Below are positions 1 through 64,000 of a stretch of DNA of 64,000 bases, one piece after another. Location: the NCBI GenBank assembly GCA_026874595.1, contig CM049313.1:60744659-60808658 (forward strand). The letters are read 5' to 3'. Origin of the DNA: Sipunculus nudus. Its lineage: Eukaryota > Annelida > Sipuncula > Golfingiida > Sipunculidae. The notes beneath the pieces were generated by a model that was not told the origin of the DNA, searched no databases, and saw only the letters and a list, made by a program, of their open reading frames with translations. Position 1 is the stretch's first letter. Each line of letters starts with the position of its first letter. A program made the translations under genes and the position numbers.

Positions 1-1085
1 TAGCAAGACTGAGAAAAATTTATGTCATTTTTGAAAGGGGACAACATCACCTTGTAGGGCTTTCTGGGTAGTAATTTTTCCTTTTTATGACTCAGAGTTA
101 AAAAACATAGTCAATACCTGTAGGTTCAAGAAATAAAATTAGAGTATGTGGTTATTGCAGCATTTGAGTGCTGATTTAGCTTTATTTAGGTTTATAACTG
201 ACCAGTATGTCACAGGGGACATTCAGAAATTACATCGATATGTAACTTTGGGGCCTGCTGCCGAATCTGGATTTTTCAAAGCTACCTGTAAATAGCAGCA
301 CCAGAAAAGGCATGTTCCTAGCTTTCTGTTGATGTATAGAACAGCCACATTATCATTCAACAGAGGCAACAGCATGTTTTTTTTTGTCGAAAAACTTGCT
401 ATTTTGTGAAAATGGATCACCTTATGAAATGTGACCATAGAATGATGACCCCTTAAATAACAGATTATAAATCAGTCCATCCCCTAATGATAAAAGAGTA
501 ATTGCTTAATAAACCCGTATACTCATTGAATAGTCACGTTCACAAATAATATCAGCTGTATATTGACAAAAATTGCTTAATATTGATAGAATTATCCGCA
601 GTTACCAATGCCAAATGACAGTAAATTAGCCAATTCAATCATCATAATTTGTTTTATCATTGCAATCAACTGATCTTCCTAACGTCAGGCAAGTTCTGCT
701 GTTTCATAGTGATCATGCACACGAAGTCCTGCGAAACAAAACGACTAATATGCAGGTTGAACATTCCTATACCAGCTTTTGAACATGTTCTTTGCACAAT
801 AAAATTGCATAACACTAACCTTTAATGAATATAATTTGTTAAGAGGGGCTCTCATTCTATAAGGTTATCATTATTTTCTTTCGCGTTTCAAAAAATAAAT
901 GTATATTTACTTGCATATGGCCCCTTCAATCTGTGGGGCCCTTGACCACGTGCCCAGTGCACCGACGGCCCCGCACACATAACTCACACACATCTAATAG
1001 GACATTCACACATAATCATTCCAGACGTTCACTCGCACACTCGGTATATGTTTTACAATGCCTCACATGCCTGCATCTAAAACAG
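1..1085. other. Intergenic, nothing recognised
   Basis: AT-rich sequence with only short chance ORFs, no splice-bounded open frame and no recognisable repeat structure. Confidence 0.5.
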
Positions 1086-1150
1086 ACCACAGCTAAAAAC
1101 CCCTCTGCTGTCACTAAGCTTGGTGGTGCTAAGTCTCCCTTGTGTAAAGA
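1086..1150 (+). repeat. Short dispersed repeat, copy 1
   Basis: Contains CTGCTGTCACTAAGCTTGGT. A close relative, TGCTGTCACTGAGCTTGGTG, lies at about 31031-31056, directly after the tail of a decayed LINE. The family is unknown; it may be a SINE or MITE fragment. Confidence 0.4.
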
Positions 1151-1263
1151 ATTTTTTTTTATATTAGAGATACTAATATCCCTAACTATTTTTCTATAAT
1201 ACAAGTCATTCGTACATACCATCAGTAAATTATCACACACACCATGACAAACACACACACACA

Positions 1264-1385
1264 CCCGCCCCGCAAAAAAAAATCTTCAGCCCGCAACCGC
1301 CCCGCCCGCAGTTGAAAAACCATTCCTAGCACTGTCCCGCACCTATAGAGAATAAATCGACCCGCACCTGCCCCGAATATTTAGC
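1264..1385 (-). repeat. GC-rich dispersed repeat, inverted relative of 11140-11236
   Basis: Its reverse complement holds GCGGGGCGGTTGCGGGCTGA followed by a T-run and GCGGGGCG. The same order of blocks occurs at 11140-11236 on the plus strand, preceded in both by a GTCGATTTATT block. The GC bias differs from the surroundings. Class unknown. Confidence 0.5.
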
Positions 1386-1604
1386 TTTCAGTCGGCAACC
1401 TTCCCTCTCCGCATTTTTACCGAAATGTCGGCCGACATTCAACCCACAAATAAAACACAAGGGATTAACACGATTAACACGATTAGAGAATTGATAACTA
1501 TGATTCTTCATAGTATGATAGAACATTCCTTATTCTATCAATAAAAGTCAAAATGGTATTAGAGGCATTTTGTATATGTTTTAATGCTTTATTTCTACAA
1601 ATTC

Positions 1605-1640
1605 CTTGGCTTCTGACTTCCGACTTCCAAGTTTTACACA
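1605..1640 (-). repeat. Fragment resembling the Mutator-like TIR at 60.3 kb
   Basis: Read on the minus strand it contains AAAACTTGGAAGTCGGAAGT, one mismatch from the terminal AAAACTCGGAAGTCGGAAGT of the TIR element at 60289-62544. Homology is not evident beyond about 35 bp. Confidence 0.3.
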
Positions 1641-1700
1641 CAGCCGGTATAGCTCTCCAAACCGGAGGTTCGGTTTCATGTGACATTTGGCAACTCTCCA

Positions 1701-1769
1701 GCCAAACCGTGTTTCTGTGTATTGCACTGGTATGCCTGTGATGTAATGCACAGAAACACGGTTTGGCTT
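1701..1769. repeat. Hairpin with about 24-bp arms
   Basis: AGCCAAACCGTGTTTCTGTG is followed, after a short spacer, by its reverse complement CACAGAAACACGGTTTGGCT. A related single arm, AAAACCGTGTTTCCGTGTAT, occurs at 10265-10290, so this is probably a MITE or foldback end. Confidence 0.55.
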
Positions 1770-2456
1770 ATATGGAAGTGAGAGTCTCGGTTGTATTCTT
1801 TGTCTACCTCCGGTTTGCGAGTAAAAAATAGCACGTGGGCGCTTTCAACATGGTGTATAGTATAATAATATGGACAAGTTTACACCTGTTTGGATTTAAT
1901 GAACACGGTGCTGGTCTAAACTTACCTTCCAACCGAACGAGTTTAACTGAAGGAAAGGTCTAGGTAGCCGACAATGCTTTAACTGATATCATGAAGTGTC
2001 AGCTGCCTAGCTTGTGACATTCAAGACCTATTAGTAATAGTTAGTAAAATGTTGCTGAATTAAAAAAAACCAGGTAACTGGGTTGGATTTAAACTTGGAC
2101 AATGAAAACACCAAAATGCAGCATCACATTGCATGTAATATAAATCAAACAGCATTTTAAAAATTATTAATTCTTATTCACTGAAATGCATACACCTACA
2201 ATAAATGTATTTCATAAGCAGGTATTTGCATTTCATTGGCTGACCAGGTCAGATAATTAATGCAGTGTACACATTGTTGTTTGTGTGTTTATTTTGCACT
2301 AGACCACTTTAAACCCCTTTGATGATCCATTGATTTTATTGTGGGTATTGATTAGCTTCATGGTTTGGCAATCAGTTACACCAATGGTTTCATAAGTTTG
2401 TACCACAAGTTGTGAGAGAGCAGATTCTGAGTTCCTTTTGAGTAGTTGATGAGTAG

Positions 2457-4799
2457 ATACTGAATATACGTGGCCTATCAGAGTTTATCATATATAAAGA
2501 GTTTACCAATATATCTCTCACAGTTGTTTACATTCCCCCCAGTGCTGATAAAGACATTGCATCAAAGAAGATACAGGATATTGTTGCCCAATTAGAAGAA
2601 AAGAAACCACAAGCTCTGCATATTGTACTCGGAGATATGAACCACTGTGATCTTGATCAAGCACTACCCAACTACACACAGTACGTGAACTGTAACACAA
2701 GAGGTCACCAGAAACTGGACTTATTTTATTGTAATATTAAATCTGCTTATAAATGTGTTCAAGGTCCTCCACTAAAAAATAGTGACCATAATATGATCTA
2801 TATGCAACCTACTTACAGACGTAAACTTCAAATGCTGAAACCACGTGAAATTAATATTAAAGTGAACTCAAAGGAAGCCTATGAGACCCTACAAACATGT
2901 TTTGATCTAACAGACTGGCAAATGTTCATTGACACTTCATATGATTTAGATGAACTTACTGAAACTGTGTCTAGTTATATATCATTTTGTGAAGACATGC
3001 TGGTACCAACTAAAACCATTAAGATTTACCCGAATAACAAACCTTGGATTAATAGTGATCTAAGGAAACTTATTGTATGTAAGCACCAAGCCTTCACAAG
3101 CAATTCAGATAACAGATATGACTTACAAAAAGAAACTGATTCTGCCATTGAGAAAGCCAAACAACAATATAAAAAGAAAGTAGAAAAACTGTTCCATAGC
3201 AAGCAATCAAAAGATGCTTGGAAGGGTCTTCAGGAATTAACTGGTATAACTAAAAGCAAGAAAGAATGCTCACTGCTTGCTGAAAATGGCTATGCTGACA
3301 AATTAAATACATTCTATGCACGTTTTGATGAAAGTGACTTCTCGAAAGAAAAAGATGACATTCGGAGCAGTCTGAGAGCAAATTTAGAATCATGTGATGA
3401 TGGCATCCTTACTGATGTAACTGATGTAAACAAAGTGTTAAGTAAGATTAATGTAAAGAAAGCCTGTGGACCCGACAAAATCAGTGGCAGATTAATTAAA
3501 ACCTGTAGAAATAGTTTGTCCTTCATCATACATTACATTTTTCAATTGTCTCTCTCCTTATGTAAACTACCAAAATTATGGAAGACCGCAGAAATAATTC
3601 CAGTCGCCAAAAATAACTCTCCTAAAGTGATGAATGATCTTAGGCCTGTTGCACTAACATCTATTCTCGCAAAATCTTTGGAGCGAATAGTTCTTAATAA
3701 ATTACTTCCAATTGTTAAACCAATGCTAGATCAACATCAGTTTGCATATTCATCCAACAGATGCACAAGCGACGCAATTGCCACATTAACTCATTATATT
3801 TATCAACACTTAGACAGGGACCCCAGAAATTATGCCAGATCACTTTTCATTGATTATTCTTCAGCCTTCAATACAATACAGCCACACATTATGATCAATC
3901 AGCTCTGTAGATATAACATTCCTCTTTCCTACTGTCTATGGATTCTAGATTTTCTCTCGGATAGAAGACAACATGTTAGAACAAGCAAAGAAACTTCTTC
4001 AGATATAATCATAAATACTGGTGCTCCACAAGGCTGTGTTCTGTCAGCAGTCCTTTTTATTCTATATACAAATAATTTGTCTGTGAGCCTTTCAGATTGT
4101 AAAATTATCAAATATGCAGATGACACTGTCATTCTAGGCCTGATACACAAGAATGATGAATCGCTCTACAGGAAAACCATTCAATATGTGACTGGTTGGT
4201 GTGAGGAACACTACCTTCAGTTAAATGTAAAGAAGACTAAAGAAGTAGTATTTGATTTTAGGAGATCAAAATCTGTAATTACCCCAGTTGCTATCAAAAA
4301 TGAAGATGTTGATATTGTAGAAAATTATAAATACTTAGGATGTATTATTGACAGAAATCTGAATTGGAAAGAACATGTGTTGAATCAATCCAAGAAAGCA
4401 AACAAAAGATTATATTACCTTTATTATCTAAGAAAGCTTAATATTGACAAAACCATAATTACCATGTTTTATAATTCAGTAATTTCCAGTGTCCTTACTT
4501 ATTCACTGGAGTGCTGGTTTACAAATATATCTGATAAGTTAAAGAAACAGTTGAATAATACCAGGAAGAGAAGTAGTAGAATAACTGGTACTTCTCTTGC
4601 CACACACCAGGAAATCTGTGAAACCAAAACAATGGCCTTCATATCTAAGGTCATGAATGACAAAACACATCCCCTATATTCAGAGTTCCGTTTTTTACCT
4701 TCAGGTAAACGCCTAGATACAATATTCTGCAGAACAACTCGTTTTAAAAAATCTCTCGTACCACACAGTATTAAACACTTTAACTCACAACCCTCTTAG
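2457..4799 (+). CDS. LINE ORF2 fragment: endonuclease C-end plus reverse transcriptase
   Basis: The frame is open from 2457; the first methionine is at 2637 and gives 720 codons. Upstream of that Met the frame reads TVVYIPPSAD, and VLGDMNHCDLD spans it, which is the C-terminal half of an AP-like endonuclease (GDMN in place of the usual GDFN). The reverse transcriptase, which copies element RNA into DNA at the nick, follows: KKACGPDKISGRLIK, LRPVALTSILAKSLERIV, FIDYSSAFNTIQ (near residue 405), GAPQGCVLSAVLF (near 462) and the catalytic YADD at about 493-496. The C-terminal HFNSQPS is followed by a stop. Full-length ORF2 proteins of this group are longer; the endonuclease N-terminus is missing, so the copy cannot be autonomous. 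Assignment to CR1, L2 or Rex-Babar within the Jockey superfamily is not resolved. Confidence 0.9.
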   Translation: MLNIRGLSEFIIYKEFTNISLTVVYIPPSADKDIASKKIQDIVAQLEEKKPQALHIVLGDMNHCDLDQALPNYTQYVNCNTRGHQKLDLFYCNIKSAYKCVQGPPLKNSDHNMIYMQPTYRRKLQMLKPREINIKVNSKEAYETLQTCFDLTDWQMFIDTSYDLDELTETVSSYISFCEDMLVPTKTIKIYPNNKPWINSDLRKLIVCKHQAFTSNSDNRYDLQKETDSAIEKAKQQYKKKVEKLFHSKQSKDAWKGLQELTGITKSKKECSLLAENGYADKLNTFYARFDESDFSKEKDDIRSSLRANLESCDDGILTDVTDVNKVLSKINVKKACGPDKISGRLIKTCRNSLSFIIHYIFQLSLSLCKLPKLWKTAEIIPVAKNNSPKVMNDLRPVALTSILAKSLERIVLNKLLPIVKPMLDQHQFAYSSNRCTSDAIATLTHYIYQHLDRDPRNYARSLFIDYSSAFNTIQPHIMINQLCRYNIPLSYCLWILDFLSDRRQHVRTSKETSSDIIINTGAPQGCVLSAVLFILYTNNLSVSLSDCKIIKYADDTVILGLIHKNDESLYRKTIQYVTGWCEEHYLQLNVKKTKEVVFDFRRSKSVITPVAIKNEDVDIVENYKYLGCIIDRNLNWKEHVLNQSKKANKRLYYLYYLRKLNIDKTIITMFYNSVISSVLTYSLECWFTNISDKLKKQLNNTRKRSSRITGTSLATHQEICETKTMAFISKVMNDKTHPLYSEFRFLPSGKRLDTIFCRTTRFKKSLVPHSIKHFNSQPS

Positions 4800-5045
4800 A
4801 AATTTAATGTTTTGAATTATGTGTTTTACCTGCAGAATTATCTGTTTTATCATTTTTACATGCTTAATTTTACATGCATCAATATGTTATGTGTGATTTT
4901 TATGTATTTTTGTATTATTTTTATGTATTTATCTATCTATTTACTTATTTATTTTTTATGTAATGAATTGCAAGTCAACAACAAATTCCTGGAACTGAAG
5001 GCTAATAAATGTTATCTTATCTTATCTTATCTTATCTTATCTTAA
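2490..5045 (+). mobile_element. 5'-truncated non-LTR retrotransposon (Jockey/CR1-L2-like)
   Basis: This LINE retains the end of an apurinic endonuclease domain, a complete reverse transcriptase region, a 3' UTR of about 245 bp and a terminal (TTATC)n array typical of target-primed insertion. The 5' end is lost somewhere near 2490-2515, where similarity to the endonuclease fades. The last 60 bp are repeated without mismatch at 60820-60881. The intact ORF and the perfect secondary copy suggest fairly recent activity of the family. Confidence 0.85.
4990..5044 (+). repeat. LINE 3' terminal segment and (TTATC)n tail
   Basis: TTCCTGGAACTGAAGGC, then AATAAATG, then repeated TTATC. This end is repeated exactly at 60820-60881. 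Confidence 0.85.
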
Positions 5046-5319
5046 AGGGTTGAAAACAAGGATAGTTAAGAATGGCTTGTCCCCACCATGTTAGTCAACA
5101 TTTCTCTGGGAAATGAATTCCCCTCTTTTTGTGATTTGGAGACAAAGCAGTATCTGTATCAAGTCCCACCATGTAAAATTATTGAATCGGGATGCTAAAA
5201 CCATTGCTGGGTCTAAGAGTGATTTAATAAGTCATTTAATCCTAAAATAAAATACACATCCCTTGTGTATGCATGTGTTTATGGTGGCCGCAACTAATAT
5301 TTAAATCATTTCTTCAGTG

Positions 5320-5321
<2 letters not shown>

Positions 5322-5367
<46 letters not shown>

Positions 5368-5368
5368 G
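5322..5368. repeat. (TA)n microsatellite
   Basis: Uninterrupted alternating TA apart from one TTT near its end. Confidence 0.95.
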
Positions 5369-5694
5369 CTGTTTGTATATTTTGTACAATAACAGTTTAA
5401 ATAAATATGGTCATGAAAATATTGTCCATTATTTTTTATGTATGATTTAATGTATCTAACCATTACTACTAGGGCTAGAATGTCACACAATTAGGCAGCT
5501 GACACTTAGCGGTATCAGTAACAGCTCTGTTGGCTACGCAGTGGCTGGAGTGTGGACTAACTGGGCACTCGACAATGCCTATAGACGGTTCGGGGATCTG
5601 ACACTCCGCAGCCGTCATTGTCGGCTGCCTATACACTTCCTTAACTGAAAGTAGGTTAAGCCCTTGATGTTGTGACTAAGTTTAGCTTCATTAG

Positions 5695-5994
5695 GAAGAT
5701 ATCCATCATCTGTCAGACAGTGGCCGGGCGAGTACGGCGTATAATATCTTTTTTGGTCTAGTATGCATGTCGTCACATCTTCTTAACGTTGACAAGATGT
5801 CCAGGTCGTGGTTTTGTGATATGTTTACACTCCATCTGAGGTTGAACAGCAGACTATACACTATGCTTACTTATGTCAGTATTTAGAGGAACTCTGACAC
5901 ACTACATGACACCCTGTTGGATCAGGCAGTTCATGAACTGCTGATGATCATGTATCTGGTAACATGTAAAGGCTTTAATAAAGCTTTCACTGTT

Positions 5995-6052
<58 letters not shown>

Positions 6053-6919
6053 TAGTCAGGCTATAACAATGCTTCAAAGGGGCCTATAAATACATATAAT
6101 GAAATAATATACGAAAAAAAAACTATTATTATAGTTCACCTTAAATTATTTTACCATAAACAAAATAATTTAAAAGATATGAAGACATTAGTATAATTCA
6201 TTAACCTTGAAATTATTTCACAGTGATTGGAATCGCCCAACGGCCGAGTGGGTCTGGTGAGGTACGTTATTTACATTTAGTCTACTATCAATTTTTGGTA
6301 ATTATATTGTTGTAATAACTGTTGTTTCATGGCGCACCTAATTTTAATCAAGTTATATTTTTAATGTGAACCAATAGCATAAATTTCTTGTAAATGCTCG
6401 GCCAGCCTCACAAACAGAATGTGACAAATTTTATTTGTTAGCATCAGAGGCTAAATGGTTGATAAAAATTTGATAAGACCAGACTGGACAAATTTGTTTG
6501 TGATGGGCTTTGACTGGTTGTTGACTCTGACTTAAGTTGTAATCTTATCATTATATAGAGCATACGCACTTGAATTTCATGTTATAGAAGAATATTGCCA
6601 AGGACAATGGTGATTACTGCCCAACAATAAACAGCAATAGGAATATAAGCAGGGGTCGTAATACTTTGAAATTTCCATCCGTCCACTTAAAAGGCTACAT
6701 GGACATTTGTATGCACAAAGAACTGAGTGTTTTCAATAGCAGCACTAGCTGTTATGTCAGAACACAGTTGTGCAATAAAATATAGGAAAATATATAGATG
6801 AGGGCCAAGATGCCTGAACGTATGAAAAATTATAGAGCATTTTTATAAGAGAATAAAGAAAAATTAGAGAGTCGGTGAGACGGCCTGTAAAATATTTCTT
6901 TTGTGTGTCAGGTTTGTTA
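5695..6919. other. Intergenic, nothing recognised except (AT)n
   Basis: No supported ORF. Contains the (AT)n array at 5998-6050. Confidence 0.5.
5998..6050. repeat. (AT)n microsatellite
   Basis: Perfect AT dinucleotide run. Confidence 0.95.
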
Positions 6920-7059
6920 TTACTTATCAGCAGCTAATGTGGGAACACCTAGGTGTTCCTCTTTCCAATGGATTCGTACAAAATGAAAATGCCTTTCCGT
7001 GGACGTGTTCGCCTGTCTGAGACAGGCGGAAAGGCTTCATTTCTACCCCTGATAAGTAA
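6920..7059. mobile_element. 140-bp palindromic MITE-like element
   Basis: The ends are perfect inverted repeats, TTACTTATCAG (6920-6930) and CTGATAAGTAA (7049-7059). Inside are a perfect 18-bp palindrome (GGAACACCTAGGTGTTCC, 6942-6959), a hairpin CGCCTGTC/GACAGGCG near 7011-7029, and a longer stem CCTTTCCG..CGGAAAGG around it. No coding capacity. Confidence 0.6.
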
Positions 7060-7906
7060 AGGGAAATTTTATATTATGTTATATTATGCTTATATTATGT
7101 TTTTACGATATATATAATATAATATAATATAATATAATATGACCCATTGCTAAAATATAATGTCTCTATGGATTTTCTCATAAAGTGAATTAACATTATG
7201 AAAAGATCCAAAACTAATAGATAAGTAGTGTTTGCAAATACACATTCATATACTCTCTTTGAGAATGTATATAATAGATCTGTCATTATATGGTTATCTC
7301 GAAATAATTAAAATTTTGCCCTGCGTATCTTATATCTGGCTCTGGAAACCAGTGTAACGTGTTTTAGCATAAACTTTGAATAAATGATAAAGGATATTTG
7401 AAACTACATGCACAAAATAATATTAATCATTATGCCTTTAATTTGGAAAAAAATGTTATATTCATCAACACGATCAGAATATTTGTCACAAATAAGATCA
7501 CTAAATACAAAGTGCAAGTATTCACAATGTAATTCATTGTTAGCGGCTTTTAGTCACATACAGTTGGTATCAAGTCTTATTATGATTTTTATCATGGAAT
7601 AAGATATAACAGATTTTTCTTTATGTTAGTCTCATTTGGCTCCTAGTTTTACATGACTGACACAACACTACGAACGGTGGAATTGATCATAGAAGAAAAA
7701 GCAATTGATATGGCCCAGAAATACAGTATAATATTAATAATTTACATACATACATTTAAACTTTACAAACATGTGCATACTATATTTTATTTAGCATGAT
7801 TTATTTGAAGTGTTTGGAAATAGAAGATTACAGTTCTTGAAATAAAAGTAGAATTACAATCCCAAATTTATTGATATTTTTAAATCAACAGGCTATATGC
7901 TTCTAT

Positions 7907-7962
<56 letters not shown>

Positions 7963-8048
7963 ATTATTATTACGGAACCTAATATCAACAGATCACGTAT
8001 GCTTGATGAACATAAATTTTGTAATGGAGATAAAAAAAAATCAGATTC
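7060..8048. other. Intergenic, AT-rich
   Basis: Short TATAA repeats near 7105-7140 and the (TA)n/(TTA)n array at 7912-7972; no gene seen. Confidence 0.5.
7912..7972. repeat. (TA)n followed by (TTA)n
   Basis: Dinucleotide run passing into a short trinucleotide run. Confidence 0.9.
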
Positions 8049-8847
8049 TGTAACACTAGGCAACGTCAAATGTCTAGGGGAATGAATAAAGAAGTCAGTG
8101 TTTTTTTTTGTTAATAAATAATTATAATTTATTCTTAAAACAATCCTAACATTACAATACACTAAATCAATACAATTACACAGTACAACAACAGTATAAC
8201 AGCAAATCAATATAATCACACAGCAAAATAAACAAAGTGCACAGTACCTGGATACCACCACTGTCACAGCGACAAGTCCTTTAAAATGTATAAACCGGAT
8301 GAACAGTCCACACAAATCTTCTCAGAGAATAACAGTCCAATGTAATCACAAAACCAATGTAATTCAAAAGTGAAATCCTTGTATTAATCCCGAAAGCAAA
8401 CTAAAGACTATATAAGATCCGTCACAAATTCAAAGAAAATCTATAAATGATGTGTTTATCGAAAAAGGTCCCACAAACTGACACCCACTCTTCTGTGTCC
8501 GCTGGAATACTTCTCTCTTCTCTCCCGGCTCTAAAACACAGCCCCCTATTTATAACTTCTCACCACCCCAAGCAGAGAACTTTCGAATTCCCGAAAAATC
8601 CAAAGAACCTAACATGATATACAGTACAGGAAACATCTAGAACAAGGAACAGCGTGTTTCTACACACCAGGGTCCACACGTGAGCCTGCCCGGCTCGGCC
8701 AGGCGAGAAAGCCCCAGACTAGCATGACCGCTGCCTACACGTCAGACCCCACGCGTGGACCGGGCTATGCCGCCATAGATTAAACCGAGCGCTGTGTAGA
8801 GTTCACATGTAAGACGGCTGCATACAATAAAAGAGACATCTGTAACA
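8049..8847 (-). mobile_element. Ty3/gypsy LTR (3' LTR)
   Basis: On the minus strand the segment begins TGTTACAGATGTC and ends CTAGTGTTACA, giving the TG..CA ends expected of an LTR, about 799 bp long. A purine-rich AGGAGCGGGAG lies immediately upstream and fits a polypurine tract. Inside are a TATA box (TTATAAATA, near 8546-8556) and, toward the 3' end, AATAAA-type signals (near 8110-8125). The RNase H remnant upstream identifies the family. The 5' half of the element is not in the neighbourhood, so the flanking duplication cannot be checked. Confidence 0.75.
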
Positions 8848-9290
8848 CTCCCGCTCCTGTAAGAAAAAATAAAGTTTTCTAGAAAAATTTCTTTTTGCGA
8901 TCACAATTACTAAATCTTCACAATATCTCAAGAATCATCTTATTGACTACATTACATAAACATCTCGTTTACAACAAATCATCTCGAGAAGCAATCAGCA
9001 AGTACGTTGTCTTTCCCTTTAATATGTCTGATTTCAAGCTTGTAATCCTGTAAAAAACAAACTCCATCTCAACAATCTTTGATTTTTACACTTCAGCTTG
9101 TTAATAACGTGAGGGGATTGAAGACAATGATGGGCTTGACTCATGAAGTAACATAAACTTCAAAATGTTGCAATGCCAAAATCAAAGCCAAACATCCTTT
9201 TTCAATAGTGGAGTAGTTTCTATACCTTCCCAGGTTGCCGCACAAAAGCATTCTCCCTCTTTCTCCTCCGCCCATTATGTCTTCCCTTCT
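8848..9290 (-). pseudogene. Ty3/gypsy RNase H remnant, integrase deleted
   Basis: Minus-strand translation gives a recognisable but broken gypsy RNase H: YSTIEKGCLALILALQHFEV near 9165-9225, then after stops YKLEIRHIKGKDNVLAD ending near 8990. In intact elements RNase H cuts the RNA strand of the hybrid made during reverse transcription. In-frame stops and a frameshift show it is dead. Only about 130 bp separate the RNase H end from the LTR, whereas an integrase gene of more than 1 kb would normally lie there. The integrase has therefore been deleted from this copy. Confidence 0.8.
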
Positions 9291-9413
9291 ATTATATTTT
9301 CTCTCAGGTTATCGTATACAAGTATTCTCTTGTCTCTCTCTACCTTTCTCTGTTCAACTTCTCTTTCTATCTCTCCTTCTTTCTCTCAGGTTATTGTATA
9401 CTAGTATTCTCTT

Positions 9414-9461
<48 letters not shown>

Positions 9462-9480
9462 CCTTTCTCTCGCGCTTTTG
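9291..9480. repeat. Pyrimidine-rich tract with (TC)n
   Basis: Degenerate TCTCTC-rich sequence with two related segments (CAGGTTAT.GTATAC.AGTATTCTCT at about 9306 and 9388) and a pure (TC)n run at about 9413-9458. Confidence 0.8.
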
Positions 9481-10154
9481 TTTTTACTCCACTTATGGAA
9501 TGCCTTGCAGTAACAATAACTGTAAAACGCAACTTTATCAGCCCCGTTATTCAAACAATTAGTAAATTATTAAGCGATCTCGCTTCAAAGATAAAGTTTC
9601 CCTTTGAAGTGCAGTGACCATGTCAGAGGTGCAGCTTTTTCTATCATATATATGTGGTACAGGGTTTCAAAACTGACTTCCTACTCTTGTTTCTTGGAAA
9701 TGTGCATATAGATTTTGACTGAAAATATTGCAGTACATGGATAATGTGATATATCGGAGTAAATATAAGAATTTACCGAAAACCTAGCTTATATATATTG
9801 CATATGTATATAAATTGACAGAGCATGCATGTCGACCACACTTCGGTTATAATAGTAGACGTCGGTTATGTATTATACACTGTAACTCTGACGAAATGGA
9901 TAACATTGGGGATACAATTATTTCAATTTTCACGAAAAGAGACATCGGGGGGGGGAATAAATTATCGATAGCGCTTTGAATAATTAATAGTAATTCGTAA
10001 ACATGGGTATCATGGCCTGCATTAAATTTCATAGTTATACCGTTTTTTATCAACATATATCCAATTTTATTATTTTTGTTTGGTTTTTTCATAATGCTTC
10101 AATCCCCGGCTACTTACGTGTGTGATCAAGTCACGTTAATATGACATAGCGTGT
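9481..10154. other. Intergenic, nothing recognised
   Basis: Only short chance ORFs; a run of nine G near 9948. Confidence 0.5.
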
Positions 10155-10228
10155 AAATGGGACCCGTCCAAATGGGACCATCTAACTGAGACCCTTCCAA
10201 CTGGCGCCTGTCCAACTGACACGTAATC
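10155..10228 (+). repeat. 15-bp degenerate tandem repeat
   Basis: Four to five units: AAATGGGACCCGTCC, AAATGGGACCATCT, AACTGAGACCCTTCC, AACTGGCGCCTGTCC, then AACTGACAC. The period is 15 with one 14-bp unit. Confidence 0.7.
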
Positions 10229-10693
10229 TTGTTTACTCGTCAGACCACAAAGAGGCCAGTATGGCCGCAAAACCGTGTTTCCGTGTATAACAGTCACTGC
10301 ATGGGTGCGTCTGGCTCTGTCACCAGCAGAATATAGCTTTACATAACTAGCAAAGACTGAGGTTTGCTAATTATGGTTGACTGCAGTTAGAGGACTGCAT
10401 TGGCAAAGCAGAATGAGATATCGAGCATGGCGATCATTTGACCTACATGTATTCTTGTGTACACAAATATGACATATAGAGCTGACTCCTTCTGTAGTTC
10501 CATACCGTTTCCCTTTCAGCTAATTAGTTGATCATCACTGGACAGGATTAAGCTCTTTGTCAAATAAAAGGTGTGAATGAACTGTGGTGAACAAGTACTG
10601 TCCTCCAACTACTGTATCTAGTAACGAGGAGTGTAACTCTACAAACTTAATAGAAATTGATTGTTTTATGCTTAAGTTTTATTTTATATTTCC

Positions 10694-10736
<43 letters not shown>

Positions 10737-11139
10737 CTTATACATTGTAAATGTCTTCAATTATGTTGTTAGCTAAATATGTGAATATGTTGACTTTATA
10801 ATTAATTTACATATTTTGAGGAGACACAATGGCAATATTTGATTAGTTTAATTGTCCCAGTTACTGACATTTCTTATGATATGGTAGTAAATAATGGTAT
10901 TGTGGTAAGAGGTAATTCTTTAAAATAAAAAAAATGCTTGGTAATCTTATGGCACTCGTCCGTACCTGTGAAAAACACTGAAAAACGTCCTATACCATCA
11001 CCAAATCAGATAGCTATATATTCTTAGATGGTCAATCATTAATAATATATGAAAATAAATCATATTCGTTTTAGTTGGCTACCTTTTCGGTTGTCCCTTC
11101 TGTTTATTTCCTGTTTTAATTGGGATAACTTTTGGTAAA
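10229..11139. other. Intergenic with (TA)n
   Basis: Holds a copy of the hairpin-arm motif at 10265-10290 and a (TA)n array at 10695-10733; no gene seen. Confidence 0.45.
10695..10733. repeat. (TA)n microsatellite
   Basis: Perfect dinucleotide run. Confidence 0.95.
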
Positions 11140-11236
11140 AATGTGGGAGGGGTGTCGATTTATTTTTTATGGTGTGGGGGGAGTTTTGACAAAAGCGGGG
11201 CGGTTGCGGGCTGACGGTTTGTTTTGCGGGGCTTGT
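11140..11236 (+). repeat. GC-rich dispersed repeat, partner of 1264-1385
   Basis: Contains GCGGGGCGGTTGCGGGCTGA and GTCGATTTATT in the same order as the inverted copy at 1264-1385. Confidence 0.5.
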
Positions 11237-12088
11237 TATAATTTACCAATGCTCTACTACATTGTCACATTGACCACTGCCTATCGGTATGGGGTAACTG
11301 TGATAAGCGAGGTATTTCATACCTACAAAATATTCAAAACCGGGGAGCACGTACTTTAGCAAAAAAACCTTCGATAAATCTAAACCTTCAGCACATCTTA
11401 TCAGAAAAAGAACTGGATGTCGTGCATAAACGTTAGCGCTACTTTTTATTGGCTTTAGTTACAAATGTTGTACTGGCCAAGCACAATACTGTTTAATCTT
11501 TTTTTTTAATTTAGCGAGAACCCATTAATATCAAACTATGAGGACTTCTAATATTAATGATTTGCCTTCACCCAAACTAAAGTCTGAGCATTACAAATCC
11601 TTATTTGCATATTCTGGACCTTTCCAGTGAAACAAATTGCCGAATTCTCCGAATTCTCACGTAACTTACATATATTAGAGAGAGTTGTAACATTTTCTCT
11701 CAAGTCTTAATACTGATAAATCTGCAATCGTACTTCCGTGAATCCCATTAGGCCCTAACTCTTGATGTATAATTTATAATTTTGCCAATATGGATATTTA
11801 TCCGACATTTTTACGTTGTGGAATGTGTATATGTATACCAAGTTTTTGCTTTTACTTATCATGTTTCGCCGAAATCCGTTTATGGTATCCCGTAGGACAT
11901 AGTATTTCTTTGTATACACATTGTAGTTTTTACTCACCTCATTGCTTATTCATATATTATTTGATCTACCACTGTTGTAATCATGTATATGCAGTTGTAA
12001 CAGGACCCTTCTAAAAAACAGCATTAAGCTGAATAGGCTTTCCTGATAAAATATATTTGTAATAAACAATCAAATAAATAATAAATAA
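11237..12088. other. Intergenic, nothing recognised
   Basis: No supported ORF or repeat. Confidence 0.5.
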
Positions 12089-12912
12089 AGGCCGAAGTTA
12101 TGTTTAAGTATTCCGCATTGGCCACGCTCCCACAAAGCCCACACTTCAACATAAATAATTCTTTAAAATATAATATCAGTCGGTCAAATAAAGCATTGCA
12201 GAAACTCAATTAGTAATTATATAGTTCAATTATTCATGTTTATGTCATTTGTTTTTTTTTTATGAGGTTTTGATTTTATTTATAATTTGATATCATGCTG
12301 GGCCCTGAAGACGTTCAAGCAACCATTCAATTTATCTTTGTATAAAACGGTAAAAAAACTCTCATGCAGGTAATATGTTTTTTAAATAAATGACAATTGT
12401 TTGAATTACTTGCTGACATAAGTATATTTGATCGTATTTTATAATAATGTCTTCTACACAAAGATTATCCATAATTGATTTAGTAAATGACCGATGGAAA
12501 TGACTTGAATTTTGTGAACTGTATGGATTTCCGTAAAGTGTCTGATTTAAATATAATAATCACGAGGATGCTTGTTTAAATAAAAATGTACTACAACAAA
12601 AACAACATTTACCTTTGCTGAAACTCTATATACGTGCCAAGGTTTTTATATAGTATCTAAAGAAAACATTATGAAATCAGGGTTATCACTTGTCGTTCAA
12701 GAAACAATGTGAACCCATTCTCACACACGAATGCAAAGTATAAAACAACTCGTGTCGCGTTGACAATATGAACACAGTAGATTATATATACTTACGTTGA
12801 TTTATCGTATACATGCAGTAAGGTGCAGTCACGGTCGCATTAGGAATCCATCCCATTCTGGTGCGACTTCTGGTGGTGCCGCTGATAACTAAAGTCCTTT
12901 CCGGTGACTGGG
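12089..12912 (+). repeat. 0.8-kb dispersed repeat, copy A
   Basis: Directly repeated at 56019-56868. Shared blocks in the same order include CACGCTCCCACAAAGCCCAC, TCAACATAAATAATT, AAAGTATATTTGATCGTATT, AATGACCGATGGAAAT and, most conserved, CCATCCCATTCTGGTGCGAC up to an abrupt end at GACTGGG. It could be a transposable element or a duplicated genomic fragment. On the minus strand, 12796-12912 reads open between a CAG and a GTAAGT (see findings). Confidence 0.7.
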
Positions 12913-14630
12913 CATACACTATAATTCAGAGTATGCGAAATCCGTCGGTCCTGCGGACCTGACCGGCTAGATTAATTAGGGTCCGATAGGATCTCTAATT
13001 CAGGCGGACCTATTGTCCGCCAAAGAAAAATTTTGTTTTTGCACAAATGGGTCCACTGGCCTTTTTCCAAAGAGATCGTTTCATTCAAAGACCTATTTTC
13101 CTAGATTATGATAAAGCATGTGTAAAAATCTCTGCGTAAACACTCCCTTCGTGTTGCTCGTTGCATTTGATCAGCAGGCGGGCACAGAATAAAAATATTC
13201 TTGATACACTAGTGCAGTTACGGTTTCTCTGTAAAAGACGAATTCGCCAAGAATCACACTAATTGTTATTAGCCTCGACAATTATTTGTGTGGCAATCGA
13301 AGGTGGCTTTTGAAAAGAGGCGTCAAGACCAGACAATTCGGTTTCCAAACCATTCACAAGATTTTCACAATTTCGCCACGCGGGCAAAACACTGCAAGAC
13401 CAGAAGAGTTTCCCGCTGGTTTGATGAAATTAGAGATAATAATAGGCGCACATTGCACTAAAAATTAGGCAAGTAGCGGTTAAACATCAACAAGAGGAAA
13501 TCCTTTTCATTTGCTCATATATAATGTGAATGTTCATCGCCTTTCGGCATAAACAGTTCTTTTCGTTATCCATATTTGTCAACCTGCGATGTCAGATTCT
13601 AATTTTAACATCCAGACAGACCACGGTGTGGCTGACTGGTGATTTGCCACGCCTATGTTCCTGTGATTTGCTAAGTGACGACTCCCAGTAGCCAGAGAGC
13701 CAATCAGATATTCATAGTAAGAATCTGCTCACGTGACTTCATTCATAAATCTTTTGGCGGGAATGAGTGGGCGGATATTGCTCACGCTGTTCGGAAAAAG
13801 CTCACGATGCCATGAAATTAATTTTTCAGCCAAGACCATAAGGCTCTGAGTGAAATTGGGCAAATAAAGTATAATTTGTTATTGATCCTGGCACTGACGA
13901 AGTCTAGGACGTGATCATAATCATAAGGTTGAATGTCCGATAAGATAAGAATTACGTGATTTCATGTTAATTTAGTGCCAGGGTTCTCGGAGCGGATCCT
14001 GTCTGTTACCACTCGCTTGAGGTTGTTTCTATTCAGAATTGATTGCGAGTATGATTCTGAGCTAAGTACAAGTCTGGCCCGGGTATAAGAGCGAAATTTT
14101 GACTTGCGCAGTCAAATAAAATCAGATAGGTCCATAATTGTGACACATAAAAATTATAATAAGCTAATATTTTCATCACTGTTTTATTATTTATATGTCA
14201 ATAGACATTAAATAATATTCAAGTTCACTGATATTATTTAGAAAGGTAAAAAATATTAGTAACAATAAAATTTGTTTTTGGAAAAGTCAGTTCACGTCAC
14301 TATCAACCGCCACATATAAAATATAAACATGTTTACAAATTTGAGAGGATATTCAGTATGGTTATATATTATAGGTGAAATTAAACAGGTAAAATAATGC
14401 AGTTTAAGTTCCAAGCCAGGAGTAGGCTAAATAGTGCACGGAAGTCTTGCATACAACAAAATATCTCCGAATATGTTAAAAGAGGTTTGTTTTATTTATA
14501 TTCATAAATTCACAATATGCTATCTGTTTGTTACCGTTCACTGAATTAACATGCTTCACGGCAGGTCCTACAGAGATCTGACAGGACCGGCAATAAGTCC
14601 TGCTGGGAAGTGGAAGATTTCGCAAACTCT
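12913..14630. other. Intergenic, nothing recognised
   Basis: No gene or clear repeat; ordinary AT-rich sequence. Confidence 0.5.
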
Positions 14631-14933
14631 ACTATATGCTGTATCTCTCTATTATTTACTTAATATTTGTGAAAGACAGGCAAGAAGGCCCCGTTGGTAG
14701 GCCCGACAGCCATGGCATATCGGTTTCGGGCTAAATTTGAAGTACATGCGTGAATGGCTGAACCGTTGTTACGTCAGCGGTGTCATCGTCTGAAGACTCC
14801 AGTAGTAATCATATCAACAAATCAGAAAGCGCGTCCTCTGTTGCTATGCCATGGCTGTCGGATTTAACGACGGGGGCCTCTTGCCTGCCTGTCTCAAATA
14901 TTAAGTAAATAATAGAGAGATTCAGCATATAGT
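14631..14933. mobile_element. 303-bp MITE with about 90-bp TIRs
   Basis: 14631-14725 (starting ACTATATGCTG, including TCTCTCTATTATTTACTTAA and GACAGCCATGGCAT) recurs inverted at 14843-14933. The arms match imperfectly with small indels. About 115 bp separate them. No clear target duplication is visible. Confidence 0.7.
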
Positions 14934-15842
14934 GTGAAAAACGTTTTCACTAAGTTACTGTAACTAAAATTGGGATATATTCTGTAAATGTTGGTATTGA
15001 GTTAATATTGTAGGTTGATATGTACAAAGAAGGACTCTATTGCAGAAAATAAATTTTCACATTTCTTTTAACATTAAAAGGTAAATTTGTTGATTAAAAA
15101 AAAACTTTTTTTTCGCTCGGAAAAATCAAGTACCGGCTTAAAGGCACCAAATTTTTAAATATTTATTATATTCTTGTGAAACTAAGATGTACTTTCAGAA
15201 AAAAGGAACTTCAGCCTTATCTGTTAACAAAAGTACAAGAGTCAGCAGGCATTTCTAATGTGCAGGACGAAGGTTCTTTTGTTCGTAACCTAGTGGACAT
15301 AATTTAATGTTCTTTCCATTTTAAAATATCAATATCTGAAAACCTAAGAGAATTTAGCATGGCAAAACGTCCTATCTTGTTCAGAAATACTTGATTATCA
15401 TAGTCAAGTACACAGAAGCATAATGGGTGATGCCTCATATTTATAAAAAGTTGCTACCCTAAAATTCATCATTTGTCTTGAATGACCCAGCTGAATATAT
15501 GAAGAGATATAAGTTTAATGCTTCTCAATAATTTTTTTTCAAATTGGCTGATTTTGCACTCAGATGTAAAAATTCACCAGTCAAGTAATTCCATCAATCA
15601 CAAGCATGAGCCAGCTCCCATCCAGTTTTGACATTCAATGTATCAACTGTGCATGAGACGATGTTGCTGGCTGATGACCAAGGCCTCAGAGGCATTAAAA
15701 GATAACGTAACTATAAAAATCCAAATTTAATTATAATTGAAATAAAGAAGGAGTAAAACTGCCACTGCAGACCCCCTAGCTGGGACTTTTAGTGCGTCCT
15801 TTCCATAGTTGTTGCATATCAGCATAATAGTTAAAGATGCCG

Positions 15843-15857
15843 CCACAAGAGGGCAGC
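15843..15857 (+). promoter_or_regulatory. CTCF-like core motif
   Basis: CCGCCACAAGAGGGCAGC matches the animal CTCF core pattern (CCASYAGRKGGC) well. Binding is not shown by sequence alone. Confidence 0.25.
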
Positions 15858-16304
15858 AACGGTCGATGCTTCATATGGGTGATTTACCCGCGTAAGAATA
15901 TGATAAAAGACAATCAAAAAATGGTGTGGTTTACTTTAAATGTGACGCGCGACAATATTTGTGCTGTGTGTCTCCATGGTTAAATGCTATATATGTTATC
16001 ACAAAGAGAAGTGTGATAGAAAAGGCTCACATTCAGTCGATCTGGAATTGAATCAATTTTTTTGCTGGTCATGAACATCAAACGGTGAACATGCGTCAAC
16101 TTTGCCTCCGAAAAACAAGGGTGGATCCAGGATTTTGACAAGGGGAGGGTCCTACCAAGGAAGATTAAAATGAAAACCTAAAAAATGTCCTCTGTGCAAA
16201 GGAAAGGGCGAAGGCTGAACAAAATTGTTTTTAAACACTAAAAAAGCTGCTTAATTACAACCTACAGCCTCCTCATAGCACACAGCCTCTGCCAGCACAT
16301 GGGT

Positions 16305-16332
16305 GTTTTTTTTTTTTTTTTTTTTTTTTTTT
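16305..16332. repeat. Poly-T run
   Basis: About 28 consecutive T. Confidence 0.95.
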
Positions 16333-19300
16333 GTTTTGTTTATACGTGCCAAAATGTTTGAATACAAATGGTCTGTAAGTGCAGACATCCTGTAAAAAGA
16401 AATGCATTTGGCCTGACCTTTGACACTTTTACTTTTAGCCAGTAAGCTGGCATAGTACACCACAGATGTCGCTACCTGACGAGCCAAGCGCACACCATCA
16501 ACAATGACAGTTCAATCGCCTCAAATAGCACCAAACCTACGGATACCGGTACTGCTGGGGAAAAATTGTTATTAAAAGTCTCCTCTGTTCCACATCTTGA
16601 AGCAATTTACTTATTCTCATACATTCCATGCTAAATTTTCTCTGCTGCCCTGCATCATTTAATGCCTGCTCACTCTTTCTGATGCCACACAATGGTCCGA
16701 CCTAAACCTAACACGAAAATAGGTCACTGATCTAAAAGGGACGTGATTTGGCGAATTTGTTAAATGAAATAGAATGATGTGTTCATCAAAGGGTCGAAAT
16801 GTAACCTGTACATGTGGCTTTGATATACAAAATGGAGGGGAGGCATTTTAATCGTTGCTGACTGTGTTGACAGAGTTGTGACAAGTCTCCCTCTTCATAT
16901 AAATAGGTTTTCTCTTCCCTTTTACGAAATTTATCTAAAAAGCCCCATTTCATTTGTTTAATGCATAATTAAATAGGCAAGTTAACCTATCTTTTTCTTT
17001 TGTCTGGACTACCTATATTCTATTAGAATTCTCCGTAGGGTTTCACTGTGAAAATTCAGATGGTTCCTGTATGAAATAGAATAATTCTACCTTTCCAATA
17101 TTGTCATATATAAAAATTCAAATATGAGCCGTATTGTTGTATTAATATGGTAACCATGGTAACCATGGTATGCTGACTATGAGATCAATTAAGAATAAGT
17201 CACTTTTTTCATATGCAACATCAGAGTAGAATTACACTTCGCAATAAGAATTTTTAGAAAGTCTTGAAGTAAATGTAAAAAGACCGATAAACATGAGCTG
17301 TTTCCCCTCCTATGTGTAGTTGTTTTCAATTAGCAAATCCAAGACGGTTACACCGACATATTTTTTCTTCTTTTTGTTTACAATATCCTCATATTTCCAT
17401 TTAAAACCGAAACTTCTTTAATACCTTCCGTGTTCCGAGTCGCTAGTCATATGTTCTGTTCATTTTAAACCCAAATGAAATTCACAAAATAATGCCACTC
17501 ATGTAATCACCATAAGGTGTCGCCACTTACTCTAACATAACCAGGCTATCAATGAAAACATCTTAATTATTTAGGTAATGCCAAAATGTGGGTGTAACAA
17601 ATACTTGCTAAGTAAATTAAAGAACAATATTCGAAAGGACAAAACGATTAAAAGAAAGATTAATACTTTTGATTTAACCAGATAATTTTTTTCAGTCATC
17701 ATTTTTTTTCTTAAATATACCTATCAATTTGGAAAGAATCGTCTGCATATAGGTGTTTTTTATAAGGAAATAAACATAGACATACTTTGGAAAAGGTTCT
17801 TTCTTCACTCTGTAATTTTGGGTATGGGACAAATTATTTCGATTTAATCATTTTGTGGTTTCTTGGGTTATATTTAATTCGATATAAGGGCAAATACTGT
17901 GTGAAATGTCTGACCCGAGCTTTTATCAGAAATTTCGTCTCACACAATTGTCCAGCTACCAAATCCTCGCTGGTGCAGCGACTTAACAGATCAAACTAGG
18001 ATTTGAGTTAACCACAAGTGATTACGGATGTATGAGGCACTTCACTACACACATCACCCTTGACACGGAAACGAAAAACGTGAATATCATACACATTTAA
18101 TGATTATTTTTCACAAATTAAAATATGCAAATACAAAAAAAAATCCTCATAAAAATGTTAATACAATCCCCGTAGCTTCAGCATATATTTGAGAATGTTG
18201 CATTTTGAGAATGTTGCATAATTAATTATGATGCGTAAGATACCAGTATGATGCTAACAACTAATAATATGTAACTAAACAGATCCCATCGGCTATATAT
18301 TATCATAGTAATAATTAGCGTTATTTACTTCGTAATTCGAAATATTCAGATTCAAATTTAATATATTGATTAGGACTAATATCCACAAAATGCTTTGCTA
18401 CGCGTGAATCATGCGAAAGGTAAGTTCAATCACTCCAATATAATTTAATCAAAGTTAGATAGGTCGAAAAGAGAACAGAATGTTCTTGATACAAACAAAA
18501 GCATATAAAGTATTTGATATTCTTTTAATATTTATATACTCAGGAGACAAATCTTACAAGATAAACACGCGGATAAATAAGGGTTATTCTATAGGGCGGC
18601 TTGCATAGGACACACAGAAAATGATTTTTATATCTCGTTCCCATGCGATAGTATTGCGTAGGAATAAGATTATTATAATTATCGCAATGGTAGAATCAAA
18701 CCCAAAAGTTCAATGGGGTTTCATTTTCACCTGGCAAAGGTACAATGCTGTTGATTTGTGACACTGTGTACTAACAAATGTAATTCTATACAATTCTAAA
18801 TATATCTGTGAAACCTTAAATTGATACACAACACACCATGTATTTTATTACGCTGCTGCATTGTGACTGTTATGTCTATAATGAATTAGCAGGTTTCATA
18901 TCTATCATTGTGTCAAATCTATGCAAGATAAGCGACCGCTTACAGATTTCATACTACATGTTCTAAAATTGTCAAATAAAACAGATCGTTCTGGCGAAGC
19001 TGCACATCTTCACATAAGGGTACAAGTAGCATCTGAAGCATATTTGGCATCTGGAAAGAGTCACATATATTTTATTTATTCATTTTAATTTAAAATATCA
19101 CAAAATGTGTTTATACATTAATGACATTTTCGATTAAATACTTGTGACCAATCTAAACACACACGAGGACTCATAAAAGACTAATAACTGCCACAATAAC
19201 CCCCATATACTTTGTTAAGCAGCAATATGTTTTTATACTTTACACATAAACGAGAAGTATGACGGTATGGAACGCCGCTAATGCAGTCTCTATCAGAGGC

Positions 19301-19689
19301 CAAGTGTATCCTTATGGTCTGTAGAGTCAGTTATGGTAATCCTATAAATTTAGGGACCCGTGGTTCGGACTGGTCACTTCTATGTGCTTTCACATGTATG
19401 CATTCCGAATAATATAAAAGTAATAATTCGTGTTAAAACTTTTAAATGTTACGACATTTTATGAACTGTAGTGTTTGCAAAAACAGTCTTTGGAAGCTTA
19501 TAAACTCAATAATGTTAGTTCAGGCTAAGCTGTGCCTTAATACTGAACAATCATAGGATGTTTCTCATGTCACCTGTTTCAAATTATTTCAGAACATTTT
19601 GGCTCCCCCAATAGTATCGACATTCGTGGTTTTACACCGATCAGGGGTGTGTTGTGCATGGTTTTTCATAATAAGAGGGTCACTCCTCT

Positions 19690-19712
19690 CTAGATATCCT
19701 CCATTACTTTTT
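19690..19712 (-). CDS. Tentative terminal exon of the small GTPase
   Basis: After GGTGACAG the sequence AA-AAA-GTA-ATG-GAG-GAT-ATC-TAG is in the phase required by the preceding donor and gives an intron of about 320 bp, like the others. The polypyrimidine tract is weak. An alternative acceptor near 19935 (GGGGATTTAG) would give a tail ending PYQC. Confidence 0.3.
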
Positions 19713-20035
19713 CTGTCACCTAGTCTATGAATTGGCAACGACGATCGTTATAATCCATGGCACCAAGCAGCAGAGGCATTCACTTGTTTCATGCAATACT
19801 TATTTTTTGTATATTGCGTTTGTCCAATCGGTTCAGTTTCGGTATGGAGTGATTGCAAGGGATTAACTCGCCTGTGGTACTGCGTAGCCTTGTATCCGAA
19901 CAACCCATGCACTTCAACATTGATATGGGCTTACATAGACCAATACTAAATCCCCTTTTAATAAGATGAGACAGTCATTGTGTCATTGACAGTTATTATT
20001 TATTCCAATAACGTAAAAATTTCGTAGATGCATAC

Positions 20036-21409
20036 CTTTCAGAATTTTCTCAAACACCGCGTCAACATTTTCCCCAGTCTTCGCCGAAAATTCATTTAAA
20101 TGAATCTTTATTTTGTAACGTTCTGATAAAAATGAGTATAAAATATCAGTTTCAGAAAATAAAAATTCAAAGCATGATCATCGACAAATAAAAAATGGAC
20201 GGAAGCAAATGGTATTTGGTGTTACATATATAATTTCAAGAATGTCTAACCATGCAATTATCGATATAATTATCCTTTACAATGAGAGTAAATTAGATGA
20301 ATACATTTTCTTATTATCAATCAAAATGAAAATATAAAGGAAGCAGTTCTTGCGTCCTAATATTTCATTATATTCTCGTTGTAACTGGCAATACAGGACT
20401 GGAAAATGAAAGATTTACCTTCATTATAGTCTATATGTTCAGAACGTTTCCACTGGCAGGTGCTCTTAGTTGTTTCGTCATACATTAAATCTATTTTATT
20501 TCCGACAATGTAAACATTCTTAACACGCTGAAATACTCCTTGTTTGTGGAGAAACGGAATCCATTCTTTGTAAACTTTGTCGTAAGAAGTTTCGTTATCA
20601 ACAGCATAAACTAGCATCACAATGTCAACACCGTCCAAGTGCCTTATAAGAAAACAGAAGCAATATATTATGACTGCCTCATCATTGAAAATTCTTGATA
20701 TTCGAATGAAGCAATTGTTGAATTCAAATATTTCTTTTGGGATTTATAATTCGTAGCGAAACAATTACAATTTGCAGTTTGAATGGCAACCATCCCTAAA
20801 GTGCATTAACTTCAGTGCAACTGATTTTCTCCAAATTGCAAACCTTTATCTTTTAATATTTACACCAAAAGGATCTCAGAACTTTCTTATATTTATTTTG
20901 CTCTTCTTCCTGATATGATATTGTTAACCTTACGTCTGAATAAGATCTTGATTGTCCTCAAGCCCAGCTGTGTCATGAACACAGAGGTGGTAGATTTGGT
21001 TGTCAATCTGTCCTTCAAGGTGAAATATCCCGACACCTCGACTTTCTTTATGTTCTTCACAAAAGGTCTCTCCAAGAATCCTTTTCCGTATGGATGTTTT
21101 ACCAACAGTTGATGCACCAGTAAGAATAACTTAAATGAAAAATGCTAATACAAACGATAATTCAGAAACAGCTGTGCTACCGGTTTTCCTGCTATTCACT
21201 TATGCAATCGTCGAAGACTATGTTGAAGGCTATCTTTATCTTCATCGAGAATCTAGCTTTTCCATGTGATTAGTTTTAAGTATTCTGCTGTGTAAGACAA
21301 GTGATTATCTGAATTTAAACTAATCCTCTTATCATATGAAATTACCTTTGAACTTTTTGCCTTTTCCATTTAGACAATCTTGCGAAGTCACGGTGCTCAA
21401 TAGGCTCAT
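20036..21409 (-). CDS. Atypical Ras/Rab-type small GTPase, four coding exons
   Basis: A membrane- or vesicle-associated GTP switch protein by family. Exons on the minus strand: 21409-21346 (start ATG; MSLLSTVTSQDCLNG then KGKKFK), 21129-20934, 20642-20419 and 20122-20036. All introns are GT-AG, 216-296 bp, and every codon split joins in frame. Motifs: P-loop GASTVGKTS (residues 26-34), DTAGLED (74-80), NKID (135-138) and FSAKTG (173-178) before a helix FEKILK. An in-frame TGA lies just upstream of the chosen ATG. Oddities: the G12-equivalent is Ser and the Q61-equivalent is Leu, and no clear switch-I Thr is seen in SRGVGIF. Both changes lower GTP hydrolysis in classical Ras. The last splice donor (GGTATGC at 20036/20035) demands one more exon; the best candidate is 19712-19690, coding a short E-KVMEDI tail and stop, total about 197 residues. 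No prenylation cysteines appear in that tail, so the end may be wrong. Exact subfamily is not recognised. Confidence 0.8.
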
Positions 21410-21899
21410 CTTTCGCCCCTGTCAAAATTAATAATTACTCAAATTTATTATTTTATGATGTATGCAGCACTGAAGATTTGACTTTTGATAGCGTTTAACA
21501 CATTACGGGTAAATGATGCAGCAAAAATTGGGAATTTGTTGCAGAGAAGCATCAACAGGTGACAATATGTTCAGATTGTAGTAACGCCTATAGAGGGTTA
21601 TGGTAAGGAAGAACACCCCCGTGATGGTAAAAGTATGAATACAGAATTGTATTATAAGAATATCCAAATTTTCCCACAAAACACGCAAGATTTTTTCCCC
21701 ACAGGCTCGGGGAGTGGATGGCAGGAAATGCGTTCATGACAACATACTCGACTGACGGTTTAGGAACTAATCGAACCCAAATGTTTAATTTAGTGAAAAA
21801 GTTAAAGAATTATACGCGATTTACAAAAGGTTAATTTCTTGTCAATGTATAATTTATAAACAGAGTTTTTCCATAAAGTCTTTTGCATATTACATTATG

Positions 21900-22340
21900 C
21901 AACTTTTGTATAGCGCCCTTATCTATAAATAATTGGCTCTAGAGCGCTAAGATAAAAGACACTAAAACATTTAAAAGTTAAGAGCACACAGAGTTAAAAA
22001 AGAAAAGAGCCTAAAAATAACGCTACAATACAGATTAAAAGCCTGTTTAAACAGAAATGTCTTCAGATGTTTATTAAAAGTGGGAATAGAGCCAGCATTC
22101 CTGATGCTGGCAGGATAACTGTTACAGAGTTTCGGGGCATAAGATCTAAAACACCATAAGTCACATTCCAACATACTGGGGTGACTAAAAACTGTGACGT
22201 AGTGGACCTTGGTGTCCTGGGTGCAGTCCTGCACTGTATTAGGTCACAAATGTATCCTGGTGCCACGTTTTTCAAAGCTTCGAGTTCTGTGAAATCAACA
22301 CGCTGCCTAAGGGGTAGCTAGTGAAGCGAAATATGTCTGG
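21900..22340 (-). pseudogene. LINE reverse transcriptase C-terminus and 3' end, decayed
   Basis: Minus-strand frames read ALKNVAPGYICDLIQ, then after a frameshift FRSYAPKLCNSYPASIRNA and FNKHLKTFLFKQAF. These match the conserved C-terminal end of many LINE ORF2 proteins (APGYI..L, F.APKLWNSLP..IR, F...LKTHLF..AF). Just downstream the minus strand has AGGGCGCTATACAAAAG, a common 3' UTR ending of such elements. The copy is frameshifted and lacks the catalytic domains. Confidence 0.75.
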
Positions 22341-22479
22341 AGGTATGTGGTCGAATTTCTGTGTTTTGGTTTTCATTCGCGCAGCAGAATTCTATACCCG
22401 TCGGAGTTTTAGAAGCAAGTAGTCAGGAGCGTTGCAGAGAAGGGAATTAGCATAATCGATGCGAGAATTCACTTAACCA
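22341..22479. other. Spacer between LINE remnant and satellite field
   Basis: Nothing recognised. Confidence 0.4.
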
Positions 22480-23420
22480 TGAACCTTCACCTTTATGCCC
22501 TGTCTTACTGCTCAAAATCATGCATCTGGCCGGTAGCTTGCAGAATAAGGACGGCATGACCTCATTTAAAATTTCCCAGGACCTAGGTCTGATGCATACA
22601 ATTTGTCCCCATCTGACGTTTAAGGTACTCTGATAATCTTTTTGGCCTGTCACATGTAGGTTTCAAGTGGGATTTGCTAAGATCTCCCTGGATGATGTGA
22701 TGGAAGATTTTAGGGGCTTAAGGATACAAATTGTGTCCTATCTGATTTTATTTGACACGTATTATAAAAATTAAGTTAGCTAATTTCAGGATTCAAAGAA
22801 GACTTGCAAAAAACCTCCCTAGACGTTTCAATATAAGGTTCTACGGAAAATAGATACAATTGTACCTTGTCTATCCGGATGCTCAAATTCATATTTTCTG
22901 GCTCATAGCGCATAGAATATAGCTTGTGTACCGTGACATAACAATTGCTTTCCGAAGAGATTTAGCCTATAATTTCCCTCGATGTTGCTTTAGAAGATTC
23001 TAGGCCAAACGCATACAATTTGTACCCAGCTGAAATTCAGGGTGCTCATATGACACCTTTTTTCCTTCAGGTTGCAGAATATCGGTCACAGTGACCTCAT
23101 TTCATGTTTCGAAGGATATTTGCCTGGGGCCTCCCTGAACGTTATGTAAGAATATTCTAAGCATAATGGATACAAATTGTGCCCCGTCTGTCTGGGTGCT
23201 CAAAATCAAGTTGCAATTATAAATGTCACCATGAAATAATTTCAGGTTTCCAAGGAGATTTACCTAAAACCTCCTGGGATATTGTGTTAGAAGAATCTAG
23301 GCCTAACAGATACGATTTGTGCCTATCTGACACTCATGGTTCTCATATGACATCTTTTTCCTTGAGTTAGCAGCATATAGGTCACAATGTTCTGATTTCA
23401 TGTTTCCAAATACTTAGCAG
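22480..23420 (+). repeat. Diverged tandem repeat, about 145-160 bp period
   Basis: The phrase (A/G)ATACAA(T)TTGT.CC recurs at about 22589, 22728, 22854, 23010, 23169 and 23310. Each is followed by GTCTG..GGGTGCTCA-type sequence and preceded by AGA.TCTAGGCC-type sequence. About six monomers, heavily diverged. Confidence 0.75.
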
Positions 23421-25455
23421 GAATCCTTTTGAAACTGGTACAGGTGATGTCATACACTAATATCTCGAAATTGTTTTTTTCATTTTCGGAATATGGTTGC
23501 TAGGGGCGCTGCACTCGAACCACTGCAACATATCAGTGCTTGGCTTTTCCTCCAAAACTGTGAACTTTATCTGCACAAACTATAACTCATTTTGTTTCTA
23601 TACATCTTCTCCATATGTTTATCTAATCATATGTTATCTAAAATGTGTCAGTGTGTCAGGATGTCTTTCCGTTTGTCAGTTGTTGTCAGCTTTGTATGCT
23701 TTCATGTTATTTTGTGTGATATATGTCATTCTACAGGCCATAATTCCTCGGCATTCACGCAATTGACGGAAAACCGACACTTTGTATCGTCTGTCCGTCT
23801 GTCTGTCATTTCAACTTCCGGCAAGCGCTCTATCTCTGGTCGTCTAGTCTGTCTGTTTGTCTGTCTGTTCCCTCTCTACAGGTCGTGATTTTGCAGCAAT
23901 CGCTTTCAAACTTACACAGTTAATGGAAAATTTAAAATGACAGGAGTTTATTGTTTTGGTCAATATAGGTCAAAGGCCAAGGTCAAGGTCATCAAAAGTA
24001 TACAAACCGGTTTTATCTTCATATCTGTGTGACTATAAGTCGTATCTACTTCAACCGTAGCTCATTTTAATTGTCATTCCAAGGCCTGTCTTCTGGTGTG
24101 TAGCTTACTCAATTTGCGGTAACAATGGTAACGCATTTTCGGGTAAAAGTGCTGATATTTAAAAATAAGTGGTCTTATTTTCCTAACTTTGTCTGTTTTA
24201 AATATACAGAGGTCTAGTTTTTTGCATTAGGTAGCATACAAGCAGTGCTATTTGATTATACTACAAGTCTCGCAATATTTCGTACAATATCTCGTCACAC
24301 GAGATATTTCGAGATATCACTTAGTGAAAGCGCACAGTCTACCAGTATGCAGGAATCATATTGAAACTGATATATATTATGTCTTACACTAATGTCTCAA
24401 AACGGATTTTTCATTTTCCGCATATGGCCGCTAGGGGGCGCTGGATCCAAACCTCCCCAAGATATCATGTTTTGGCCATATCTTCAAAACTATAAGCCTC
24501 AATTACATAAACTATAGCTTGTTTTCTTCCTCTAAGTCTTCTCTATAAACTGGTTAAGTCATCTGGTTTCAATCTTGTGTCCCTTTGTCAGTATGTCTGT
24601 CCGTTTCTCAGTTGTCCTCAAATTCGCCTGTTTGCTGGTTCTTACGTCTCACCTATAACATTTTACAGGCCACAGTTTTGAAAGAATCCTTTTATAACTA
24701 TTACATCTTATGTCTTACATTAATATCTCGATTCAGGTATTTCATTTCCCCGATATGGCCAAGAGGCGCTGCACTCGACCCTCCCCAACATATCATATTT
24801 TGGCCATATCTCCATAACTATAAACATCAATTACACAAACTATAGCTTATTTTCTTCCTCTGAGTCTTCTACAGGACCTGGTTAAATCATTCCGTCTCAA
24901 TCTTTTGTCACTTTGTCAGTATGTCTTTCTGTTTGTAAGTTGTCCTCAAATTCGCCTGCTTGATGGTTCTTGAGTCTAACATTAAGCACTGAACAGACCA
25001 CAGTTTTGCAGAAATCCTTTTGAAACTGGTGCAGTTGATGTCATACACTATTATCTCCGAAGTGATTTTTCATTCTCGGGATATGGCTGCTAGGGGGCGC
25101 TGCACTCGAACTACTGCAACATTTCAGTTTTTGGCCATACCTCCAAACCTGTGAACCTTATCTGCACAAACTATAACTCATTTTTTTCTAAATACCTTCT
25201 TCATATGATTATCTTGTCATCTTTTATCTCAAATGTGTCAGTGTGTCAGTATGTCTGTCCGTTTGTCGGTGTTTGTCAGCTTTGTCTGCTTTCACGTTCT
25301 TTTGTGTGATATGTGTCATTCTACATGCCAAAATTTCTCAGCAATCGCTCTGAGGGTTACCCAATTGATGGAAAACCGACACTTTGTATCGTCTGTCCGT
25401 CTGTCGGTCATTTCAACTCCCGGCAAGCGCTCCACCTCTGGTCGTCTTGTTTTTA
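23421..25455 (+). repeat. Diverged tandem repeat, about 330 bp period, with CTCF-like cores
   Basis: GGGCGCTGCACTCGA-type blocks occur at about 23507, 24433, 24765 and 25097, the last three about 332 bp apart. Each is followed by TTGGCCATATCTCCAAAACT-type sequence and (TG/CTG)TCTGTCCGT runs. The segments 23470-23860 and 25050-25450 are especially alike (CCGACACTTTGTATCGTCTG in both). Confidence 0.8.
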
Positions 25456-25502
25456 GATTATCTCCTTAAGATGGGTGTATATATTATATGGTGGTATGTC
25501 AA

Positions 25503-25505
<3 letters not shown>

Positions 25506-25546
<41 letters not shown>
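25506..25546. repeat. (TA)n microsatellite
   Basis: Perfect dinucleotide run. Confidence 0.95.
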
Positions 25547-25549
<3 letters not shown>

Positions 25550-25750
25550 GCTAAAATGATTAGGATATAAGGTCATTTTACATTATCTTATGTGGCTATT
25601 TGGACACGCTTTCTAGATAATCAGATCTTAATATATCAATATATTGTTTGATCTTAATATATCGTGCTGCACAGCATCAGATCTAAGTTACCACATTTGC
25701 AGTCCAGGGTAGACAAACATTAATCAAAACCTAGTGTGAGAAAATGCCTA

Positions 25751-25753
<3 letters not shown>

Positions 25754-25792
<39 letters not shown>
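25754..25792. repeat. (TA)n microsatellite
   Basis: Perfect dinucleotide run. Confidence 0.95.
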
Positions 25793-25794
<2 letters not shown>

Positions 25795-26339
25795 ATTCCC
25801 GTCTTTATATGCCTTAAGCGAAAGTTTGGCGTTCTGTCCATTGACAATGTATTCGTGTCTAAAATATACTACAATTAAAGTCACTTCCGTATATAATCAG
25901 ACTTCTCCATTTCTCAAACACTGATGAATATTAAAGAGAGAGTATTGGTTCTGGCCTGCCTGATGTGACCAGCAGGGCCTACTGTTTGAAAATATCATGC
26001 TTCTTAGCATGTCTTCTCTTCTGAAGATGGAACTGTGCATTGAAAGAGAATTTGTGACATAATAAATGACGTGCAATTTGGTCTTTTTACAAATTTAATA
26101 ATATCTTACTTATATTGTGAATATTTATATTGTGAATAACAAATTGTCGTGAAAGCTCTGAGGTAAGATCACCATTTCAGTATTTTGCTATGCAAGGAGT
26201 CCAGCCACTGGGCTACGTTCCAGTCCATTCACTTTATCAGTGTTTTATTATTACTGAAACATTGCAGAAATGCTCTTCCTATAAGTAAAGCATTCATTTT
26301 TAATAAAAATCAAAATACACTTAAAATCTTATTTATAGG

Positions 26340-26884
26340 ATTTTTCAATCAATAACCGTGAAAACCTAAGTCTTGATACGTTTGACTATATATTAAGGTT
26401 AAATCTCTTGATTATCCGGAAAATTATTTGGATTTTCTTCGATGGGCCTTACAATCTTGGCCAAGAAAACCTAGGATATCATGTTTGACCAGTTGGCATG
26501 GTTTTTAACTGAAATATTGAAGACAGAGGGATCCATCAATAGGGACCCTAATATGCATGTTAAAGTTTAAAACACAAACTTAACATTTGATAACATTTTC
26601 TTATTTGAAGCTTTGACCGTGAAAACCTAGGCCTAGACACAATGTTTGACCAAATATCATGGTGAGTATTGACAAATTGAAGAAAGCTGAATTTTCATCA
26701 GTGGCGGCCCTAATTCGCTTATTTAAATCTTAAATACGGAATTAACCGTTGATATTATCGATTTGTCTAAATCTATGACAAAAAAAAATCTAGGTATAGA
26801 AACAATGTTGGACCAAATATCTTGGTTAGTTCTGGATATATCGAAGAATGTAGATTTTTCATCAGTGGCGGCCCTAATTTGATA
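26340..26884 (+). repeat. Diverged tandem repeat, about 110-160 bp period
   Basis: GTGAAAACCTAGG-like phrases occur near 26358, 26466, 26617 and 26775. CATCAGTGGCGGCCCTAATT occurs near 26697 and 26860, with a decayed form at 26533. About four monomers, ending at the Penelope-like fragment. Confidence 0.7.
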
Positions 26885-27960
26885 TTAAGCCAACTTGGAC
26901 TGAAAATCACAACCGAAGCGAATACATAACAATCGACCTTTTTGGACGTCACACTAGACCCTAATAAAAGAAGCATACAGGCCATACATGAAACCGAACA
27001 CTATCCAAACTTATATCCATAAGCACAGCAACTACCCCATCCATAATAAAGAATATACCAGCAAGTATAAACAAAAGACTGCCTACCAGTTCCAGCGTAG
27101 TAGTATTTGACAGAGCCTCACCACCATACAAAGAGGCATTACGGAAAAGCGGATATTGCTGGCACTAAAATTCACCGAATCGCAACAACCCAACCCAAGC
27201 AGTAAGAAAAGAAAAAGAGCGATACACATCATTTGGTTCATCCCACTTTATAGCGCAAATGTAAGAACAACATCGGAAAAATTTCCTGCAACTGCTAGGA
27301 AAGTGTTATCCCCCGAACCACAAACTGCAGAAAATCCTAAAACCGAAATACAGTAAAAATCAGCTTCAGTTTTATGCCAAACATAAAAATAAATAATATA
27401 GGCACACAATTAAAATCTCTTAAGTCAGGAAAGGGAGAAAGGAAACACAGAAGTGTCACCAACAACAATTGCAATTGTAGAAATCAAATGACTTTTCCGT
27501 CACGGAAGGATATCTAACACGGAGCGGCATTTACCACGCCACAGTCGTTAGACGTAGAACCATACATAGGACTAACAGAGAACGCAGGATATAACGGACA
27601 TATCAGCAGCTTCAAAAACGAGAAAGACAGGAACAACACCACATTAAGCCAATATATATGACCTTGAACAAACGCTACCATATGCAATCAGTAGGCAAAT
27701 ACTCTCGAAACGGAAGCCCTACTCTAACACAACAAAAAATGTAATTTATGCAACACGGATATATATTTTATTATATACAGAATAGAAGAGCACATTAAAT
27801 GACAGAAGCAAACTGACCATTACATGTAAACACAAGGCCAAGCATCTGCTTTGGAACATCAAGTAAACTTACAAATTCCAACCCAACCAGCACCACAAAA
27901 TAGCCACCTGGACCAAAACGATCTCACGGAATCAATAACCCCAGCTTAATCCAAGCTATT
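26885..27960 (+). pseudogene. Penelope-like retroelement fragment, RT end plus GIY-YIG endonuclease
   Basis: The translated remnant, in several frames, reads GLKITTEANT then TFLDVTLDPNKRSIQ, PSIIKNIPASINKRL, SPPYKEALRKSGY, IIWFIPLYSANVRT and CNCRNQM. It then gives the endonuclease signature SGIYHATV followed by EPYIGLTENAGY and HISSFKNEKDRNNTTLSQYI. GIY followed by YIG about 20 residues later is the defining nuclease motif joined to reverse transcriptase in Penelope-like elements. The order and spacing fit the C-terminal half of such a polyprotein. At least seven stops and several frameshifts show it is inactive. The N-terminal catalytic RT part is absent; the fragment begins right at the end of a tandem-repeat field. 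Confidence 0.85.
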
Positions 27961-28029
27961 TGAACGAACAAAATTTACATATTTGATCATTTACAGTATG
28001 TACCTGACGAGAGAGCACAGCTTACTTAT

Positions 28030-29605
28030 TAATGAAATACACTTTAACATGTTTATTCTCAAAATCGAAAATAGTGTACGTCAGATCTGGATTTCGGAAA
28101 CTTAAATGATGTTCATGGTTCTAATGCAGAATATTGGCACAAAGTACATTGACATGTACAGATAAATTCAAACATGGTCAGCCAAAGTTAGATGAGTTGC
28201 AAATAAAGACGGGGAGGTCTCTTTTTATTTGCTTAGTCTTTCATATCCGCCCATGTGCACGTTAATAACACTCCAGTTGTTCAGCATATGTGTAATATAT
28301 ACATAAATGCTGAGGTGCTTGTTGGATTGGTTGACATTGAAATAAAGTACAAATACCAAATTCAATGTCCTTTATAATATCCCCTTGGGAACCCTTTTTT
28401 CATCATGGTTAAATATAAGCCTGATTAACACGTATTTTATTTTATTTTTTTTTGTTTCGCAATGCATTTTTATTCTTTCATACATTTATTTATGTCACAA
28501 TCAAGCGCACCAAAATAGTCTAATAGCCCGTAATGCGTATTCCGTAATGCGTATGATGTTCACATTCCAAGACATGCACGTTACAAAGCTACAAATAGAT
28601 AAACTGTTTACTTTCAATTATATAGGTAATACACCATTCAATATGACGGTTATTACTTTGTGGTATTGTATGGATGTTAAAACTACCTCATTGAAAATGC
28701 TTTATCATCAGTTACACATGTGAGTTTATATAATTTGTATCAGTATGATATACTTATTTAAGGGGCTGAACTCATTTTTGCTTAAAAACCGTTGGTGGAC
28801 ACATCCTATTCAGTCTGCAGATCACATAACCCCCTGCCACAACAGACATTTGAGCACATTCCTGGTTATCTGTGGGCCAAAACATTGCGAATTCCACGTT
28901 TACTCATATATGAAGCACCTGAATTGTATTCAAGAAGTGTTGATTTGTCTTCCATCATTATTTTTATTTCTTTCTCTCTCTCTCTTAAAATAATTAATTT
29001 TTAATTGATTGTGTACTTTTCCAATAGTTAAAAATGTTAAATGTTACCTGAAGAAATAATCATTTGTCTCGAGGTACAAGTCATTTCGTAATTGGCTGGT
29101 GTGTTATTACTGGTCTCAAATAAAATTAATGCATGAGACGCTAGTAATCGTGTATTTGCAGTTAAATTATTTAGTTAATAATTTAAGGAAGACAGTTTGA
29201 TTACCCATCCGATGACATATTCCAGGAGTGGGAATTGTTTTTTGAATAGCTGGTCATTTTTTTAATATTATTATTTTTTTTCCTAATATAATGTCCATGT
29301 TTTTTTTTACGTTTTTGTAAACATACTTTTTGTATATTTGCCGCTTAAATTTACATTATATTCTAAACGCTGAATTGTGACCAGGACTGCTACAGCTTTT
29401 TCTAAACTTATTACACCGTTTATAAGCCCGTATTTGTATATGATCTCCCTTATTTAAAGAGAAAATACATTTTCGTTAAACAGAAAATTATAAATATATA
29501 TAGAGCTTAAAAGATTTATTAATTTAGGATCAAATTTATAGCAATTTGCTCAGAATATGCCTAAACATGAAGATTTTATTTTTAATTTTAAATTAAATAA
29601 AGATG
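28030..29605 (+). repeat. Dispersed repeat block, copy A (partner 46500-47540)
   Basis: Shared blocks in the same order: ACTTTAACATGTTTAT, TTTATTTGCTTA, CTCTCTCTC, AATAATCATTTGTCTCGAGG/AATAATTTGTCTCAAGG, GAGACGCTA, TTGAATAGCTG, TATTTGTATATGATCT. Copy A is longer (about 1.6 kb against 1.0 kb). Identity is low, so the duplication or element is old. No family assigned. Confidence 0.6.
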
Positions 29606-30004
29606 CCTAAATGTTGAAACATTGCCTGCAAAATTAATGAAATTTGGTACTAAAGATGAACAATTAACGTGTAAAGTATCCCCTTAAAACCCATTATTCT
29701 CCAAGCGGGTGAGACAACAAAATTGTTTAGCAGCCATGTATTTGACAGCTTGAAAGTCAGAAAGTAAACGCATTCTTGGTAACCAAGGGAACCATACAAT
29801 GCCCTGCATGAAAAAAAAGGTCACTGCTCCAAGCCGATAACTGCAGCGCTTTTAACACCATATAGCAACATTTGCTGCTTCGAAAGCGGATTACAATGAA
29901 TGTAAACAGCAAAGTTATATTTTAGGTGTACAGCTTTATGTCGGACAGACCTCAATAGGTTAAATTCAAAGATACAAAATATGTCACCTTCCGAGCAAGA
30001 ACTC
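29606..30004. other. Intergenic, nothing recognised
   Basis: No supported ORF. Confidence 0.4.
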
Positions 30005-31016
30005 AACTCTTTTCACTGCATGCAAATGATTGTGTTAGTAAATATGTCAATTGCTCAGTCATAAAATATGCAGATGATACAGTACTTATTGGTAAAATAA
30101 GAAATGGAAATGAAGATTCATAGCTTGCCCAAATCAGAAAATTTGTCAGCTGGTGTGACCAGAACTTTCTGAATCTGAATGTGAAAAAAAAAGAAATGTT
30201 ATTTGACTTCAGGAAAAAAATGAAAACGCTGCAAGAGTGAGCAAATAAAAAAATATCTTGGTGTTATCAAAGATGACAAGTTATCTTGTACAGAAAATAC
30301 AAGGTGTGTGTTTATTAAATGTAAACAAAGAGTCCATCATCTCCGAATGCTGAGGAATTTTGAATGCACACAAAGTTATTCAGTCACTCTTCTATACGGA
30401 AATCATTGAAACTGTTCTCTGTTTCTCACTCACTGTATGGTATTATTGCCTAAATGGAAAGGATAGACACAAACTGGAAAAAAATTGTCAAATGTTCTAG
30501 GAAGATTGATGCAAATTCTATCTCATAAAATAATTTATATGATACTTGCGTGTTGAAAATTGTAAACAAGATAATGAAGTATGCATCTCACCCCTTGTAT
30601 GGAAATTTTAAATTCTTGCAATCAGGAAAAAGGTTAGCCTTGCCAGTAAATAGAACAAATCACTTTAAGAATGTAGTTGTATATAAAGGAATCATACATA
30701 TTAACCATGTGTCATCTCTACACTAATATTAATCTGCAGTATGAAATTGTTACATGTTGATACGGAGCTATTCACAGGACAATAATGTGATATGTATAAT
30801 AATCAACAACACTTGTTCAGTGTTAACATAGGTGTGAAAAGGTGCTTATAAGTGCATTGGTGTACTAGATATTTTATGTAACTAGGCGCTATTGTATATG
30901 TCATGTATGGAAGTGATAGATGTCTTGAACAATGATATTTGAGAGCTCTCACCACAAAACGTTTCTAAATGTATCTTTATGCATTGGACAATTAAGTTCT
31001 ATTCTATTCTATTCTA
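30005..31016 (+). pseudogene. Decayed LINE with RT YADD motif and (ATTCT)n tail
   Basis: Translation begins inside the reverse transcriptase: VIKYADDTVLIGKI, then WCDQNFLNLNVKK and MLFDFRKK. These are the same motifs as in the LINE at 2.5-5.0 kb (KYADDTVILG, WCEEHYLQLNVKK, VFDFRR) but from a different, older family member. Downstream FLQSGKRLALPVNRT and HFKN mark the C-terminus. Frameshifts and stops throughout. The copy ends in repeated ATTCT at about 30993-31014, a different tail from the (TTATC)n of the first LINE. Confidence 0.8.
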
Positions 31017-32050
31017 ACTAAAACCTCCTATGCTGTCACTGAGCTTGGTGGGGCTGACTGAACCCAGTAACTCTATCCCTGCCTAGCGCAGGACGACGTT
31101 ACCCAATATGAAAATGAGCTACCCCTCCTTAAAATAAGGGAGGGACAACTGAGGCAGAAAGCAAAATACAAAGAGGTAAATTGATTTCAGGTAAGACAAA
31201 TTTCTGGTCACCAGTTACACAATATAAAATGCTACTAAAATCAGTGGATTTCAAAAATGTGTCCTCACCCAGTGTTAAGAAGGTTTGCTAATTTGTTTTA
31301 CAGGGACCTTTTCTTCCGTCTATGTGTGCAATTCACAGTCATGTAATCATGCACTGCACGTTCCAAGACAGTCATGCAAACAGGCGGTCTTGAGGAAGTA
31401 CATACATTTATATTCCTATGGTGCAGTATAATGGTATAACTATGGACTGGCAATTAATTAACTGGCGCTCGGCTCTCATTACTATAGATTTCCAACTATT
31501 ATTTCCCTTCGTTATGGGTGTTTAGTGATCCCGAATAAAAATAATGAGCTCATAAATGTTTCTTCTTAGGTTAGGGTAAAAATTGTGAGCTTTTGATACT
31601 GTCCCATTTAAATACGTAAATTGAATATTACTGTGGATAAAAACCTTGACCATAAAATGTAAAAAAATAAGTGATACTTTTTTCAGTATACTAGTATGAA
31701 GCAAATTTAAACCACACCACATGCGAAGTAACTTTTGACTTTGAAAAAACAGCCCTTTCTATTTGAAACAAGTAGCATTACGCAAGCCAACAAGAAGCAT
31801 AATGCAAGCCTAAAGATCCGAAATATTAATTTAGTCTTTAAGGTGTCTTTATCGAGTCTACGCGGACTTCAATCCAGTGATCATAACTCTAAAACCAAAT
31901 TAACTGGGGCGTCAATACAGGGGGAGGACGTATTCATAATGTAATCATTCTAATCATTCATCCTCCGATATTCAAAGAAAAAATATTTATATATTGATTG
32001 GAATAGGAATATTATAATAATTAGAATAAAATCCATTTCTGAGTTTACTT

Positions 32051-32118
<68 letters not shown>

Positions 32119-32329
32119 TTAAAAAGACGTCCCAACTTGTTTTAAAGGGTTTTTTTCGTGTATGTAACCATCACCATTTAATAATGCTTGCTTAACTTTG
32201 TTCTATGTACATCTGCTGAGTTACATTAACAGGGACTTTTACTCGATTATCCTGGTGTCAACCATGCTCGATGTACCACTCCTGTGGGTCCTGGGTGTGT
32301 GTCATCCACTTTACTGGGACATAACACGG
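31017..32329. other. Intergenic; short dispersed repeat copy 2 and (TA)n
   Basis: The 31017-31075 part matches 1086-1150. A (TA)n array lies at 32056-32115. No gene seen. Confidence 0.45.
32056..32115. repeat. (TA)n microsatellite
   Basis: Near-perfect 60-bp dinucleotide run. Confidence 0.95.
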
Positions 32330-32530
32330 AGGAACCCCCGAAAGGCGATCTCCTCTGTGAATAAGGCACGAATGTTGGGTATAGTTTGGCACATTAAGCC
32401 TGCAGAGGGCTCACCTCGACCGTTAAATATCTCACCGTACCGGCTTATATTCGAACTCACGATCTACCGGTTTTTATTCCCGTGCTCTAACCCTGAGCCA
32501 CACCCAACGTTAATCACCCTCCCACGCCTG
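32330..32530 (-). mobile_element. tRNA-derived SINE
   Basis: On the minus strand TGTGGCTCAGGGTTAGAGCA (about 32484-32503) fits a tRNA A box, and GAGTTCGAATATA (about 32447-32460) fits a B box about 40 bp downstream. This is the internal RNA polymerase III promoter of tRNA-derived SINEs. The B box departs from GGTTCGAATCC and the fold is poor, so it is not a functional tRNA gene. The 3' boundary is uncertain. Confidence 0.6.
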
Positions 32531-33650
32531 CGAGGTATCCGACCTTGAAGATAAATTAGCGCCACTACCCATAAAGCATTCATCCTTTAAAAGTTTTAGA
32601 ATTATCTATCATATTATATCACTTTGATCGATTTTTATTTAATTCTGATGCATTAAAATCTAAATTAAAGGCTCAAGTTCATACCTGACCGATGACAGCT
32701 ACTTGAGCCAACATTAATTTGAGCAGAGAAAGAGAGTTGGCCGTGAGCCAAGGGCGTTCAGCAACAAACACTCTCTCAACTCACTCTCCTGTCACACCGA
32801 CCTACAGAAAATCCATGCGTCATCCACATTGATCGTTTAACAGTTGTTATGCTGTGTTTATATCTATATATGCACTCGCCCGTAAACTCTTCCAAACTGT
32901 AAACCATATCAACCCGGTCTCTCGTCCCCGGGCATTGTAGCTGGGGATGCATGTTTACGCACATGTGGAAGAACACGGTAGATATATCCTTCAGTAAGGG
33001 TTCGCCCAGTGTGGCTTAAGGGAATTTAACCCCCTAACTCATCCCTTCTGGTTCCAAGTCAGGGTTGATATATTGGGAGTTTTATCCACTTTATCATCAT
33101 AACATATATTAAACTAGAAGCATTTTCACCCTTAGACTTAAGCGATCTATAGTATCATTAACATCTTCAGATAAAGATGATTTCAAGAGCAAATTATTTT
33201 AAATAGATTCACAACTTTTAATTTGTTTTTAAAATTTATTACTTTAGGAGTCAATAAATGCTGTAATGTGTACACTGCCGTAACCATTAAACAACCATTC
33301 TTAGGCCACCTGCAGAATAAAGAAATAAGTAACGCCTATCAATAGCCCTATTATTATTTTAAAGCCGTACGTCACAACTGCATGGTATCCTCTACATTAA
33401 AAGAATATGATGAATCATGTTACCTACACATTTTAATGGATTGTTCCTTGGATACCCATTAATACTGAACATTTTATTTTTAAATTCTGTTCAGTATTTT
33501 CACAAAGATCGACTGACAGACAAACCGAGCGTAAAAGACAATACGTCACTCCACCAGGCGGAGGTAAAATGTGTTTCCATTCCGGTGAATAAATGTCCTG
33601 CATCGCCGGACAAGCATCCCATGCATGTACCAAACTTATATACTAGAAAA
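32531..33650. other. Intergenic, nothing recognised
   Basis: No supported gene; a few short chance ORFs. Confidence 0.45.
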
Positions 33651-33746
33651 CTAGCTAATAAACCCGGTATGCCGGGCTGATTACCAGGGTTGGGGAGATA
33701 TATTAACTGAGGTGAGGAATGTTGGCCTTTTTTATTCTAAAAGTAA
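33651..33746 (-). mobile_element. Helitron 3' end (outer, split copy)
   Basis: On the minus strand the segment ends with a hairpin CCCGGCATACCGGG, eight bases, then CTAG followed by a host T. Hairpin plus CTRR-T is the 3' signature of Helitrons (rolling-circle elements). The element continues at 43453-44337; the 9.7-kb CACTA-like element is inserted between. Confidence 0.75.
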
Positions 33747-34101
33747 CACTATGAGAACTGGGCTATCACAAAGGGAAGGTCTGTGACCGTTTTCATCACT
33801 CCTGGTCACTGCCACGCAACAGGTAATTAGCAGTGATGGGGAGTGACTAAACTGTTCACAGACTATCACTGTGTGACCAGCAGTGATAGTTGAGCAGCCC
33901 TGGGGATCAGTTGAAGGGGTGCAACTAATTGATAATTTGCTGAGTGACCAGGAGTGACTGGCAGTGATGCTGAGTGAACATGGTTACTCCACCAGACACT
34001 AGCTTGATGAGAGGTGATAATGACTGTGACCACCAGTGATCCTTGTTGGTGGGTGATTGACAGGTAGTGACCAAGAGTGACCAGGAGTGAATCTTAGTGA
34101 T
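33747..34101 (+). repeat. Left terminal repeat with 10-bp phased AGTGA
   Basis: AGTGA begins every 10 bp in GAGTGACCAGGAGTGACTGG (from about 33942) onward for four units, and again for four units near 34066-34100. TCACT (reverse) is 10 bp apart near 33797-33811. The last few bases after 34090 differ from the right repeat. Confidence 0.85.
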
Positions 34102-34199
34102 AAGTACTGCTATTAAGCCAAAGGTACAGATGTAAATCATGGTTTATTAATCAACTCTGGACCCAGTTTCAGGTTAACAGAAATTTATTTGTACAACTT
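34102..34199. other. Interior of CACTA-like element
   Basis: Nothing recognised. Confidence 0.4.
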
Positions 34200-35420
34200 T
34201 AGAATTTTAATTTTTCCTGGGAGAGGCTGGAATACAATTTTGAAATTCAAACCTGGGGAAAAATGAGAATTCTCATTAATCCTGGAAGGAACAGGAGCCA
34301 TTCCATGCCAGATTTGAACTCTTTATCTCTACCTTTGAAAAATTTCTTCTCACATCTAAGTTTTGAAACTTAAAGAAAATGAAGCTACACAAAAAAATCA
34401 AATTCTCTTTATAAGATAAGATGCATACTATTGCAAGTTGGAATAAGTATGAAACTATCAATTTTTATCATTCTGAATTTTTATTTTGTGCCATTATTTA
34501 AATTTTAAATGGTAAATACAGGTTCTTGCCACAGAATAAAAATAAAATCACATTCTACTTTAAAGGCCAGTAATGGTTTTATTGGATGTTATAAAGAGTG
34601 TAATGCTATTTAGGTGTTTGTTTTTATTATATAAACCTTCCCATCCTATCAAAGGATATCATGTACAATAATGTAATCTCTCATGTAAATGTAGGAGAAA
34701 TACCACTGGCTATCACAGCTTCAAGTCCATTAATGCAGGCAAGTGTGATTCAGCCAGACAATCATTAGCACTGTCTTATCTGACCATCCCCACTATACCA
34801 GCTTATATACACTATTGAGGCTGTAATTAATTGTTAGTATGCTTCAAGGAAGGTTAAATGAAAAACCTGACATTTATCCATAGGCCTAAATGAAAGGCCA
34901 TACATGTGTAGCTTTGCCCTGAATTATTATGGCAGTCCCATGATACAAGATTAAGTTCTAGTGCAATATGTCATTTCTAAGCTTTTTCACGTTCATGCAA
35001 CCAGTTTAATTTCAACTCAATAGAATATGAAAACAGACCATATTAAATTTCATAATAATTAGTAATAAAAAGCGCCATGCCCAGTGCACAAGCAGCTGCA
35101 TTGAATGAATGGGCTGAACAGGCTGTGTATGCCAGGGGTGCTAGTTGTTTGCCTGCAATTTTTCAAGCAAACAGGCATATTCTGCCTCCAAACACAAAAG
35201 TATGGGTATTAGCGATATCCCATATTAATTTAGTTCTAGGGAAAATGAGAATTCCTTTTAATTGTTCCTGGGAAAACAGAATTCTCCTTTCTCTTTGGAA
35301 AAATGAGAATCAAAAGATATTATGAATTGATTTTCTTTTTTTTCCTGAGAAGAATGGGAACTCATTTTTCCCAGGAAGAGCAGAAATTCTCATTCTGCCT
35401 TGGTAGATTCTTGATCTTAG
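34200..35420. repeat. Region with inverted GGGAAAAATGAGAATTC motifs
   Basis: TTTTTCCTGGGAGAGG and GGGGAAAAATGAGAATTCTC near 34210-34285 are matched by GGGAAAATGAGAATTC, TTCCTGGGAAAACAG, GGAAAAATGAGAAT and CTCATTTTTCCCAGGAAG at 35237-35390. This resembles two ends of a short-repeat element; boundaries unclear. Confidence 0.45.
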
Positions 35421-36305
35421 AACAGGAGAGCCTACATCTCCTGTGCTCTCTCCCTTTGCTACGCTGCTTTCTGCTGTTAGACTAAAGACAAGAACCTGAC
35501 TGCACCTCTAATAATAATGGTTTTGAAGATGCTATGTTTTCCTAGGCTCCATTATAGAATAATTCTGGTGTACGTATGTAGTTGATCCAGATCTAAGCAA
35601 AAAGCTTGCTAGTTTCAAGAACTCAATCTGCCTCACCATGTATCAAAAAAATGTTCTCTCATGGGGCTTAAGAATCCAGCATGGCAAGTGAGGCCCTCAG
35701 ATTCATGTGGAGGCTGGACTGGCTTATTACATAAGACTAAACACAAGAGACAAAATGTTAGGGTGTCAAGTTCAAAGTAAATTTGGCTTATGAGGGGCCA
35801 GGGCTGTGGCACTGGCTGCATTGCTTATCTTCATACCATGAGTCTGCTGGTGGTCAGGGCTGGGATAGCCAATATACATGTTTATATAACATGTGTTCTT
35901 CATGATCCATGTGGATCGAATCTGTGAATGTTGTTCAATTTTAGAAGAGATTGGAAAGAGCAGTGATCAAAAACTTTCTGTTTACAAATTAAATTACAAG
36001 AGATGGATAAATTCATTTAAACTGTTCCCAACAATTTGCCTGAAACTGAAAGCAAATAGCAGGTCAAATTTAAAGTGAGTGAAAAGTTACTTCCTAGACC
36101 AGGGCATTCACATCTGGCAATTAGCCAGACCTCATTATTTTCTCATCAGCTTGCTGTATCACTGGTGTACAATGTTGACCTGCATGAATCTGGGCCTGGA
36201 CAGCCTGGTGTCTGCCCATGTGTAAAGCTTTTTAGGCAGTTACAGGCCAACCAGACCCAAACATCTGGCTTGCTCTGACTTGCTAGCAATGCCTTCAGCC
36301 TGTCT
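35421..36305. other. Interior of CACTA-like element, nothing recognised
   Basis: Short open frames without recognisable motifs. Confidence 0.4.
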
Positions 36306-37060
36306 ATCTGAAAAATTACTGAAAAGTTAGTGAAAATATTGAAGTCTTGCTGCACTCATGACCCTGAATATATACAGCTGACGGATATTTCAGAAGTATT
36401 GTAAAGTTACAAAAAGTCAGAAAAGTACCGTAAAGTTGCAAAAAGTACCAGTATATTGCTGCACACAAGATAAAGAATAGATATAGAAGGCAGTCACGTT
36501 TAATGGACCAAAAGATTACTGAAACATTACTGAAATGTACTAGTGTTGCTGTACCAGAATGTATAAATAGGAAAAAGAAAAGTACCAAAAGTTATCAAAA
36601 AGGCACTGAAAAATACAAAATACTGTAATGTTACTCCAATGAATAAAATATTATTGGACTCAGGACTGAATATTCATAAAGAGAGCATTTTAAAAATATG
36701 TAAAAGTAATCACAGAAATACTGAAGAGTACCAAAATGTTAGTCCAGAATGGGTCTTGCTGAACATTGAAAAGTACCAAAAGTTACTAAAAAGTACCAAA
36801 AAAATGACTGAAAAGGAACCAAACAGTTATTTAAAAGTATTAAATTGTAAATTAATAAATACACAGAAATTACCAAAAAGTTGTTTTAGACTGTCAGTTA
36901 ACTAAGCAAATTGTATACACTCTTAATCCTACATTACTGATGATGAAAAGTAACTGAAAAGTAATAAAAGAAGATACTGAAAAAGACTAAAAGTACCAAA
37001 ATGTAGCTGAAACATAAATAAAACTAAAAAATAGCCAAAAAATTACTGAAAAGACTGTAA
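36306..37060 (+). repeat. Array of about 10-bp AAAAGTACC/AAAGTTACTG units, left arm
   Basis: Runs such as AAAGTTACAA, AAAGTCAGA, AAAGTACCGT, AAAGTTGCAA, AAAGTACCAG (near 36402-36450) and AAAAGTACC, AAAAGTTACT, AAAAAGTACC (near 36771-36800) recur through the region with about 10-bp spacing. Confidence 0.65.
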
Positions 37061-38260
37061 AAATTTGCCTGTCACTTAGTTTCCCTTAGAGAAAAAATTC
37101 TTAACATGTGACCCTGGTAAATAGGTGAAGGACAAAATGCTTTAAGCCCTACAAAACTTAAAGCCCTCCTGGACATGCCCATGAACATATAAACATACCT
37201 GTATACTGAGTACACACTGTTAGGATAATGGAATGTTATATACATTTTGAAGTGGATACAGTAGTATATATAAATACAACAGAAAACCATAATAAATTTT
37301 GTATTTTAATCCATTAAAAGGGTGGGCTTTTGCCCTAGTCTGCACCACGATTTTGTCCAGTTGGCTTTGTCCAGGTAGGCATATACTGCAGGATATCTGA
37401 CACTCCATTCTATTGACTAAAAATGATGTCCTCTCCAGTATGTCTTAGTAATGTAAATTTAAACTGTCATCTTTAAATGCATTATTTTAAGTTTGTTGTT
37501 ATGTCTGCTTTTTAAATTCTAACAGTACATTAAAAAGAAACACTTATACACTCATGTAGATTGTGACATAATGAAATTTGTATAGAGAAAATCAGTAAAA
37601 ATAACATACTTTTGGTAAATGGTATAATATTGGTTATGTTTACAAATAGATCAAATGACAGGGCAACAAACAGACAGACAAAAATCAAGGTCCTGTATCA
37701 CTCATGAAACTGTCTCTTTAGAGCCGTAAGTATGATAATGATATAATACTCATATATCACAAAAGAAGAGAAATGTCACATTGAGAACCTATGTTCCTGA
37801 TCCATTAGCAGGTAACACATTTGAAATACCCCATAAAGACTATAATAAGCATCACACACCCTTGAACATGGTATATATAACTGGAATATCCAAATAAAGA
37901 TCATTGAAATCTGACCACTCTTGCAGATGTTACATGCACATTCATATGAGAAGGGGTTTGATGGCCATCTTTAAAAAAAATTAGCGGTCATTTGGATTCT
38001 TACTGGCCAACATGGTTTAGTGTAAAGAATTTTTTTTAAGTACAAGTATGCAAAATTTGATGCTTCTATCACCAACTGAAGTATTCAAGGCACACATGTA
38101 TTTTCTGGACTATTACTGAAAAGTGAAATGGATCAGATATATACAATTGAACCTCTCCTTACAGGCACTTCTGTACTGAGGGTATATTCACAGTCCTTAA
38201 CGGGGATTTTTTTCGGAATTTCCTGTTTATTTTCATTTATTTATTAGTTTCCCTGCATTC
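37061..38260. other. Interior of CACTA-like element, nothing recognised
   Basis: AT-rich sequence between the two short-repeat arms; no supported ORF. Confidence 0.4.
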
Positions 38261-38820
38261 CTATAACAGGGCTGATAGTCTGCCTGATGGCTCAACTGAT
38301 GTTGATTTGCTCATCTGAAGCTGATGTGTCGTTTCAAGCAGATCCTTTGCTTGGATCTGTAAATTTATTGATGGGTTCATAAATAAACAAATAAACAACA
38401 ATCCAGTGTAAGGTCTTTGATTGCAAGTATGTAGGTCATGAAATTCATGAACTCTTACTAAGTGCACCTCTCTATGGGGGCATCTTTTTCGTATTTTATG
38501 TAAAAATCTAATCATTATATGATTAGAAAATGTGTCCTAATATGATTACTTGCTTATAGTTAAATTTAAGCCTCGGTTATCAGTGTGATATTTACACCAC
38601 TGATGGGTTCATTTAGGCAACTGCTAATGGTCACTGAGTGCTTCAAGGTCCTTAATCCAGAAATTTGTGCATCCCATTCCACGCTTGGACCCTCAGAACT
38701 GAGCGTTTGTAAACAATTTTGAACTTCAGAGACCCTTTTCTCATGCACCTGCCTGAAAGCCCCGATATATGCAATGAAATCATGAGATAATCCTAAAGGA
38801 TCACGAATGGAGCTATATTA
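38261..38820 (-). pseudogene. Possible two-exon gene remnant inside the CACTA-like element
   Basis: Minus strand. The upstream open stretch (from about 38820, ending at 38596) contains GLSHDFIAYIGAFRQVHEKR, then VEWDAQISGLRTLKHSV and SSCLNEPISG, and meets a GTAAAT donor. The downstream stretch 38356-38261 follows TTTACAG and reads IQAKDLLETTHQLQMSK through VEPSGRLSALL to a TAG stop. Joining them is in frame (phase 0) with a 239-bp intron. No family is recognised. It may be the end of a gene carried by the element, a captured host fragment, or chance. Earlier exons were not found; a short-repeat array lies immediately upstream. Confidence 0.3.
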
Positions 38821-38950
38821 TAGTGCTTTTCAGTACTTTTGATAAATTGTTGGTACTTTTGGTAACTTTTCCATACTTTTCAGTAATTATAAAGACCCTT
38901 ACCCATACTTAAGTACTTTTGGTATTTTTCAGTAATTGTTAAGACTCCTT
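38820..38950 (-). repeat. AGTACTTTT array, right arm (inverted to 36306-37060)
   Basis: CAGTACTTTT, GGTACTTTT, GGTAACTTTT and CCATACTTTT follow each other at 9-11 bp spacing. This is the reverse complement of the units in the left arm. Confidence 0.6.
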
Positions 38951-39408
38951 TAATTAATTTACTAGAAATTATGTGCCGAAGGCGTAATTCTGTATTTCAT
39001 CTAATCATGCACAATGTGAATCAGGATATTGAGTGGACCAGATCCAGTACAGGATTTGGACTGGACAGAGTCACAATAAGGAATTGGTCTCACTCTGGGC
39101 AAACAGGTATTAGACTAGGCTTGGAATTCAGGCTGGCCTAAAACCTAATCAGGATTCTGTCTCGACCAGTTGCTGATTGGCACAGATCTGGGAATTGTTG
39201 ACAGATACTTATATGTGTGTCATATGATGTATCATGGTACACTATTGTTAGGAATCGGTTTCAATTTCATGATAGATCATCAGTAAAAATTGGATTATCT
39301 CTACTGATGAGAAATTGTCAGTTGTTTAGAGGTATAAATTTCTTGGCCATATATAGATCAGAACATCATCTCAACTGATATGTAGGCCTACATGAATGTT
39401 GAATGTTT
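38951..39408. other. Interior; possible minus-strand Helitron end at 38962
   Basis: ACTAG at 38961-38965, then GTGCCGAAGGCGT. Read on the minus strand this is a small hairpin about 10 bases before CTAG-T. The stem is short, so the call is weak. The rest holds nothing recognised. Confidence 0.25.
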
Positions 39409-40153
39409 GATGTTTCAGACTAGGACATTTTGGACTAGGACATTTCAAACTAGGATGTTTTGGACAGGCCTTTTTGCAAGGGAGGACATTTCAGACTAAT
39501 GAATGTTAATAATTACCATAAAGTAACCTTTTTAATTATAAATTTAAGCGTATAAATGTACCCATATGTTTACTGAGATTTTTCAGAGAATGAGCAATAA
39601 TACTTGTGCATCATTATATTTTTTATTCATTATATTAACATATATTAGTAAGGTGTGGACAATGGATAATGCCTATGTGATATTGATCAAATAAGTATCC
39701 GTAAAAACACCATCATAAAATTTATAACCTTTTTATGGAGATTTTTTATAGAATAAGCATTTATATAGGGGCATCATTTCTATGTTTTTTTTTTTATTTT
39801 TACAGTTTTGTTAAACATCAAAAATATTCTCTTGTCACTGGTTCACTCTTTTCTCAGTTTTTACAGTTTGCTTTCTCGCAAAAGCTGCCCGGATAAATCT
39901 GTATTTTTTTGCTTACAAATACCACAAAATGAATCCCCAATTAATCCCCATTGTTGGAGCCAAATAAATATTATACCAATAAACATATGGGTACACTGAT
40001 ACACTAAAACTCATAATTAAAAGGTAACTTCATGGTAATAATTTTCATCTGTCCAAAACATCCTCTCTTGCAAAAAGGCCTGTCCTTAATGTCCTAGTCC
40101 CAAACATCCTAGTCTGAAATGTCCTAGTCCAAAACGTCTGTGTCCAAAACATC
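39409..40153. mobile_element. 745-bp MITE with 15-bp subrepeats in its TIRs
   Basis: Left arm (39409-39590) and right arm (about 39985-40153) are inverted copies, sharing GGACAGGCCTTTTTGCAAG, TTACCAT.AAGT.ACC and CCCATATGTTTA. Near each end ACTAGGACATTTTGG-type units repeat every 15 bp (three in the left arm, about four in the right). No coding capacity. Confidence 0.7.
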
Positions 40154-41139
40154 TGGTACTACCCTACATTCAGGCTAATAATGTCATAATTCTATAACCT
40201 ACATTTCTATAAAGTAACTTAACAATTAAGTTTTTTGGTAAATGCAGACTTTTCTCTAGTTCAGGTTGTATACATTAATTTCTCCTACACAAAGCTATGA
40301 GCAAAAATTTGCAATCAATTATAATTGATAATCAGCCCATCACTATGATACACTATGTCATGGAATGAAATGACTGCTAAAAATCTGTAAAATTCCCTTA
40401 ATTGTGGAATATGTAGTGTGATAAACTGTTTCCAATAAACTTTCATGAATATTTATCTGAAAGACAGACAGACAAGAAAATATTGCTCGCAAGTCTGAAC
40501 CAAGCCAGAAAATATTCTGCCCCAGTCCAAACACAAGATGCATGTGTCTGTAAGGGCTGGAAACTGGCTTAGCTGTGCATGCACAAACTTCAGGCTGACT
40601 AGGTCCAGAGTTCAGGCCTGCCAGCACTGGACACCAGTGATACTGCAGCCCTGATCAACTGATATGATATAAATGAGGTGTGACTGAAAGTGGAATTTTG
40701 CATCACATATCCTTGGCTGAGAATCTGAGTGAGTGCTTACAAGTAATGATGGTTGGATTGGTATCCATTAAACACCCACGGGAATTTTTTTAGTCATATT
40801 AAAGCCAACAAATTATATATTTTTTTTTCAGATATCAAACATTTTTAATGTACAAAATTTCTCAATTTTTTTTCAAAACATCACTCTGATTGAACTTTGA
40901 ATGAAAAGTTTTGTGAGGAAGAGGGAACATTATAAACTCTCTTTAACAGGTTACCTGCCTGATGGTGTTTTCTTGCAATTTAAATCAACGGGGTCTTGAT
41001 AAACACTGTTCAGTGTCTTGTAAACTAAACTTGAAACAGTTTTGTCATTTGCTCAATAAATCTTAAAAAAATGGTGTTATGAATATATTGTCAATCAGGA
41101 TTAAATAGTGATGTTGCCAGAATTCTGAAATATCAGTAA
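40154..41139. other. Interior of CACTA-like element, nothing recognised
   Basis: No supported gene. Confidence 0.4.
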
Positions 41140-42326
41140 CTAGCTGATAGACCCGGTATACCGGGCTTATTACCGGGGTTGGGGAGATTTATTAACTGAG
41201 ATGTGAAATGTTGGCTCATTTTTTTTATTCTAAAAGTTAACAGAAAATATAGGTTTTCAGTGGGAAACTGTCTCCATAAGATATGTATAAACATTTTGGC
41301 ATGACTGCAGAATAACTCACGCACCTCTCTGAGGCACAACACTTCTGTGAACAGAAAACGTTTCTATGTACAGCTGCTTGTATCTTAATTTTGCCACTTA
41401 CTTTTAAATTACATGAATTCTTAACATCATACCGTCCGTCCGTATAAACTCATAATCTGGTGGAGACAGTGCGTGAGTGATCCTGCAGTCGCTCTGATAT
41501 TTTTAACATTTATTTTGTGGTTCTGTCCTTGTGGCAAGAAATTTATACCCTGGTATGTTTACCTTGATGACCTGGCCAGTGATGTTGTTGACATGGCGAA
41601 CCAGAATGAGACGTGGGGACATTCAGGTTTTTGATGATATTTGACTGGATTCTATCGTTGGATGCATAAAGATTAGGTTGATGTGAGGAACACATGAATG
41701 ATTTATTAAATGTACGTCACAAGGAAGTGTTCCTGAAGAAAGAAACAGAAATGTGCAGAACTCCCAAGTAGCAGAAGCGGACCAAATGGGACTCCATGCA
41801 GAGGTTCCGTATCCCATTTTCAGCCGCCGCAATGTTTTTTTTTCATCGTATCAGACAAATTTTGAAGCCTGAAACACCAGACACCACTCCACCCCACCCA
41901 ACCCCACGCCTGTTCCTGAAATTGGGACCTTGAATTAGGTTTTGTCATTAATCCTCCTGGGTTGAACTCTCCATTTCATAAAGCGAGAAACACATGTTTT
42001 TCTCTTTTATTGACCACGCACGTGGGTCAAATCCCTTATTGAAAGCAAGCGTTATTCATATGAACAATGGTCCTTAGTGTTAGAGGTCAAATGACCACGA
42101 TGCACGCATCCCTGGGATTGCCGAAGGTAGTTGGGCTGTGCTCGGTAAAAAAACGGAAAAATCACTCAAAATTATATGTATATTAAAAATTATTTATTTT
42201 CATATCGCCTATGTCACTGCGGGGATAATAACCTTTAAAATGATGTATGGCACAATATTGTACACAGCGCGGTTTTAGAGAACATTGCGAACAAACGTGA
42301 ACTGAATTCCTTTTATAAGTATTAGA
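41140..42326 (-). mobile_element. Helitron, complete non-autonomous copy (1187 bp)
   Basis: Minus strand. The 5' end is TCTAATACTTATAAAAGG preceded by host A (42327). The 3' end is hairpin CCCGGTATACCGGGT, then CTATCAG, then CTAG (41140) followed by host T. Insertion between A and T without target duplication, a 5' TC and a 3' hairpin-CTAG are Helitron features. There is no Rep/helicase ORF. It holds an exon-like segment also present in the outer copy. Confidence 0.75.
41513..41732 (-). pseudogene. Exon-like segment in inner Helitron, frameshifted
   Basis: Follows the acceptor-like TTTCTTTCTTCAG. Frames give LYASNDRIQSNIIKNLNVP, then VNNITGQVIKVNIPGYKFLA and EPQNKC with a TAA stop. One 1-bp deletion near the start and one 1-bp insertion near VP break the frame relative to the copy at 43473-43738. 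It may be a host exon captured by the Helitron; the source gene is not recognised. Confidence 0.4.
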
Positions 42327-43109
42327 TGTAAATGACACACAACATTATATCAAATGAGTGTGCATGCATGTGTAACTAGACAATACAAGTGCTTCCCATA
42401 CCAGAAAGTTACATTTATAATAATTACCATTTCCATAGCTGTAAAAGAATTTTTAAATTTTCTTAAATAACAAAGATATAAAACTTTCTTTAGTTATTGA
42501 ATTTATCCCAGTTATTCCTATGATGTGTTATAGGTAACATGTAACATTTCATAACCTTCAAAATACTAGTATCAGGATGAGATAATTATAAATTCAGTTT
42601 ATCTCTCTGAATAAAATGTCTTCACATTTGTATCAATTGGTCACCTGATTTTTTTGTAAATGTTTAAGAATTGTTATAATTAACAAAAATAGGCTAACCA
42701 AGCTTCCTGAATACAATGATCACATTACATGCTTGTACCATTGAGTTGAAGAGAATAAAATTCTACAAAGTGCCTTACATTAATGTATATTACTCTCTGA
42801 AGGTAATTTTACTGAGGAGATTTTTTTTCAGTACAATGCTTCCTGTTTTTTTTTTATTTGATAATCAGACCATTTATGCTAGAAAAAACATAACATAGAT
42901 ACTTGTCCTTAGTTGGATCAGTTGGTCATTCAGAAATCCTGAAAACAGCCCCATGAACAAAGGTGTGCATTAAGGAAATGTCAGTTATATTTGTTGTACA
43001 TGTATTAAGTTGACATTTGCCGAAAATTCACAGTTTTATTAAGTTAATTTGTGCATCCATAAGCAGTGAGTGCAAAGGTTAACTTAGTAGGGAGCTTCAT
43101 CACTCAGAG
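42327..43109. other. Interior of CACTA-like element, nothing recognised
   Basis: AT-rich, no supported gene. Confidence 0.4.
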
Positions 43110-43452
43110 TCACTCCTGGTCACTCTTGGTCACTACCTGTCAATCACCCACCAACAAGGATCACTGGTGGTCACAGTCATTATCACCTCTCATCAAGCTA
43201 GTGTCTGGTGGAGTAACCATGTTCACTCAGCATCACTGCCAGTCACTCTGGTCACTCAGCAAATTATCAATTAGTTGCACCCCTTCAACTGATCCCCAGG
43301 GCTGCTCAACTATCACTGCTGGTCACACAGTGATAGTCTGTGAACAGTTTAGTCACTCCCCATCACTGCTAATTACCTGTTGCATGGCAGTGACCAGGAG
43401 TGATGAAAACGGTCACAGACCTTCCCTTTGTGATAGCCCAGTTCTCATAGTG
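43110..43452 (-). repeat. Right terminal repeat of the CACTA-like element
   Basis: Inverted copy of 33747-34090, differing by one substitution and one missing base. Confidence 0.9.
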
Positions 43453-44337
43453 TAAACAGAAAATATAGGTTTTCAGTGAGATACTCTCTCAAAAAGAGAT
43501 GTACAAATAATTGTACATTTATTTTGTGGCGCTCTGCTCGTGGCAAGAAATTCATACCCCCGTATGTTAACCTTGAAGACCGGGTCTGTGATGTTAACAT
43601 TGCGAACCGGAATGAGACGCGGGGCATTCAGTTTTTCGATGATATTTAACTGGTTTTTGTCGTTGGACATATAGAGATAAGGTTGATGTGAGGAACACAT
43701 GAAAGATTTATTAAATGTTTGTTGCCAGGAAACCGTTCCTGAAGAAAGAAACAGAAATGTGCATACCTCGTAAGTAGCAGAAGCGGACCCAACAGGACTC
43801 CTTGCAGAGGGTCCGTATTCCATTTTCAGCCACCGCAACCTTTTTGTTATCGTATCAGACAAATTTTGAGGCCTGAAACCCGCCCCACCAGTCCACCCCA
43901 CCCCATCCCTGTTCCTGAAATTAGGAGCTTGAATTAGGTTTTATCAATAATCATTTCATATTGCGAGAAACGTGTTTTTCTCTTTTACTGACCACGCACG
44001 TGGGTGAGAACCTCGTTCAAATGTAAGGCCAGACATACTCATATTCATATGAACAATAGTCCTTAATAGTGTTTGAGGTCGAGTGACCACGATGCACGCA
44101 TTCCGGTCATTGCCGAAGGCTGTTCGGCTGTGCTCGGTCTTACCTCCGTGCAAGTTAGTAAAAACGGAAAAATCACTCAAAATTATATATACATTAAAAA
44201 TTATTATGCTCATATCGCCTATGTCACTGCGGGACATAATAACCTTTAAAATGGTGTATGGCACAGTTTTGTAAACAACGCGGTTTTAGAGAACATTGCG
44301 AACTAACGTGAACTGAATTCCTTTTATAAGTATTGGA
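43453..44337 (-). mobile_element. Helitron 5' portion (outer, split copy)
   Basis: Minus strand. Begins TCCAATACTTATAAAAGG after a host A (44338) and runs to the CACTA-like insertion. Together with 33651-33746 it forms a copy of about 980 bp related along its length to 41140-42326. Confidence 0.75.
43473..43738 (-). CDS. Open exon-like segment in outer Helitron
   Basis: Begins after a strong acceptor-like CTGTTTCTTTCTTCAG and stays open for about 88 codons: GTVSWQQTFNKSF, LYMSNDKNQLNIIEKLN, PRLIPVRNVNITDPVFKV, GYEFLATSRAPQNKC. The inner Helitron copy stops right after PQNKC; here the frame runs on to a TGA. The frame is also open upstream of the acceptor. Shared amino-acid pattern between two diverged copies hints at former coding. 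No family recognised. A captured host exon is one explanation; a degenerate Helitron protein is another. Confidence 0.35.
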
Positions 44338-45471
44338 TAAACGTCTGATAAATACCAGTGATAAATGATACTTAGATATGTGTTTAAACTATATAACTCT
44401 CGATTAATAAACGATTTTGTATAGTCAGAGCGTGTATAACTGAGTGAGAGTCATGATATAACATCCTGTGTTCCTGAATACACCGTTTCACGGTTCATCA
44501 ATACATTCAAAAGTACCCCTTAATATTTACCTTTGCTCTTTGGTGTGCTCTTGGAACGCGTTCCTGCTCCTTACCATGAATAATGTGTATACGACTTCAA
44601 ATGTAGCATCGAAGAAGACAAAGCCAGGAAGCATGCACATTAGTATTTGATTAGAAAATAAAGAGAGTCCACCCTTTTTCATAGAAAAATACTTCTTAGA
44701 TTGCATTACATCAAACCAATGCATGCTGATAAATATTCAATATTATATTGCTGCTGTCTTACCCAACAGATGCAAAACGAAAAATTAGTATCCTTAACAC
44801 TATACCAAAAAGAAGTTATTTTCTTGAGGAAGAGGTTTTATTTAGTCAATTTAAAGCTATAATGTGAAGCCATTATACATTAGAAAATTATACATTCTTA
44901 CAATCGTAAAATATTATGAACATTTTCGGCCTAGTTTTTTTTAAGATTTTAATATTATTTAACGGTCTGAATGTGCGGTCTAATGAGTTTAGATTGATAA
45001 AAAAACTGGTAGTGAAATAAATGTAAATCGTAATCCTAATTATACATTACATTTAAGTAATGAATACTTATAAAGACTTGATGTTATTTCGGATGTATCC
45101 TATGAAAAGAAGAGAAACGAGGTACCTGAATCATTTAAAATTTTTCAAAAACCATTCTTTAGGACGCCGTGGAGATAAGATTAGAACTTACATCTATGAC
45201 AAAGAGAGAAATTGTTCCATGCTTTTGTTGTATTTCATAATATAAAGAAAATGCTCGCATTTAATTCTTACATGAATAACGATATTGAAAAGATCTGATA
45301 TTCTCTAATCGTAAGTGGATGACATAAACTCAAAGATGAGGCACAAATAAATGTGAAAAGGTGTGATATGGGTGAAACAGTGAAGTGCATTTTTTTAGAG
45401 TGGCAGCATTCTTTGAGTGTTTGCATTGTTCTTACATACAAACATGATAAAAAAGAGGAATTCCACATTTA

Positions 45472-45530
<59 letters not shown>

Positions 45531-46499
45531 GTAATTTATATCTACCAGCAATGCGGTCTTGTTACAGTCTGATACGTTTGTGTTGTTCTGTTCTCCGGAC
45601 AAATCCTTGGCGGGGTACATGGGGTAGCATTTTCTCTGCACGTATCGTTAGTCCTTGTCATTATTTCATGCATTATGTCAGAATCAAGTCGATCGGTGAA
45701 ATGTTTGCACATCAGGAACAAAGGGGATAAACCACGATATATTACATAGCCGAGTGGCAAAGCATAATAAAACGTATATTATATCAATATGAAAATATAA
45801 TATTGCATAAACTATCGAAGACTTAATTATATCGGTCCGGAATCAGTTTAAATATTTACCAGTGATACTCCTTCCTTCCTAACATAAATGGGCGGACTGC
45901 TACAATACAGAGCAGTCCCATTTTCTTCATTTGTATAATATAATGAGACAGGTTACTTAGCATTTCAATCGATCTGAATTACCCTGAATATGTATGATCA
46001 ATATCTTTGAGTTATATGACCATGGTTATTGTTAAGTGTACATCAGATATGTTATATGATTTGAAGGGAGCATGTCAGTCTTTTTTAATTGTTGCTTTAT
46101 AGATAAGCATATTTTACGTTAAAATGAATACCTGTCATGGAAGACGAACGAAATAATGATTTCAACATGTTATCATACAGCTAATTTGTCATTATCGATA
46201 CACTATCGAAACTGTTAAAATGTGATGCTTATTTTGGATCATGCACAGATTAAATATTCATCAGTTAATTAAGAAATCTAGAATTCCCTAATTAAGAAGT
46301 GATTTCTGTTTAAATAAAATAAAAAATAATTATAAAATTTACCAGGGGAGTACTGTAGTACCCTAAAAGTATTTCTAAAGATGAAAAGTTTATTTAAAGT
46401 AGTTTAAATGTAAAATAAGTTTTATATGGCAACTCAGGGTTCCGGAGATGTAAACGCATGTTTCACTATTAGCGGATTGAATCATTTTACTTAAAATAT
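44338..46499. other. Intergenic with (TA)n, nothing else recognised
   Basis: The (TA)n array is at 45474-45528. A minus-strand open stretch near 45547-45760 with several Cys and N-glycosylation-like sites lacks convincing splice signals. Confidence 0.45.
45474..45528. repeat. (TA)n microsatellite
   Basis: Perfect dinucleotide run. Confidence 0.95.
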
Positions 46500-47540
46500 T
46501 ATAAAATGCACTTTAACATGTTTATGTCAGACAGGTAGAGATTATTGAAGGACCTTTTTTATTTGCTTAATACGTAGACTGCCTCCGTTTCCTGCCATAC
46601 TTATTTGCTTAGTAGGCCTAGGTTGACGGAGAGCTTCCTTATACTGTGTCGGTAGCGTTGTTCCTATGCAACAAGCCGGTCAAACAAACGCCGACACCTA
46701 CAACGTGCTACTATTTCCTATGTCGGATTGTACTTTGCTACAGCTCAAAAAGTTTCTAGTTGTTTACATAGGAACGTCTTTCACTTCAGCTCATGTGCCC
46801 ATGCATATTAATGACGCATTCCATTTGTTTAGCAAATGTGTATCATATATAGCATTATTTTGATTTTAGCTCAGACCCTCTCTATCTCTCTTTCTACCTC
46901 TACCTCTCTCTCTCTCGCGATCGATCGAAAAATACAACTTTTAATCATTGTGAACCTTTCCAATGGTTGAAAAATTGTTGTTTCAGTTACAACAGGAAAA
47001 TAATTTGTCTCAAGGTAAAAACCATTTTGAATATGCTAATGTGTCATTACACGCCCCAAATAAAATAAATTTTCGAGACGCTAAAAGTGATCATGTATTG
47101 GCAGTTGATAAATTAGTTCATAATCTACGGAAGTCAGGTTGATTACACAGCCCATGAAAGATTCCGTGAATGATAATTGTTTTATGAATAGCTGATAACC
47201 TGTTTTTTTTTTAAATTAAATACCTTTTTTTTGTGTAAATTACAAAACTTACTCCTTCAAGTTACATTTTATTCTAAACATTAAATTATAACCAGACTGT
47301 TAATGCTTTTCATAAACTGATTTCACCTTAAAAAACACATATTTGTATATGATCTTAGTTTTTCATCCCTTTTTAATATTTTATTTTATAAATGAAAATA
47401 AATGTTGGTGAACACAACATTATAAATATAAAGCTTAAACGTACATTAATTTGGAATGATAATTTGGATCATTCTTAAAGTGATTTTCTCTAAATATGAT
47501 AAAAAAAAAGTTTTCTTTTTAAATTTATATTGGATAAATA
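46500..47540 (+). repeat. Dispersed repeat block, copy B (partner 28030-29605)
   Basis: Direct relative of 28030-29605, with shared blocks as listed there; lacks several hundred bp present in copy A. Confidence 0.6.
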
Positions 47541-47542
47541 TG

Positions 47543-47548
<6 letters not shown>

Positions 47549-47576
<28 letters not shown>
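47549..47576. repeat. (GA)n microsatellite
   Basis: Perfect dinucleotide run. Confidence 0.95.
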
Positions 47577-47745
47577 CAGGTGTATGACCTCCTGATCTGT
47601 ACCATGCACAGCACACATATACACAGTACAAAGAACATCTTTATTGTACTTAAGCTGATATATGTCTTGCTTTAACCAAACATGTTAAAGGTTTATTTTA
47701 TCCCCAGACAAACTCGGGATACTATATAGTCCATGGGCTAGGAGG

Positions 47746-49020
47746 GGTCACCGTGCACCCCCTCTGGGATTTTATGACATAGGTATATTTAGATCCCCAA
47801 TTATATTCAATAAATGAATTAAGATGTTAACATTGATTATTTTGGGATACACTACTCTTTTAGGTCATTTAAAGACAACCGCGTCTTCCCGCACGGCACC
47901 CGCGGACAGGTAGCCTTGATAAGGGGGTAGAGATATGTAAATGCTTATAGCTCGCTTAATATTTGACATATTTACTTCAAATAAACTGCTTTATGTTTGC
48001 AAATAGTGGGGAAAATTCATTGACAATAATAATCATACGAATGTATTATGTATTTTGTTGATTAAGCAATTAATCACTATACTTATAAAATAAAAAGAAA
48101 GAAAAATGAATTTAGCAGCTTTTTCTTTCGTTTTTTTCCGTGAGTAGTTAATTTTAGAGATGATGTTGCACTTCTAAATTTCTAGTGCATTAATACATTA
48201 GTTCCTGACATTCCTACAAATTTTGTTTAAAAAATAATGAATATTTGACCATATACTCCTGCAATGAATGACCCATTGTTAATTTTATGGTATCCCTGTT
48301 TATAAGATAGATGTGATGTTCCATATTCCTCTCCAGATGCATTAATTTTCACTGTCAGAACCTGAAGGTGTTTATTGGTTTTAAAAATGATAGAAACCCT
48401 TTCTTGAGCCATTTTTAAACATATAATAATTATACAAAAAATAATCATATTTGAGCCATAATATAAGAAGGGTCACCGTGCACCCTCTCTGGTATTTTAT
48501 GACATAGGTATTTTTAGATCCCTCAATATATTCTGTAAATGAATTAACATGTTAGCATTGATTATTTTGGGAATCACTACCCTTTTAAGCCATTTAAAGA
48601 CAACCGCATCCTTACGCACGCATCTTCGGATAGGTACCCTGGATAAGGGGGTAGGGGTATGTAAATGCTTAGAGCTCGCTCAATATTTGACATATTTACT
48701 TCAAATAAACTGTATTGTATTTGCAAATAGTCGGAAAAAGTCACTGATAGATATAATAATATATATTTCTTACAAGTTTTTGGTGATGAAGGAATTAATT
48801 TTGATAGTAATAAAACATCCAGAAGAAATTTCACAGTTTTTTTATTCAAACTCTTCGCTGTTGATGATTTTACAAGATATTTTTAGACGTTTTAGTAAGA
48901 CAAGTTCTAGTTTAAGAATATATTATTCTGTTTTGATCACCCTTTTTATAACAGGTTTACGAGTTGTTCGGTGTTTCTCTCTCGATGTACCTCACCGTGA
49001 CTCTTCCCTAATAACATAAA
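47746..49020 (+). repeat. Left arm: two tandem units
   Basis: Unit 1 at 47746-48470 and unit 2 from 48471. Each has GGTCACCGTGCACCC, then TTTTATGACATAGGTAT, AAAGACAACCGC, GGGGTA and TATTTGACATATTTACTTCA. Unit 2 becomes hard to follow after about 48860. Confidence 0.75.
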
Positions 49021-51939
49021 CAGTCTTTGTTTTGAAACTAAGGGTATAAACACTAGTAAACTCTTTATCCAGGTCATTTTGAATATATAAATGTATAAGG
49101 ATATAAAATTTTCTCCAAGTATATGGACCAACCCGTGTTATGTTAACCTTTCCGAAATGTTAAGATTTTTGTCCCCATGACCCTTTTTTACCTTGTAAAC
49201 CCTTTCTGTCATATTGTGTTATCCTTTGGCCAATTTCAAAAAATGGGGTAATGTACAATGTGAAATAACTGATATTGAAGCGTCTGTCTTTATTGCACTA
49301 TTATTATTGTCTATTCGTTTACTATTTTAAAGTATCAATTCGTATAAAGTGTATATAAATAGCACTGAAAAAAAACACGCATACCTCTGCCAATAACAAG
49401 GATCACCAGTGATGGATCCTGTAAAAATTTGATGTGTGGTCCGTGAACCAAGGAATTATATTAATTTTAGGTGAGAGTAATGGTTCACGTTTCACCAACT
49501 GGATGCTTGCATCACAGGTGAGCTCAGATTACCAGACATAAGCGGTTAAATAAGTCACAACTGTGCATGCGAGTGGGATAAACCTTCTCCATATTCAGAA
49601 ATTTGCACCTTTCTCTTAGAACCTTTCACTGACGATGGTCTCATCTCCTCATAGGACCAAAATATTATCTCTTAATACCGAATATTCTTTCAAACAAAAT
49701 CATATTATGTTGATCATGGTTCCCGGTTAATATTCGTGGCGGACATCAAATAAAGACATATAAGATTGTCACGATGAAGGGGGCGAATAACCACTTACGA
49801 ACAAACTTCATTCGAGTAAAATATGGTGATTCTCTAATGATAAATACATTTAATAGCATGGAAGACATAGACCATTCTGACACCTCGATTCTGATACATG
49901 GATCGAGCCGAGACCTAATGCAGCATGAAAGCTGCCAGTGTGATAAAGTAGAAACCCTATCTTAATATAAAGGAAAATTTCTATTCCCATTAAAAAAAAA
50001 TGAACCTCACTGAAAGTCTAAGGATGTTTGCATTGAAAAGAATGTCCTGAACTGTTGGTAACATTTTACTGATTAGCCAAAGATGAATTCCCGGCAGTGA
50101 CCATATGTATTATTTTATTTAACTGATTTTTCAGCATTGAATAAATTTTGTATGAAAAATTGTATTGACACTTAAGGAAAGGATCTAAATATATATTTTA
50201 TTGAGTTCTCCCGAGAAGTCATTGTGTGCATATTAGCATATGTTTATGTAGGGACTGTATAGAAACATTAGAAACATTGGCATTTTATTCATCTATCTGT
50301 TAAATAATATTAAACTACACAATAAACTAGTAAGCGGATTCTCAACCATGTCTCCTGGCAGTCGAATGGAATGCCTTAAAAATGTGAGGCGTTAACGTCC
50401 TGCATGTATACATAGCCTTGAATGATTGAGCATTGAATTTTAGATTGGGAGTTCCATAATCTCGACCTCTCCCGGAGAAATAAGGGGTCCATTTTTCATT
50501 AACTTGACGAAAAAATACATGGTCGTTGAATTTTTATAATTCCCTAATTAAAGACTGAAATCTAAATGATTCTTCATAAAAACACGTATTTTGAGGACTG
50601 GCATAGGAAGGCAGGTTTACACGATTAACTGAACGAAATGTATTTGTGTCATGCTCCCGCTTATTTATACTTTTAAGAATAAGGATATTTTACCAAATGG
50701 TTAGCAGGCATTTTAATCTCACTGCATGATTCCAATGAATACTCTGCCATTCTTTTTGAAACGTTCTGAGGTTATAGGCCTAGGTTAATGGTTAATGTTA
50801 TAGGTTAATGACTGATTTATTCTTAATATATCTTCTAAAGACAACATGATATCCATGGTCTTCCGTTTTATAATTTCAGAAGTTAGCCTTATCATCAATA
50901 ACAAATTATTGAAGAATATAATGCATAGGAGCTAGAGAATGAATCCTCTCGAATTTCCATGTGGTATATATAAAACCCATTTCTTTTGAAAAGGTGTCAT
51001 AAACAGGTGAAATCTAATGCCAATTTTATATGTCTACAACACCATTTTACAGAAGCTGAGTTGTACCGAAATAAAATGAAATATATAGGACAAACATATA
51101 CGACACTTGGATGCAAACGTCAGAGACTGTATATTCATTAGTAATCTCAATGGTATCTGTGCTCTTATACTGTGTCCGGTGTAAGGGCACAGGCTTTGTT
51201 CATTTCTGTTTAGAACCAATAGCGTCTCTCCGTTTAATTCGTCAATTTTCGTAATGTTTACAATCAGAAATCATAAGTATGTTTTAAATAGATTCTTCCC
51301 AATGAATAGCACAGACATGATCCCCTCCCTGTATTGTACTGCCACTATGAAACCTCCGCTCCGCTGCTTTCTCGCTGCTGTTAATACATTTACTCCTATA
51401 CCACGTCCTTCCATTACTTACGCATTGAAAAGTAATCATAAAAAGTCTTCACTCTGATCCATCAATATACATTTAGAGTTGAATCTGTGATTTGTTTACA
51501 ATTTAAACTATCAAGTATGTTTCCTTGCAAGGAAATCTGAAAGGGACATGGTAAGGCATTTAAATATAAAAAGGCAACCATTGACTCAGTCATAATATAA
51601 TTGTAACAAAATATGAAAATCAAAACAATAAATACAAAAAAAAAATCAAGCAGCACCAAAGTATGTTATAAAGGTGTTTACGCCGTAATTATTGATTTTG
51701 AATAATAATTGAAACTGTTGCATATGCCTTCCTGTTCTTTCTCCTTTTGACATGACTTGAAACTTTGTGTTGATATTGTGGTACAGGACGCTACTTATAC
51801 TGTATACGAATCTAATGCACTAAGCCTAATTCACAGTAAGTAAATTGTTAATATTTGGTCTTCCATATTGTGGACAATTCATCAAAAGACTTCAGATGGA
51901 TCAGCATAACGGATTGATTTTCTGTCTATTAGAAACTTC
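49021..51939. other. Centre of the foldback-like element, nothing recognised
   Basis: No ORF with a known motif; the longest frames are 60-67 codons. Confidence 0.45.
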
Positions 51940-53438
51940 ATATTTTTATTATTTTTTATTATTAATGTGTTTATATATTGTTCCAGAAAGGGCTCTTATT
52001 ATTAAAGCCAATAAACACATTAAGGTTCAGGAGAATGACTTTTTTATAGTTTTAGGGAAGCATCACAGTGAAAAATTAATTACATCTCGACAGGAACATG
52101 GGATACCACATACATTCATCTTATATACAATATATATAGAATGGACAAGGGTCATTCACTGCATGTGTGTATGGCAAAATATTCATAATTTTATCAAAAG
52201 TATGTGTACAAGTGACAAGAACTAATGTATTAATGGATCAGAATTTTAGAAATGTCATCATCTCGAAAAAAAACTATTTCAGGGGAAAAATAAAGAAAAA
52301 AGCTTTTAAAATAGAATATTCTTTCACGATATTTTATTAATATCGTACTTAATTGTTTATCAACTAATATATATATAAAACACTTATCAAATTATTTTCA
52401 TCGGTGAATTTCTTAAGTATTTGCAGATACAATGCAGTTTATTTAAAGTGAATATGTCAAATATTAAGTGAGCTATAAGCATTTACATACCCCTACTCCC
52501 TTATAAAGGCTACCTGTCCGCGGGTGCCTGCGTAATGACGCGGTTATCTTTAAATGGCTTTAAAGGGTAGTGTATCCCAAAATAAACAGTGTTAACATGT
52601 TAATTCATTAATTGAACACATTTGGGGATCTAAAAATACCCTCGTCATAAAATCCCAGAGGGGGTGCACGGTAACCTTTCTTAAATAAAGGCTTAAATAT
52701 GATTATTTTTGTATAATATTATATGCTAAAAATGGCTCAAGTAAGGTTTTACATTGTTTTAAAAAAACCAATCAACACCTTCAGTTTCTGACAAATAACT
52801 ATTCATAGTATCAAGGAAGCTGCACAGTGAAAATTAATGCATCTGAAAAGGAACATGGAACACCATATCTATCTTATAAACAAGGGATACCATAAAATAG
52901 AATAAACAATGAGTCATTCATTGCAGGTGTATATGGTCATATATTCATAATTTTATCCACAGAAATTGTAGGAATGTCAGGAACTAATGTATTAATGCAC
53001 TAGAAATTGAGAAATTCAACATTATCTTGAAAATAAACTACTGTTGCTAAAATGTTGCGAAAAGCTGTCAAATTCAATTTTCTTTTTGGATATTTTACAA
53101 GTATAGTGATTAATTGCTTAATCATCAAAAATACATAATACATTCATATTTTAATTGTTGTCAGTGACTTTTCATAACTATTGGCAAACATAATTCCGTT
53201 TATTTCAAGTGAATATGTCAAATATTAAGCGAGCTATTAGCATTTAAATACCCCTACCCCTTTATCAAGGCTACCTGTCCGCGGGTGCCGTGCGTAAAGA
53301 CGCGGTTGTCTTTAAATGGCCTAAAAAGGTAGTGTATCCCAAAATAATCAATGTTAACATCTTAATTCGTTTATTTGACATACTAGGGGATCTAAATATA
53401 CCTATGTCATAAAATTCCAGAGGGGGTGCACGGTGACC
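51940..53438 (-). repeat. Right arm: two tandem units, inverted
   Basis: Inner unit about 51940-52676, outer unit 52677-53438. Shared with the left arm in reverse complement: TGAATATGTCAAATATTAAG, GGTAGTGTATCCCAAAATAA and GGGGGTGCACGGT. Confidence 0.75.
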
Positions 53439-53519
53439 CCTCCTAGCCCATGGACTAATATGGTTTAAGCACGGTCCGCCGCCTCGGCAGAGATTTCGTT
53501 TGGACGCGATAACTGAAAA

Positions 53520-54960
53520 AAATATTTTACAGATCTTTACCAAACTTGATATGTGCATAGATATGGGTTTCAAAATGGGGTCATGACCTTTACAAGGAGT
53601 GTGACCTTGACTTTGAATTCGTCCATTTTAGGGGAAAAATTCTTAAATATCCCAACAACCTTGCATAGATTGATCCAAAAATCAACTTGACTGAAGATCT
53701 TGGATAGTGTTATCATGTACCGGAAACTGGTGTCGCCACCTGTTATCCTTTTCTTGTTTTCGTGTCGCTTAAAACGCCCTTAATTGCCACTTAACATTGC
53801 TGTGAGCATTATAAGTTAAAAACTAATGGACAGATTTCTTTCATATTATGCATATACATAGACGTGGGTTATGGGATGACGTATATTTAAAGTGGGGTCA
53901 TGACCTTTCCTACGATAGTGGCCTTGACCTTCAATATTGCTATATATTAACATATTATTGCTATATATATATTACTATATATATATAAGTTACACAAAAT
54001 CATAAATTTCCCAATAATGGATGAATGGATTGGTCCAAAAATAAAATTGACCAAAAAACTTGGATAGCTTTGTCTTCTGCGAAAGACAGGTGACGCCACC
54101 TTCTGTCCTTATCTTGTTTTCGGGCCTTTTAATTACCCATCATTTAACCCATCACTTGACAGTACTGTGAGCATTGTTAACTTGTCTAAAACTAATGGAC
54201 AGATTTGGCTGCAATCATATCTGTGTGGCGTCCATCCGTACGTCTGCTTTCGGTGGAAATTGCTCATCTCCGGACTGGTTCAAGTTATGGGTCTGAAACT
54301 TGGCATGTCCATCAATCTTGGAATATTTTCTCGTAAATCAGACAGGTGGCGCCACCTACCTTCCCATTTTTGTAGAATGAATTAATATCCTTTTCTGATG
54401 AGTGATTTGCCCTATTGTCCTGAAATTGTGCATATCCATAGATCTTGGACTACTCCATCTTGTACTCAAGACTTGTGGCGCCATCTGCAATCATTTTGGC
54501 GTGGCGCCCACTGTACATGTGCTTTGGGTGAAAATTGCTCATATATGGTTCAAGTTTTAGATACGAAATTTGGCATGTCCATGCATCTTGGAAAGATTTC
54601 TCGTAAACCAGACAGGTGGCGCCACCTACCTTTCCGTTTCCGTAAAATAAATTAATTCCCTTATTGAGGAGTGATTTGCCCCATTGGCCTGACATTGTGC
54701 ATATCTATAGACCTTGGACTCCTCCATCATGTACTCAAGACTGGCGGTGCCATCTGCACTCGTTTTGCCGTGGCGTCCATCTGTACATGTGCTTTGGGTG
54801 AAAATTGCCCATACCTATGAAGTGGTTCAAGGTATGGGCTCCCATTTTTTGTGGAAAAAATATTGTTTCTCAATTTGATAGATGGAAGAAACCATAGTCG
54901 CTTGCCAAGTGTCAATGTATGCTGAAGATCGGGGGCCTATTCTTAAAGGGGGGAATTAAT
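53520..54960 (+). repeat. Diverged tandem repeat (about 130-bp period) with GGCGCCACC palindromes
   Basis: GCGCCACCT-type blocks lie near 53735, 54093, 54348, 54477, 54618 and 54744. CAGACAGGTGGCGCCACCTA occurs twice. Accompanying phrases are CTTGGA.T, TTGGCATGTCCAT and TGTGCTTTGGGTGAAAATTG. Alternate monomers differ, so the higher-order unit is about 265 bp. Confidence 0.75.
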
Positions 54961-54963
54961 TGT

Positions 54964-55004
54964 CAGGGGATACTACGGCACCTGCGGTGCCAAGAAATAT
55001 CTAG
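54964..55004 (+). mobile_element. Helitron-like 3' terminus
   Basis: GGCACCTGCGGTGCC forms a 6-bp hairpin, followed by AAGAAATAT and CTAG-T. This is a canonical Helitron 3' end on the plus strand. The tandem-repeat field immediately upstream would be part of that element. The 5' end was not found. Confidence 0.65.
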
Positions 55005-55603
55005 TTTATTTGTATTCCATGATTCCACAAGATACCCTCTCTGCAATGAGCTTTACAACAAACACTAAATTGTAGAGTTCATTTCAATCAAGTTTATAAT
55101 TTATTGATTGATTAACTAGATTTAAAAGTATTTAATAATCAGCAGTAAAATAATCTTAATACAGCAATTTCCATTTAAGTGAGTAATAAATCAGACGATA
55201 AAATGTGACTTTAATTTCTACATAATGCTTGATCGAACATTTTACCTTGAAGATCAATTATCTATTTAGTGAAAATATCTAGACCAGCTGATGATTTAGA
55301 TTATATGAAAAATACAACGCAGCTTTTATAAATAATTGATATTCATACAAAAGAGTGTATAATATTAATTTCAGTAATTTATTTTTTTTATTTAAATATT
55401 GTTATGTTGGAACCATAAATGCTGTTCACCATAACAATACTTGTACAATAACAATTGTAGCAGTACTTAGAGCGACTCATCTGTTTACCATTTTATTATA
55501 ATGAGCTAAACAAGTTGTCAATTTATCATAAAAAAAATTCAGTTGACTACATAATTTTTTTTTATTTTGTTAAAATTTAATTATATATAATGGAATTAAA
55601 ATG

Positions 55604-55658
<55 letters not shown>

Positions 55659-55660
55659 TG

Positions 55661-55717
<57 letters not shown>

Positions 55718-56018
55718 ATAGCTTTCTTTGATCTTTATAATTCCTATGCAGACATTAATCCCTGTAATTGTATATTCAACACAAGCAGTCAGTGACTCCA
55801 TTTCCTCTTTTTCCTGCATGTTAGTCTTGTTCTGGTAGTCATATCTGCAATGATATTTTATATTTGACTGACCCGAAATAATAAGGACAAATCCTCTCCG
55901 CTTTTCAAATGCAAACATATATTTTTTTTCTAAATATATAACAAGAAAAATTTTGCTAAACTTTTGCAAAATTCAGCTAAGCCCCGAGACCCATAGGTCC
56001 CTTTAAATCTTCTACCAT
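55005..56018. other. Intergenic with two long (TA)n arrays
   Basis: Arrays at 55605-55654 and 55666-55713; no gene seen. Confidence 0.5.
55605..55713. repeat. Two (TA)n arrays separated by 11 bp
   Basis: 55605-55654 and 55666-55713, interrupted by CAATTGCAA. Confidence 0.95.
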
Positions 56019-56868
56019 TAAGGCTGAAGTTATATATAAGTACCCTGAATGGCCCACGCTCCCACAAAGCCCACTCTTCAACATAAATAATTGTATAAAA
56101 TATGATATCAGTCAGTCAATTGAAGCATTGTAGAAACTCACTTGTAATTATTTATTTCGATTATTTATGCGTATTTCTTTTTTGGGTGTGTGTGGTTTTG
56201 GTTTTTTATTTATTATTTATCATGCTTGACCCTAAAGGCTTTCAAGCAACGTTTCAATTTTCCTATGGATATAACGGCCATGAACTCAGGTGATCTCATA
56301 CAGGCAATATACGTGCTATGAATTAAAAGACAACAGTTGTTTGAATCACCGGCTGACAAAAGTATATTTGATCGTATTTTATAATTAAGCCTGCTACACA
56401 AAGATTTTCCATAATTAATTTTTTAAATGACCGATGGAAATCACTTGAATGTTATGTAAAATGTTATGGAATTCCATTAATTGTCTGATTTACATATATT
56501 AATCGCGATGATGTTGGTTTTATTATAATTGTATTACAAAAAAAAGTTTACCTTTGCTGAAAGCTGCATACGTGCCAAATTTGTTTATATTATCTAAAGG
56601 AAACATGAAATCAGTGGTTATCACTTGTAGTTCAAGAACAAAGTGAACCCATTCTCACAGAAGAGTGCTAAGTATAAAAAAAAATAGTGTTGCGTTGAAA
56701 ATGTGAACACTGTAGATTATATTTATTTATGTTTGATTAATCTCCACCGATACTTTAATATACCTGCAGGCAAATGCAGTCAAGAGTCGCATCAGGATTC
56801 CATCCCATTCTGGTGCGACTTCTGGTGGTGCCGAAGATAACTAAAGTCCTTTCCGTTGACTGGGTTGA
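56019..56868 (+). repeat. 0.85-kb dispersed repeat, copy B
   Basis: Direct relative of 12089-12912, ending at the same GACTGGG. The last about 100 bp are the best conserved. Confidence 0.7.
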
Positions 56869-57699
56869 CTGCTGCTGCTGCATGGTCCTTTTCATTGGAG
56901 GAGGTCAAAGGTGAATAACAATGGCATGTATTTTTATCTTATAATAAAGGAATCAAGTTTGCACATGTTGACAGAGTTTTGAATCAGAATAAAAACTGTG
57001 GTAGGATGTCAGAAGAGAATATTGATGAATGATTAATTATTATGACCGTGATAAGTACTTCTTTCTTTTTGTTGTATGGAAATATTTCTCCTATACCAAT
57101 ATATCACCGAGCAGACATGCAAATTTCCTGGGAATGGCCTTTGATCTATGGCATATTAGGCCAATATCAACATTTCCTGTCAAATATTTAAGTTACGGCT
57201 AGCGGCTTTTATTTTAAACCTATCATTAATCCTAACCCATAGAGATGTCTAAATTTGTAACAAAAACATTATTTTTACTACAAAACAACGAGTGTTGTTA
57301 GAAAGTACACAGAAAAGAGGTGTTGTTAGAAAGTACATAAACATATCTTACGACTGGTCTGGTTTATTTTTAGTGACAGCATACCAGCAACCCATGAGGA
57401 GTTGTGAAATATAACGAAAATATATGCAAAAGATCCTCATCGAGCTTCACGGTATACGTTGCGGCCATCGTTATTGTTCAGTGTTCACTCTTACATCCCT
57501 ATAGACTTCCTGATATCAGCCATATCAGAGGGGCGCTGATAAATGCCCTCCACTTACCGATTATAATGTTGGACAAACGTTTATTTTCACCTATACGATT
57601 ACATTTATGTATAAATCTCCATGAAAGTTCCTTAAAGAACTCATTAGTCTATCGTTCTGATCTGCATCTTATAGCTGTTCAAGTACAAGGACCCGGCAG
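56869..57699. other. Intergenic, nothing recognised
   Basis: A 17-bp phrase GTGTTGTTAGAAAGTAC occurs twice near 57292-57335; no gene supported. Confidence 0.45.
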
Positions 57700-58260
57700 A
57701 GCTACGGAAGTGCCACGGATAGGTCCGGGGTTATCCGGGGTGTAAGCCGTAAGCGGTGTAAGCAGAGTTTTTGGATGTCAAAAACTGCCGGGGCGATTCG
57801 TGGTGATCCAGGGCGGAATGTAATCCGTGGTGATCCGGGGCTCATCCGTAGCTTTGACGGGGCTATGCCGTGGGTGTCCGTGCCACTGCCGTGGAAGTCC
57901 GGGGCACTGCCGTGACAGTCCTTGGAGGTCCGGGACATTGAAAACCATGCACCCTAACTACTCCGGCAGAGCGACGGACCAACACGGCAGAGCCCTCTTA
58001 GCCAGGCCTCTGTCCGGGACTCTGCCGGGACGGTCCGGGGCTATACCGGGACAGTCCGGGGTGTTGCCGGGATGGTCCGGGGCTCGCCCGGGACGATTCG
58101 TGGCTCTGCCGGGACGGTCCGGGGTAACCATGGATGCTGCGTGGTGGTCCGGGGCTACCCGTGGCTGTGCCGCGGTTATTTCCAGTGCATCAGGGGTGCT
58201 GCCGGGATGGTCCTTGGCGCTGCCTGGACGATCCCGAGCTCTACCGTAGTGCTGCTGTGT
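57700..58260 (+). repeat. GC-rich 21-bp minisatellite
   Basis: Consecutive 21-bp units such as CTCTGCCGGGACGGTCCGGG(G), CTATACCGGGACAGTCCGGG(G) and TGTTGCCGGGATGGTCCGGG(G) are clearest at about 58017-58125, with degenerate units on both sides. Because 21 is a multiple of three, long frames stay open on both strands; these are not evidence of a protein. Strikingly GC-rich against the AT-rich surroundings. Confidence 0.85.
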
Positions 58261-59242
58261 GAAATGGCGCTTTCTGCCAAAAAAAAAAAAAGACCCCGGA
58301 TGACCGCGGACCACCCGGGACCGATCAGTGTTAAATTTAATGCTGCTGTACTGTCTCGAAATCGTTGTTCTCAAGTAATTTGTTAAATGTACGTTTCATA
58401 ATTTGTATTAAGTCATATGCTCAAAGACCCGCAGATTTTGTGGAGCATCTTCACCTTACCCAAGCCACCAAAGGACATTCAGTCTTCGTTCGTGAGTTCA
58501 TTGTCGGATCAGGCACAGTTTGAGCCTTTTCAGGTTCATAAGATTGATGTTATATTAAGTACTTATAACATATCATGAAATTCCATTGCTTTGACCAATA
58601 TTTTAAGCGCAGCCGCACAACTGAATCACTTAAACACACAATGGACCTGCGCATGATCACCGTTAGTGCTCATATAAATATCATGCATTAAATTTCTGTG
58701 ATGGATTCCCAAGTGCGATTGTATGACTTACTAACTGAAAATAAAAAAACTGCCATCAGTTGTAATTGAATACCCCATCAGCTATGTATACTAAGTAAGA
58801 ACAAACCTTTTTGGTATCTTTTAACAAATTTCAGACTGTGATTACGGATTTTGTACACTGGTGATCCTTATTTTATGTTCGATTATAAATATTAATGCGT
58901 CAGGGATGATGTCACTGGGCTTTCAACATGCGATTGCTTATAATCATCCCCCGGGATATCGGTGATCAATCCCTGAATGTTTCTGCGCAGAAAGTTATGA
59001 ATGCATAGAAGAACTGTTACGCACAGGCAATAAAATCCAATCGAGTGACTTTAATTAAGTCTTAAAAGAGTTTTATTTGAATGACGAGGGCGTTCCACTC
59101 CTATTAACTTGATAGACATAAACATATATATATATAGAGTATATACTGCGAATAAACACACATATGTTTATACATGTATATGTATTTTATTATATCCAGA
59201 GGTGGTAGAAAAGGTGGCGATCGAGGCACCGGGGGCAAATGC

Positions 59243-59263
59243 GCCCCCCCCCCCCCCCCCCCC
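59243..59263. repeat. Poly-C run
   Basis: About 20 consecutive C; length may be unreliable in assembly. Confidence 0.9.
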
Positions 59264-59646
59264 AATTTTTCTACATGCCAAGGTGCCCTTTTATAACGCT
59301 AGCACTGGTCTTTAAATACCCACATATAAACATGTATATTTACATACATAATTAAATACATACATATAAATATATGCTTTTATACACACATGCGTACATA
59401 CATACATACATATATAAACGCATTCATATGCATACATACATACTAAATACATACACGTACATACACGTAACATATACATACACACATATATTTAAATACA
59501 TACATATATACATACATATACACATATACTATTTGTACATACAAAGAGGAACTGATACGGCCAGGGCTTTTGCTTAATTCTTTCCCTGTCTACCACTGTG
59601 GGTCAAAACCCACACCCGTCACTCTGTAATACAAATAACCATATGG

Positions 59647-59660
59647 GCGGGGGGGGGGGG
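59647..59660. repeat. Poly-G run
   Basis: About 14 consecutive G-rich bases. Confidence 0.85.
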
Positions 59661-60288
59661 GTTATTAATTAACCAACCGTGACGTGTCACTGTGACTGTT
59701 CTTGCCAGGGCCTGCCAGGCTGTAAGCCCGTGATACTGGAAACCTTGGTGCTATAAAACAAAGGAGCCATCTGAAGTCAATGTCTTAAAATATTAAAAAG
59801 GATTTTTTTTTTTTTACATTGTATCGTTACTGATGTCAGATCTAATAAGATTTTGATAGTGGTATATATCGACTCATGGCAATTCTCGTGTGCAGAATTA
59901 AATATTGAAAAAAGTGATATTTGTATAATGTATTTGTATTTTAATAATTAAAAATATATAGAAACCATGAGGACAGTGACCCAAATTCTAGGGTTAGTTT
60001 TCTTAAGGTCTAGCTCTAACTTGCATTACGACATCATGTATAGTGTCTTTCAAGTAGGCCTACAATGACAAAAAAAAGATATAACCACCTCCTTTTAATG
60101 AATATCCAGAAGAAAAAGACCCCCCAGTTGACAGGCCGACAGAAACTGTCACAGTATAACATCAAATCTGGAGATTTGCGCTTAAATTAATAACGTTTTT
60201 GCTACATGTTTAGTATACTAAGAGCCACCAGTCTCCTTGTCACGGAGCCTGACGTTGATCATTTCAAGTACGTATGTCGATCACTTCA

Positions 60289-62544
60289 GGCAATAAATAA
60301 AACTCGGAAGTCGGAAGTCGGAAGCCCTCGGAAGTCGGAAGCCGTTTTATATTTTAGTATAATTTTAAAAATAACAAACAAAGTCGACAAGTTTTTGTGT
60401 TAAAACGGAGGATACAGACACCCTTTTTCATACGAGAAAGTATCAAAGATGTATATTAATATATATGAAAATTAAAGCATAATTAATGCGTCGGAAGCCT
60501 ATCGGAAGTCATCCTGAAGTGACAGATGATGCTCAAAATACATAAAACTCGGAAGTCAAGCCACAGTATCAACCAACAATGACACAAAAAGGTCTTGCAT
60601 CAACCCAAATATTAATTTAGGTAATATTTATGTATTTGAATAAAATCATAATGTATATAACTATAACAACATAATATATAAATTCATATTAAAATATAAA
60701 ACATGAATATAAAATACTATAATTATAAATAAAAAAACAGTATAATACAATACAGATTTGTTTTGGTATTCTCTTTTATTTTCATTGAACAAATACATAC
60801 ATGATGCAAAATATAATTCCAACAAATTCCTGGAACTGAAGGCTAATAAATGTTATCTTATCTTATCTTATCTTATCTTATAATACAAGTATAATAAAAT
60901 GTGTACATAATGTGTTAAATAACACAGATGACGATATAATTATATATTCATTCAACAGCGATATAATTTGATATTAAATTATATTATATGATAAAATATC
61001 ATATATTATAAAAGTAATAATCAATATTCCTATATTAAGTAAGACAAAAATATATAGGTCAATATAAATTAATATATGAAATGATTAAATTGTATATAAT
61101 ATGATTATTTATATATCCATTCATGTATGTGATAATTTATCTCCTCCACCTAGGGAGTTATTCTAACAAATAAAAAGGATAACAGATGGCAGAAAAGATT
61201 TTAGATGGCGATTCCTCCTATTAGTTGTAACTGATAATTATCTAAAGATAGTTTTATGTCGTTACCTTAAAGGCACACGCGTTTCATTGTTCTTATTGCC
61301 TGATCCCCAGTTAGCACAAACATTTTATGAAACTGTTCTTAAAATGTTTCCAAAACAGTATGTGGCTTTAAAGTGTAAAATTAAAAAATGATCTCTGGAC
61401 TCATATAATAATGTAATATCCTTCCTACATAAATTATTTTGATTAAGCTAAAATTAAAATATATAGATACTGTTATAATTTATATCAATATTTTTGAAAC
61501 ATCACATGCCGTTATTTTTTTTAATCTTTCACAGTTATGCAGTTTTACATATTTTTAAATTTTCGAAATATTTTGGAAGTGTTTTTATAATGGTTTATGC
61601 AAATTGTCTGTGCAATGTTCTAAAAATGTTTGCTGATACTTTGTGTGATCAGTATTCAACAAGCATTGGAGAGTTATATGCGTTCCATATAAAGCAACCT
61701 AATGCATGGATAAAAATTAGTTTCATTTATACTGTATATAGCACCCTAATGGATAAAAAAGAATAGTTTTATTAATACAAAACTTAATGGACTTTTTCTT
61801 ACGGTTTTACCAGTTCCTGCAAGGATGCGACAGTTTGATACTTTGTTTTTTTTACATTAATATACAAATTTATGTATTTTATCAAATATTTGAATAGTAT
61901 TATGTAAAAATATTATAATACAAATTAATGTAGAATACTTAACTTAATTTTTTATATGATAAAATATTCTAATCTATTTTGTTATATAAGGAAAAAAATT
62001 ATATCACCATTTTGATAATCTAACGAAATTTTAAATGCTTTTATATTATATTTATTAGAAATAACATTCCATATTAAAATATTACGTCGCGATATGATAT
62101 ATAATGTATTACATTTGAATGTATATTTCAACATTTATTTTTTTTTATATTTTATATATCATTATTTTTAATTAGTCATATACATTATGGTTTTATTCAA
62201 ATACATAAATATAACTTAAATTAAAATATGGAATTATGCAAGACTTTTTCTGTGTCATTTTTGGTTGGTGCTATATGGTCTTGAATTCCGAGTTTTATGC
62301 ATTTTGAACATCATCTGTGTCACCTCAGGATGACTTCCGAGAGGCTTCCGACGCATTATAAATGCTTTGATTTTTATATATGGGAATATACGTTTGTGCG
62401 ACTTTCTGGTTTTGCAAAGGGGGTCTATATCTTCCATTTTAACACGAAAAAGTGTTGGTATGATCGTTATTTTTAACATAATATCAAAAATTATAACGGC
62501 TTCCATATCCGAAGACTTCCGACTTCCGAGTTTTATTTATTGCC
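60289..62544. mobile_element. 2.26-kb Mutator-like (MULE) non-autonomous element
   Basis: Terminal inverted repeats of about 370 bp (60289-60665 and 62176-62544) start GGCAATAAATAAAACTCGGA. ATCACTTCA is directly repeated on both sides (60280-60288, 62545-62553), a 9-bp target duplication. Long TIRs with a 9-bp duplication fit the Mutator superfamily. The interior is very AT-rich with no transposase, and contains a 62-bp LINE end. TIR tips carry tandem CGGAAGT. Confidence 0.7.
60820..60881 (+). mobile_element. Extremely 5'-truncated LINE copy (62 bp)
   Basis: AACAAATTCCTGGAACTGAA through the (TTATC)n tail is identical to the LINE end at 4978-5043. It sits inside the Mutator-like element. Confidence 0.75.
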
Positions 62545-62553
62545 ATCACTTCA

Positions 62554-63892
62554 GTCTTGGTCAGGACAACCAGTTTCCATAAATATATAAATATGCATGG
62601 CTGATATTATCTGTAGACTTGAACATCCGTCATGTATTTACCAGCCAGAAGTGACATATTATAGTTGTATAGACTAGGACTCGACCTGACTGATCAATGT
62701 GGTGTCATTCTTACCAGGATATTGTATATTATGCTAGGATCCCGTCTATTTTAGGGGGTTTCCCAAAAGTATACTACGCGTCCTGATTGGTTAAAATACA
62801 CCAATAGGTGGCAGCATACGGTCTCGTGTGAAGAGTCATCAAACTTTCCAAAACTTCCGGGGGACACTGAGACCAGACACAGGAAATATATAAAACTTAG
62901 ATATGAATAAAGAGTCTTCAAAGCATACATAGTTCGATCAGGACAGGCTTAAACCCAGGTTTGTGTGGACTATTTTGAACGTCGTTGCAAATGAGGTGAC
63001 CCCAAGAAGGGCCCCAGCGCCAGCAAGGTCCGAGAACTGGTGAGAGTTTGTACAGCACTGACACAGAGAGCTGCCCCGAACTCTTGTCCATCTCTAGATC
63101 TCTTGCCCGGACGCCCAATTTTAGATCTAACATAGGACGTCGGGTCCCGAGATAGACTACCTGGGCCAACACCAATTATTGCAATTCGTGTGGTGTGAAT
63201 GATATGACATAATTATACATAATGTTACATATTTTTATACCATATAAGCTGTATCTTATTTTTTGTCTCCAAAACACTATAAACATTTATTTAATTTATG
63301 TTTTTTACTTTTTAAGAAAAAGTTCTGTTTAATAAGTTAAGGTGACAAATTAAAAAAAAATGTCCCATGTGTGATTTTGACCCAACTGGGCTTGTGTTTT
63401 ACTTTTATTGCTTTATATTTTAACCAAGTCTCCATTAAACTTTACACAAGATGTGAAATTTGTGCAACTTCAAGTTATAGAATCAAAGTCTGTAGATTTT
63501 CTTCCATTATAATGGAAATAGTACACACCAGATTTTAAGTTTGATTGATGATTTTTCCTCTGTTTTATTTCCTCCAGTAAGGGTTATGTTTTTGATCCAT
63601 TCTCTCAGTGTTGTAAGTTTATAGTTAGCATACAGTGGTTAGCATAAAAACCCTGTGAAATATATATATTTTACTGAGAATGTAAAATGTGTCATTTTTC
63701 ATTAAGGTTAAAAGTAAGTTTGCCAGAAAAAGGTGTTGGTGGATTCCTTTGTTCAACAGAATATTATGAATATCAGACAATGGACAAGTGGAACTCTGTC
63801 TTTGAAATCATCAGATAAAAAGTATCATATAATCCTTGTCCAGAGCCAATCACTAAGTAAATTTTAGCAAAGGATATGGTCATTAGGGGTAG
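62554..63892. other. Intergenic, nothing recognised
   Basis: No supported gene or repeat. Confidence 0.45.
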
Positions 63893-64000
63893 GACGTAGC
63901 CTGGTGGTTAAGGTGTTTGACATCGGAGCCAAGGGTCACTGGTTCAAACCCCACCGGTGCTTCCATGGCATAATGGTGAAATCTTGCTAGATCCTCGGAG
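63893..64000 (+). mobile_element. tRNA-derived SINE, cut by the window end
   Basis: TAGCCTGGTGGTTAAG (63897-63912, A box) and GGTTCAAACCC (63941-63951, B box) are 28 bp apart, the layout of a tRNA-type polymerase III promoter. GACGTAGCC..GTGGTTAAG heads are common in mollusc SINEs. Flanking bases do not make a clean acceptor stem and non-tRNA sequence continues past position 63965, so a SINE is preferred over a tRNA gene. Confidence 0.65.

Follow-up and report, generated by a model that had tools for sequence, protein, structure and literature searches.

The insert at positions 33747..43452 (9,706 bp) of the window, i.e., the whole stretch of 64,000 nucleotides that was analysed (Sipunculus nudus, assembly GCA_026874595.1, contig CM049313.1), is very probably a non-autonomous element of the EnSpm/CACTA type (CMC group), i.e., a cut-and-paste transposon, that transposed recently and is present at full length. 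It combines CACTA...TAGTG ends, a 3-bp duplication of variable sequence and subterminal motif arrays, all of which are EnSpm/CACTA features. As no transposase sharing these ends came to light, the superfamily assignment is drawn from the ends, the duplication length and the arrays only. An argument against it is the length of the terminal repeats (344 to 358 bp versus 10 to 54 bp in the papers cited here), which are indeed, as the initial annotation had remarked, far longer than usual. Judged from its sequence, the element is a new family of an already known kind, distinguished by long repeats with phased arrays.

The outer ends of the element, CACTATGAGAAC from 33747 and GTTCTCATAGTG to 43452, are both exact and of the CACTATG type. 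The left terminal inverted repeat (33747..34090, plus strand, 344 bp) and the right one (43110..43452, minus strand, 343 bp) differ by a single C/T substitution and a single 1-bp indel. Flank comparison placed the target-site duplication, TAA, at 33744..33746 and 43453..43455, and when duplication lengths of 1 to 12 were tried, a match was obtained at 3 only. The ends, the two differences between the repeats and the TAA on both sides had thus been described correctly from the outset.

As proposed before, the flanks of the insert belong to a Helitron. Helitrons start with 5′ TC, have a 3′ hairpin followed by CTAG, and insert between A and T. The flanking copy and a passenger copy inside the insert both agree with these rules: on the minus strand, each starts with TC directly after an A and ends with CTAG directly before a T, with a hairpin 8 nt before CTAG. 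By alignment and Helitron ends, the outer Helitron is split by the insertion into a 3′ part (33651..33746) and a 5′ part (43456..44337), both on the minus strand; the non-autonomous passenger (41140..42326, minus strand) is uninterrupted and, over their main alignment, 81% identical to the outer copy. Once one TAA is taken out, the two flanks can be aligned across the junction to the copy from 41140 onward with one mismatch at the junction (GTAAACAG versus GTTAACAG), but over the whole aligned stretch 133 of 154 positions are identical (86%), and therefore the restoration "with one mismatch" given in the initial annotation is true near the junction only. Its empty site in the same window also stands in part: an uninterrupted copy does align, but it sits within the insert, and the site is therefore paralogous and not an empty allele. 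The passenger is carried by the window copy and its 99.87% identical sibling and is absent from all 16 other copies tested, in which its empty site reads ATCAGTA/ATGTAAATG or a near variant. Hence, the Helitron was inserted into the element lineage and, being common to these two copies, indicates that the unit moved whole.

Scanning the same assembly (1.43 Gb) for ends of the CACTATGAG kind (a pattern of 23 bases, up to 2 mismatches) revealed 55 ends, of which 44 form 22 facing pairs, 4.1 to 22.3 kb apart (9.6 to 9.8 kb in 10 of the 22), and 11 are unpaired; four of the unpaired ends were followed 9.2 to 9.6 kb inward. Nineteen pairs were covered end to end, the remainder being C8:12033512-12043622, C2:85719343-85726918 and C2:68051389-68061052 (right end). 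CACTATG is present at both ends of all 19, and all 41 scored matches to a 358-bp query start at query base 1, so that a search for copies ending elsewhere than CACTA left the original boundaries in place; 3 of the 55 pattern-found ends start with CACTT or CAATA. A perfect 3-bp duplication flanks each of the 19 copies, which extends the observation from the window to other loci. In 18 copies the duplications (W-oriented) are TAA and TTA (three each), ATA, TAT and AAA (two each), and TCA, TGT, GAT, TTG, TAG and TTT (one each), i.e., 11 distinct sequences as oriented and 8 with the strands merged; that of the nineteenth is TTA. The family contains several groups of near-identical copies. Indeed, identity between the window copy and a copy at C8:57.02M, inserted at another target, reaches 99.87% over 9.7 kb, and C2 carries three copies that match one another at 100.0% (rounded) across 9.6 kb. 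The earlier description of the insertion as recent and large is supported. Not every copy is young, since the two repeats of a copy are not highly identical in every case (323/343 in one copy). Divergence between subfamilies amounts to 1.0 to 4.4% in the outermost windows and 0.8 to 14.1% in interior windows, with aligned interior stretches 85 to 95% identical over kilobases.

Closer inspection of the left end revealed an AGTGA/TCACT array (33796..34100, plus strand) with 15 sites in the first 359 bp and 8 pairs exactly 10 bp apart; the mirror array at the right end has 15 sites and 7 such pairs. Dinucleotide shuffling gave a mean of 2.2 sites and 0.01 pairs, and 0 of 2,000 shuffles reached either value observed at the left end. 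The arrays are kept in both repeats of all 18 copies tested, with 12 to 16 sites and 5 to 8 pairs each. Further inward, the segment 36160..40639 is bounded by ends of the CACTGGTGT type and carries AAAAGTW arrays in inverted orientation, in part spaced 9 to 11 bp, and both of its boundaries fall in stretches that align to two other copies (c12 and c13). It may be a CACTA-like element of greater age that became fixed in the family; CACTGGTGT-like short end pairs occur in shuffled sequence too and are weak evidence alone.

None of the copies examined (19 pairs end to end) yielded a recognisable transposase. The longest stop-to-stop ORF in the 13 copies tested is 178 aa, and none of the 19 ORFs of the window copy has a Pfam match above the cut-off, in line with the earlier description of the element as non-autonomous; in other copies, Pfam was run on two ORFs of a 22-kb copy only. 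Among ORFs of at least 40 aa that were comparable in at least three of seven copies, nearly all lacked a coding pattern, with substitutions roughly even over the codon positions and many frameshifts and stops. A third-position excess was seen in two short frames, both of which were rejected as coding: 38778-38909 because of its overlap with a conserved DNA array, and 37533-37697 because stops or frameshifts interrupt it in other copies. A search that ignores introns found seven Transposase_21 matches in the genome, each at least 0.43 Mb from any listed end, and the search suggested earlier, for an autonomous EnSpm element that shares these ends, has so far yielded nothing. In 7.5 kb around one intact Transposase_21 gene, neither inverted-repeat ends nor 10-bp-phased AGTGA pairs were identified. 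One 22-kb copy of the family contains a sulfotransferase frame. Exact repeat patterns had no match in viral and prokaryote collections, as expected for such a host, and Rfam and tRNA scans of the 64-kb window gave no matches.

Could the element nevertheless be autonomous, with a transposase split over short exons and hence no long ORF? The interior identity between subfamilies, the 10 pairs of 9.6 to 9.8 kb and the third-position excess would agree with this, but both exceptional frames were discounted, the remaining frames show even substitutions and frequent frameshifts and stops, and the ORFs of the window copy are without Pfam matches; we consider it quite improbable. The phased arrays inside long repeats and the absence of a Transposase_21 match at or near the listed ends might also reflect a further, undescribed CMC lineage that is defined by such repeats and whose transposase does not belong to the Transposase_21 type. 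This is unlikely, since every structural feature tested fits EnSpm as well, a missing transposase is no evidence for a new one, and the search behind it yielded just seven matches and ignored introns. Unlikely, too, is a CMC lineage that carries a binding platform for the transposase complex, with helically phased sites, within near-identical repeats of 344 to 358 bp, and of which only large elements (22 pairs, 4.1 to 22.3 kb) and no miniatures are propagated, by a transposase that has ceased to share the ends of the element or belongs to an undescribed type.

The duplications, 3 bp long and of varied sequence, fit EnSpm/CACTA and speak against Chapaev3, Harbinger, Transib and animal TRC elements. 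Transib elements duplicate 5 bp, and PIF/Harbinger elements duplicate TWA. The former (and RAG-like elements) were rejected because no 4- or 5-bp duplication was found in 16 copies tested, and the latter because 12 of 19 duplications are not TWA, although PIF/Harbinger duplications are likewise 3 bp long (PMC2213677). Animal TRC elements were dismissed as well, with neither CCC ends nor a 2-bp duplication in this family. A Chapaev3-type element, i.e., an animal cut-and-paste element of the CMC group, would match the CAC..GTG ends, and the TAA of the window is compatible with TWA (PMC4079192). However, TWA accounts for only 7 of the 19 duplications (others include GAT, TGT, TAT, AAA, TTT, TAG and TTG), and the expected position between A and T is not kept, with A before the duplication in 7 of 18 copies and T after it in 1 of 18 (G in 12 of 18), which makes this reading very improbable. 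A further rival is a macrotransposon, in which a pair of short elements mobilises the host DNA between them. The interior has no recognised genes and holds older-looking transposon pieces, but free short elements with these ends were absent among the 22 pairs, the nearest facing ends being 4,086 bp apart (at 2 mismatches in 23 bases, elements with one diverged end may escape), which also answers the earlier question of whether the 344-bp blocks occur independently. Furthermore, interior blocks are common to many copies in similar order, and therefore the interior is largely the family's own; a macrotransposon is most improbable. A true element of about 4 kb swollen by nested insertions (B, C and the Helitron) was rejected in view of the 10 of 22 pairs of 9.6 to 9.8 kb. 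The stretches holding B and C can also be aligned with other copies, e.g., c12 and c13; among the three, only the Helitron is demonstrated as one.

In our model of a non-autonomous EnSpm/CACTA element, a transposase encoded elsewhere and acting in trans would recognise the CACTATG ends, and a DNA-binding subunit or domain would probably bind the AGTGA sites, many of which are one helical turn (10 bp) apart; the element would then be excised and reinserted at a target cut with a 3-bp stagger. From the 10-bp phasing, the complex is predicted to assemble on a single face of the DNA. Since three copies remain identical, the genome probably still contains the transposase, and searching for it is therefore a practical experiment. 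Recent CACTA-type transposition, probably in an animal to judge by gene content and genome size, has left a clean natural record in this family, with near-identical copies of 9.7 kb, duplications of 3 bp, empty sites that are reciprocal and a passenger datable relative to them.

The statement in the initial annotation that such elements are mainly from plants needs correction, since the published accounts cited here document CACTA-related elements in animals, namely, the TRC elements SmTRC1 and Spongebob (PMC1636069, PMC4298943). Insertions of SmTRC1 were likewise documented through paralogous empty sites, but the TRC elements described there have CCC ends, 2-bp duplications and repeats of 10 to 54 bp (PMC1636069, PMC4298943). 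EnSpm is tabulated for a clam (PMC8905726), and CMC elements are listed across molluscs (PMC10294476). Chapaev3 shares with our family the CAC..GTG ends, the 3-bp duplication, the occurrence in animals and a recent non-autonomous burst, but its duplications are TWA between A and T, and elements measuring 0.3 to 2.5 kb are tabulated for it (PMC4079192). Plant EnSpm/CACTA elements (Spm/En and the 20.5-kb Tgmt* of soybean) resemble the family in their CACTA ends, 3-bp duplications, large size and direct as well as inverted subterminal arrays, and Spm/En proteins can act in trans (PMC2613891). Tgmt* encodes a putative transposase, in contrast to the S. nudus family, where none was recognised, and its inverted repeats, as given in the same account, are 13 bp long, with arrays outside them that differ between the two sides (PMC2613891). 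In S. nudus, the arrays lie within the near-identical repeats of about 344 bp.

The CACTA-type insert at 33747-43452 has the boundaries and the CACTATG/CATAGTG ends described in the initial annotation. Its terminal repeats of 344 and 343 bp indeed carry two differences, which are one substitution and one 1-bp indel, and the TAA on both sides is the sole match among duplication lengths of 1 to 12. With up to 3 mismatches allowed, the terminal 23-mer still occurs at these two ends and nowhere else in the window. Helitrons start with TC after a host A and finish with a hairpin and CTAG before a host T, and these canonical ends are present on the minus strand both in the Helitron interrupted by the insert (33651-33746 plus 43456-44337) and in its second copy (41140-42326). 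Rejoined with one TAA, the flanks align across the junction to this second copy; the single mismatch reported for the restored site holds for the junction only, and over the aligned stretch 133 of 154 positions are identical. The uninterrupted copy is real, but it sits within the insert itself, which was hidden by the wording of an empty site in the same window; it is a paralogous empty site.

Family copies were sought in the whole assembly (1,426,538,692 bp, 153 contigs). A 358-bp repeat query gave at least 41 matches (58 candidates, of which 40 counted as scored) with 95 to 100% identity, and every one of the 41 listed starts at query base 1, in keeping with the annotated ends. A 23-base end pattern located 55 ends with up to 2 mismatches (47 without mismatch), compared to 0 for the reversed control pattern. 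The 55 ends form 22 facing pairs spaced 4,086 to 22,337 bp and leave 11 unpaired; 10 of the 22 pairs measure 9.6 to 9.8 kb, 14 fall between 9,287 and 10,111 bp, and none found with this pattern at up to 2 mismatches has the spacing of a miniature element. The 3-bp duplication recurs at all 19 copies read end to end (the window copy, 17 pairs read whole, and the copy on C17 in two overlapping stretches). Among 18 copies, 11 duplication sequences occur as oriented, and merging the strands reduces these to 8. The duplication starts with T in 13/18 and is followed by G in 12/18, which is a preference rather than a fixed motif.

That the insertion is recent is supported by a sibling copy (C8:57016683-57026387), which is 99.87% identical to the window copy over 9.7 kb. 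A second near-identical group comprises five copies on four chromosomes (99.7 to 99.9%), and three copies on C2 share 100.0% identity (rounded) over 9.6 kb. Two of these three (C2:66932721-66952082; L038 and L018, 9,664 bp each) lie in the same orientation with 34 bp between them, each with a separate 3-bp duplication. Close relatives are on one chromosome in 6 of 22 pairs, versus a shuffle mean of 2.3 (p = 0.03; 24 copies), an excess that weakly supports local jumps. The two repeats of a single copy agree at 343/343 positions in 4 of 18 copies, but this value falls to as low as 323/343, and therefore, some copies are older.

The window copy carries the inner Helitron, as does its sibling, whereas all 16 of the other copies tested lack it and show an uninterrupted site that reads ATCAGTA|ATGTAAATG or a near variant. 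Because of this distribution, it probably entered one lineage after the split from c12, a family copy 94.6% identical to the window copy where aligned, but earlier than the divergence of the two siblings, and was then carried along. The element probably moves as a whole unit, inner Helitron included.

The first 359 bp contain 15 AGTGA/TCACT sites with 8 pairs at exactly 10-bp distance, values reached by 0 of 2,000 dinucleotide shuffles (means, 2.2 sites and 0.01 pairs). In each of 18 copies tested, such arrays are retained at both ends (12 to 16 sites and 5 to 8 pairs per repeat). In comparisons with five other copies, divergence is 1.0 to 4.4% in the outermost windows and 0.8 to 14.1% in the interior 250-bp windows, where it frequently exceeds 4%. 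The low values of the outermost windows, equaled by a few interior ones, suggest that the ends are under constraint; conversion between the two repeats could also produce them.

The longest stop-to-stop ORF in 13 copies tested has 178 aa, and interior ORFs of the window copy reach at most 112 aa, except for a 130-aa ORF running over the right repeat. The Pfam search of family ORFs covered 19 from the window copy, in which no family scored above its cut-off, and two from a 22-kb copy. A codon-position pattern of substitutions against seven copies was absent from nearly all comparable ORFs of at least 40 aa, and frameshifts were many; of two ORFs with such a signal, one is explained by an array and the other is broken in other copies. 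Transposase_21 is matched at 7 places in the genome, four of them in uninterrupted frames of 549 to 973 aa, and DUF1258 was matched as well in the three frames run against Pfam, once just under the cut-off. The nearest of the 7 matches is 0.43 Mb from a listed family end, and the 7.5 kb around it contain neither AGTGA pairs phased at 10 bp nor clear terminal repeats. Two matches, L041 (C8:57458013; open frame of 973 aa) and L042 (C2:44916544; open frame of 858 aa), lie in 3.4-kb stretches of DNA that share 99.6% identity and are perhaps another recently active EnSpm-like element; L041 was the one of this pair run against Pfam.

Part of the family's interior (36160-40639) has ends of the CACTGGTGT type together with AAAAGTW arrays in inverted arrangement and may be an older CACTA-like element; nested in it is a 0.75-kb segment (39409-40153) with imperfect inverted repeats built of the 15-bp tandem unit GACTAGGACATTTTG. 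Elsewhere in the window, 47724-53461 holds inverted clusters of 0.3- to 0.7-kb repeats (77 to 87% identical; direct, with a spacing of ~725 to 760 bp within each side), possibly another long-repeat element. The open frame at 2457-4799 (780 aa) is LINE-like and includes a reverse transcriptase domain, and the one at 20360-20743 (minus strand) matches a Ras-family domain in part.

The 22-kb family member (C3:83175181-83197517; L029 to L031) has 10.9 kb without alignment to the window copy, and this part contains an open frame of 246 aa that belongs to the sulfotransferase family (PF00685, 2e-50). The protein has at least 150 matches in the genome (240 candidates); among the matches listed, its four closest relatives (76 to 93%) are encoded on the opposite strand within ~43 kb to the left of the copy, and one is interrupted by stops. 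On the simplest reading, the element would have inserted beside the sulfotransferase cluster and acquired a duplicated gene at that site; movement of the gene together with the element is not demonstrated by these data.

The ends, the variable 3-bp duplications, and the subterminal arrays of the family are all like those of EnSpm/CACTA elements as characterized in excerpts of PMC2613891 and PMC8978399. Chapaev3 elements require a TWA duplication, according to an excerpt of PMC4079192, a target rule that the family's duplications as a whole do not follow, and the animal TRC group, with CCC ends and 2-bp duplications in the excerpted accounts (PMC1636069, PMC4298943), is ruled out by CACTATG ends and 3-bp duplications. 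On its ends, duplications, and arrays, we file the family as putatively EnSpm/CACTA-like, CMC-group, and non-autonomous. CMC families of this type may be under-described, since a bivalve survey, in the part consulted, curated just two CMC autonomous consensus elements (PMC10294476). Compared to the EnSpm/CACTA examples considered, the repeats of the S. nudus family are long and array-bearing.
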